From Otis tarda (lineage: Eukaryota; Chordata; Aves; Otidiformes; Otididae), in assembly GCA_026413225.1 (NCBI GenBank), contig CM048554.1, forward strand, positions 74,640,463 through 74,704,462: 64,000 bases of DNA, in the 5' to 3' direction. The position numbers and the translations under genes were made by a program. Below are positions 1 to 64,000 of the stretch, piece by piece. Every line of letters begins with the position of its first letter. Position 1 is the first letter of the stretch. The notes under the pieces are model-generated. The model had not been told where the DNA came from, ran no database searches, and was given only the letters and a program-made list of their open reading frames with translations.

Positions 1-3000
1 CATGAGGAATATCTTCCCCAAAGTCCAGCTCTTCCAACAGGCCCTTTGAGCAGACACAGAAACACAGAAACACAGAATTCTAATTAATATCATGGGAAAA
101 AAAATCCTCGCTTCTATTCTATTTCTGTATTTGTAAGAACAAAGGGTCACAAACTTAAAACTAAATGAAAAGGCAAAAAAAAAAAAAGACTGAAATACCA
201 CTTTGACTACACTAAGAGTTTAAAAAAGACAAAGAGTTTCTCACAATTTCAGTTGCAAGCATGCATGTTTGTTTCATATTTTTATGGCACAAGACTAAGA
301 TTCATACAATATATTATTTCTTATGGGCTGGAAAAGATGTTGCATTTCTTTAGGCTTTACTCAGAGACGGTACAGTTCAATTAGTTGTATAAATCATCAC
401 TTGGCTGATGATCAGTCTGCCTCACAACATATTAAATATTTTTAAGCTATGTAGAATTAAATAGTTAATTCATATGTAGCTGAGTTGTTAGGTGTAAAAT
501 TACTTCTGGGGCATAATTTATTCAGTTCTGTATGAATAGATGGTTCTGGTAAGGCAGAGTGAAGATATAATGCATAGTTTCCTGAAGCAAAATTCAGAGG
601 CTGTGAAGACTCAAAGTCACATGAAAAAATTAAGACATCAAATTTTTTCACAAAAAAAAAAGTTTTATTTTAATTGCCTCACTCAAGATACTAAACTGAG
701 CTAGTTTCGACTTGTCATAGATTTTGTTTTAAAAATATAAAGCATTGAGACAAAATTACTAGTGAATTAAAGGAAATATATTCAATCTCTTATTGTACAT
801 AAGTTCTGGGTTTGGCTCTTAACGTGTGTTTAAAAATACATCTCTTCAGTGGGTAGGAGACAGAATGCTTAACTAACGAAGCAAGAAAAATGTTAAGACA
901 AGCACGCTAGTGGCTGAGCTGCCAGCTATCGTTTGCTAAAGAATCTTTCACAGTATGATATAGGTCAATATTTAGAGAAACAATACTTGAAGTTGGCCAC
1001 TTTTGGTAGCTTAGATATATACATTTATGAGATTAACATAAAGTTAGTATGTTGTAAAAAAATTGATTTTTTTTATAGCATGTTTCTGTCAGATTGAGTG
1101 TGAGAGACGGAGAGATGCTATTCTCACAGGGATCCTTACAGCTCAGCTCAGCTCTCCCCTTGTGTCACAACCAGCTCACTACCATGACTAGGAGGAAAAG
1201 TAAAAAGAAAAATCCTTTTTCTCCTATGGTTAATCTTTGCCTGATATTTCTTCACTTTTAGGAATATTGATTTGTCAGTAACATAGCCACACAGTGCTAG
1301 CATTGGCCCATACTATGTTTTCAGGTATAGGTGCTGAGGTCCTATTTATTTCAAATAAATCTGTGCAAAGTTTGGTCCAGTTTATTACCATTTGAGAAGT
1401 TACCTTAGGTAGAAATCTAAATGATGACACTTTTTTTTTTTTATCTAGTGCAATGTCATACATCATGCTTTCGTCACTCTGGGATGTCTCTGCAATTCTG
1501 TCTACCAAATTTGTTTTGGGATTAAAACACTTTTAACACAAGCGAAGAAAACTGATCTGCACAGTGAAGAGCAGAATCCTTGAAGAAAAACAGTTTGGTG
1601 TCTCTGAGCCCAGGTGGTGGAATCCACCTACCACAGAAGCTGACGGGAGCTGGACAAGCAAACAATCAAGCTGAAGATGAAGGGTATTAGGAGGAGCCAA
1701 GCTTTCAGATAATGAGGACAATGTCAAAGGAGAGTCAAGTTATAAGGGATGGAAACAATATTTAGTGGGGTTTAGAGACAAGTGGAGAGTCTAAACCTAT
1801 AGACCAGTTGCTACCTTTAAAAGTCAACGTTGCCTCCAGTTTAGGCCTAGGCTGCATTAGAATTATAATGTCTCGGTAAAATAGGATACCAGCTTGAGTT
1901 GGCCTAGCTTGCCGGTAAAAATGTTTGTTTTCCTGTGTCGAATTCAACAATTCAATTCTTATGTTAAACAAATTTAAATAAAGTCACTTTTAGCGCTATC
2001 TTACTCCATGGTTAAACAACACTAGACTCCTTAGAACACGAGATAATTGCATTGTAATCTCCCTGGAGCAAAAGCTTTCCTGTGGACACACTCTACATCT
2101 AACCAAGTGGCTAAGAATAATGAGTATTAAGTTTAGTTCATAACAATAATAATAATAATAATAACAACAACAACAACAACAACCTGAAGACAGAAAGGGA
2201 CCCACAGATGGATATGAAGAGGACTTGCAGATAGTCACAATGAGAAAGTTGGCAAACTGGCAAAAAATCATTGAATATTTATTTAGTTTGGGTTTGGATC
2301 TTAAGCTGTGCCTAAAATTTCCAATAATATTGAGATTCAAATAAACAGACTTCCAGTGTAACATAATAACACACACATACGTCTGCCTCAGTAGTTATCA
2401 ACAATAAAATATCAACAGGATATAGTGATTTCATTAATATAAAATTATTATATATTATTAAAGAAAAGCTCTGACCAGGAACAGACCCTCTTCTCTCTCT
2501 TGAAATCATGTCATAAAGCCACATTTGGAAGACAGCTCCCTCTACTTCTTGAAGGGGAGAATAGAAAAATAGTTGGAGACATCCCCAAGCAAGTACAAGT
2601 CTTCGCAGAAATGAATAGGGAAAGTAATTTTGACTGGGACACCTATCTCTGTTTCTCACTGTGAAGTTCAGATGAAGTGACCAAAGTCTTCTCTAAATAA
2701 ACACATCTCATTATCCTGTGGCAAGCAGCCCTCCTCAGAAAAATCTGTACTAAACATTCAGTAAAAAGAGCAGTGCCATAGGCAAGCTGAACAGGAGGCC
2801 CCGGCCATATGGGCACACTAATGCTTCAGAAACTTCCTAATAGGCATGAAGTTACGAGTGGAGACAAATTGTAACATGCCAATATAGTTCTTCTAAGGTC
2901 AGCATGCTTACAGACGGACACTTAATGGCAGTGTTCTCAGTTGCGTTGACTTCTGACAAGCATCTTAAATTTTCTCTTATTTGCTCAGTGCAGGGACAAT

Positions 3001-5146
3001 TATAACCCCGGATTCGGAAATCTCCGTTTTGCAGAGATGTTTATCCGCTTTTTTTTCAGAAAGCTTTGCTAAATAAACCCTTTTGTAATACAAAACTGCT
3101 TTAAGATTGTTTGCTATGGAGAGGTAATACCTTCTGCATGCGCGGTAGGAAAGGTACACTTAGGACTATCATTTAAAGAGCTAACATTAATTGAATAAAC
3201 GGCACACATAATTACCTTCTTTAGTCCTTTTCCACAGCTACAGTAGCACTGAATGGTCATGCTAAACACCTCAAGGTTGACAATTAAAATATTCTGCCCA
3301 TATACTGTTTTTACTGTTGGATCTATACCGTTCCTGCCCAGCCCATAGTCAGGAAACTAATAACTTTCAGAGAAAATTGCACTATTCTTTGCCATTTGCA
3401 GGGACCTCTCCCTGTTAGCTATAAACTGGACAAAGCTTAAATGCTTCCCGGAGCTGCTGATAAGCACCCAAAACCTCTGAATGGCTTGCATTTGCAAAGC
3501 TAGGAGGGAAATCTTGTAAAAAGTCTTTCCTGTAATTTCAGGCAATTCCTGTTTAAGGTCAAGCCAGGAATTCTTCACAAATAGTTTCTCTCAGGGTACA
3601 GAGGTATTTCCTTTTCAGGTTCTGGCTACGACCCAAAGCACAAAAGCATGAGGAAAAAAATCTAATGATAATCACAAAGTTAACCAAATCCTTCCTATCT
3701 CAGAAATGCTTCCACTAATACTTGCAGTACAGTTTGGCAGACACTCAAATGTGATACTTACCTTTCTTAATGGGTTCCCCATCTTGACACTCTCATAGGT
3801 GAGGTGCCTTCTAACCTTGAATCGCTTCTTTGCTATGGGGTACTTTTTATTTCTTCAGATAAAGCACTTTCTGTAAAACTGAAAAGTATTTTTTCACTTC
3901 AGTCCATATTTGTAAACAATTGCACTGGCTGCGCGGTGGGTGGAATTTCCTACCAACTAACGTGAGGGGTGTCTCCGTGCATTTTTCTCATGACTCCAAA
4001 TACCAACACAAGCATCAGTAAATAAAAAGGAGTGTTAAATATCTGTTCTGAAAGCAGACATACTTTTCTTCTAATATTTGTTCTCATTCTCTAGCTACTT
4101 CCACTAATTTATTTTATAAACCTCTATACGTTATTTTATCTTTTTCCAATGTGGCAGTGAACGTATGTGCCCTCTTCATTTTATTTACCAGAAAACAGTA
4201 ATCAAAGGCAGATGGACCATCTGGAACAAACGTCGAGTTCTCTAACATGTGAGCCCAAGAAATCTGAGCTCTAAACTATACTTTGACTGCAGTTCTGGTT
4301 TGGATTTCAGGTAAATAATTTAAAATAGGAAAACTGTGCCAACATAAATCAATTTCCTGTGTTATTTTTGTGTTTAATGTAACAGCAAGTGCCTCATTCC
4401 TGAGTGACATGATGAGACCACATCATAGCAAGGGCAGAAATACCCCCCAATAAGGCTTTGGTTTGGCTTCCTGGTTCCTTTCAAAATGAACCTTGCCAAA
4501 CGGCTCATGTATGGTTAAACCAGAACCCATCAGAGGCCTCATCGTGGGTTAAGTATTGTGATCTGTAAGTTATCTTCTGTTTCTAGTTATAGGAGAAGAG
4601 GAATGGAAAGTATGAATCCAAGGTAACAACCTCTGTATCCATTTTTGTCACTAAAAATCTACTCTTGTAACACCAAAGGCACCTTAATTTAGGTTCAATA
4701 TTCTATTTCACTTCATCACTCTTCACTAGTTTGTATAGGCACAAGCAATATAAAGTGTAAAGCAACATCTGCCCCATTAAAGGACATTATATCGGGGACC
4801 ATTCTCTGGGTCTGCTTGTGTGGGGACTGGTCTACATCCATGCTTTTAAAGTTTCCCACCTTCCAAGACAAGGTGGCTACATCTAGAATGTCTGCTAGGA
4901 ATGGTCTCTTATCTATGCTAACTTCTGAACTTTCCCTAGAACATTTCTGGGAGAACGCCAGTCGGCTTAGGCTAAAATGATGCTAGTAACTAGATAGTAT
5001 AGAGGCTGGGCCATGCCACTTCGGAATTTATTTACATAGATGTAGACTACAAAGCCTGGAAGCCAGCTGGATCTTGTCCTTACTGAAAAGGAGGCAATTT
5101 CTCATTTAGTACACACTGAAGGCACAGTACTTCTGTTACTGGTTAA
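1..5146. other. AT-rich single-copy DNA, no gene recognised
   Basis: This stretch is AT-rich, poor in CpG and full of stop codons in all frames. The longest open frames, near 2.0-2.6 kb, are partly made by a triplet microsatellite and by chance. I see no splice-flanked frame with protein-like composition. It holds a small 8-bp tandem repeat (ACACAGAA three times, 54-77), short A and T runs, and the compound microsatellite listed separately. It is best read as intergenic or intronic DNA. A short diverged exon cannot be excluded by eye. Confidence 0.6.
2141..2183. repeat. compound microsatellite (TAA)n(CAA)n
   Basis: About seven TAA/ATA triplets run directly into about six CAA triplets, forming a 43-bp compound repeat. 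The two blocks differ by one base per unit, as expected if CAA arose by substitution within a TAA array and then expanded. On the minus strand it translates to runs of Cys, Tyr or similar, which explains an artificial open frame over it. Confidence 0.95.
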
Positions 5147-5785
5147 TCATAGAACGGTTAGAGTTGGAACGGACCTTCAAAGGTCATCTAGTCCAACCCC
5201 CCTGCAAGAAGCAGGGACATCCCTGACTAGATCAGGTTGCTCAGAGCCTCATCCAGCCTGGCCTTGAATGTTTCCAGGGATGGGGCTTCCACCACCTCTC
5301 TGGGAAACCTGTTCCAGTGTTCTACAACCCTCATTGTAAAATTTTTTTTCCTGATATCCAATCTAAATCTACCTCCCTCTATCTTAAAACCATTACCCCT
5401 TGTCCTGTCACAGCAGGCCCTACTGAACAGCCTCTCCCCATCTTTCTTGTAGGCCCCCTTGAGGTACTGGAAGACCGCTATCAGGTCTCCCCGGAGCCTC
5501 CTCTTCTCTAGGCTGAACAGCCCCAACTCTCTCAGCCTGTCCTCATAGGAAAGCTGCTCCAGCCCTCTTATCATCTTTGTGGCCTCCTCTGGACCTTCTC
5601 CAACTGGTCCATGTCCTTCTTATGTTGGGGGCTTCAGAACTGGACACAGGTGGGGTCTCAGCAGGGCAGAGTAGAGGGGGAGCATCACCTCCCTCGACCT
5701 GCTGGCCACGCTCCTCTTGATGCAACCCAGGATGTGGTTGGCCTTCTGGGCCACAAGGGTGCATTGCCGGCCCAGAAGGCCGGTT
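5147..5785 (-). mobile_element. CR1 LINE, 5'-truncated 3' end with RT ORF remnant
   Basis: This is a non-LTR retrotransposon of the CR1 family, the dominant LINE of birds. On the minus strand an open frame at 5574-5227 reads through the C-terminal tail of ORF2, with the typical words [35 protein letters not shown] and [20 protein letters not shown], and stops at 5227. Upstream, in another frame (about 5760-5625), come QKANHILGCIKRS and SRSREVMLPLYSALLRPHL, which belong to the region after the reverse-transcriptase core. A frameshift near 5575-5620 therefore separates two parts of one ORF. The 3' untranslated end (5226-5147) has the usual CTAGATGACC and GTTGGACTAG context and ends in a degenerate TTCTATGA tail. 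The endonuclease and most of the reverse transcriptase are missing, as in most CR1 copies, so the element cannot move by itself. The 5' break near 5785 is approximate. Confidence 0.95.
5740..5781. repeat. 13-bp perfect inverted repeat at the CR1 5' break
   Basis: GGCCTTCTGGGCC (5740-5752) is followed after 16 bases by its exact reverse complement (5769-5781). The first copy is part of the CR1 coding sequence (the words around QKAN). The second lies where the CR1 similarity fades. It could be a small fold-back or inversion made when this copy was truncated, or chance in GC-rich sequence. Confidence 0.8.
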
Positions 5786-7868
5786 GTATCAATATTGCTA
5801 AGATACATGTGACATTAACTGCAAATGCATTCAGAAATTAAAACTCGCTTCTGTAAATGCATGCCTTCCACTTTTGGCAAGTAGTAATTCCCCTGATCTG
5901 AGCTCCATAGATGGCTTCTCCCCCTCATGGTCAGTGGGCAATACTTTGCATCAGCAGCAGCTACACACAAAGCAAGGGTGGAAAATGCATCATGCATCTG
6001 CAATACACTCTGCATGAGAAGTGCTTTCGTTGAAGGATTATATGCTGAAAAATAAGTAGTATGCAAAAAAATCACAGTGTGGGTGAATTTTAGGAGGATA
6101 CTTAGAGAACGAAAAAAAAAATCCAGAAACTATAGATCCAACAGGAAAAAAAAAGAGATACTACTTGAAGCTTTGTCAGGTACAGATTTTAAGACATAAA
6201 GCAAATCACTTTCAACCCAAAGCAAATCTCCAGTTATATAGCTAGATTAGAATAAGCACCCTTCCTGAAGACTATGTGAGTCTTTTCAGAGTGTTGAAAT
6301 TCTTAACAGAACCAATTTTCTCATGTCCTTTTTGAGATCTCCTCTCTCAGTAAACAAACAAACAAAAAAAATCTTTTCTGAACTTCCATGTCTGCTTCTG
6401 ATTGGGAAATTAAAATGCAGACAAACATACAGTAATGAAACAACTGCTTAAAATAAAGTAGATTCTGCTAAAATTTTAACTTGAGTTGAAGCTAATTTGA
6501 GGCTGCTTCAGATCAGCTCCTTCATTTTCTGAATGCTTTGCCAACAGTACGATGTAATGTATTTGGTGGATTACTGGAGATTGTCATGTCACCCCTATCA
6601 CTCAGGAAAAAAATAGACTTACTTATGTTCTGAATATTTCTAGTTTACTTTCTGGGTTGGAAAATAACTCTCAGTTGAGCACTTTAAGGGCTGTAAGAAA
6701 ACACCTTTGATAAGAGCAAAATATTTAATATAATAAAAAATATATATTCAGATTTTGCAGTCTTCTCATTAGACAGTCCATTCAGTTTGATTTTTAGGAA
6801 CAGTAGGAGAAAAGTTTATGCAAAAAGAATATGCGTATTAAAGTGTATACCACAAGGCTTAATATGGCTTTGTCCTAGCCTACATTGCGGAAAGCAGCTG
6901 CGTCCCTGGGCTCCTTCTGAGCTCCATTGGCATGGCACATCGCAGCTCTGGGATTTGCTTTTCTGAAAATAATTGGGAAGACAATGACACTCTTACCATT
7001 GTGGAAGAGAAAGCCAGAAATTACTGTGTGGTTGAGGGGAAGAGAGGGAGGAGTGAGGAATTTATCACATTGATCTTAGGATGAAACTACTCACCCTGTG
7101 TGAGCTCCCTACATGTCTCTAGATTTATTAAGCAGCATGCAAAGAATAGCTTCTCAGATAGAGTCTACAGTTTAGTTGTCCAATGTTAACCAAAATTAAT
7201 ATCACTTTATATTTGGAATGAAGATACGCATGTACGTATATGTTTGCACAGGTGCATGTACAAGCACATCTGCATATGCATCTTTCTTTGGCTCCTTGGG
7301 TTTGTTTCTTTCCTTCACACTGTGCTGTGCCATCTTGCACAGCCACACTATTTCCCTTTATCCTTAGTGAAGAACTCACGTGTTTCCCACTAAGAGCTCA
7401 GCACTGCCAGAAAATTATTACAGACATAAGCATAGTTTTCCTTATTGGTAGAGTAGGCAAATGTGATATATGTTGAATAACTTTTGTTACTGCAGAAAAA
7501 AAAGAAGCCAGCATTACAGCCTATTGTTCTGATATACCTGCTTGTTAATTAGTCTGCATTTTGTCCCTTTCCCATGGACTGAAACATTTCCTGCCACATT
7601 CAGAGGTGGAAGTGAGAGCAAATGCCTTGCAGCAATCATACCATAGGTGCTCTATACTCCTTCCATCCTCCCAGGAAGATGGACCAAAGTATTCTCACCT
7701 CCCATTCTACTGAAAAAACTGCAAAACACTCTAGTCACAAGGATAAACCAGCAAATATGGTGCCTTTAGCAGCCAGAGAGATAAAAGAAATGGAGCAGGA
7801 GACACCATAACCATGTTTATTTTTCTGGATTTAATCCACATTTCCAGATTTAAATTTTCTGTTTTCAG

Positions 7869-7912
7869 TGGGGTTTTTTTTGTTTTTTTTTTGTTTGGTT
7901 GTTTTTTTTTTT
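7869..7912. repeat. G/T-rich low-complexity tract
   Basis: A run of five G is followed by T runs of 8 to 11 bases broken by single G or GG. It is simple sequence of no known function. On the other strand it is an A-rich tract with isolated C. Confidence 0.85.
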
Positions 7913-8786
7913 ACTAAAGGTCAAAATATTTAGTGAGAAGTAGACATTACTCATAAGCAAAATATTTATGTGTAAAAAAAATACACATCTAATTACAGAT
8001 TTTTGCCAGGTCCCAAAATATACTGAAGTTTGTATCTGCTGCTCCACCAGTCTCCATCACATGTTAGAGAACTTAAAAAAGCAACACTCCTACATGAAAT
8101 TTCACAGTGAAGAAAAACCCTGAACTTTCCTTTAAAAAGCCTTTTCTACTTCTGTATCTCTGAGACATATTATTTGGGACCATTTCTGCACATTCAAAGC
8201 TCAGAATACCACAAAGCCATCAGCAATAGCTAAATATTACTGCAAAGAAATAGCAAACAAAATCTTGAAAGCGCACCAACCTTATGTGTCAGATTTCAAA
8301 TGTCAAAATCGATTTCTTTACCTACTATTGATTTATTTTCTACAACTGCAGAAAAATCTTGAAAGCAAATGCCAGACAATTATAAGAAATTTTATCTATT
8401 CTTAGGATATCATGTGACTACTTAACAAAAAAGTATCCTAATAATGCACTTTTTTTTTTACAGCTTTGGAGGAAAAAGTATGAAGGAAATACAGGCATAA
8501 TGGAAACTACAGTACCTCCACCGCAACACAAATGAGAAGGATGGTCACTACTACACTGGCTGATTTTGGTTTTTGTCTTGTGCTGACTGTTCCTCACATG
8601 TGAACATAAGTGTTCATAAAAACAGCCTTCAAAATGGTGTGGTTCTGTCTCCCATGCACTCACCTTGCTGGAAACACAAACAGTTAATGGGACATGCATA
8701 GCCAAATATTTCTCACTAGAAAATGCTAGTCAATCTCCAGTATCTTCACCGAATTTAGGTCTACAGATTTTAAAATTATCTCACTC

Positions 8787-8802
8787 TTTTTTTTTTTTTT
8801 TT
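8787..8802. repeat. poly-T run followed by CCAG
   Basis: Sixteen T lie directly before CCAG. This resembles a strong polypyrimidine tract and splice acceptor on the plus strand, but no open frame with protein-like content follows. I list it as a simple repeat. Confidence 0.85.
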
Positions 8803-10602
8803 CCAGATTGGTAAAACCTCAGGATTTCATAGCATTTCTGTTCTAAAAGTTTTCATTAAGAAACAAAATGGAATGTAAAGTAGATCATAAATATTTTTTG
8901 GTGAGGGAAATATTTTAATAAATTAAGCATTTTGCAACTACTAAAATAACCTGGTCAGGACTATTTTGTCCAAGATGCTTGCAATTATTAAAAAAAAAAA
9001 GAAAGAAAGAAAAAAAATTGTGAGAGTAACCATTCATCGTGATTCAGAATGGAAATTTTGAACTCTTGAAAATCTACCTGGCACAGGAAAGCCTCCTTCT
9101 GCCCAGCAGGACTTCCAAGTGGCAATCCCACCAGCCCTTGAGTTACTTGCTAGCCAGTTATATTGTTCCCTTACATTCAGGGCTGTGTAATACAGAACAG
9201 AGAATAAAATGTATACTCTTGCTGCCGTGCCTTCGAAGAGCTATATCCTGCAATTTCTGCAATTTACAAACTGAAGCTATTCTTTACAAAAACACCTAGG
9301 AGGGGGGCCATCTAACGTGTATGGAAATAAGAGGAAAATGTTCCCCGCACTGTAGGAAAATAATTATGTGTGTATGCTGTTTATCTTTTTATTTGAGACA
9401 ATGCAGCTATAAACTTCTACCCAGAACAATAATTGTGCTTTTGCTCAAGGCACTGCAGTTACCACTTTGCACAAGAATTAATATGATGTTTATATATGGC
9501 TAGGGCAACTAAGAGTAGTTTCTGATCTCAAGGTAAGTATTGTATTTTCTTCCACTCTGTTTCTACTTTGTTCTCAATATTAGGTATGCCAAGAAATGTA
9601 TGAAGCTGAACAGCTGAAAGGCCATTTCATTCAGTTAATATCTTCCTCCGGTCTATGATTAGTTTGGTTTGAATGTGGACATTTTGAACATTATCTTTAG
9701 GCCCCTTCCATTTGTCAACAGTTAAACTCCTGCTTGGCAGAGTTATTTGGTCCATTCCAAGGACTCATGTTCTGCTCGTGGCATGTTCGAGTTAAAGAGG
9801 AACTGGTCTATGAGGAGGCTTCATGTAGACGGCTCACCTGGATAGTGAAGTTACTCTCAGGCTACACTACGGAAATCTTTCCAAGGTTACTGTGAAAGAT
9901 ATGGTGGATCATGACTTTTCCTTTCACAAAGAACAGAGGGAAAAACTTTCCAGGTTTACTAAGGGAGGAGCACAACTTAGACTTGTGCTTCTTTGTTTGC
10001 ATACAAGTCAGTTCCCATAGACAAGACAATCTGGTTATGACCAAAAGCTTCTCAATTCAATCTGTAGGCTTCTTCCCTATGTTAATCTTGCAGTGGTGTT
10101 AAATTAAACAAAGTTGGTGATAGTTTCAATGAAAAAAAAAAAGAAAGTTCTGCTTCCTTTTATATAGAAAGGAATTACACCAGGCTTTCTATCAGCAGTT
10201 GAACAGAGCACTAATATAGAAATGGTTTCTCAGTTGCTTCAGGTTTATGTCAACAGACTACCCAGCCAGGGGAAATTCTTTAGTAAATAGAAAAAGCCTG
10301 TGGTTCTCTAATATAAGTAATGCCTTGCTCTTTGTGTTTTTTTTCTGATGGTTTTAAGTAGATGTCTGTTATGTCAGTATCATGTTTCCTGTTTAAAATG
10401 GGTACAGCCATTAAATTATAAGTTCCAGAAGTATTTTAAAGTAGCTTCACTAAGGAGATAGCACAACCATTTCCTTTCACAGGTAAAGATACAGTAGTTT
10501 ATTTTCCAGTCACTGAAAGTTTAGTCCATAGTTCTAGTGTATTAAGAAATCCAAAAGAAGAAATTTGATTTTAGGAGAGCATTATGTTAATACAAAGCAG
10601 TG

Positions 10603-10619
10603 ATAATAATAATAATAAT
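10603..10619. repeat. (TAA)n microsatellite
   Basis: Between five and six perfect TAA/ATA triplets form a short simple repeat in single-copy DNA. Confidence 0.85.
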
Positions 10620-13500
10620 TCGATAAGTACTTGACAACCAGTATCTGGTTGGCCTTCACATCACCTCTGTGATGACATGTACATGGCAGTGATAAAAATA
10701 ACTATGGAGAGGAATTTTATATACTGATGAAAAATAAATTCACAAAAAGAGCATTTCCTCTAACAATGGCCTCAATGCCCAACACTGGCTTCATCCATCC
10801 ACCAGTGGGCCCCAAGTCTCTATGTCCTTGTCTGTGGAGTCCTCTGTGTGCCTAAATCTCTGCTGCTGTCTGTGCCCATAAATCACTTCAAACTCTGCAG
10901 CACTGAGCAGCTAAGCACAAGGTAACACATAAACCCCTTGGGCTCTGCAAACCAGGTGTCCTCCTCTAATCTTTTCTCTGTGGTCTGACCCACATGGAGC
11001 TCTGGGCCTCATCTGAAGAAAGGCAGAGAGTCGTAAAATATATTGGTCGTAGAGGAAGGATTGTCCAGGGAGACCTACTGCCAGCTGCAGAAACCCCTGG
11101 AGTGCTAAGTTGGAGCCGTTGTCATTCCTGTACCCTCAAGGACATACTGATGTGTTTCAAGAAGGCCATAAATAACATCCACATCAATAGTCCCTAAGGT
11201 TAGTGTCTGCAAAAATGCGAACTGTTAACCCTCTAAGGAAAAGGTTTCTTCCCAAGAGGGGGAAAGGTGTGCATATGCAGACACTGAATCTTTCTGTTCT
11301 CATTTGTTTTCATTATGGACTTCAGCTGAAGACTGGGCCTTTTCAAAGAAACCTCAGAAAATGTCTCTGTACTCCCTTTGTGCATCTGAGTTTTCAAGAA
11401 GACATGGTTGTTTTATGATAGGGACTGTTTTCTGTGTTTTAGACCTGTATCTTCACGCAAGGTTTCACCTCATGAAAAAAAATAAATTAAAAATACATTA
11501 TGCCAGTTGTAATGTTACATTAAATGAAGAATATCTTCTTGATCACAACAGCACATCGTGAGGAAATTAATGAGTATAACATAATATCCCATCAGTTCAA
11601 CTGGTGAGTACTAATAGGCTTTCCATTTACAAGTGGCAACCTCTTCTCTAATTGTAAAAAACAATTTATTGTTGAACAGCTAATAGCCATACTAATCCAG
11701 ACACATTGTAATGAGAATGAAAGAATGAAAAATAAAAAAAAAAAATGTTGTACCTGCACTGACTGTCCTTGAAATAGCACTGAAGAGCAGGATATTATTG
11801 TCTCTAAATCTATGCCTCTCCCTGTAAATTCCCTGGGAAATTCCAGGTGCTGTACATAAGGAAGGGAAAAAACATGAAATCAAATCAGAGCATAAGATTC
11901 AAGCTTAGCTGAGAGCCATATCTCATACATTTTAATTATTGTTATTGCATTTTTAATTTAATTTAATTGAAGCTGTTTCTTATGGAAGTGTTGGTACTAC
12001 ATCATCATTCAGCCTTCATTCATTTTCCGATCTGACAGCCCTAGATGTATTTGTGTTGATGGCTTAATTGTTTCTTTTCCTGAGCAAGCGCAAGTAGGGG
12101 AATTTCACAGGATGCCATGCCAGGTTATCTTGACTACAAGGCAATCTGGATTACAATAGTTTGTGACTAGCACACAGACACACTTAAAACATATTTTCAT
12201 GGAAAAAATGAAAATATTGCCTTATGAGCATGTTTGGGATAAAAATGAAAACTGAAAGCAGAAGCAATAGAAAATGATACTTGAAAAAATTATTTCATTC
12301 TTAGTCAGAAAAGGTAATTGTTTTGCCTTTTTTACAAAGGTTTTGGCTTTTTATGTTTTCCTTTTATTTCTTTGTTACTTTCACAATAGCAAGTAAATCA
12401 ATAAGTAGAAAAAAAAAAGAGAAATAAAGGAGAAAAAAAGTCAGCTGGTAAGAAGGAACCAAAAACCCACCACTTTTAAAGACTAGAAAATCTGCAGAAT
12501 AACAATCTTCTTTTAAAGACCATTTAAGTGACGAAAGTTTTACATGACAGTATTTTGCTCCCCAGGTTAACATTGTTTCCTACATAATGCCTTCATTTTG
12601 TGGAGCCATTCGACGTGATTTAAAGGTAAATAGGTTCTGGCTGTGCCTATGCAGAGGTGTCCCATTGGGCTAGACTGGCTAGACCAAGCTATTCTGTCCA
12701 GCTTGTGGAAAATTATAAACTATGTTTTTTTTCATTAGCAGATAGATTCCGCACTCCCCCACCCCCCCACCCAAATGTCTGTTGTTCGGAGATTAATACC
12801 ACTGCTATGTGATGTAAGACACTAACCTATCTGATACACAACATCTTACAGCTACTTTGTCCTCATTTTGCACCACAATATTTGACTGCACAAGTCATTA
12901 GTTGATGAAGAATAAGACCACAGTTTTCTTCAGAACTTGTAGGGGGAGAAGAAATGGTTTTCTTAATATATGACTAATTGCTAGCTGTGTTGAAAAAGTG
13001 GAGTTGTGTTACTGAGAGAGAGTTAGGTTCAGGTGTCCAAGATGCTTTACCTGTACATCTTCGTTTCAAGCTGGTTTGAATTTTGCTCCCTATAAGAAGC
13101 TGCTGTCACACAGAGATTTTCATCTGTTGTAATGTGAGGGAAAACTACAATGGAGGCATTTTTTTGTGGCTAGTCTAATTAAAAATACTTGCAGCATTGT
13201 AGCACCACCTGCAGGAGGCCTTTTTTTTTTTTAACTTAGGTACTCACTGTACCATGGGCAAGCTTGTGTGGGAACATTATAGCCCAAAGCATCAGAAACC
13301 CAAAGGTCCTACAAAGGGATTAGAAAAGAAATTGAGCAAAAGCCATGACAACGTATGGCAAAGCCATGCGAGATGTGTGCTATTTCAGATAGATAATTTT
13401 TAGCTCATGATTCTTAATTGTTTTCTTTTGGCCAATTTGCTGCAAGAAATTGCTTTTAAAATTAGTTTTCCATTTGATTGGTTAAAGCGTAGAGGGTAAT

Positions 13501-15060
13501 AACGCAAATTTTCAGGCTGACATAGATGGAAAGATTAGAGGTGTGTTTAATACCCGTGAGGTGCATGGACTCTGCTGAACAATGGAGAGCCTGGGGCCTG
13601 GGTTCTTCTGACAGCCCTGGGCGAGCGGGAAGCTGACCTGCACCAGCAGCCAAGGATTTCTCACGCACAGGGAAGTGGCCGGGGGACTGGAATCCACATG
13701 GCTGAGCCTGGGCCACCAGCTTGGACCACCCCATGGGGACACTCCTCCCCACACATGGTGGAGGCATGGAGTGCCCCAGGACCAGCCATCCTTCCCCTGT
13801 GCAGCTGTCATTTTGGGCATCCATCTTGACAAGTCTGAGGGGCCTCAGGCATTGTGTGGGGGCCAGAAATGTAATAGAAATTAATCTGCATGGCCTTTTT
13901 CCCTTTTTTTTTTTTATTAAGTACAAAAGCATAAATCTGATACAGTTGAGAATTCAGAGACCTGAGCATATCAGCTGATAGCTCTCCATCCCACCCCTGA
14001 ACATCAAGGCTGCTGTTGTAGGTAATTTAGCCACGACAGCCCAGACACTAACAGGGGCAGCCCCAGATTCAGGCCTGAGCCATGAAGACAAACACTGCAT
14101 TTCCACTGACTTTGGACTGCCTGGTAGGACCCAGCCTCAGCAACGGGGTCAGGGATGTCCAGGACTTTCACCACCCACGTCTTGAAGGCTCTGGAGCAGA
14201 AGGGACTGAAGCTCCGGAGAGAGGCACTCCTCACCACCAGCCACAGTGGGTACAGGTGGGAAAAACCACTGACACACAGCTGCGAGGCCATGTTACTTCT
14301 GCAGTTTTCTCCCCAGCACAGATATGAAGCAGAGCATCCAAGCCTCCCCAAACAGCCAGCCACAGCACATTGGACAAGATATCAGCAAGAGCAGCAGATT
14401 GTGGAAAATTAGTGGGAAAAGGGAGGAACAAGAACCTGTAATTTGCAATGGTTGGTCATGCTGTGCACATATCTGAGGTATTTCATGTGTGTGTGATGGA
14501 AGATATAAAAACACCAGCTTTACTCATCGATGTGTGAGCTCTTGCATACTGTAAAATCTTCAAATTACTGCTGACTTAACACATTTTCATTGTGTCCCCC
14601 GCGTTTTCATTGTGTCCTGCACAGGACGTGCATGGCAAATGGGGATCAGCAAAGGAAGGAGCAAAGGCAAAATGATGTCAGCTAAGACAGAAAGCAAAGG
14701 CTCTGCAGTGTATTGCTGTTTGGAGCGGAGGAAAAATGCTGAGGGTGGCGAGGGGACAAGGGCCTGTCTCCCTCTTTGCCTAGCACCCCTGCATCCCCGC
14801 CCAGCTGGTGGTGGAACCCCACACCCCACCAAAGAAACGCTGCTCCTCCCCGGGTCAGCGTTCCTCCATCATCCCTGGTCTGAGGACTGAAGAAAGGTTT
14901 CAAGGAGACAAAAATCTCTCTATCTGGACAAAGATTGTAAGAGCAGAACCCCATGAGACCTTGCCTCACCTCTGAGGATATGTCTCTAGCATCTGATGCT
15001 CTTTATGTGTTTGCTTTCTATTTTAGCTGATTTTTAAACCAGTCACTCACAACAACCTCT
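13501..15060. other. GC-richer non-coding segment, no gene recognised
   Basis: Base composition rises here compared with both sides, and open frames on both strands (up to about 156 codons at 13.46-13.93 kb and 119 codons at 14.00-14.36 kb) become longer. These frames overlap each other on opposite strands, have biased compositions rich in Pro, Ser, Trp and Cys, and match no family I know. Longer chance frames are expected when stop codons are rarer. A small imperfect tandem (TTTTCATTGTGTCC at 14584 and again at 14603) lies inside. Confidence 0.5.
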
Positions 15061-16049
15061 TCAGTAATGCTGGAAGAGACATGGGCACGTGTGGCTGGCA
15101 AAGGGATTTTTCTCTTCAAATACGTACTTGATTTTGTGAGAAAGAGTACTAGTGAAGCTATTTCTGTTTCCTGGCAGCAAATCATTTGGGTGTTATTCTT
15201 TCAAAGTGGCTTAAAGGAAGGAAAATGGGGTTAGAAATGTACATTTGCATGTGAAAGTATGTCTCTATTTTTCACGCTTTCCCTCATTCCCCGCCTCTTG
15301 CACTTTTTTTTCCCTTACTCTTCTTCACTCTCCTGCTCTCCCATGCTATTATACTGTGCACACACATACGTGTGTGTGCGTGCCTTTCCTTTTTTTTTCT
15401 TTTTTTTTGCCAGAAGAGTCAAGCCTCAGTAAATGACTGTATAGTCCTGTCTCACAGCAGCTCGCCTGTTCCCTCCCCTAGGCAATTTGGTGCCAACTGG
15501 ATTATATCAGAGCAGTTGCTTTCCCCACAAGAGCAGGAGAAGGTGTAGGAGATTAAAATAAAGATCAGCTAACCCTGTAGCACAGCAAATTAGCTCAGGC
15601 CATTAAGCATAATGGCCTTCCAGAGGCGAAAAGGGTCAGCTATTAGTTCAAAATAATGACCTTCAACCCAGGCAGGAGGAAGCACACACACAGACGCCTG
15701 TCATTCTCCTGATTCAGTTTTCAAAATATCTACCTCACTCCCCATTTTGTACAGTTAAAATGTTTAACACATTCAATGGGACTTGGTTTGTTTTTTGTTT
15801 TTTTTTCAGGCTGACACAGGAGTTTGAAGTTAACCATGTGGAGGCTGCTAAAAGATCCAGGCAGAGTGATTCCAATTAACAACATGGAAACACAGTTTGC
15901 TTCATTTTGAACCTACTTGAACATCAAAGGTTCAAAAGTTCAGTGCAAATGTTCCTGGATTACATTATTTCAGAGAGGAAGAGTGAGTAAAAAACATATA
16001 TATTTCCAAGGCCATACAGTATAGACTGCATATCATATGAAATATGAAC
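15061..16049. other. AT-rich DNA with a Z-DNA-like tract
   Basis: No gene was recognised. A pyrimidine-rich segment (15270-15350) leads into the alternating purine/pyrimidine tract listed next. The following 15.54-15.67 kb interval is single-copy, with TAAT/ATTA-rich, CpG-poor sequence that has the look of conserved non-coding DNA. That impression needs an alignment. Confidence 0.5.
15355..15383. repeat. alternating purine/pyrimidine tract (Z-DNA-prone)
   Basis: Twenty-nine consecutive bases alternate pyrimidine and purine without a break. They are a CA block, a central TACG and a TG block, so the tract is also nearly self-complementary. Alternating CA/TG with CG steps is the classic sequence able to adopt left-handed Z-DNA, and the symmetry also permits a cruciform. 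Confidence 0.85.
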
Positions 16050-16260
16050 TGGTTAGGGAAGATGTTGAAAGTGCTGGACTGGGATTCAGGGGACATAGAT
16101 TAAATTCCTTGTCTCTGCTGCAAGCTTCCTGTGTGGCCTGGAGCAAACTGCATTACTGACTCTGTGTTTCAGTTTCTGACACGTGCAGCTAATGAGTCCT
16201 TTCTCCTGCCCTTTGTCTCCTTTCCCTACTCAGAGATGTGCTTTACAGAAAGGTCTCCAG
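16050..16260 (+). mobile_element. MIR-like SINE remnant, first copy
   Basis: The order of short words matches the ancient tRNA-derived MIR family of amniotes: GTGCTGGACTGGGATTCAGG (the tRNA-like to core transition), then TTGTCTCTGCTGCAAGC, CCTGTGTGGCC, a degenerate GAGCAAACTGCATTACTGAC in place of the usual 'gggcaagtcactt', and TCTGTGTTTCAGTTTC. The part after 16190 (CTTTGTCTCC, then a TCTACTTAGA-like segment) fits the longer 3' region seen in sauropsid copies. The copy is strongly diverged, as expected for an old family, so the ends are approximate. Confidence 0.7.
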
Positions 16261-16375
16261 AGCTTCCCTTAATGGATGTATATACAGAGACAAATACTCC
16301 GTACAGGCTTCACTTCAACTTTGAATACTACCAAAGAAGAACTAGAAAAACAATAATTAAAAACAGTAGGTTGGC

Positions 16376-16475
16376 TTTCAGGAAATTCTTGGCTCTGTCA
16401 CAAATTTCCTGTGTGACTTTCACCGAGTCATTTAATCTCTCTCTGACTCAGCCCCACGACCATAAAAGTACTTCT
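16376..16475 (+). mobile_element. MIR-like SINE remnant, second copy
   Basis: This is the clearer of two neighbouring MIR-like copies. TTCTTGGCTCTGTCACAAAT, TTCCTGTGTGACTTT, GAGTCATTTAATCTCTCTCT and GACTCAG follow the MIR core in order, with the usual spacing. It lies about 115 bp after the first copy and in the same direction. The intervening DNA is AT-rich. It may be an independent insertion or one arm of an old local duplication. Confidence 0.75.
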
Positions 16476-18180
16476 TGGTAATGTGGCGTGTAATGCATCC
16501 ATTCATAGTTGTAAGGCATGTGGAAATGACAATAGGAGGCCCAAAACGCAGCTAGGTAGACTTTGTTTGGTGAATAAAAGCTGGAGAGCTCAATCTGGTA
16601 TCACGGACATGTCTTCTAGGGAAGCTGTCTTGAAACTCTCAACATGTGCAGTGTTCAGCCCGGTGAGGGAGGGGAAGAACTAGCGGACCACAGATATATT
16701 GCACTGTGTATGGTCTCCATATGTGTCAGTCTTGAATTTCAAGCATGTTCTCCCAGTCATAATGCAAAACACAAAAATCCCAAGTGTATTTGTTTGTTTA
16801 AATTGGGGTGAAAAGAGGATTAGAGGGGAGGGAAAAGTTTACGAACTCAACAAGTTCTGTGAACCCCAGTTGGCAGGAGGAAAAATTCACAAAGCCATGA
16901 ACCCCGTTGCTTTTTGTCATGCCTTACTCCAACATGGAGAAGCCTGGCTGAATTTATGACTGTTTACAGCATGAGAGCTACACAGTGTTTGTGGAAGTAT
17001 AAAAGCTGTTGTTGAGTATCATAAAAAGAATTAAATCACCAAAATGTTTTCACAGGAGGTTAAAAGGTCTGATATAAATCCTCAAAGGGTAGACGGAAAC
17101 TTTGTCCTTAATCTGCTCTGTTGTGCTGAGGTACTGCAGGCAACGCACATGGTATATAATGTTACCCAGTGCTGAGAGACTTTTATAAAGCCTATAGGCA
17201 CAAAGAAGCCGATAAGGGTGAAACTCTATCATTAGGCTAACACTGGATTTTTCTGCTTTCATGAGCAGATATTGAACTGTAAAGCTTTTTATTTAAAACT
17301 AATATATTCTTTTTTAAATGGGTGAATGTAATTTTGAACCCTTTGCTTCCTGTGGAGGTCTTGAGAGCACGCATGTTTAAGAGAGGGAAAAAAATGTACA
17401 AGGTGAGGACTGGTGAATGCGATGGGCTCTCCCTCTGTCAGTGATGCCAATTAAGCACGCTTTCTGCTGGTGAGATGAACTTCATCCAGTGAGCTTTCAC
17501 CGCACATTGTCTGCCAGTGGGACTGCAACAGCTGTGCACCAGGGCCAGTCCACACTGCAAAATGCCCTATAGCACATCTGAGGGGATAGTTTGAGAGCTT
17601 CAATGGGACTTGGTCGTTACAATTCCCACTTGGGATAATATTTTATCCTAAATGCCATAGTAGGAAACTGCAAACAATTAGTTCATGGCTTACTAAACTC
17701 AGATTAAAGCTTTGGAAATGTTTATAAGCTGTGCAAGTGTGAAAAACACCCAGAAGTTCATTTGTACCCCAAACACCTCATCAGGATACCATTTTAAGTT
17801 TAACAATGATTAAAGACAAAAGCATTCTTATTAATTAATATTAATCAAAAGTTGATAAGAGAAAAACTAAATTTAAAAAGTCATTAAAGAAAACACCACT
17901 CCCAAACCAAGACCAAAGCCAGTTTTTTCTTGCCTGGATTGAAATTTATACTGGAATTATAATATAAACCTCTGAAAAGAGGGTTTACAGTGGAAACACT
18001 GACAGGCTCTTAACCAGAGCATGCTACGGGTGCCTTTATAAACATACCAGGCACAATGGTTTTGAGCCAAAAAAGTGCTTCTTAAAAAATGTATTAAAAA
18101 TTAATTTATTCCTTATGCATATCTAAGTTAAAACTTCTTGGCATGAACTTTGTTAATTCCCTCAGGGCTCCTCTCTATCC
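16476..18180. other. AT-rich single-copy DNA, no gene recognised
   Basis: Nothing beyond short chance frames and simple AT-rich patches was seen. The 17.82-17.86 kb interval has several ATTAAT motifs in a row, which bind homeodomain proteins in general but are also common in AT-rich DNA. Confidence 0.55.
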
Positions 18181-21100
18181 ATCACAGGCAACAAAAATGT
18201 ACTTTATATAAGATAAACTGGAACAGCCCAGCCCTCCATGGGATAAGTGGAATGCTTTGCTGGTAGATAACAGCACCTTTCCCCACACTCTGCAAACTGT
18301 GTGTGCAAAAGCATATCCAGAACACAGCTATGAAACAGCTAGCCTTGAGGAAACTTGGTTTCGCCTCGTCTTCTAGCTTTACCATGCAGCACAGACAGCC
18401 ATGCAGCGCACAGGAGAGCACACAAGGGACGTGTCATGGTGCGGAGTTTAGGTCGGGCACAGCTGGTGAGGGCGCATGGCCACGGTCCTGCTGACCCTCT
18501 GCCCCAAAGTGACATATGAGAATCCCCCACAACAATGAGAAGGACACCCATCAGGAAGGGATGGCGTGCACCTGCACGTCTGGGCACGCTCCGCTCCAAC
18601 CTCTGCTCCCAGATTTGCTCTTCCCTCCTTTCCTCCTGCAGGGACACCGCAAGGCAAGCAAACACCTTCTTTCCCAGACAAGGTCCCCTCCCACCAGCCA
18701 GGGAGCGAGAGGGATTTGGATACAGTTGCCGCTGCTTCTGCAACTGAAGAAGAAACAGAGTGCAATTTGAAAATTGGATACGGTCTGCAAGCAAAATCTG
18801 ACATGCAAACAGCTAAGAATGCGGGTGATGTGTGATACCCAGCCCCACATCTGCACCTAATTTGCACAAAGGATTCCTACCATTTTCCGGGGCTGAAACA
18901 AAACCCTGGTTCAGCAAGCCCCACAACTTTGAAGGGCTGAAATTCACAGCAGAGTCTTGCAGCCTGTTTTTCCCTCAGACAGAAATATTTCTCCCCGTAA
19001 CTCCCCAGTTCCTCTCTTCCAAATGCTGAGTATGTTCTCAGCCCCAGCCGCACGTCGCTGAAGATAAGCCTGGGGCAACGTCAAGAAGAAGCTGCAACGT
19101 TTCTTTAAGAAGCGAGTATTAATATATTTCCTGTTAGACACGGAAAATAGGATTAGAGGTGATATTGTGACAAAGGCCTTCTGTGAAACAAGGAATAAAT
19201 GTCATTAATGCCCCCTAATGGGCAAAGTGGTCTCCCACCTCCACTTACATATCAGGCCTGTATTAGATTGTCATATATAATTGATAGTGAAATAAGACCA
19301 TTTACCACGAATGGGAAAAATGTCTTATGCTGTAAATTCATTTACAGCAGATTCATTTGCAAAGAGATTGATCCGATCAAAGATTGAGAAATTGAGTCCA
19401 AATTGATTTTATTATATGAAGACTAGGATCACGTTATACATATCTGTTACAGATACAGCAAGTAAACCCAAACCAAAGTCAATGGAAGAAAATCCTTCTT
19501 TACTCTAAAAGGAGTTCAAGGTACAAGATAGTGCAACATAAAATGTCTCTTTTAATAGTGATGTCTCTTAAAGTGGTTTTCTCCATGTGACATTTGCTAA
19601 ACAGTGACATCTATTGGGGAACAGTATTTCAAGAAACTGGAAAACAAGAATCTGTTCAGACTTGACTGACCAAAGCATTTGAAATTACCCATTGTAGGAC
19701 ACAATTCTGAATTAGAAGAGAAGTGGATGAGATGACCTTGTAGATATACTCCATCTTTAGGGCTAAACTGTATTTTTAGGAGTCAGGCTGAAGTAGTTGT
19801 GGGTGGGGAGGTGTGCGTGTGTGTAATTTCACTGCCACTTTAAACAAAATGCTGGCTGCAGGTATTTCCCCTGGGCCTTCAGTGGAACATATGTGGCATC
19901 AAAGCTTTCCTCATAATTTTTAAAAAATGCAATAGAGATACATGTTCTCCCTTGTGCAGCAGCTTCAAAATCCAGGGATCCAGGTTAGGAACCGTATCTC
20001 CTGCTGCTCGACAAGCAATTCCCTTCACCTGGGGGAGGTAAAATGTCCTGTCCTCCCATCCACATAAAGTGGCCTTTTCTTTCTAGGGCTGTCAAAATGC
20101 AGCTCTGACAAATCACACCACCATCAGTGCACAGTTTTACCAGAAATAGTAATAAAAATGCTGCAGAATGGGCTACATAGCAAAATCAGAGCTCTTGTTT
20201 CATTGCTGTGAGGAGCCTGGCTCCTTCTCTATCACCTCCCTGCAAGTACTGGAGGCTGCTGTCAGACTCACTGGGGTCGTCTCTGCAAGCCAGCCCCATC
20301 TCTCAGCCCCTCCTTGCATGGCAACTTCTCAAGCTCCCACCAGCTGGGGAGTTTCTTGCTGAACTTGCACCAGTTTGTACACAACTTCTATCAATGGGAA
20401 CCCAAAACCAGGCACTGTATCCTCAGGTCTCACAATTGTGGAGCAGAGGAGCATAATCTCATCCCTAGATGGATGAGATGGTTGGCTCCCGCATGGCTCA
20501 CAGTGCTCCAGGGCACCGGCACCTCCCGCAGAGCTGCTCCCCAGCCCGGCCGCCCCCAGCTTGCACCCTTGTAGGGTTATCCCCTCAGAGGCCCAGGAGT
20601 TTGCATTGATCCTCCTTGAATTTCACAAGATTGCTGTTGGCTCATCCCTCCAGCCCGACTGGGCCCTGAGGTGGAGAGTCGTGTTGTTGTTGCTCCTGAA
20701 ATGATTTTACTAATCTTGTACATGCCTTGGAAGCCGTTCAGGGCATTTATGAAGGCAGCTCCAGGGTCAGATGATTTTCTGAAGTGAAGCTGGCAAGCAG
20801 TGCCTGAGAGGCGAGCCAGGCGATTTCCCATAGAAGTTCAGTTGCTGTGGTTTTGATTTATATTGTTATTTTGTAAATAGCACATTTTAAAAGTAAAAAT
20901 ATAAACAGCAAGTTAAGCAATGTAGTCTAATACATGCTTAGAAGAAAAATGAAATGAATGCTGAGAACCTGCGTACTTAGTTTCTGTGGCATGGCCTCAA
21001 TTTCAGGTTGACCTGGAGTTTTTCAAAAGAAAATAAAAATATATTGCAATGAAATTTTTCTAACAAAAATTTATTTATTTTCCATTTTGAGGTTCAGAAT

Positions 21101-22070
21101 GGAATTTCTAATCTGAACCAGAACAAAAGAGCAGCACCTCTGAATAGTCCCTGCCTAGGGTCTACTTTTAGAAGAAGAGAGACCCAGACCCATAATCCTG
21201 TTGCGCTCAGCTCCAAATGAGGACCTCCTACCTCCCAGTGGGTCCCTAACAGATTGCTCTACTTAGTTTCCAAAACAATTTTTGGAAGACTTTGATTTTA
21301 CTCCAACACAGAACAAAAATAAGTTTCAAAACCTCAACATTTTTTGTTAAACAGAATTTTCCCAGCCAGCCAAACCTACCATACATTATTACTGTTACAA
21401 ATCCCCCAAGTGCTTCCAGAATAATCAGAAAGGAGTGCTGCATCTAGAAAAATCCCAAATCAAAACCAAAGGGTAGAAAGAAGAGATACAGCACGTCGGG
21501 AGGTCAGTGGTTGTGTGGCCACTCAGTACTGGCATAGAGGGAAGGAGATTATTGTCATTGTCTAAGTCCCCACAGGAGTAATCCAGCCTGGGCTGTTTAG
21601 ATGGGAGTGTCTCAGAGTTGTGCAACCTCCCACATGCTGTTCCCCACACAGGCAATGCTCCCTGCGCACACAGCCATCTGTCCCCCTTCCCCTGCCTTGG
21701 CAGCCAACTCTTTCTCCATGTTTCCCCACCACGAACAGAGCAGCCCTCCTTAAACATCCCTGCGGCAGAAGCCGCTGCTGCCAACACTACCCTTCTGCCC
21801 CCTTGCCAGAAGGACCAGCGGGACAGGTAAGGAGGGGAGAGAAATGCTCTCGTATGGGAAACAGAAGAGGAGGTGGGTTTAAGCGTGCTAAACCCAGCCT
21901 TGCTCGTCTGGGAAGAGAGACAAGAACCAGGGTCTGTCATGAAGCAGAAAGGGAATGGGCTTGTTCCCTGCACAGCTTTCCCTCCTTCATCTTCCAGGGC
22001 TGACCAGGCACGTTCCAGTCTGTGTTTGACCTACAGACAGTCACGACTACACTACACCTGGTATTAAAGG
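18181..22070. other. GC-richer segment with many overlapping chance frames
   Basis: GC content rises, most clearly at 18.43-18.72, 20.18-20.58 and 21.43-22.05 kb. Long frames appear on both strands over the same bases (for example 151 codons minus at 18339-18794, and 182 codons minus at 21425-21973 against 127 codons plus at 21620-22003). Overlap on both strands, compositions rich in Ser, Pro, Cys and Arg, and lack of any known motif argue against real proteins. CpG is not high enough to call a CpG island by eye. The 19.19-19.42 kb part is different: AT-rich, CpG-poor and TAAT-rich. Confidence 0.5.
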
Positions 22071-25000
22071 CTTTTTGTAGCCACGTGTCACCTGGATCCT
22101 TTATCCAGGTGAGGAACCCTGAAGCTGAGCCTGTTTAGGTATCGCCCACCAGTGGGGTGATGGTAAGAGCTGGACCTCGAGGTCCAGACACTCACAGCGT
22201 GGGTGTTTGACTGTCAGAGCATCACTCTCTCACTGCTCTGCAGCAGCTTGAGCACAGATCCTCACTCAGGTTCATGAACCTCAGTGTTGATCCTGGGGCT
22301 GCTAGGCTGGGTTCTGCTCAGCATGTGATGTTTAGTCTGCTTCTGCCTTATTTCTCCTTCTGCAATATGGGGAAAATAAATACATATATTTCCCTGTTTT
22401 CCAGGATAAACCCATTACGAGATTGTGAAGGTCTGGATGGGGAACAGAAACAGGAAGATTAAATGTTTCTGTTTTCTTATTACAGTGCGAGGAATTTTCA
22501 TGGGAAGGGAGGCAAAACCTGTACTTTCTGTAGCAGAATAATAATTTCAGCCTAGAGGAGAAAAAAACCTGGAAGAGGCCTCTGGTAGGAAGCTGTACCT
22601 TTTTGTCAAAGAGCTCAGACACCATTATAAGACAAAGTACCTATGCATTCTTCTTTAGGATTGTCTTTCACCAAAAAAAGATAAGCTCTTGGTTGAATGC
22701 TTGGCATCAAACAGCAGATAGTGAAGTGGGGACTTCTCATGTTCTGATCTCTGTGAGAAAACACCACCTTTGTGAAAAAGAAAGCATGGTTTGCTAAAAG
22801 AACAGTTTTACAACTGGTTGATCTTTCTGCTCCTATGTGGACGAAGGACATTTCTAGCTCTGCAGCCCTTCTACCCCCACTCCTCTCTGCTCTGCATAGA
22901 GACTCTTCCTCTGGTCAGATGTCTGGGACAGCACAGGTCAGGGGCAGGGTATGCACTTCCTCAGCCTTTTGTTCTCTGAGATAAAGATGAAAAGAGCAAT
23001 AACACTAACCAATCCAGAGCTGTGCTGTATTTATAGCAACCAAAATTAACATCCTCTTAAGATGGCCTGGGAGCTCCTGGGCTTGTTTGGCAAGCAGCTC
23101 TGGGAAGAGATCTTTGTAGAAGTTTTTCTTCCTGGAGATCTGGAATGAGTCTGGGTCTGCTTCCTCATCTCAACATCCCTAAGTATAAAAAAGGGCCAAC
23201 CAGCAAAGCAAGGATGTGAGAAGGGCATGCACCTTGTCTGTTCCCTGCAGTAGCTCTGCCTGGCACAAGTTTTGCCATCATTAGGGCATCAGACTTTCTT
23301 CAGGATTTTCTCAGCAGGTTTCCACAGACCCTATGTACTTGGCCCAGCGTGTGATAAGGTCACCAGAAATACAAACACATGCTCTGCACAGTGCTTTAAT
23401 AATTTGTAAAAGAAAGGATTAATGCAAAACCTCCTGATCTGACTCCTAGAAGCAGTTTTATCCCAGGTTAGAAAATTGATATTTCTCCACACAGATCTTC
23501 TGTGAAGGCAACTGTGCTGAATACCCAAGTGGTGTTTACTAGAGGCTTCAGCCAGCAGTTATTGCTGTGTATTTTCCCTCTGTGGCAGGAAAGTAAGGGC
23601 TGTTTAGTTTAGCTGGATACTCTTCTGCTCAGTAAGAATTTAGTCTCCCTCCTAACCCTGTTCCCCATCCGTCTCTGAGTTTGGTTTCTCTTCCAAAATC
23701 TTGGGCATCACAGAGCATTCCAGTGCTTGGGGGTCAAATGTGAAGGACTGTACACATTACACATCCTGTGTCGAAAAGGGATTGGTGATTTTGTTTTTCT
23801 CTCATTTGAAAACCATTTAACTAATTGTGTCATTACTTTTGTTTATGTGATATTTGAAACGTCCCATTATTAATGTTGTCCAACACTTCAGTATAACAGT
23901 GTGCTTCTATTCGCTTCTTTCTCTGCCAAATTTCCATGTTCTCAGGCAGAATGCTTTCCTCTGGCTGATTATATTTTTGAGTATTTTTTCAAAATCAGCC
24001 CAAGTCCCATTTCATGGAACAAAGCTGAGAATAAGGTATGTAATTTCCCATATTAAAAAGTTATTTTCTGATACCTTTGAGATACGCAATGTCTTTCTTT
24101 CTCAAAGCAGGGACTGAGATTAGACTGGCATGGTAGCCTTAGTATTAATGCACACCTTTTGCCATTAAAAGGAAAATTGTCTGGTTTAGCCCCAATTTCA
24201 GGAAAAAAAAACCAAAACCATTGTTCTATGTTAAGGATATCAATGCAAAATTAACATTTTAGTGCTTGATTTCACAGCCTTATTAATAATGTTTTCCATA
24301 TATTATTTATATATGCTATATTATTGAAGTACTTTAAAAACTTATTTTCCAAATAACCTTTTACATCCTACTGAGTAGTTTTTTAGCATATTAAAATTCA
24401 CAGACATACGCACACAAAAAATATTGCTCTAAATACAGCATTGATTAACAGTAAACTTTTAAATGAAAAGTCTGTAGGCTGGAGCAGCACAAATAATTAT
24501 TATAATCAACATGAAGAGATTTTTTAATAAAGCTTATAAAATAGGAAGAGTGGCACCATGTGTTGTTTCCTGTATTGAAAGCAACTATTATTTGCTACTT
24601 CTAAAACATCGCTGTTTGAATGAGATATTTAAACCAGTGTCTCTCGTTTGCCAGGCTCTGAAGCTACCCAGCTGGGAGGGCAGAGAAAGGAAGTGTTCAG
24701 GGAGCTCACAAAAAAAAAAAAAAGTGCCAGATCCTGCTACCGGTCCTACCAGTGTATGTCTAGAGTAAATCTATCTGCTGTATTCATGGGTATTCTGGAA
24801 CAGTACAAAACAATGCCACTTGGTCCATTGAGTAATAACAAGACACAGAGGAAAAGAAAAGAAGAAAATGAAATGAAAAGAAGACAGGCTGTACCGGAAT
24901 GATTGCCATGTATTTTTCCACTTCTTTTACCTCACCTTCTGGGTGCCTCCATGCTATGCCCTTATGGTATGGTCCCTCACTACCTTGGCTGCATGTACTT

Positions 25001-28000
25001 AGAGCTGTTGATGCTTCCAATGTGGTGCATAGCAAGCTGACTGTATACAGAAATGCAGGTTTATATCACAACTATTTGCTTTTTGTGCTAAGTCTCATCT
25101 GTCTGTGCAAAGGAGCCAATAAAATCAGAGGGGAGGTTCTGAGACATTCATCATGTACAACATTATGTTTTGTTTCAGTATGGAATAGTTGTAAAAGGAT
25201 TATAAAAATGTGATTTGCCAAAAATTATTTTAAATATTTGAAAAAGGATTTGGTGACATTTTCCTTATAAAAATAACTGATTCCTGCTGTGTTGACTAAT
25301 GTTATGTTCATAAAGGGTTTTGGCAGCTGTACAGAATGAGGTGTTTCAGCTGTTGTTCATATAGACGGATCATTCTAGAGATCTACAGATGTGATGCACA
25401 TTAAAAATGTAGTGCTACAAGCTTTCATAACATTTATAGATGTTTTAGGAGGTGAAGAGCAAAACCTTGACATTCATCTGGCATTGAACTGTTTTCATTG
25501 GGGGAAGAATTGTGTTCTTAAAGCCAGGAGCAAAACCTCAGGACCAGCCCTGAGCTAAACACCACAGCGGGGAGTCCTGGGGAACCTGAGGAAGCTGCAG
25601 AGTACCACACAGATGCTGCCATGCAGGAGAAGCTTGTAGTTAACGAAGCTGCTGAACAGCGATGGCCAGGGCTCCACGTTGGGCTCCTACTTCATACCCC
25701 ACTTTGGGATGCACGAGGAGTCCTTTATGCCCCTGAATGCCAATACATACTGGAGGTGTTGGCTGAAACCCGATTCCTCTGTGCCTCCCACATTTCCCCT
25801 GAGCAGAAGTGTGTGACCTCCATGAGACTGGGCCATCCAGAGCTACAGGGAAGGGGAACCCATTTGCCTCTGAGGATGCAGTTTGCAGAAGCAGCAGAAA
25901 GCCGAAGCCTGGAGCACGTTTACCGTGCCAGCTGCAGAGCAAGAGCCACTCTCTACTAGCTTGCTGCCAGGGTTCGTAACAGATTGCAGAAAGTCTGGCA
26001 GTAGATCTGACCTGACTGCTTGACATGCGAGAAAACGGACTTGCACACAGCGAGCTCCACACATATCACACTTCTCCATGTGAGAACGAATCCTCTAGGA
26101 CTGCCCGCTCTGCTACCCATATTCTGCAGAGCTGGATTTATTGGATTCAGTGTATATGCACAGGAAAGCTCACCTGCTTATGTGCTGAAAGTCTGATGCA
26201 CCCAGAACGTAAGCAGGCTTACAGTGCACATGCTTTGCATTGCATGCAGCCATTTTCTGTCTAGTTTTTTGGTGGAAAAATATAGGAGGCCTAAGGCACT
26301 TTGCCACAGAGGGACCATAGCTGTGCTCACCTAGTAGTCCCTTTGAGGGCCAGGGCTCAGACAGCCCTGTGTGCGTTGCTGTGTGCTGGTGATATGTTCA
26401 GTGTTGCACCAGGACAAAAATAGAATCTCTACTAGAAAAAAAAAAATGTATAAACTCAAAGACAAAGAAAGGCATGACCTACCAGAAACCTAGAAATAAT
26501 TGATTCATGCTCTTTAATAATTAAAACGCTCCATCTGAGCATTCAGGCAAAGGAAGGATACTATCTGTGAGTATCTTACACTAAAGCTTAAAATACAGAA
26601 AATAAGATTTATTTTGAGGGGAAAGATGTGGAATCCCAGGGAATGTGAATCACAGGGAAGTTACAGGACTATATGAGAAGAAGAAGATCCCGGTAGGTGC
26701 ATCCTGCATTGGCTCATTTTTTTATTTTATGAAATAGAATCCTGAATAATAAAATTCTACAAATAATTTCCTTTTTAAAGTTATTTTGACTGAGAAGATA
26801 AATGACCCTTCAGATTTTTGGTACATACATGAATCAATACATAGCTGAGGATGTCCTGCTGGTTTAGAGCTTTTTGGTATGCTGTAGTTTGAGCGGGAAG
26901 GGAAAGGTTGCATTGTGAAAATGAAACAGATTGCATATTGAAGATAGCTGGCTTTGATTTATTACATAAAAATGACTGGAAAGAGAGAACTGAGGTTAGC
27001 ATACACACAAGCTTGTGCTGTAACCCACACACTGTCTTTCCTGAAGTTGGGAGAGTAATGGATGTGCATAATGCAAAGCTTGCTACTGTAAAATGTTCTA
27101 TGTTTTCAGCTCTCATGGGCACACAAGCCCCAAACTGAGGTTGCTGATCATCCTTAAAGATGTACTTGGAACCGTGCAGCACTGAGCCTGAAAGTACTAA
27201 TACTGCAACTTGCTCCAGACATCACTTTAGAGATAGGAAAGTTGTATGCTCACTTTATTGTGTATAGAATAGCCTGATATTGGAGCAACAAAACTCTGCC
27301 CCAAACTATTGCAGGTCCAGCTTATGTGTGGTTTCAGGTGTTAACAGAATACCAGAGAAGAGTGACTTGCAGGTTTTCATTCTGAAATGTCAAATGCCCT
27401 CTCAAATTGAAGAAAAACTTAGGCAAGTATACAAAGGCAAGAAAACAGACCTAGATACTTTATTTTGTAATGACACAAACCTTTACATTTATCCCCATCA
27501 AAGGGAGCAGGTAATTAAAATAACATCCCTTAAACTGCTCAAACATATAAACAGCTCTGTGATTTTAAGATGTCAACATGTGGACATCAGTAATTTGCAC
27601 ATACCAGTATTTTGCTAGTAAATAAGTGCACTAGTTTTTACACCTGACCAGAAGTTGCTCTTCTTAATTTAAACTTACGATAAATAGAGCAAGCTTTTTT
27701 ACTTCCCTAGCTTCATTTCTCAAAGCAGGCATCTTCCACTTAGTGAACATAAAGACCTTGTCTGTATTGTCTCCGTAGGCAAGTGGAAAGAAACCTGTGT
27801 TTTAATGAAAATTTGGAAGTTCATAAGGCTGATGCCTCTAGGGCTTAGCAAGCAATTATACTTGCTCTATAAATACTAGTTGTTACATAGGCCTCTAGTT
27901 ATGCTGACTGACACTAGCACAGCAAGAGTGCCGGGTCAAATGCAATTAGGCTGGAAGTAATGTTGGAGTAAAACTCAAATCTGTAACAGGACAAGAAGCT

Positions 28001-29160
28001 GACAGCAAAAGCCCATTTTCTCCCTCTCCATTGGGGTCACGGATGGTACAACAGAACACACTTACTGCATTACGTTTCTCCATCACTGCAGCTAAGAGGA
28101 AAAGCATATCAAAAATGTATTTCTTATTTAACATCCAGCAACAGCTCAGATCTCAGCCTCCATTCAAACACTAATGCTCACACAAAGCTGTTAGTCAATT
28201 ACAAGAATGTTTTTCATTTCTGTTCCCTTTTTTCCCAAGAGCAAAATTCCTTATGACATTTTGTTTGAACCCCCTGTAAAATTGTGCCATAAAACAGAGA
28301 AGAAGAAAATAAAATCCTTATTACTTTAACATCTCGGTGTTGGTTGTGAGCAGTTGGTACATTTTTTAATCAATGACTGTACTCTTGAATCCTCATCACT
28401 GAGAGGTGAGAACTAATTTGTACCTTGAAAAATCCTTACTGAAACCCTCTGGAGTATAAACCGAGCTGTATTTACACGAATTCTCTGAAGGAAGGCTTGA
28501 AAGGGTGGGATTTGCTTGCTATTTCTTGAGTAATGAACAAGCAAAAGATTTTACGTAGCTGACTGATATTTAAATGAAATAACCTTTGTGAATGGATGCT
28601 TATTTCAAGGAGATAATTTTATTTTATAAATATCTTAAGCAGAATAAAACTCTTTCACACTGCATCTGTTCACATGTCAGCAAAAAAACACCTCTACTGA
28701 TTACTCAAGCAGGATTTTTTTTTGGTAGGTACTAATACTTGGGGTTTAATCCTAGCATTTATTTACTTGACATTTAGTTAACTATGTCTTCACTCTGTTA
28801 CTATGCTGAGAAGTGCTGGATAGTATAGAAGGAACCTGCAGTCCTTTAATGAATCTAAATGAAGCGAAAATGAAGCTTTGGCGAAAATTTAGCAGAGCTC
28901 AACAATGATGCTGGTGTTTTACATGGATGTTTAGAGTTGCCATTACTCTTTGCTACTGGATTTCACATAGCAGAGGAAAAACTATGTAAACACTAAGTCA
29001 TTGTCACTCAGCCTTCACACCAAATGTGAAGGTCTGTGCATGCATACTCCAGCAGCTTCCATGCTCAGGTTTGTGATCCTGGTGGTGCTACTGGCATTTC
29101 ACAGTGGGGTTATAGAAGCAGAAAGTGGGGTCTGACTCACTTGAAAGCTGGATAGACATT
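22071..29160. other. AT-rich single-copy DNA, no gene recognised
   Basis: No coding exon, structural RNA or clear transposon was recognised. A 112-codon plus frame at 27280-27618 and another of 112 codons at 25621-25959 have no family signature and lack a convincing neighbour, so I do not call them genes. A short perfect hairpin at 22089-22111 is listed separately. A runs occur at 24710-24723 and 26438-26447. Confidence 0.55.
22089..22111. repeat. 9-bp perfect inverted repeat with two E-boxes
   Basis: CACCTGGAT, a 5-base loop and ATCCAGGTG form a perfect small palindrome. Each arm carries the E-box CACCTG/CAGGTG recognised by zinc-finger repressors such as Snail and ZEB proteins and by some bHLH factors. 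Function is only a possibility, since short palindromes of this size occur by chance. Confidence 0.7.
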
Positions 29161-29700
29161 CGGGTCCAGAACTCAACGCTTTAATCTCTCTAGTGTTTTA
29201 AAAATCTATTGTATAGAGCAGGATGTTCTTGGGCAAAGGGGAAAGCAGATAGCTCAGACAGAAAACTCTTCCTAGACCACAGCAGCAAAATGGACTGAGA
29301 AAGATTACCACAGTCACTGGGAAGGAGGCAGAGAAACCAGAAACAAGACCACTGACACCTTGCTTCCTTCAAGGAAATGGTAAAGCCTTTGTCCTCCAGA
29401 AGGCAAAAGCCAGGAACCGTTGTCCCCAGCAAACAGACCAAATGCACTGGGCCAGTTGCCTGGTGGTCACTGCAGTGGGGGACAGATCCTACGCCCTCCT
29501 TCCTGGGAAGGACACCATGCTTCCCGCCCAGGCATTCCCCTTCCCAGAGCCAAAGAAGACTAAACAATCCTACTTTGTAACAGTGCACAGATATATTCAA
29601 ACAGTCGGGAAGCTGAACTCAGCATTTCCCACAGAGCAAATTCGCATTGTAGACCCCACGGTAGCACTGCCAAGAAATGTGATCCAGAAGTAAAAAAATT
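29161..29700. other. moderately GC-rich patch with a 136-codon minus frame
   Basis: A minus-strand frame of 136 codons (29600-29190) overlaps plus frames of 67 and 83 codons. None resembles a known protein. The patch is slightly GC-richer than its surroundings, which is enough to explain the longer frames. Confidence 0.45.
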
Positions 29701-32700
29701 GTAGTTTCAGGTGGATTTGGGCACTGCTATGGATCCTATGACCTCCAGCTCTCTATTCATGACACAGGGTATCAGAAAATGTTTGTGTCATCTCCTATGC
29801 AACTTTTCTGGTGCCTGATAGTGCACAAACTGATACTACAGCCTGTCTTTCATCTGGAGTATTTCCAAAGGCTTTTATAAGCTTTCCCTTCTCTAGGTTA
29901 GTTCCTGTTTCCATAAAATTAGTGAGAAATCAGATAGCTCAGCCCTCCGTTAACTTGACTTAAAGCTGGCCAACGGATTCAGAAGTTAATGGGAAGACAA
30001 AAGTAGTGGCACATAAGCACAGTGTGATCATATAAATCATTTAAAATTTAAAATTGAAGCTGAGCTTAAAAAATATTCAGATTACTCCAGTTCAGATGAT
30101 GGAAGCTATTAGGAATTGATCATTGAATAGCTGCTTAACTTATGGTCTGAGTTCAGGGCAGAGTTTGGGGGGGGGTGGTTAACTGATTGATTCAAACTCT
30201 TATTTCTACACGGTAGACTTTTAAAATTGCTTTGAAGTTTAATCCTTACTCTGAACTTCTGGAGTTTGTTGAGCTTTCTTTTTGGGAGATACCTACAAAA
30301 AAGTGGACAGTATTTTTTGATTCTCACTACTAATACACTTGTAACTTCTAATTAATATGGGGCTTAAGATACCTTAATACAAAAAGAGCTATTTTGCTAT
30401 TTGCTGGTATAAAAAAAAAAATCTTATTATTATTTAGGAAAAGTGTATTATCCCTGGCTGAGTATTGTTAAATTAAAGATTATCTACGGAAATCAAAAAC
30501 CCAAAGATTTTTTATATTGGCTTTATGTCAAAAAAAAACTCTCAAATTTATTAAAACTGTGCACATTTTATGGAAATAAACACATTATTTGATTATTGCT
30601 TCCAAGGTTCATGGAAAATAGTTTCAGCTAGACAGACTCATGAGGACTAAGGTGTATCATTACATTGCAATGAAACTGCTGGCTTGAGATAACAGCTACA
30701 CTAACACAACTCCATCAAGGCATTTGCACTATGTTGGTGTAAAAATGGATCAACAGCTGGATGAATCATTCTCAGTGCTTTCATCTCTATCATGCTCTCT
30801 TGAACATTCAGAGGCATTTTCATTTTGCTGTATTTCTTTTTCTTTCTTATAGCACTTTCTATTAACCACCTGTAAGTGATTCGCTGTGGGATGACCTAAG
30901 GTTTTGTTCAAATTGAACTATTGGTTTGTTTGCTGTAGAGAACATTAAATTAAATCAACCTCTAAGACAAAATGAATGTTTGGCATAAAACTTGCTCTGC
31001 AAGGTTAATGAATCTCAGAAATCCTCCCAAGTGAAGGAAAGAGGCTACACCAAACAAATATAAAACTTGTGCAGCAAACACTGCACTTCTAATATAATTC
31101 CTCTGATTTCAGTGAGGTTACACTGGGAACAAATTTAACCTGCATGAGTCAAACCCATCCTTCTTTTCAAGGGAGGCACAATATCCAGCAAGAAAAAAAT
31201 TACCTCTCACCTGCCAGTAGCTTAATGGGAAACTCCAGGTCAATGTATGGGTATAAAAGCATATGGATTATTTCTGTTATGATATCTCTTTTATTAACTT
31301 CTTCAACAGAAATTTTTAATTGAAATTTCCCAGCCATTAGAGGAAGGTAATGCACATAAAAATAAAAATTACTGGAATAAAGAAGATTCCTTTTGAACTA
31401 AAATAATTTAGTATTTAAGGAAAAAAAAATGTGAATGCATCGTATTTTTTGATATCTTGCAAATTTTTGTGAGTGTGTTTACCAGTGAATTATTAATCAG
31501 AGGATGAGACCAGTTCTCAGAGGAGTGAGGAGCAGTCTGACAAAAAATAATGGCATAGGACAGAAATGTGAATTTACCATTCATTCTTTTAGAAAGGAAA
31601 GGAAAATAACTTTGTGTTCCATTTTTGCTTAATTAGGTTCCATCTAATTTCATTTTTTAAAGATTCAACAGTTGAGATATTCAGAAGCAGTAAGACTGTT
31701 AGGCAATTTGTAGGAAGTCTGGTGGTTTTAGTGTCACTTTGTAGTGAACCTGAACCTTTATTCTTAGAAAATATAAATCAGGGAACTTTAATGACCTTTT
31801 CCATAGCAAGCTGATCCGCAAAGCTGGAAAAGCTGATGTCTCCTTTGGGAAAAGGATCTAAAAGGATTAAGCTCCTATTTTAGATATCTCATCTGAAAGT
31901 CTAGAAGGTGAGTGCATCCTCAAAACCACTGACTGTGTAAACTAACATCTCATATTTTCATGAAGTTACATGAGATTTTTTTTTTTTTTTGCATTTTAAT
32001 GGAAGAAAAGTTCATTTGAAAAAGTGATTAATTACAATGGTGATATGGGATTAGGGATACCCACAGTTGAGACACTGCTAAGGAAGTGGGGAGAGAAGGG
32101 CTAGAAACAGTCCTAGATGCAAAACTCCTGTTTAAAATACACTGATTAAGACATCTGTTGTTAAGGCTATCTCTTAGGTCGAGTTTTATATCCCAGTGCC
32201 AGGACAGGTTTACATGATATTCTTCAAAGTTTATTCATTAGTACTTTTGGTGAGAGTACTGGCAGTTTTAAGAGATACAGTGTGAAGGGGATTTCCATGG
32301 CTGCCTGGCAGATTCCGACGCAGCCCAGTAAACACTCCCACGCTGGAGCTAGGGTATCACTTTTCACGCTCTTTATGCCTCTCAGTGTTGGGTGGTTGTG
32401 TGGGGAGGAGGAATCAGCAGCCAGTGGAGGTCAGCTTCTTATGGAGAGGTTATGAATGTTATTTAGTCCCTAAAAGATAAAGCAGAGAAGCACTTTCTGA
32501 ATATTGAATGGCAAGAGAATCCATGTGGGAGTAGGATCAGTAATACAGAGCTGAGGATAAAGAATGTAAAATTAGGTTAGTGTGGAGTTAGCCCATTAAG
32601 CTGTAATTTAAACTACCTAAATGGACAGGTCTCCACCTCCCATCCCTTTACCATCCCTTGTTATCAGCCCAGAAATAAGATACATTAGTTGGTAGCCTGT

Positions 32701-33500
32701 ATTTTACTATCCTGAATGGGAAGAGGAAAAAATGGAGTAAAATTATGAGTAAACATTTCTTATCATCTTCTTTGTACTCTGCCTTTTGTACAGCATATTA
32801 TAATGGAAGAGGGAATATTACACCACCAGAGGCAGGAATTCAGTGTATGGTTCACTGCAGATTACAGGGACTGGAAAAGAAAAACAAAATCAGTAAACAT
32901 TTTCCTTTTTGTTCATACAATATTGCTATAGCAGCAACGAATGGTGGGAAATTTTCCCACTAACCCTTTATATGTGTAAACATTTTGAAAACTTCCTGAA
33001 AATCACAGTTAATTTGCAGAACACAATATTTTTGCAAGCTTTTTTGTACTTGAATAACACAAATACATCTTCTTTAACAGATTTCTACTAACACATGTTT
33101 AGTTATCAGTGAGGAATATACATCTTACATAGACACAAACAACAACACCACATCCCCTCCACAAATCACATAACCTAAAGGAAGATAACACTGCTTCCTC
33201 CTCACCACAGCTCAGTTACATGATATGTGTACATGAATGAAGCAAAACAACAGCGTTACCTCATGCAGTTTTGAATGCCATAGACATGAGCAAGACGATT
33301 CTAGCTGAGTTAGAAGCTGTATTTCTACAGTTCTGCATTTGCCCAGGTTGCCTGGGCAATGCCAGTATTGCTATTATAAGTTGGAATTTTCTTTTCAATT
33401 GTAGTAAAACACAAGTTTGTTTTCTCAGATTGGCATTACTTCTGACTTTTTTTTTTATTCAAAGAGAGCAAAGACCTCGTGAATAAATTGCTAGATGGAT
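29701..33500. other. AT-rich single-copy DNA, no gene recognised
   Basis: Nothing beyond simple sequence was seen: a 9-G run at 30167-30175, A runs near 30411 and 31421, and a T run near 31978-31991. The longest frames are about 70 codons and look random. Confidence 0.6.
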
Positions 33501-33509
33501 TAAGGCATT

Positions 33510-33660
33510 TACTTGTTTCATCTCATTAAAACTTTGTAAGAGTAATGATTAATACTCTTTTCTTGCTTTTGTGTTAGGAACACAATAATAAAGAACACAA
33601 GAATAAACTCCTGCTTACAGTTACAGCAGGGGTGGAGATCAAAGCATCTTTAAAAACCAG
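33510..33660 (-). mobile_element. possible very diverged MIR-like remnant
   Basis: The order CTCATTAAAACTTTGTAAGA, ATGATTAATACTC, then CTCCTGCTTACAGTTACAGC and AGGGGTGGAGATCAAA is weakly like the reverse complement of a MIR 3' half ('ctcattaaatcctcacaac', 'gaggtattattatcc', 'cacagcaggtgagtggcagag'). Identity is low and the match could be chance. It is a low-confidence call. Confidence 0.25.
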
Positions 33661-34325
33661 GTGGAAACCAGGAGGAACAAAGGGAGATAAGATCTGTTCT
33701 GCAGCTTATAGCACTGGTCTTTGCCAGGAGTTCTCCAGTCTCATCACTTCAGGGAATCCCCTGGCAGCACACCTATGTAAATAATGGTGCTGCTTCTTTC
33801 ACCTCATGAGAAAGGTCACCTAAGAAATCCTGTGGTTTCCCATTAGGATCAATCCTTCGTTTGCATTATCATTCTCAGTACAGGTTACTGGCTGGGGTAA
33901 GCACTTACATTTCCTGCTGTCCAGGCACCCTTCCCATCTTTGCAGCTACACAGAATGCAAAACAAATACAGGGCACAGCAATAATATTTGGATACTGAAG
34001 CTAAAAATACATAAATTAGTTTGAGTCCTTCACTATTAATTGGGCTTTTTTTTTAATTTCATTTTGTTAGGCTGCATGTGTTTTGCTGTTAATTTGAGCT
34101 TTTATTGGAGTTCAGGTTTGTGCTTAGTAACCACATGGATAATCCCTCTGCTGCAGGAGCAAAGAGCTGATACAAAGACTTTACAATAAGAATGGTGAAT
34201 TTCTCACACTATGCCATTTAAAAAATTTCTTATTTCATATCGTTTAAATGGCTGTCTAGGGCTGGTCATTGTAAAGCTGCTATTATTAATCAATGCAGCG
34301 AGCAGGTTCTGGTCACTCATTGTGA

Positions 34326-34351
34326 TTTTTATCCTTTAAAAAGGATAAAAA
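34326..34351. repeat. 26-bp near-continuous palindrome
   Basis: TTTTTATCCTTT is followed after two A by its exact reverse complement AAAGGATAAAAA. The 12-bp arms make an AT-rich cruciform-capable site, and each arm carries a GATA core (ATCC/GGATA-type context). The surrounding 34.20-34.36 kb is CpG-poor and TAAT-rich. Confidence 0.85.
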
Positions 34352-34831
34352 GATGACCTACTGACATCTTCATAACAAGTTACACCAAGCCAGAAATTGG
34401 GAGAAAATTGTTCAGGCTGTGTTCTGCATGTGAGAAATTTAAACTAAGGCCAGGTTCTCCCAAATACCCAATTTGCTAAAGCAGATATCTCAAAAATAAA
34501 CATTATTTGACAAAGATAAAATAGAAAGTCTATTCATGCCATCAGTGTGGACCAGAATATCAAACACTTTCAGATATGCAGTATACTCAAGATAAGTAAC
34601 TTCCCACTCTTTCTTTTACTCTTCTCCAGCTACCAGGCTCCAGATACAGTAAAGGAGAAACAAGTTAGTTGAACCCATAAAATGCTGAGCATATGGACAA
34701 AGCAAAGAAATACTCTATCAGGAAGGAAGAACAGCCACAGTTCTACCTTTAGCAGCCAAAGTACGTGTCATCAAACAGAAAAAATAGTGGTTTGGTTTTG
34801 TTTTTTTTTTTCTGAAGAAATGGTGGATCTG

Positions 34832-34940
34832 TTATTTCTATCTTTGTTAAGGTATTTATGTAGCCTACCTGAGTATTTTGACATATTGCAAATATTTACA
34901 AACAGAAATATTAATGATACCCTAACAAAGATAGAAATAA
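34832..34940. repeat. 24-bp inverted repeat with 61-bp loop
   Basis: The left arm (34832-34855, core ATTTCTATCTTTGTTAAGG) and the right arm (34917-34940, core CCTAACAAAGATAGAAATA) pair at 23 of 24 positions across a 61-base AT-rich loop. The arms are longer than expected by chance in a window of this size. It could be the end pair of a tiny decayed inverted-repeat transposon, a hairpin RNA precursor, or a mutation by fold-back replication. Confidence 0.85.
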
Positions 34941-36989
34941 TAATAATACATTTATTAATCCACCTGACTCACCTTACCCTGTCAGTGAATTGATTTTCAA
35001 GGCCAATAAGAAAGCTTGCATTTCTCACACCAGACTCCAAGCAAGTGACCCACTACACCCAACCACATCCCTCTTGTGTCTCTGTCTCTTTACTTTGGAA
35101 ACTCATTACCAGGAACCCTGCCTTATATACATACACACACAAGCTGGCCCAAACGAGCTGCTACTTATCTTGCCCTTTCACCCAAGTTTCAGAACTTGCT
35201 CAACCTAGGATAGAGTGAAACAGGAAAGAAAAGTACCTGTGATTTATATTTTATTGTCTGGCTGTGTATTTTCAAAGTGTGAAAAAAACAAATATTCTAT
35301 TTTTCACTGCCTTCTGAACGATTTCTAATATTGCTTGCAGGCTTCTATTTTATTACAAGTTATACATGATTTGCTACATTTCTAGGAAACTGTACAAACT
35401 GTAATAAAAACAGTATCGAAGAGAAAACTAATAGTTAAATGGTCTAATAATAAAAGAAATTGACTTGGAACAGATCAGTTTTGTCAATCGGTCTTCAGGT
35501 AATTCTCTCTTAAAGGAAATGCAGCTGCTGGAGTTAACTGGCAAACTGCTGAGATTTTGGTAGCATAATCCAAGCCAAGAATCGTCTCTGATGGTTAAGA
35601 TCTTCACTGCCAATGAAAATAGGATTATGCTTTGGATCCACAATCCAAAATAAAAATACCAAAATAGTTGCCAGTGTGTTTGGATCAGGCAAACATTCCC
35701 TCTCAGCCCTTTCTTTCTTACCTCATCTCAGAAAAGCAATTTTGGTTTCAGTTTTGCACTAGGCAACTTCTTGGCTGCTGTTCACCACAGTTTTCTGTTT
35801 CCTTAGAAAGGACGTAATCCCCTGAGATACTTAAGAGTTTGCGACACCCTCTTTCCTAAATGCAGGAATTTTTATGTGCAGGAATTCTAATAGTGACTCC
35901 TGGATTGGTGACATTCAAAAATAAAGACATGGTGGGAATTAAGCATGATGCTACAGATGCATAAACATGCCTTTCTTTATTCAAGTGTTATTCTGAAGAC
36001 TTCAGGAGGATATTAACATGAAAATGTTATTCTTGTGGATAAGTGTCCATAGCAGAGCCACAGCTCCAGGTGGTGGAAAGTTGTACAAGTCTAGTAACTT
36101 GGAGAATGTAGAGCTTCACCAGTCTATAATGCAATTTATACTGAGAGGCCAAATTTTGTTGTTAACATTAGCCTAAAATGAATTACTGTCCAATCTTGAG
36201 TTTAATATATGAAAGTATTCAAATATTGTTTCTTCTTATTGAATTAGCCAATTTTTCAATATCCTAGGTGAGCTGAATCCTGAAAGGTTCCTGAGATTTT
36301 GGATTTCCAAGTAGACTCAAGAGACTCACAAAATTTCTACTCGATGTACCTGTCTAAGGCCCTTTGACATTTATGAATTTGTTTTAAACACATTTTTACG
36401 AAGTAGAATGATAGACTAAGGGACACTTTTAAAGACAACAATTATTTTCCTGTGGCCAGCATTTTAAAATAAACTGTTGTCATAGTATCAGTACAAAGAA
36501 TCTCGGAATTATCTTCATTGCATCCAAACGCCTGCAGTTCAACAGATCAACAAGATTAAATGGATCCGTAGCTTGGACTGGTGGACTGACCTGAATATTT
36601 TTAACTGACAGTGAATGTTCCTTATCTTTTCCTTTCTGTTTCTTTAAGATTTACCTTGTTTTGATTTAACAAGTTTCTTCAGTTTTTCCACAGCTTTCTG
36701 TCTTAATAGAGCACTATTTTTATTTATTAATGTATTTCTAGTACATACATATTCTTTTATTCTTACTTACTGCTTGTTATACTGTCTTGTCTGTGTTTTA
36801 GTTTCTTTTCACATTAATCTCCAGTGGTTTGGTTCAAGTCTTAGAGCAATGCAATGAAGTATTCAAAATGATGCTGTAAAACACTGGAATTCTAATTGTT
36901 TCAATACACAATGAAAACAAAGCAAAAGCCTATTAAGAACTTCAAGATATTACGTTTTTTTTTTCTATAAAAGTGATGAACCCACAATC

Positions 36990-37005
36990 TTTTTTTTTTT
37001 TTTTT
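36990..37005. repeat. poly-T run
   Basis: Sixteen consecutive T in AT-rich DNA. No element with a poly-A tail is recognisable next to it. Confidence 0.85.
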
Positions 37006-37989
37006 ACTAACATTGTTTTCTGTTAACAATAAAGAAGTCAATAAGCATCCTATGGAGTTTATGGTCTAAAAATCTCATACGTAACTTCAGGTTTACATGC
37101 CATGTCCATTACAAACCCAGATTTGTGTTTGGCAAATAGAGGCAGCTCTCATTTATCTGTGGGCAGGTGATATGCTCTGTTAATCATCCATGCTAGGGAT
37201 ACAAAGCCTCATGTCCAGCGGGGTGTTTAGTAATACATGAAGCAGATCATGAATACAGCTGTACTGCTTCGGGGGCTGGAACAGGACCAGGAATACAACA
37301 TCTACTTTCCCACAGAGCTTTGAGTAATAGACTCAGCTGGATCCAAGTTTTGTCTGTGCACGAGCTTAAGTTCACAATCAAGAGTGTTGGAGAATAGCCT
37401 AAGTCTTGCAGGGCCAGCACTGAAACAGGATTCCTTGTAGTGGTATTTCTGTATCGTATGCAACAGACCCTGATGTACTTGTTTTATTCATTGTTTTCCA
37501 TTATGGAGCACAGCTGAGCCTTCTCTTGCCCTGGGCCCTATCAAGATGTAAGAAGCACTATGAACACTATGTACAGTTCATATGATCATATTCCAGACAT
37601 AGCACAGGAATGATAAGGTATAGTTTTCCCTGCTGTTCAGCACAGCGGCCAAGGACCTAATCCAAAGCCTACTAAATCAGTGGGTATCTTTTTGTTGACT
37701 TTAAATCAAGGTCTAATAACATAAAGCCAGATAAATTCTTCTCTAGTTTATACGTGAGAAGTGTGCACTCTGAGTCAAAGCAGATGTTTGTAAGAGATGA
37801 ATTGCCCTGATCAGTAAATTCCACAGTAAGTAGATACTATTTAATGACTGCAGAGGTTGCTTTGGGATTCAACTCCTTCTGGATTAATTGGAGTGCTGTC
37901 TAAAAAGCAGTTTCATTAGTTTTAAGCTGAGCTTGAATTTTATTGGTATTTGAGTGTTTATCAATAGGAAAAGCTATTTATATCATTTA

Positions 37990-38021
37990 TTTAGTACCTT
38001 ACAAATTTAGTACCTTACAAA
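37990..38021. repeat. 16-bp tandem duplication, two exact units
   Basis: TTTAGTACCTTACAAA occurs twice head to tail with no mismatch. Exact identity suggests a recent slippage or end-joining duplication, so it may be polymorphic. Confidence 0.9.
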
Positions 38022-39088
38022 TGAAGCAGATTAATAGTAGTCAATTACGATGTCATTGTAAAGTAAAATTGTAAGTAATGTTAGCCCTAAGAGACCACCT
38101 ATAAGTTAATATCTGTGTTGAAAACATAATTACTTTATTTTGTCTTTCAGCATTACCATCAATTTATCTCTCCTGAGAAAGAAACTGAAGTACCTAATTA
38201 CAAGGAGAGTAAGATAAGTCAACAACTCTTTGAGGTCAGTGAGAAGTGTCTTTTTTTTTTTTTTCATATGTCTTATCCTTAATTCACAGTCATAAAGAAA
38301 TACACTACACTAAAATATAAATGATCTGCAGCTGGTGTTTGTTGCCATCTTCTACAGATTTTTATGGGATCTCCGCCAGGAATATGCAACAATGTAATTC
38401 AGAAAACTTGTCAAAGGTGTAGAATTAGACAACAGAAATTGATATTCAGTCAGATCTCCATGTTCTGGCTCTGGGGGCTGTGTTATCCTGAATTATGAAC
38501 AAGCCTGAGTGACACAGTACCACAGTGTCCCCTTAGGCACTCAGGACACAGACATACCATTGGCTTCATCAAAAGTCAGCCTGGGTCCTGCTGGGTTCAC
38601 TAGGTGCAATGTAGCATCATTAACACTTGGTGAAGCCGTTACTGGCAGTGAAATAACCCCATTCCCTCTTCTTATCAGGGCTGGCCCCAGCACAGGATGC
38701 TCCTGACACCCAGAGAAAGAGAGTAAGGATAATAGCTCTGTCTGGAATTAGTCTAGGAGAAACTCTGTAATGTAAAATTTGTAAATGAGAATTTCCCTTC
38801 GTTTCCTTGATTTAGTGCATGCTAGTTAGCAACCCCTGCAGCTGAAACATATCAATGACCACAGAGAAACACTATGATCTCTCAAAAGTTCACCACTCCA
38901 GACCAGCACCAAGTAGTACTGACAGCAGTATATGAGACACTTCATTTCAGCTAACACACCTATCTGAGTCACCCTTGCTGTACAGATATGGACCAGTAAT
39001 CTGTTACCTATAATCCAACAACAGACATAGACAAGTTGATGATACAACTCTAACAGAAAAACTGTTGATATTCCCTAAGAATATCACA

Positions 39089-39129
39089 AGAAGCACAGGG
39101 AATTAGAAGCATAGGGAATAAGAAGCAGA
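39089..39129. repeat. 16-bp imperfect tandem repeat
   Basis: AGAAGCACAGGGAATT and AGAAGCATAGGGAATA are adjacent, and a third partial unit AGAAGCAGA follows. It is a short local tandem array in a purine-rich stretch. Confidence 0.85.
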
Positions 39130-42100
39130 AGAAAAGAAAGTAAAATGAAACTCTGTCCAAGAAAATTCTTGGAGTTGTCTCAGAATTTTAAAACAAGTGC
39201 ATAGAAGACAGAGGGTTCATCTTCCCTATATTTCTGTAGAAAATCTATAGCCTGTAAATCTTTTCTCAGATTACAAACTGAGTTAACTTTCTTCTGTTCC
39301 AGGCATAAAACTAGTTACTGGGGTTTTTTTTTGTAAAGTCATGTGCTTCACGATAAGCAGGTCCTAAAGCACATATTTTTTTATGTTGAATTAAAGCCAG
39401 TTCATCAAGTTAATATCCTGTGATATAATTATGAGAAGAAGTTGGGCTGCTACAGAAAAGCAACTTTTCATCCCTTCATCTTCCTCTATCCCCAGCTTCC
39501 TGCATGTCAAATATCTGATACTCCGTGCGTCTAGAGATCTGTTCTGTCAGCACCAGCAAAGCAGGGATTAAGGGTTTATCTCAGTCTCCATGGCATCCTA
39601 TATATATTTTGAAGAAAACCTTTTGTCATAGGAAGTGGATACTGAGAGCCACAAAGGTACTTTGTGATCTACTCTGCCATTGGGATAATTTTTTTGCATT
39701 GTACAGTTCCTTTTCCCATAAGTTATAACTGACATTAGATTTTCTAGATTAATTTGGCTTCACACTTCCTTCGGTTCCACACCAAAGGAATTATGATGCC
39801 AAAGGAGGCACACTCACTACTGTGGTACTGCAAGATAAGAAAGTTTCTGAAATAACACTAGTCCTGAAACACATTTATTCTCAACAAACAGCTCAATTAC
39901 CAACTCCCAAACTGATCTACACAGAGGCACATTCTGTTAGACTTTAAATATTCCATGAAATATCACTTGAAAGCTGGACAACATGAGACTATACAGTTCA
40001 GTTTATGAGACAGTTCACTAGCCTACTTTTAAGGATTTCTGCTCCAAGGAATGAAAGACCTTTGAATTTACCAATTATATTGAGATCACCTTTAGCGCAA
40101 GCTATGTTAACATGTAAGAAAAATAGAGAACATACGTACCAAATACATGTAACAAAATTGAAAAATCTTTAGAAAGATATGAGTGGAAGTGGAAATAGAA
40201 ACACGCATATGTGTACTACTTAGAAAAGCTTTAGTGTTTCCTCTTACCCTACAGTATGCAGCTGACAAGATTAGACACTTCATGGCCTTGTCAATCTCAT
40301 TCTCTGCAAATCTTGTGTCCTTACCTTGCCTCACAGAATACTAGATTTGCTGACTCCTGCTCCTTTTTATGCCCCAGACTTTGCTTTAAGATGAGTTGAA
40401 ATGCAAGTCCAGCTCCTCCTTCTGTTCTTCCAGGGTTTCTTATCAATAGCTTCCAATAAGACGTAGTTTAAAAATTCCATCCCAAAACTATTGCTTACCT
40501 CCTTCTGCTTTAGAAATACTAATATTCCTTGGGCATACCCAGACAAGGGCATATCTTGCCCTAAAACTGAATGGAATGTGTTAATGACTGAGGTCTGTAA
40601 AGAGAAGTACTCCATTGTCATTCAAATGCCAAGGTGGAGCCTTTCACCAAAGCTTTATATTTTCATATAAACGTATAATTTGATAATTATATCTTACACG
40701 GTTATATTAGAAGAATTAACACAAGCAATCATTACTTGGTTTCATTTGAAAGTAGATACAATGGTAATTAATTGTTTCAGAATATTAATTTTTTGGGGCA
40801 TCACTAAATCCTAATCTTGTTATTGAGTACTAAGACACATTTATTTTCTTCATATTACAACAAGGAATCTCTGTATTTTCCTCCTATCCCTCTCTTAGGT
40901 AACATCTGTGATTATAGCCTCTCTAGAAATTAACTATTTGTTGAGAGGAATGCGATTCTTTGTCTCCTAACGCTGAATTCCTATACAAATCTTCTTAAAA
41001 AGATCTTCCTTGCTACACTATCCAATATTCCTAAACACCTTAAATGGGACATTTAGAGGGTACTTAAATCTACAAGAGAATGAAATTGTTTACCTAACCA
41101 TGAAGTCAGGGGAATATGTGCTTTATGGATTGCTGAATAAAAATGGCAAGTGTTACAGTTGTATAATATATGTATAGACTTGCAGTAAAACTTAAGTGCT
41201 AAAATCTGCACCACCCAGACAGCTGGATGATGAAAATGCAGCTTCAGCCAACACTGGATCCAACAAAGCTGTTGAAAGATAAGGTCAAGTTCATAATGAA
41301 GTCATCAGATGATAATCTTGTTTAAATTTTGGATAAGGTGTTTGGGTGGATGTATGGTGAGGTCATAGGAGGAAATATAACACAGACTTTAAGAAAACGC
41401 TCGGTTTCAAGTGACTGATGGAGGCAATACTGACATTGAAAATGGAATATGCAGGAGAATTAACATCAGCAGAATGTGATGGAGATTGACTGGCTATACC
41501 CTCCTTTCTCTGTATGTGGAAGAAATACAAATGCAACATGAGTGACCAGCCCTCTGAATAAATAATATTGACTTTTCAATGGTTTACTTATATATTTCAT
41601 GGATCTGTTTCTGTCAGGTGCGACTGTATAAATAAAGAAGCATATGGATTCAGACAGGATTAAAAAACAAAAGAACATCTACTAGTTTGGGTTTATGTTT
41701 TTTTTTTTTCTACATTAAGGAGGAAATTGAATCTGAATAATTTTCCTTGTAAAAAAAACAATAAATACCCTCCAAGTTTGTCTTTTTCGCATATAAAATG
41801 ACAAATTAGCTTCAATAGTTGCTCATTCAGCACAAAGAGTCTTAAAACCCTACAGAAATCCTAGTATACTTCCTGTCCCTTTTCAGTGCAGTAACATTTT
41901 TCAAAAATGAAAAAAAAAAACATTTCCTTGTAGTTGCAAATGATTTGTTAGGAATGAAAATAACCCAATTAATAAGAATAACAAAGTTTTGAAAGTCACC
42001 CACTAAAAAAATACAAGGTGTCATGGAGTGTATCAGGGATGCTAAATCTACTTAAATAATAAAGTAAATGAAAATGTAACTAGACCTAAACCTTGCAAAA

Positions 42101-42544
42101 ACACAGGTGATTTGTCAAGTCTGCTCACACAAGTGAGTCTGTGTGAGGCTGGCCTTTGGGACACAGACTTTCAAGTTACCAAGCAATTAAAGTAAGTGCA
42201 GCGTACTTCAATTTTCATTTGGTTTCAGGGAGAGGAAAGGCCCATAGGGAACCGAGCAGACTCGGGGCCCACCAGTACTGGAAATGCTGAAATCACTGCG
42301 TAGGAGTTGGCCATGGCTACTGAGTAGTAATAATAAGCATTTTCCTTCTGCCAAGAGTCATCATTAGCTTTCCCCTTTCTTTTCCTAGGGCAAGGACTAA
42401 GCTCACTTTTGGAAATAATTGTTGATAAAGCACTTAGAAATGTACAGCATAGTGACAATGCCACTAGGAAATGTTATCACTGTTCTTGCTAGAAGTAGTA
42501 GTAGTGCACAAGTATTTTCATGCTACAAAGCTCTTGACAGGCAC

Positions 42545-42549
42545 CTCTG
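42545..42549. repeat. left 5-bp target-site duplication of the ERV element
   Basis: CTCTG directly precedes TGTCGTGG, the LTR U3 end in plus orientation. The same five bases follow the other end of the element at 44336-44340. Confidence 0.85.
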
Positions 42550-42895
42550 TGTCGTGGTTTTGTTAGTGAGGGGGGGCCTAAGGTGGTAGCTTCTGCAGGA
42601 AACTGCTAGAAGTCGCTCCCCTTTGTTCAGTGGACTTGGCCAGGCCTAGGGCGGACCTGCTGCTGGCCAAGGTCGAGCGGATTGGTAGCAGAATGTCCCG
42701 TGATAACGCCTCTGCGATAACGTATTTAAGAAGGGGAAAACAGGGAAAAAAAGAGAGAAGAGAAGATGTGAAGAAGCTGAGCGGGGGCGGAGGCGCAGAG
42801 GGGGAGGCGCAGGCCTCATGGGCCTTGCAGGCCTCACCCTCTGGCCTCTTGCCAGGCGGCCAACTGGGCCCGACTCGGCCCGGCCCGGCTGCAAG
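42550..42895 (+). repeat. inverted partial LTR (U3 part), left arm
   Basis: This arm is the first 346 bases of the LTR in plus orientation, starting TGTCGTGG. It pairs with 43990-44335. Positions 42550-42849 are an exact reverse complement of the other arm; positions 42850-42895 differ at six sites, all transitions, with no insertion or deletion. It includes a TATTTAAG box (42723-42730) and a purine-rich strand at 42731-42807. Confidence 0.95.
42723..42730 (+). promoter_or_regulatory. TATA-like box of the left U3 arm
   Basis: TATTTAAG lies about 175 bases into the LTR. It points inward, toward the centre of the element. It is the best TATA-like match near the U3 start, but the distance to the poly-A signal would make a very long R region, so its use as the real promoter is uncertain. 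Confidence 0.45.
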
Positions 42896-42922
42896 ATCGC
42901 CTCTGCGAATTACGTATTTAAG
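42896..42922 (+). repeat. extra U3 fragment at the inversion junction
   Basis: CGCCTCTGCGAATTACG and TATTTAAG (42898-42922) repeat, with a small change, the U3 segment CGCCTCTGCGATAACG plus TATTTAAG at 42707-42730. It sits exactly where the left arm homology ends and the inverted leader begins. It looks like a footprint of template switching. Confidence 0.75.
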
Positions 42923-43171
42923 AATTCTAATTAAAATACACACACATCAACAGAAAAGAAAAAGAATTCCCCGCACCAAGAATCAAAATAATATCCTCAA
43001 AACACCAACTGTGGATATACCAGGCAATTTACACACAATTCACCACTTATCCCTTCACCACAATCAGAACATAAATTTTCCCCTAATCATTTTGCTCTTT
43101 TGTCAAGTTCAATCCCTGTTTTGCCCATTACCGCTCCCAATTAAACTCAATCCTTATCTCAAATTCCTTGA
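42923..43171 (-). other. retroviral leader downstream of the primer-binding site
   Basis: Read on the minus strand from the primer-binding site, this is about 250 bp of AT-rich untranslated leader, with no gag start codon followed by a long frame. It ends at the inversion junction. It contains a short GT-rich patch near 42938-42950. Confidence 0.7.
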
Positions 43172-43189
43172 GCCCCACGTTGGGCGCCA
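43172..43189 (-). promoter_or_regulatory. retroviral primer-binding site, tRNA-Lys type
   Basis: On the minus strand the 18 bases read TGGCGCCCAACGTGGGGC. This is the complement of the 3' end of the vertebrate tRNA-Lys(1,2) and is the primer site of ERVK/betaretrovirus-like elements. It lies 7 bases after the LTR end, slightly further than the usual 0-3 bases. Confidence 0.9.
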
Positions 43190-43379
43190 AAATAACTGTC
43201 GTAGTTCTGCCCTGATCAGGACCAGACTACGCAGTCTCTCTCTCACTCCCCCCACCCTCCGAGAGAACAGGGAGAGAAAATACAAGGAAAAACGGCTCGA
43301 GGTTTGAGATAAGGACAGGGAGAAATCCTTAAAGTTACCGTCACGGGCAAAACAGACTCGACTTGGGGAAAACTATTCA

Positions 43380-43385
43380 TTTATT
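43380..43385 (-). terminator. LTR polyadenylation signal AATAAA
   Basis: AATAAA on the minus strand, about 180 bases before the LTR end, marks the R/U5 neighbourhood. It is followed by GT-containing sequence. The assignment rests on position and motif only. Confidence 0.6.
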
Positions 43386-43584
43386 ACTACAAACAGCAGG
43401 ATAATGAGACAGGGAACAAGATAACCTCCATCCACCCCTCCCTCTTCCCAAGCTTAACACTATCTCTACTACCTTCCCCCCCGAGCGGCACAGGGGGAAG
43501 AGGGAATGGGGGTTGCAGTCAGTTCATCATACGTTGTTTCATGCCGCTGCTTCATGGTCGGGGGAAGAACTCCTCACATTCCTC

Positions 43585-43870
43585 CCCTGCTCCATCGTGG
43601 GGTCCCTCCCACGGGCCACAGTCCTTCACGAAACTGCTCCGGTGTGGGTCATCTCTTCCACGGAGTACAGTCTCTCCAGAACGGCTGTCCCAGCGGGCCC
43701 TCCACGGGCCACAGCCGCCTTCAGGCATCCACCTCCCCCAGTACGGGGTCCTTCACGGGCTCCAAGTGGATCTCTGCTCCTCCGTGGACCTCCATGGGCT
43801 GCAGGGGGACAACCCGCTCCACCATGGTCGTCACCACAGGCTGCAGGGGAATCTTGGCCAGGAGTCGCAT
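43585..43870. repeat. minisatellite-like GC-rich core of the LTR
   Basis: Variants of a 13-base motif, CCACGGGCCACAG (43702), the same again near 43608, CCATGGGCTGCAG (43791) and CCACAGGCTGCAG (43833), recur at irregular spacing. The block looks like an old tandem array that became part of the LTR. Confidence 0.6.
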
Positions 43871-43989
43871 TACTCCTCCCCCTCCTTTCTGAACTGACCT
43901 TGGTGTCTGCAGCCGTTCCTCACAACAGGGTGGTAGATGTCTCTCAGGATCTTTTTACATCTTATTCACTTCTCATCTCCTCTCCACTT

Positions 43990-44335
43990 CTTGCAGCCAG
44001 GCCGGACCAAGTCGGGCCCAGTCGGCTGCCTGGCGAGAGGCCAGAGGGTGAGGCCTGCAAGGCCCATGAGGCCTGCGCCTCCCCCTCTGCGCCTCCGCCC
44101 CCGCTCAGCTTCTTCACATCTTCTCTTCTCTCTTTTTTTCCCTGTTTTCCCCTTCTTAAATACGTTATCGCAGAGGCGTTATCACGGGACATTCTGCTAC
44201 CAATCCGCTCGACCTTGGCCAGCAGCAGGTCCGCCCTAGGCCTGGCCAAGTCCACTGAACAAAGGGGAGCGACTTCTAGCAGTTTCCTGCAGAAGCTACC
44301 ACCTTAGGCCCCCCCTCACTAACAAAACCACGACA
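43990..44335 (-). repeat. right arm of the 346-bp inverted repeat (LTR start)
   Basis: These are the first 346 bases of the complete LTR. They pair with 42550-42895, leaving a 1094-base loop. A transcript through the whole element could fold into a stem with 300 uninterrupted base pairs. Confidence 0.95.
44155..44162 (-). promoter_or_regulatory. TATA-like box of the complete LTR
   Basis: TATTTAAG on the minus strand is the mirror of the box at 42723. It also points inward, so the two U3 ends have convergent promoter orientation. Confidence 0.45.
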
Positions 44336-44340
44336 CTCTG
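44336..44340. repeat. right 5-bp target-site duplication of the ERV element
   Basis: CTCTG follows CCACGACA, the reverse complement of the LTR start, and matches 42545-42549. The sixth base differs on the two sides, so the duplication is 5 bp. Confidence 0.85.
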
Positions 44341-45235
44341 ACATTCACCTGCCTTCTGTTTCAGGAGGCTAACAGACATCCCTGTTGGCAGGTGGGGGAA
44401 CACAGGTAAAAAAAAAAAACCTGCTCCTGAAAATTTTTAAGAAAATTCTGGGTGTTAAGCTTGCAAGATATCAGTCTCTAAACAGCCCCATCTTCTCTGG
44501 ACGGCTTCCCCCAATGCTTTCTGCTTTCAGAGAGTAGTACTGTCAGAGGGAAGGGTAGCAGCCATTCCTCCCACATGCATTTCAATTTCAACCTTAAAGA
44601 TTCTACTACACTTTTCTTAACAATGTTAATTATTATTGTCATCAAGAATTAGTAAAATAAACCATGTCTAGACAATTTCCCTTGATATAACCTTACAGTG
44701 CATTAAAAAAAAAAAATGATTGCTTCATCAGGAGAATATTTTTCTTTCTAATAGTTGATGTTTTACCTTTGGAAATGAATATTTTAGAAATATAATTTGA
44801 GGGCATCTAAGGGTTGTAAAGTCTAGCGATGACACACCTCAGTGTTTAACAGCTTGTGCACTCTGTCTTACATTTACAGGCACCAAAGCATGTTGTTATG
44901 AGACCATAATGCACACCCTGTCATGTCTTACTGCTTAATTAGTTCACCTAGTCTGTCCACCTCGTTAAGTGCAATGGCTAACATTATATTTCCACCATTT
45001 TTTCAGATTGCTTTTAAAGCTCCCATGGGAAGGTTCTTCCACTAGTTTCTTAGCAGGATTATTTCATATTCCAGTATGTCTCTCCATTAGAATGATTTCT
45101 TTACTTGTTTTCTATTTATTTAATATCAGACAATTAAAGTATTGCTTTTCTGCATGATTGCAAGGATTTCACATCTCCTTATCACTTCCATATCTCCTAC
45201 ATCATTTATATTTCTCTCTAGTTTTGGCAAGTAAA
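44341..45235. other. AT-rich single-copy DNA, no gene recognised
   Basis: This is flanking DNA between the retroviral element and the CR1. It has short A runs at 44409-44420 and 44705-44716. No coding or RNA feature was seen. Confidence 0.6.
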
Positions 45236-45575
45236 TGCATTCTTCCAGTACCTCAAGGGGGCCTACAAGAAAGATGGGGAAAGGCTGTTTAGTAGGGCCT
45301 GTTGCAATAGGACAAGGGGTAATGGTTTTAAAATAGAGGGGGGTAGATTTAGACTGGAAATTAGGAAAAAATTTTTTACGATGCGAGTTGTAGAACACTG
45401 GAACAGGTTGCCCAGAAAGGTGGTGGAGGCCCCATCCCTGGAAACATTCAAGGCCAGGCTGGATGAGGCTCTGAGCAACCTGATCTAGTCAGGGATGTCC
45501 CTGCTCCTTGCAGGGGGGTTGAACTAGATGACATTTGAAGGTCCCTTCCAACCCTAACCATTCTATGATTCTATA
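45236..45575 (+). mobile_element. CR1 LINE, 5'-truncated, ORF2 end in frame
   Basis: This CR1 copy starts abruptly inside ORF2. From 45243 it is open for 81 codons to the TAG at 45486-45488, reading [46 protein letters not shown] and [10 protein letters not shown]. The frame is intact, and the protein words are nearly the same as in the minus-strand copy at 5147-5785, so both belong to one subfamily. The 3' part shows CTAGTCAGGGATGTCCCTG, GTTGAACTAGATGAC and GGTCCCTTCCAACC, then ends in two 8-bp tail units, ATTCTATG and ATTCTATA. The endonuclease and the RT core are absent. Confidence 0.96.
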
Positions 45576-47570
45576 TTTACATCTGAAAATTAAAACTAAA
45601 TTAAAAATGTTCAGTTCCTTCAACATCTAGGATTTTATTTTAAATAAAAATTCTGGAAACATTAAACAATATGCATGGCCAGTCGTATCAAAACTGCAAT
45701 CTAGACATCAGCATGGCTCACATCCCTTCTCTCATCCACAGCCTGACCTGAGAGGCACCTAAAATTAGTTGGTACTTTTCAGGTATGGGACACTGAAACA
45801 GAAGCATCTATTCTTACTTTCTTCTTCACAGGGCCTTGGCCACAATCCAAGCTTAAAAGCTCTGGGAAGACTTGCTGAGACTCACTAGGTTTGGACTGAT
45901 TTTACTTAAAAACATGATAAGAAGAAGATGACACATTTTGCACAGGGCTCAGCTGGAATACATGCTGAGAAGTTGGGAGCAACCTGAGATGCAGCTTTCT
46001 AGAGGATAAAGGAATTCAAATAGACATCTTCTGTCTCCCTAGAGATAACCTCTACCACCTGATTATTTGGTATTTTCTTCACCACTTGAGTGAAAGCTGG
46101 GTAACTGTGCAAAAACAAATACAAGGCTTAGGAACCTAGAGAGAGAGTAAGGAGGACATATCCTGGATCCATAACCTAGTGATAAATTAATACCCAGAAC
46201 AGAGCAGAAGAGGGGCCCTGGGTTCTGATTTTGGAGTCAGGATTTCTTTCAGTGTCTTTTTCACACAAAATGCATAATTGGTCTCCAAAGTACTACTGAA
46301 ACTTAGTATTTCTCCTCTAGTGTGTAACAGATACTAGGTCTAGGTGTAAATCTGCATTCCTTCCATTAGGAATAAGATCTACAGTGTGTGGCAGAGGAGA
46401 GAGTCCAGGTTTTTGGTTTCTGCTCCTTGGACTATTTCAGTACTCTACCCAATCCTCATTTCAGCACAGGCTGGGATGCAGAATAGAGGAATGCAGAATA
46501 CACTTCTCGTATGGGAAGATTTTTTTTTTTTTCAGAGTAATTCAGGCTTATATTGGCATTTGAGAGTCTTTCTCTTACAATTGCCTTTGTCAGGGCAATG
46601 ACAGAGCTTGAAAAAAAATTAATACCTTACGGTTAAAAAAACCTCATGGTCAAAAGCTGTGAACTGCATGGTAATTTCTTCTTTTCACTTCATAATGTAG
46701 ACTGGAAGTGGCAGGGCTTATAAACAGTGTTATCTCTGATTTGAGGGCAGGAGTTCAACCATTCCCTAATCAGTATTTTCTGTTCATTATTTTTGTTAAA
46801 TATACTGTCCTCCTGTGCCTCTTTTCCATGCTTTAAGGTTTGCATATATATTGAAATTAGTGTTCAGGGAAGAAAATCTGTACCTGGAGTCTACACAAAT
46901 GTTGTGTAAGGAAATGAAGTCATACAATAATCATAAAGGAGCCCCAATCTTACTGCACACTAACCTTCCTATGGTGATACAACCTTATGCAAAGTTTAAG
47001 GACAAGACACAGAGGTGAATTTCTGTGCATTTTCTGTAGGGCAAGTGTATCCAACATATTAACTAGGCAATATTCAGTCAAGTGTTTACAGCAAAATAAG
47101 TAATTTACTTCTTCATGTTCAAAAAGTCAATGTAAACTTATTTTATCCTTTAACAACTATATTCAAGACCCAAAACTTTCATTATAGGAAATAACAGGGA
47201 GAAGTGTTTTGACTGAATGAATTTTCTGAGCATGCGAATTGAACAGACTCAATTTTTGTAATTTCAAAGCCATTCACTCTAAACACAGTTTAAGACTCCA
47301 AGGGAGCACTACAGCAACACATTCATACTGAATTTCTTTGAAATTGGTTAAAGGCTACTTCATTATCTTCAGCTGCATTTTGGAAAGCATGTTTTCATGT
47401 GGTAAATTTCATTTCAAGTTGAACTGCTGAATTGATTAAGTGTCTTATTGTATCTTACTGTAACTTTATTGTAATTCCAAAGCTCCTAAAAGAAATAAAA
47501 CAATAACTGGAAAAAAGCTACAAAAAGAATGGTACCTTCAGAAACTTGAACTCATTTCCTTTATTTTTTT

Positions 47571-47646
47571 TCTTTTAGATTTTTTTTTTTCCGTGACAAT
47601 GCATAGTGTTTTTTCCCTCTGTTTTTGTTTGTTTGTTTGTTTTTTC
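47571..47646. repeat. T-rich / (TTTG)n low-complexity block
   Basis: A T-rich tract includes about four TTTG units (47625-47642) and flanking T runs. It is simple sequence, and no retroelement adjoins it. Confidence 0.8.
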
Positions 47647-50600
47647 CTGGATGAACATGGTCCTATCAGATTGGCCAAGAAGAGCTCTTGATCTGCTTTT
47701 TTTTTCTGTAAAATTCTAATGATGTAATAATGCATTCTTATAAGCAATTTACAGGGAAGTAACATTTCTATTTGCTAGGATGTTAGGAGGAGAAAAGTGG
47801 AAAGAATTTTTCTTATTCCTTAACATGAGTTTCTAAGACTGGTTCCTATAATCAGTCCTTCTGAGAATAACAGCTCTCACTGTTTTCCACGGAAGATACT
47901 CATCAGCACTCCAGAAACAAAGGCTTCTTGCCCACTTGTCCATACAGCGTTTCACTCCTGGCAGGGAACAGGAGGCAGCAGCCACACTTGCGGCTGAATC
48001 CCCACTGAACATGGAGATTTTGTGAGCGCAGAGCTGCACAGACTGCATTCACTGGTCCCACAGCCAATCACAGTTATTTGCACATACAATCAGAGGTTAA
48101 AAATGTTTAGCTATGATGTTGCTGAAAGTGTCTTACTGGCAGCCATGGAGACAAATGCACTTTATTAAGCAGCAGATCACCTGGAAGCCTGTTTTCACAG
48201 CTACCCGTCATGGCTTAAGGCATTTTTTATATAGGCATTACTACTGTGTGTAACAGGTGAAAACGGAGACACCTGGATTGCATAGAGAGAGTCTTATAAT
48301 CTGTTTTCCATAAGGTAAGAAAGGAATAATAGATAAAGCCAGACTGATGTTTATATACTCTCTGTTATGGTAGCCATTTAGGGAGTCTTATCTTACCATA
48401 ACTTAAGGGAGAGTGCATCAGAACCATCATGCTCAACAGCCACGATTGGCTCCTGTGACTCTATCCAGCCTTCTTTAAACTTATTTTTATACTTGTTACC
48501 TTCACAGCATTTTGTTGCAACAAGTTTAACAGTACATTTATGCAGTCTTGAAAATTTGACAGACAAAAGTATTTTCGTCTGTCTCAGGTCTTCTGTCTTA
48601 TAATTCAATTTGGTTCCCTTAGTTGCTCTGTTATAAGAAGCAGTAAATATCACTTCCAGTTTACAATATTGTTTTTTATTGTTATCTACCCCTTTGATAA
48701 CTTTTTTTTTCCATACTGAAAAATATTAACATATTTCTCTCTCCTCTTATGAAAGCCATTGGTCTCCTCTGCCACCCTTCCCTGTACCTCTCCCTCTTTC
48801 ACTGCTGATTCTCTATGAGAGGATATCTTCAGAGCCAACATTTTGTAGCACAGAGAATGTATCAATTTTTCTGAGGATACAACAACATTTTTTGGTTTGG
48901 CTTGTTTCTTTTTCATTCCTTAGTGTTTCCCACTTTCTGCTAAACCACCACAACCTCTCTGGCTGGTGCTGAGCATGCAGCTGGCATTGGCACAGAATTG
49001 TCCACAGTGATACCTAACTCATTACTCCCACTGGAAAAAGGCAGTCATGAAGTATGCAAAATTCTGGTGTTTTCTTCCCATTCCCAACTCTGACTGTACG
49101 GATACTGATTTTCATCTCCTATTTTATTTCTCAGGCATCTGATAATTAAAGTATCCTTGAATTTTTTTATCAGCTTTAGTTTAGATAATCCTATGTCTCA
49201 CTTTCAGGAAAGCCTTTACAGAAATCTCAAAAAAAAAAAAAGATTACTAACAGTTTGGGAGGGAAGAACTTGGCAGTCAATGACTTGGATCTAGAAGAAG
49301 AAGAGCAAAGATGGAACATTTCTGATGTTCCAGAATACAAACTGTGAAGATAAGAGCAGCAATTTCTGATTTTAAAATATTTCAGATCACAACACTACAT
49401 CCCAAGGCTAATTAGGACAGTCCTTTCTGAGGAGGAGTGCAAGCAGGTTCCACAAAACACTCTTTCCCAACAAAGAAAGCTTTTCACCTGGAAATTTCTA
49501 ACCAATTCATGTATGCAATATTCAAGTGCAAGAACTCTCACTGAACAATATTTCCTCTGAAGTCTCATACATCAATCATCCTCCACACTATTTCAATTAA
49601 ATTAGATTTACTACACCATGTTGCCCATTTCACAGGGCATTTTCTGAAATATCATAAAGATAAGATATTCTGAATGTATATTTTTACCGCACCTGTCCCT
49701 CAGTGCAGAGGGTGCAGCCTCCATAGCACCAGGCAAAATAAAAAGAAGGCTATAGCTGCATTTCTGCAGAGCCCTGCAGCCTCTAATCATGGTGGCTGTA
49801 TCCACCCCTACTTACTCAAGATAATGGCATTTTAGTATACTTATTTCATTTCTAGATGTTTGTATGTAAACTCCCTTCATGGGAGCATTCTTTGTTGAGT
49901 ACCCCCAAGGCTCAAGAAAAAGTGTATTTCAGTCCAGAAATAAAGCCTATAAATCCTCCAGTTTTATTCTGCCACAGCTGTTCAGGAAGGTATTGCAGTA
50001 TTATGACTACATTTTGCAGATGTTCACTGTGCCTGCATTTGAGTACCTCCAATCGGACAACATATTATCTCTATAAATGTGTTTCTGTGCACTGAGTTGT
50101 TTTCAAGTCCATAAAGTTTGAAAATACCACGTGGTTGTCCTGGTGTCAGCACTCTGTTTACGCAATGAAGTGTTACACATGGACTCTCGCAGAAGAAAAT
50201 AAAATTATTTCAGACTGTCACACAGCCGGGAAAGAATGTCACATTTCTTTCTAACACATCACTTTGGAACATAGCGGATCTCAGGAAGTAGTACAACTGT
50301 GGGAAAAGTTATCTCTGGAGCTATCTATCTCAATAACCACGTTGTACTTATTAAGGCTCATCTTGATATGACTCTCCTTTCATTGCAATGGGATTCCTGC
50401 AGCAAGTGATATATAGTGAGGCTAAGTGGAGATAAGGGACAGTGATGAGGCAGAACATTATTTCAATTTCATTTTAATTATAAAATAGGTGTAAATACAA
50501 TTGTAGCTTAATTTCTTACCAGCCCTTTGTGAACGTTCTGCAGAATGGCAGAGGTTTATAAAGTGACAGAAAATATAAGGCCCAGTCCCTTAAAGATGTT

Positions 50601-51696
50601 GGTGAATGATTTTCCATGAGGGAGCTGTTTCATGCATCAGTGGATCCAGTCTGCTTCACGCATACCCTAACATTTCATTTAAGATGAAGTCTCCTGTGGT
50701 TTTCAAAGAGGCTTTGTGGATGGCTGTGTTACCACCTATTTCAAATCAGGATTTAGCCTTTGTGTTTTTGTTAGCTTCCTATCACAGAGATTCACACACC
50801 GTGCTGAATCCTAAACACGGCAGCAGAATTAATTACATATTTACAAGGGCAAAATACATAAATAAACAACTTCACAGAACCCAGGACTATGTTCAAAGGC
50901 CAGTCAAGCAGGGTATATGAATTTAAATGTTTCTGATCCGGCAAGGAAAAGATTAGTGCTTTCCATATTCATATTTCTTGTTTTGAGTGACTCCAGACTA
51001 ACCCCAGGGATAGCCCAGAGTATCGGCTTGTCTGCGCCTGGGCACTGGCACTGGAATACGTGATCAGGAAAGCCTGCTGTCTGATTAATCCTCTCCTGAC
51101 ATCATCCCAGCTTTCGTGAAATTTGAACTACCTCTTCTCTCTTTCTCTGCCATGGTAAGAGGCACAGTGAGGCATTATGCCCTGCTTGTTAACGATGGAT
51201 GATCCTGCTGGTTCAGTTCAGTGCTGTCTCCTGGGGACATGGCCGTGATGGGCTTGCAGCAGAGCACAGGCCACACTTCAAACCAGCTGGCCAGCCGGGA
51301 CCCCGGTCTGTGTCACCGACAACAGCAACCGTGTTTCGTTTCCTCCCATCCCTGGGTTTTTAGTATTACGGTGCAGGGAAAATGCCTTTTAGTACCCAGC
51401 TGACCACATTCATTAATGCTGTTTCTCTGAAGTGTTTGGACCAGAGCGGGGAAGGTGGTGCAAGGGAAAAAAAATGCAGAGGAAAAGGAGAAGCATCATG
51501 CATTGACCAATGCTATCACCACAGGCTACTGCACTGAAAGGAAACTTAAATAAATCCTTTGAAAAGCTGTAAGATCTCTGACTGCATTGAAATCCTCTGT
51601 TACCACAATGCACTTTGCAGTACTCTGTCTCAGGGCATGTTTTCTCCATTTTTGTAGCAAGCATGTTTTATCTCAAAATATGGCATGAATGGCCTT

Positions 51697-51713
51697 CCCC
51701 CCCCCCCCCCCCC
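51697..51713. repeat. poly-C run of 17
   Basis: Seventeen consecutive C are unusual in an AT-rich region. The complementary G run could form a G-quadruplex, and the exact length is prone to sequencing error. Confidence 0.85.
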
Positions 51714-52005
51714 GTATGTATAAGGCACACAGACCTTTAAGCTCATTTATTGTATTGCAGTGCCCAGATATGTCAGAGGCATCATGCTCAATCATAGAAG
51801 ACTTCACTTCTCTTGTGAAGAATTTTTATGATCATGACAGAGAAGGCATCTTGAAATGAGGATGTGCCTGAGATGGGAGATTACAGGCCAATGCAGCAGA
51901 TGAAAGAGATAGAAAATATCCTCTACGTGCACTTCTACCCTCGCAGTAGTAAAACAGGTAGTGTATTTGCTGCAGGTGTTATGGAAGACATGGGTACATA
52001 TATCT

Positions 52006-52034
52006 GAAAAAAAAAAGGAAAAAAAAAAAGAGAG
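52006..52034. repeat. purine-only tract
   Basis: Twenty-nine purines in a row, mostly A with GG in the middle and GAGAG at the end. It is simple sequence. Confidence 0.8.
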
Positions 52035-52461
52035 TTGCTACATCAGCCCAAAGCACAAATCTATTAATTAACAGGAGCTGAGACAGAAGGCCACGTTTAC
52101 CTTAACCATCTGTCTGTGAAATCATTTTCCCTCCTCTTCTCTTTCTAACACTGAATAGCCTTACAGGGAGACGTGCTCTCAGAAAAGTACTGAACAAGCA
52201 CTCTTCCACTTTTCCCAAAGCTGTTCAGGAACAGCTGAGGCTATCAGCTAGGATATAAAAAAAAAAATATATAACCTCACTGCTTTGAATCACATGGATA
52301 GATGACTTGAATTTGAGGAATCCCAGCTTCTGGAAGATATATTGGAACTCACCTTCTCTGCAGAAAATAAAACAGAAATTGGCTTTTGCCACCTGCTTGA
52401 CAATCACAATGCTCCAATTTAAAAATTACTAAAATTGACAAAATTAATAATATAGTGCAGC

Positions 52462-52483
52462 TTTGTTGTTGTTGTTGTTGTTT
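52462..52483. repeat. (TTG)n microsatellite
   Basis: About six to seven TTG triplets are followed by a short T run. It is a likely length-variable marker. Confidence 0.9.
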
Positions 52484-52850
52484 TTGTCCAATCTACCAGT
52501 CTAGGTCCTATATCTAAGCAAATGACACCAAAAATAGAGGGCTTAGGATATTGACCTGGTACATGAATGATGTTTAAATGAGAAGTCTTGTGGAGGATTA
52601 GATATGGAGTACAAGACTCTGACTATTTTCCTCTAAGTATTAGATAGAGGGGTTTTGGTGGAGTTGGATGTTTCTAACATACAAATACAGGTACTTTCAG
52701 ATCGCCTGGTTGAAATTCTTCACTGTAGACAGAGATGAAACAGCAGTGTATAAATAAATAAGTAGAGTGCTTTCATCAATAAATAGTGGTGTTAGGAAAT
52801 TTTCAAGTGGAAAAATTTCAGCTAAAAGACTGAAATATTATATGGAGGCA

Positions 52851-53340
52851 TCTCAGTTTTGGTAAAACCCCATGAAACCACAGGCAAGTGAGTTGTGCTG
52901 GGAGTGAGGTGAGGGGAACCTGGGAGGCACAGGGTCTTTGTCCCTGCCACAAGCCCAGAGGGGAAGCTTTTCTGGAGCTGGAGGCCTGAGGCTTCCTGGT
53001 TCCTGTCTCAATGTGCAAAAATGTTTCAGAACAGGACAGCCATGACCTGACACCAAAACAGGCTATGTAACTCCTAAGATTTTTTTTCTGAATTTTATTT
53101 GCAATCAGAACAAAAACTGACTTTGAAACCTCAGCATTTGCCTGGAATCGGTAATCCTGTTTCAGGTCAGCTGGATGGATTAACCCTGGACACCAACGTT
53201 CTTCTTTAGCAAACAAAGCTTTTATTTCATATTGCTTCTGATCAATGTCTTTTCCACTAACGGGAAAGCAATATAAATTCAAAAAGGTCTGAGAGCTTCC
53301 TATGACATCAGTAGCTATTTTTATCACTCCTATCATCATG
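52851..53340. other. 173-codon minus frame without known domain
   Basis: The minus frame 53339-52818 is open for 173 codons. Its first part is AT-rich-codon sequence and its second part passes through a GC-richer patch (52.9-53.05 kb) with Ser, Pro and Leu. About one frame of this length is expected by chance in 64 kb. I see no motif, signal peptide or membrane segment that supports a gene, so I do not call it a CDS. Confidence 0.3.
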
Positions 53341-54394
53341 AAAACTTGCAGTACTTTTGTTACTACTTAACTGAAATATTAGCAAAATCTTAAGGTAAAG
53401 AAGAGACTCAATGGGTTCCACCACCATAAAATACAGAGAGGCTTGTGTTTTACTTTTCTTCCAGCCACAAAGTTGGTTGCCACTCTGCAGCCTTAGGCAC
53501 AAACATTCATAACAAGAGCTCAGGAAGAGCTTGGGAGGCTGAACTGAGCTTCATGCAGCTGTTGCTGCTAATGTTTGTTCTGTCCAGGCCACTGGAATAG
53601 GACCCTGGATCTACAGCAAGGGTGTTGAGCGTGCTTGGGTTCTCCTTCCCAGGACAGTTTTGGTGTGGAGATACATTCCCTTCTGCTGACTGAGCTCTGA
53701 GAATAGAAACACTCAGCAAAGGGATGGAGTGAACCTCTGGGTGTGTTCACCTCTTGTGCTGCTGCCCAAGTGTCTCCAGAGCTTGTCTGTCAGCATTGTG
53801 TTAGGAGACACGAGCTTCTTCCTATAGAGAGTGCAAGGGGGGAAACTCTTTGAAACATTTATTTCTGTGCATTCCCACAGAGGTCTGCAACAGTCCTACC
53901 TTGAGAATTACGTGTTTTAAACCCTTCTGGGAAGCAAAAGTGCATTGATTTTGAAAGCTGACATGTAAGCAGAGCACCTTCATGGTTACATTAATTATTT
54001 AACGCATTGGTCTGCCATGTAGAAAACTAGCAATTTCCACCACAACCAGCTAACAGAAATGTTTTCTTCACAGGCTACTGGGAAGGAGCTTTGTATATGC
54101 AAATAAAAGCTACAATGAACTATCAAGCATTCAGTCCTCAAATTTCTGTTGTGTCTCGGTTATTAGCTGCAGATGTCCAGTAATGATCGCTCTTTGTTCA
54201 CTAAATTGACTTTTTTTTTTCCCTGTGGGGAGAAGGATGGAGCAATTTGGCTAAAGAAAGTCTGCCCGTCCGTTTCTTTTTTCCTTAATGAAAAAAAAAA
54301 TGAAATCTCTTGAAACATGGAGTAGGTTAATTGGAGCAACAGCTGTCTTGTTCAGTTAATCAGTTCTGAATTCACCAATAGGTACCCCAGCTGG

Positions 54395-54436
54395 CACTGG
54401 AAGTAATCACTGGAAGTGTAGGAGTGTGTATATAAG
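54395..54436 (+). promoter_or_regulatory. candidate promoter: two ETS-like sites and a TATA box
   Basis: CACTGGAAGT occurs twice (54395-54404 and 54409-54418), each containing a GGAAGT core of the ETS type. TATATAAG, a good TATA-box match, follows at 54429-54436. A start near 54460 would be predicted. No coding frame follows, so a non-coding transcript would be the only product. Each motif alone is common by chance; only the arrangement is suggestive. Confidence 0.2.
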
Positions 54437-54553
54437 CTAGCCAAAGCTCAAAGAACAAAACTGTGCCTGTGACGACTGAATAGACAGCATTATCCTGATG
54501 AAGGATTTCTTACAAAATTATTTCAGTGGAACAAAATAGGATATGCACAGTGC

Positions 54554-54569
54554 AAAAAAAAAAAAAAAA
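54554..54569. repeat. poly-A run
   Basis: Sixteen consecutive A. The upstream sequence shows no processed pseudogene or SINE that I can recognise. Confidence 0.85.
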
Positions 54570-55890
54570 GGAAAAGCAGAACAATATTAAAATGAAAAGG
54601 AAGAGATCATAAAAAAGGAACATTAAAACTTGAATTTACAGAGTCAATAGAATTTAGTTAAATAGCCCATTGTACCTATTCTACTGTAAAAAAAAAAAGC
54701 TCTGTTTGGGAAAAGGATTTTGGTTTAGCCTGAAGTGACACTGTGAGAAGAAATTTTCTGACTAAGAATTCGCTGAGACTGTGACAGTCATTACCAAAAT
54801 ATGGAGAGACAATAACATAAACTCCTACTGAAAAATACCTACTAGCACAAACAATCTAAATATATTCCCCTATTTAAGAGATGTTAACATTCATAACACC
54901 TGGGAGCTTGCTCTTACACCTCTAAACCTGGCTCTGCAACCCTGGCACATCACTCACATTCTGCCTCTCCAAAGTCATACTACTTTTTCCCCAAACATTC
55001 AATTAGGTGATGGAGAACTATCCTGAGCCAATGAAAACCAGCACAGCAATATCGTCTCATTATCTTTTTGCTAAGAGATACACTTTTTTTATTTTTTCCA
55101 GCAACAAAGGTCTGGGTCCTGCTCTGTGCTCTATCAGGGATTTTGCCAGTTAATTTTAAAGGGATTGACTGAATAGTGGAGAGTAATGTTGGGTACCAAC
55201 GGGAGTAGTTTTGGGGCACAGATAGAATGTTATGTTCTGGATCAGCATGGAAGAGGTTATGACTCTATCATTTTTGTCTTGACAGCTTTTGATTATGCAA
55301 CTCAGACTGTGGAAGTCCATGGTCATGTTAATAAAAGGACTTATGCTGTATTTAGGTGCCTAAATTCCACGTGTAGACCTTTGATATGTGCCTTTAATAC
55401 AAACCTTCCCGGGACACCAAACATTTCCCTTTCACAACAGCCCAGAAGTCTTGACACCACTGAGTAGCAGTAGCTCAGCTCACCTCCAGCTCCCAGTCTG
55501 ACACACAAGCCAGCTCATGTCAGCTTCTCATTTAAAGCCCCCAGGTGATGATAGCTATCAAAGGAGGCTTGCCTGGCTGGGTTTCCATGAAATGCTGCCA
55601 GAGATCATGCTGGCAATGAGTGCAGTGTAGTCCTTTCCATGCAGCATAGACAGCAGTACCTAATTTAGGTATCACGAAAACTGCCAGCAGCCTTAACACT
55701 TAAATCCTTTTTGTGTAGGCAGTCCTGCAGTACAGTACTGCAAGTCATCCTGTAATTCCTGGTGATAGCTAAGATAGTGGTCTTATTTGTTTATTCTTTA
55801 AATTTAAGAATAATAATGTTGATTAAATGGATACAAATTTGTAACACATGAGAAATAACAGCACAAAGCTCATTGTATTACTTCCCCTCG

Positions 55891-55952
55891 AAAAAAAAAA
55901 AAAAAAACAAACACCTCTAAACAAACAAACAAAAAAAAACACAAAAAAAAAA
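55891..55952. repeat. A-rich low-complexity block with (AAAC)n
   Basis: A run of 17 A is followed by ACAAAC-type units and two more A runs. It is simple sequence, and on the minus strand it gives a false Phe-rich frame. Confidence 0.85.
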
Positions 55953-58900
55953 TCCTGTATCTTTTTAAAGAATAAAGCTTGGCTAATCTTCCTGAACTAC
56001 CACAGTATTTCATGGCAATTGCTATAACCTGTTTTCTGCTCTTGGCAGGGAGTAGGCTCCTTTCTATCAAGGTCATGCTGAAGAAACACAGCTAACACAA
56101 AAAAGGAGAAATAGTCTAAGAAGCACTTTATATCAGTTGTTGGCATGCAAAGACATAATAATGGTACTTAAGCTGCAAAATCAAAGTGTGCCATTTAAAT
56201 AGCATAAAAATATCACCCTGGCTAAGAGAAATGTAATAGCAGGGAATAAAGCAGAAGGAAAATCCTCTAAATCCTCAAGAACTAAAGCAAATCCATTCAT
56301 TATAAGCCAATAAATTTGATCCAGAAATCTAAACTGCTCTATTAGAGAGCCATCAGTGGTAATTCTTTGGCCACACAAGGTAGCATATCTGTGATTAAGT
56401 CTGCCAATACTAAGATCAAAAGAAACATCAGACATTTAATCACATCACAGATGATATCTGAAGGAGGCTCCTGTTTGCTGTCACAGTTTACTGAGGGAAT
56501 GCGCCACAGGCTGCTTGGGGAGGTGTCCCAAAAAGAAGTCGTGCCTATTACTGAAGAACATCCCTGTTTACAGGATGCCCAACTCTGCTTAGCTGTGTGA
56601 GGGCCAAAGCTGTCAGCAAAGAGAAATTCCTGGTTGATGAAATCACATTTGTCTTTGGCACTTTTCTGAATACAATCTTTGTGAAGAAGTCAGATTTCAA
56701 TAACACAGATGTTACAGGGGAAGGACAGTCTAGTTACATCCTATTTACAGCAATGTGATTAAGATCAGAGTCTGGCTTGAAATATCTAAAACTGGAACTT
56801 GAATAATTTGGATACAAGGGATCAGAGGGTTTGATAGGCAACAATAAGCACTTTTAAAGACTACTTTGCTTTTGTATTCACCATCATGGTCAACTAAATA
56901 TGCCTGTCTTGTACTGAAATAAACTTTGGAACAGGCATTTGTTCATTCCCTGAAATCTGTTTTTTTTTTGTTTTAGGTAAACCTTCTTTGTGGTTTTAGG
57001 GAAACATTCTTTGTGGGTTTCGACCACTGATTTCTCTTCTAAGAATTCCTTGTCCAGACAGAGGCATCCTTAACCTTTTTGAAGATTTTTTCCTAAGAAG
57101 ATAGGATAAAAATCAAAGATCTTATATTTATTCCATGATGCTGACTTTGTGTCACAGCAGTCCTGTTGGTTTCTGCAGAGGAAGGGCATCATGATCTTCA
57201 TGTATCAAATTCAAGAATGACATCCTAAATACATACTGCTTTCCTAGACATGATCAAGCACAATATGATCCACATTCATAGCTATCTGAAGAGTACAATG
57301 GCCAAAGCAGAAGAAATCTTGGCTTTGGAAGAATCATAATTGGAAAAAATAAAATTAAACAAGGGAAAGAAGGATTAAAGAAACATGATTGCTTTCTTCT
57401 TGACCTGGCATGTTACATCTGTGCAGTGTCATTCGTAAGTGGTGTCACGAGTATATAGTAAGCTGTATTTCATTGGTTAAAAGATCTGTCTTTCAGCATT
57501 AGATGATCAGGAAGTGTAAAACTGTCTATAGTCTTTAAAATAGAAGCATATCTTACACTCTTTGAGCATTAGTTCCATTAAAGATAGGTGAAAACACAAA
57601 GGTAATGACAGATCTATCAATAATTAGCAAGTGTGGTTCCTAAAACACCAGTGCAGTATGCTTTTTTCTTGAATCAATTGCACTTGTCACCTCAGGTTTT
57701 TTCACAGAAGGTAAAAATTTAGTCTGTGATCCTAGCTCAGCCTTCAATGTCTGATGTACTTGTTACACAGAACCTAAGGATTGTTAATTCAACCTAGATT
57801 TTAAGTACATCAGGGCCTATCACTTCTTTCAGCCAAAAACTTCTTCAGGTAGAGAATGCCTTAAAAAAAAAGCTATGGGAAGACAATATCTGTCTAAGTG
57901 TGCACAGATAAAAGGACTTATGAGTTCTTGGTATTTATCCATGTACTCCAAGTTCGTGTCATTTCTTAGAGATTAGGAGAAAAGGAAGATGTACTGAAAT
58001 GTTGTTGGACACACCATCCCAGAATAAATCACGCACAGGGCATATTTTTTTTTTCTGTAATATAATGATCTTTATCACAGGCATATTTAAAAAGGACCCA
58101 CCATCACACAGCTGAAGTGTCTTTCAAAGGTCTCTTTATTAAAATAAAAAAAGTGTGATTTACCAAAAGACATTTTGGCCACATGCAGTTATTTTGTGGA
58201 GATGTTAATTTTGTCAGATAACATATTGCTTCATTTTGCAATGATGGTTCAATACTGGTGACTGCTAATAGCTCATGCCATTACTTTTATTAGGATAAAA
58301 GTGCACAAGTGCAAATGGATCCTGGGAGCATGCAGAGATTCTCAACTTTTCCCAAACCTCACTCACATGAGGTGAAAACTGCTCCATGATAGGGGGAACA
58401 TGTTAGTGGAGCCAGTGGTCTGTGCAGCTCCTGTTCATTTTAATTATGTGAAGAACAGAAACATGCTTATTAGCTGAGACATCACTGCTTTCCACCTGAT
58501 GAACTGTAAAACTTTCATCTCAGGCTGAGCCTGCAATTGCTTTAAATCTGCCTGAATATCTGTGAACCAGCATACATTTTAGTCCAGAAGTATTTACGTT
58601 TGAAAGCCTCAAGCTATTCTTCAAAATAAATTTAAGGATAGAAAGAATATTTTTAACTAGACCAACTTTCACAGACAACATATGAAAATTCAGCAGTCAG
58701 TTCAGCATCAGTACATGAATTTTTAAGCTCGGAACATTTTACATCCAGAACATGATTAATAACTAGGGAAATAAGTATATATGATTCTTCTTTAACAGAC
58801 AGCAAAAAGTGAAGTTTAAGATGTCTAACTGTTGAAATTTTTGCTGGTAATCATGAAATCATAAAAGCAAAACATGAGCTGGCACAAGGAAAGGAAGATC

Positions 58901-59162
58901 TGAGGAGCCAGTGTGAGCGGGTAGTGCCCATGCTGGTCATGGCATACCCTGCCACCAGACAGTGCTGCATTTTATGTAGCGAGATAACAGACCCCAAAGA
59001 CTCTGCATCAGTAGAAAATTTGCACAGGAGATTTCTGCTTGCTCATGTTCCTGAAAGAAGCTAGCAGAAGCCAGCAAAGAGAGCTAATGAACACCTTTAG
59101 GTTTGTTTCTTCTCCACAGGAGTGAATTTGGCTTTATGTCTAGGATGCAGGTAGACGGAAGG

Positions 59163-59177
59163 AAAAAAAAAAAAAAA
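59163..59177. repeat. poly-A run
   Basis: Fifteen consecutive A within purine-rich sequence. Confidence 0.8.
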
Positions 59178-60576
59178 GCCAAAATTCTAAACAGAAAGCT
59201 CCAGAGAGTAAAGATTTCTATCTGGAATGAAAGGCATGAGAATATCATCAGGGTCAGATAACCTGGTGTCCTCGGGTGATATTCATTGGTTTGTGGAAAG
59301 CGAGGCACAAAATATTCCATAATGCACTCCAAACCACAAAACTACAAGGTTCTGGTAGGAGAGAGTCCCCGCAGACCTCATTACTGTTCAGTTTTTTCCA
59401 TGGAGTTCTGGGACTGATTACCTTATAATTTCTACACAGATAATATTTTGCATCAGTGAGTTCTATGAATTAATTCAGGACAGCTTGAAGGCATTCTTCC
59501 TCATTTCCTACCGTTTACATTCTCAGATATTATCTCCTCCTTCCCCTCTCCCCACACTGTGATTAACTCCAATGGCTACCGTCCAGTTCATGACTAGATC
59601 GATCACAGGTTCATTCCATCCTCATTTCCCATGCTTATTACTATGTCAAATAATTGTGGCATTTCCTGAATTAGTATTTTGCCAACAGACAATCCTACAG
59701 AACACACATATCGCTAGGCGTTTCTGCGCCGCGAGGTGCTGACTACCCAGAAGCAGATGGTTTGGGGGGTAAATAAATACAGACATCCAACTGATCTCAT
59801 GGGTAACTTTGGAAAATTAGGCTACATATTTAGTCTTTTACATTCATATTTAGTTCCCTAGCTTTGGATATTATTAAATGTGTGTGCACGGGAGTATTTC
59901 CCTGGAGCTTTTGCAAAAAGGGTAGGTAAGAAGTAACATCACATAATGTTTCTTATACTTCTTCCTCATGCTTCTTCATCTGATGAACAACCACAATCCT
60001 CAGCTGCCAAGTCAAAGAATATATCATCCTTTCACACAGCATCTGCCTGTTTGACATGTTCTTGGGAGCTGCCATAAGTACTTATCTCCTGATATTTTGT
60101 CTTGGATGCAGTATTCACTAAACCCTGCTGTGGATTGATCATCCAATTTTAGTGCTGCAGTTTTCAAACCAACAAGCTCAGGATGTCTCTGATTAAGTCT
60201 TCTAACAGAGTGGTACCTCATCTTAAATCAGAGAGTGCCTCCATGTTCAGACACATTTTCTCATGTGTTTCAGTTGCTTCTCAAACTGAAACACACTTGA
60301 AAAGTATTTCTGAGAGCTTCAGCATTAGAAACCTCTCGAGTTAATGGGATTACACTAGCTGCAGTGAAGCTTGTGTTGTCAATAGGAAGCACTTCCAAAA
60401 CAACAAGAATTAAACACACTAGCAGCAATTCAGTCGCAGAGTATTTGTAAAGTTGCTCGATAGGAATTTCAGATAGTTTCTTCTCCCAGCCACTCTCTTC
60501 CTTGCTCTACTTGGTCAGTAACATCTCCACGTCAAAGCAAGAGAGCTGGATTGCCATCCCTTCAAAAGAGGAAAAG

Positions 60577-60647
60577 CATAGAATCATAGAATCATAGAAT
60601 CATAGAATGGTTAGAGTTGGAAGGGACCTTCAAAGGTCATCTAGTCT
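60577..60647 (-). mobile_element. CR1 LINE 3' stub
   Basis: Only the last 70 or so bases of a CR1 are present. On the minus strand, GACTAGATGACCTTTGAAGG and CCCTTCCAACTC are followed by four copies of the 8-bp tail unit (ATTCTATG type, 60578-60608). The extreme 5' truncation is typical for CR1. The tail is longer and more regular than in the other two copies. Confidence 0.93.
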
Positions 60648-63074
60648 GATTTAGGACAACATTAAATTACAGCCCTCTGGGATGAAGGAAGAATCTGTCA
60701 AGGAATTTAGACCTGAAAGTGTGACTGAGGCACTGTTACTGAGCACAGTTGTTGGAACAGTGATGTTCAAATATGGAGACATCTGCACAACTTATTTTGA
60801 AACTGCTTAAAAAGGTTCCTTCTCATTATGACCATTTTTTCTGGCTCTTGTCATGTTCAGATATAACTAATTATGGAAATGTTTGCAATCCTTTATCTCC
60901 AGCATGACTGGAAACAAGAAATATGGGTGCTTACCATAAAAGATTTTTTTTTTTTCGGTAGGGAAATTAATTTAGATAAATACAGTTCCCTGTATTTTTG
61001 CAAGCCTGTGAAATTTCTAGTCTTCTACATTCATCTTTAAAAAAATGAAACAAATTCTCCTATAAGCTCAATGTGATATTGCTTATTGTTTTGAATTGAA
61101 GGCACTTTCAGTACTTAGCTGAAGCATATCAAGGTCAAGTTTAAGTAGGCTTCTGAAAGTTTGGTACACTTTTAATAAGCATCAACCAGTCATGCATACT
61201 TCTCAGTCCTTTGCATCTGTTTTCAATTGGAAGTGAATGTCAATTCTATTACCAGCCAAGATTAGCCAGTAGAGGTAAAGGGAAAAAGGATCTCCCACCT
61301 ATGCCCCAGCAGGAAAATGGTTGTGCACATTGCCAGAGTGTGGAATTCATTAGATCCATTGCTGCTGGCAACTTCTAAGGAACTGAATAAATCACTAAGT
61401 CCTACACTTTCTGTTTAGAAAGGCTTCACTCAGGCAAGAGGACAAGCAACTTGTTTTTCAGCAGATTAGGTGTAAGCAGTTCAGGGCCATCTGAAGAATT
61501 TAGCTGTGTACAACTGAAACTAAGGATGCCATGAAAATGTCCTCATATTTGTTTTCATTCAAAATTTTCTTAGATAGTACCTTGGTCAATGAGAGAAGAA
61601 ACTAGAGACCTCTCTGAAATCTCTACAACTTTGCAAGCTAACATATCAGAAATGCAGAACAGCACCATTCACAAGTGTGATTAGTAACAATTTTTATTTT
61701 CCAAAGCAGATTAAGCCTCCATTCAAATCAGGTTTCCATTAAAGGGTCAGGTTTCATGCAAAAATGCAAAGACTAACTCCTGTCCTAAAGTTAAAGATGT
61801 CTACCAGAAGCCAAGTCGTACCCTCTGGATATCTATTCTGTATAATATTGTGAGTTCTCATCATTGTTTCACAAATCTCATAATATTTCTTAGTTTATAA
61901 ACCTCATCTCTTCAAGTCAGGACAAAGTAGACTGATTTCACATTTCATTCTGCTCATTTTACCGTAAAGGCACCACAATTAAAGAAGAAAAATTGTAAAC
62001 ATAAATATCACATAAGATAATAGCACTATGCAGAAGTAATGCCTATATGATCTCAGTGGGATCAAGGAAAAGGGTCTTGCCATTTTCAGCGGATGATCGA
62101 TTGTGAATTATGTATTTGTAAATAACAGTATTACTATGAAAGTGATTATATTTTTTTAATTTGCTAAGAGGTTAAAGAAGAATTTAAAGAATACAGTCCT
62201 TGAAGGAGGAATCCTTTAATGAACTTTGTAGAAATAAATTAGTTTTTCTAGGAAAGGATTAAAAAATAAAGCCTTGTAATGTTTTTTCTCTCTGCAAGGC
62301 AGAAAGAATTGACATTAAAAAAAATGAAGACTCCTTGGAAAATATTAAGATGGTAAATACTTTTTCTGAAAAGTCAGATTGACTATGCCCACAACCTTAA
62401 TTTGCAAGCCTTGAGTACAAGTGCTATGTTATAGTCTTTATTAACTATAGAGATGGAAACTTTTACGACAGCCTTCCTTTTTCTTTCAGTGCTTAGGGCA
62501 GAACAGTGTTCACTGAAAGAGATGCCAGATATTGCCTTTTATCAGTTTCTTCTGTGTTCCCTTTGTCCATGTGGTACCTTCTGGCACTCACATTGCACAG
62601 TGAGAACTGTAATTCAGGTTCCCTCCGCTCTGCCCTATGGAGCTGGCTCTGTCAATGGAGGGCAAATCCTGTGATGCAAAATCATTTCTCTGCTGAAAGC
62701 ATAATATAGACAGTGTCTTCTGGCAGTCACGGGACTACTAGAGCATCACAGGATGCACAATCTGGCCTTGCAAGGGGGTGTGTCCAAACTTCAAAATCCT
62801 TGAAATAATAGTTTCATGATGCGTCATAATGTTGAAATGATTCAACATACAGAAGTTTATCTATAAAAATATTCCATCTTTAAACTTTATGTCCTGATTC
62901 AGGAACAAAAATATTTTGAAGTGTTTGCAAAGCAAAAAAAAATCTAACCCATCTTTTCTTGCTGTTCTTAGCATTACTGCATATAAATTTATCACCTATT
63001 AATAGCCAGCCACTAGACAGACATGCCCATTGCTTCAAAGAGTTTTCAAACAGATAAAGTCTGAGAGGAAGAAA
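60648..63074. other. AT-rich single-copy DNA, no gene recognised
   Basis: No coding exon, RNA gene or clear repeat was seen beyond short T and A runs (near 60945 and 62317). Two overlapping plus frames of about 70 codons at 62.45-62.71 kb have no known motif. Confidence 0.6.
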
Positions 63075-63238
63075 ACCCTGTTATCTTCATATTGCAGATT
63101 GGGAACTAAGGCACAAAAAAAAAAAAAATATTAGGTGGCTTGCATAAGTGTATCCAGGAAGGTTTCAACAGACCCAGAAATTGAACCTGAAGTAGAAGAC
63201 TGTTCTTGCAACCATCTAATCTTCTGGAAGTATTGCTA
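63075..63238 (-). mobile_element. MIR-like SINE remnant with internal A expansion
   Basis: The order of words fits the reverse complement of a MIR element: GCAGATTGGGAACTAAGGCAC, GTGGCTTGCATAAGTGTATC, CAGACCCAGAAATTGAACCT and AACCATCTAATCTT, against the usual 'cagatggggaactgaggcac', 'tgacttgcccaaggtcaca', 'gaattgaaccc' and 'taaccactagacc'. After GGCAC the expected 'agaga' has become a run of 14 A (63115-63128). Divergence is high, and the ends are approximate. Confidence 0.75.
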
Positions 63239-64000
63239 GTCTTGCAGCAATATTCCTTTTTTATCTTGCTCAAAGGTTTTCGAACACTCTTTTCACTTTC
63301 TGATCTGTCTTCCTCAAAGGTATGTTTTGTTCTTAATTTCAGGAACTGAAAGCAACGAAACCAATCATATGAATAAAACTACAAAAAGTAGGTATAATGC
63401 TTTGCAGCATTTCTGCTCGCATGATAAATGTAAGGGTTATGAGGTATGTATTTCCTGTTTGCTCAGAGAGCAGGGATGAAAAATAAGCTCTCCTGTAACT
63501 GCCCTGTTTGCAAACTACCTTAGATCAGCATATGCCCCATGTCTCGGTGGGCTGTTTCATTATTCTAAACAAATCGACATCTCCTGTAAAGGGAAACCAG
63601 GAAGAAGGAGTGATATTTTCAATTTGGGTCACTGGATTAAAACAGCTGAGGTTATGAACATATTTTTTGCAAGACATCTGTAGTACCACTGTCTCAAAAT
63701 GGTCCCTTCTGGAAAGATAGGAGCTCCGTCACCTGTAGGAACAAGTGATGATGCATTTTTCCTTAAAAGCAGCAACAAGGGAATGCTCTGCTTTCCCATA
63801 CACCAGGGTGCATGCAGACAATGAATTGGTTGCAGCTGCCTCATCCTCTCTGCCACCAATCAGCCAAAAGCCAGGAGCTGATCTGACCTGGAGGCCATAT
63901 TCCTTTACTGTCCAATTGCAATGATACCTCATCTAGCTGTTGTTCTTGGTTTTATGCAGTTTTAGAAATATACTGTTGAAGTTGCAACACATGCTCAGAG
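63239..64000. other. single-copy DNA at the window end, no gene recognised
   Basis: Two overlapping minus frames of 67 and 76 codons (63.63-63.93 kb) are the only longer ones and show no known motif. Nothing else was seen. Confidence 0.5.

Follow-up and report, generated by a model that had tools for sequence, protein, structure and literature searches.

Endogenous retroviral insertions with two U3 ends inside one target site duplication recur in the Otis tarda genome

The element at positions 42545-44340 of the Otis tarda window (the whole stretch of 64,000 nucleotides analysed, C3:74640463-74704462) is an insertion of a short endogenous retrovirus (ERV) family in which an inverted LTR arm places U3 at both outer ends. 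Including this one, eleven such two-U3 elements were found in the genome (the window element, L036, L038, L039, L040, L041, L042, L044, L049, L053 and L056). Their ends and target site duplications show that molecules with two U3 ends were integrated, and unprocessed U5 bases kept in sister loci strongly support fusion before integration. It is highly probable that the flipped-LTR cDNA with its two U3 ends was formed before integration. The phenomenon looks like a repeated, readable error of retroviral DNA copying and not a one-off.

Read on the minus strand, the window element runs from the full LTR through the spacer, primer-binding site (PBS) and internal region into the inverted LTR 1-347 (Table 1). 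The full LTR is of the TG...CA type with ends TGTCGTGG and CTACGACA, and its termini carry a 6-bp inverted repeat (TGTCGT/ACGACA). The U3 start of the inverted arm agrees with other family copies in the genome. The PBS, TGGCGCCCAACGTGGGGC, is 18 nt long and is presumably of the tRNA-Lys type. The CTCTG flanks match at a length of 5 bp and fail at 4 and 6 bp. An inverted pair of 348 nt was the sole one of this size in the region 41500-45500, where six others measured 20-31 nt. The preliminary description had a full LTR, PBS and leader joined to an inverted copy of the first 346 bp of the LTR, with both outer U3 ends abutting one CTCTG duplication. This structure and the direct 5-bp repeat were recovered; the arm measures 347 bp, and the presumed leader proved to be the internal region of a short element, almost complete with 300 of its 309 bp.

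Table 1. Features of the two-U3 element, in positions of the window.
Feature	Position	Strand	Basis
Target site duplication, left copy, CTCTG	42545..42549		direct-repeat comparison
Inverted arm, LTR 1-347, outer end U3 (TGTCGTGG)	42550..42896	+	341/347 identity to full LTR
Junction of LTR 347 and internal region, PPT 5' edge	42896..42897		comparison with normal copies
Internal region, short ERV	42897..43171	-	comparison with normal copies
Primer-binding site, tRNA-Lys type (presumed)	43172..43189	-	sequence
Spacer GTTATTT, 7 nt, U5 end to PBS	43190..43196	-	sequence, sister loci
Full LTR, 1139 bp, outer end U3	43197..44335	-	TATTTAA at LTR 174, AATAAA at LTR 951
Target site duplication, right copy, CTCTG	44336..44340		direct-repeat comparison

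Normal copies of the family were collected from the whole assembly (1.198 Gb, 116 contigs). A U3 query gave 2717 first-look candidate places and an internal query gave 762, of which 40 each were scored, and 19 other loci were fetched with the internal query. As shown by the 11 fetched loci whose two ends were both readable by script, the normal design is an LTR, an internal region of 308 or 309 bp and a second LTR. A 5-bp duplication was present in nine of these 11 copies and absent from two, and their LTR pairs differed at 0-8 sites. The remaining eight loci comprised three with a truncated second LTR, three in which no 5' U3 was recognised, and two of the two-U3 type (L012, L025). At its 3' end, the normal internal region reads ...GCAGAGGCGA, followed by the PPT core GGGGTGGAA and then U3; the exact motif including the PPT core occurs at 232 places in the genome. 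The window element has 300 bp of internal sequence including spacer and PBS, as against 309 bp in normal copies, so exactly 9 bases of PPT core are gone at the join. No shared bases were seen there between LTR 347 and the internal side.

The 309-bp internal region contains stop codons in all three sense frames, and four mechanical open reading frames (121-264 aa) overlapping the window element gave no Pfam matches at E <= 0.01. The family copies are apparently short, non-autonomous elements. An autonomous partner of the family was not found in this genome; an LTR pair 10 kb apart on C3, considered as a long provirus, had a 3.5-kb middle piece with a single frame of at least 90 aa and was unsupported. 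Among the features of integrase-type ERVs, the window element has the TG...CA LTR, the PBS and the 5-bp duplication; the PPT is lost in this copy, and gag and pol genes are missing. The two marks of a flipped-LTR element, an inverted LTR copy and both U3 ends inside one duplication, are present. DIRS-type elements are not known to carry a target site duplication, and the 5-bp duplication separates the window element from them. The CpG observed/expected ratio is 0.52 in the LTR against 0.20 over the whole window, which suggests that the insertion is young.

Several other characters of the window were recorded. The internal segment before the PPT (42897-42924) is identical at 25 of 27 positions to the TATA region of U3 (score 22, shuffle maximum 15), possibly through an old duplication within the family. 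It was at one stage taken for an error-prone filler copied from the TATA region; that reading was dropped because normal copies carry the same pre-PPT sequence. The spacer between U5 and PBS (43190-43196) is 7 nt, and the usual length is about 2 nt. Such a spacer would have the integrase trim more at U5 than at U3, which may favour use of two U3 ends. On the minus strand 3' of the PBS, a short broken frame follows ATGGGCAAAACAGGG and holds two CxxC pairs. CR1-type 3' repeats gave 4 matches in the window against 0.04 expected; repeats of this type are indicative of birds or other reptiles.

Recurrence of the architecture was assessed by three screens, which rest on exact patterns and so miss diverged copies. 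The first used an exact pattern with the pre-PPT sequence and the PPT excluded, and its 7 places yielded six two-U3 elements (window included) and one solo LTR with its own duplication, L037, which was set aside. The second sought the unprocessed U5 end without a preceding PBS. Six of its 19 places were two-U3 elements (L040 and L041 again, with L044, L049, L053 and L056 new); the other 13 were odd-spaced PBS contexts, unprocessed-U5 LTRs or pieces beside other sequence, and one scrambled copy. The third, for a whole PPT without a following U3, gave two places, both left out of the count: L062 repeats the PPT region in direct orientation, and L063, which lacks a duplication, is an old copy whose inverted U3 measures 21 bp and would represent a join after the PPT. 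L042 was noticed as an inverted pair among the U3-query matches. Among exact-motif copies the rate was 6/238, about 2.5% (6 two-U3 and 232 normal-motif places), a figure that counts places and not elements, as some copies look tandem. The collections viral_contigs and genome_contigs gave no matches to the exact patterns.

Clean 5-bp duplications flank nine of the 11 two-U3 elements: CTCTG in the window, CTACC in L036, TACAG in L038, CTGCT in L039, CCTAT in L040, CTTAA in L041, AGTGG in L042, CACTG in L044 and CCAGT in L053. L049 has none, and L056 has no clean one. The junction search proposed in the preliminary description returned the window junction as a single occurrence genome-wide, with up to 2 mismatches allowed; the two-U3 architecture was met at ten more loci. 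The fact that the window junction is unique and that the 11 joins and their duplications differ indicates independent events.

In six of the 11 joins the internal sequence breaks off at the 5' edge of the PPT (within 2 nt), 9 or 11 nt before U3 would begin, a fraction inflated because the first screen selected joins near that edge; in the U5-end screen, which made no selection on the PPT side, two of six joins were exactly at the PPT edge and one was 17 nt upstream. The internal side ends after GCGA in the window element, L038, L040 and L041, and two bases earlier in L036 and L039. Elsewhere, it stops at internal position 283 in L049, at 91 in L042, and inside the first LTR in L053, L056 and L044; the joins of L042, L044, L053 and L056 are away from the PPT edge. 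Short flipped arms comprise LTR 1-347 in the window element, 1-367 in L039 and 1-30 in L036.

The opposite side of the joins carries a mark of cDNA. Bases 3' of U5 are lost by the 3' LTR at integration and stand beside U5 only in unprocessed cDNA or next to the PBS. At the internal join, seven of the 11 two-U3 elements preserve unprocessed U5 sequence: the complete set of seven bases in L040, L041, L044, L049, L053 and L056, and the final five of the seven in L038. The flipped LTR of L042 is slightly cut at its U5 end. The window element has no U5 mark because its arm is truncated, and the argument for it draws on its duplication, the position of its join at the PPT edge and the parallel with the sister loci. 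Microhomology at the joins, read by eye, was 0-5 nt. L040 contains a 14-nt filler exact to its own LTR (0/2000 shuffles as long), L049 a 10-nt LTR-derived filler, and L042 a 13-nt snap-back of the U5 end. Microhomology, LTR-derived fillers and snap-back are signs of polymerase template switching.

The origin of the arms was traced in eight pairs, each set against 47-60 further LTR copies that had passed a length and similarity filter; L036, whose 30-bp arm is too short for a test of origin, L044 and L049 were left out. The arms were mutually closest in six of the eight pairs, with one tie, and the window pair was not. The six pairs showed 0-8 differences, against 6-24 for the nearest other LTR (L038, 8 against 22; L040, 0 against 10; L041, 4 against 16; L042, 4 against 6; L053, 3 against 9; L056, 2 against 7), and the arms of L039 tied with the nearest other LTR at 2 against 2. 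The similarity of the arms in these six pairs and in L039 equals that between the two LTRs of a single normal provirus. L044 differed at 36/466 sites, perhaps because of age, and L049 at 32/1113 sites.

Over LTR 1-347 the window arms differ from each other at 6 sites, and from their nearest other LTRs at 2 and 4. Over LTR 1-300 there were 0/300 mismatches (nearest other LTR, 1), against 6/47 in the rest, all six within LTR 301-337 (P 4.6e-6 for uniform placement; P 0.0014 for the clustering of the five CpG-related mismatches among 20 CpG sites). The six sites correspond to two family haplotypes, TGACCC in the left arm and CAGTTT in the full LTR. Among 41 distinct segments, TGACCC was found in three more, CAGTTT in one more and CAGTTC in five. 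The presence of two haplotypes indicates that two templates or conversion after integration were involved.

Taken together, the elements' own duplications, the unprocessed U5 bases and the mutually closest arms make fusion on the cDNA, followed by integrase joining two U3 ends, the most likely course. The preliminary description had likewise proposed a palindromic cDNA first and integration by two U3 ends second, a sequence of events supported by the nine elements with their own duplications and the seven with unprocessed U5 bases. In standard reverse transcription, the upstream plus strand runs into the PPT primer, and U3 is where the strand primed at the PPT begins, so both of the required ends lie within one cDNA. 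We suggest that the upstream strand copied from the PBS would halt at the PPT RNA primer. Its stalled 3' end may then join, by a template jump of the reverse transcriptase or by end joining, the 3' end of the plus-strand segment that was primed at the PPT in that cDNA. The PPT-primed segment would be U3-R-U5 if complete and shorter otherwise, with only 347 nt in the window case. Copying back to the 5' end of this segment would regenerate the exact U3 terminus, and arm length would follow strand growth. Such a product would have R at neither RNA end and is expected to be a dead end. This stalled-plus-strand step is plausible, with about equal weight for and against it. The wider proposal, that in this family flipped-LTR cDNA arises regularly as a by-product of reverse transcription, accounts for a few per cent of integrants and results from a stalled plus strand jumping at the PPT, is offered tentatively. 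If it is true, flipped-arm length records plus-strand progress, each insertion is the fossil of a single reverse-transcription intermediate, and in vivo the integrase has no need for one U3 and one U5 end.

The main rival is itself a variant of the pre-integration picture, in which two distinct cDNAs, originating in a single particle or in two, suffered breakage and were fused head to head through host end joining ahead of integration. The two haplotypes at LTR 301-337 of the window arms and the divergence of the L049 arms would fit such an origin. Template-copied fillers fit the action of polymerase theta, and the LTR-derived fillers agree with it too. However, the arms are each other's closest relatives in L038, L040, L041, L042, L053 and L056, and in BLAST comparisons all 11 elements lacked a second internal region. 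Joining of two cDNAs is a serious rival, although an unlikely one.

Formation on the cDNA is also preferred to inversion and deletion of the 3' LTR of a normal provirus through later host repair, which we regard as quite improbable. The 6-bp inverted repeat at the LTR ends could guide a template switch, and solo LTRs (L037) and damaged copies occur; this course predicts, however, that the PPT and the processed U5 end are retained. The PPT core is missing in the six PPT-edge joins, and 5-7 unprocessed U5 bases stand in L038, L040, L041, L044, L049, L053 and L056. That later rearrangement would be a poor fit had been anticipated in the preliminary description, and the duplications together with the retained U5 bases match it badly.

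A hairpin chimera of long reads or assembly is very improbable. Palindromic artefacts are frequent in long reads, but the outer duplications are direct and not inverted, and the 11 loci have different junctions. The outer flanks of the window element have no mutual inverted likeness (local score 9; maximum 15 in 100 shuffles), and unrelated flanks outside the duplication are evidence against a hairpin read. Least credible of all is a novel class of mobile element bearing U3 inverted repeats, moved like a DNA transposon by retroviral integrase in trans, since its transposon-like outer inverted repeats and 5-bp duplications stand against a window junction found once in the genome and 11 joins that all differ.

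Flipped LTRs have been described before. HERV-K124 on human chromosome 4 (Shin et al. 2013, PMC3625200), in the available part of that article, has a full LTR and internal sequence with inverted truncated LTR copies, and thus shares with the window element inverted partial LTRs relative to a full one. It differs in having three LTR pieces and two internal parts (table row 968, 1171, 78, 206 and 78 bp), and the same part of PMC3625200 reports no recurrence, PPT-edge join or two U3 ends in one duplication. The authors, in that text, call LTR inversion rare and its mechanism unresolved, speculate on LTR inversion with template switching, and cite Hughes and Coffin 2002 for a possible mechanism. 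The latter work, compared by title alone, concerns one ERV relic with a DNA-transposon-like form. HERV-K124 and this relic indicate that the flipped-LTR kind is already known from single cases. The early suggestion was that the class might not be new; the inverted-LTR precedents are single human loci.

Available portions of PMC3766001 and PMC1905944 treat HIV-1 2-LTR circles and autointegration, in which, as here, cDNA ends are joined before integration, and discuss imperfect circle junctions as possible autointegration. The circles differ in that they have LTR-LTR junctions and are considered dead ends, whereas the window type is a linear two-U3 DNA integrated with a duplication. DIRS-1 also has inverted LTRs (PMC5633606, in the portion available), but there they belong to the ordinary design of the element, which uses a tyrosine recombinase. 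Those of the window family look like an accident in an integrase-type element. As far as our searches of the open-access literature show, recurrence with duplications in one genome, the unprocessed U5 end and PPT-edge joins are unreported.

The elements point to the PPT as a possible weak spot of plus-strand synthesis. In a young LTR family as large as this one (2717 first-look U3 candidates), error rate, join sites and templates can be counted. Annotation tools that expect direct LTR pairs may mislabel such copies as solo LTRs or inverted repeats.

Other irregular copies of the family were also observed. L047, L052, L054, L058 and L060 are single LTRs with unprocessed GTTATTT at the U5 end beside host-like flank, and in L047 the U5 end is repeated. 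In L051 (1014-2714), an LTR is split at about position 368/373 by scrambled inverted internal and LTR pieces; judged from this arrangement, it looks like a self-integration product. L020 (1148-2961; G000:C8:33302071-33303884) is a mirror image of the two-U3 design: its outer ends are both U5 and lie within a TCTCC duplication, and an inverted U5-R piece stands in place of the start of the 5' LTR. Its two-U5 design indicates that U3 ends are not the only ones open to the process. As germline fossils, these insertions show that a duplication of normal length is possible with two like cDNA ends (U3/U3, and once U5/U5).
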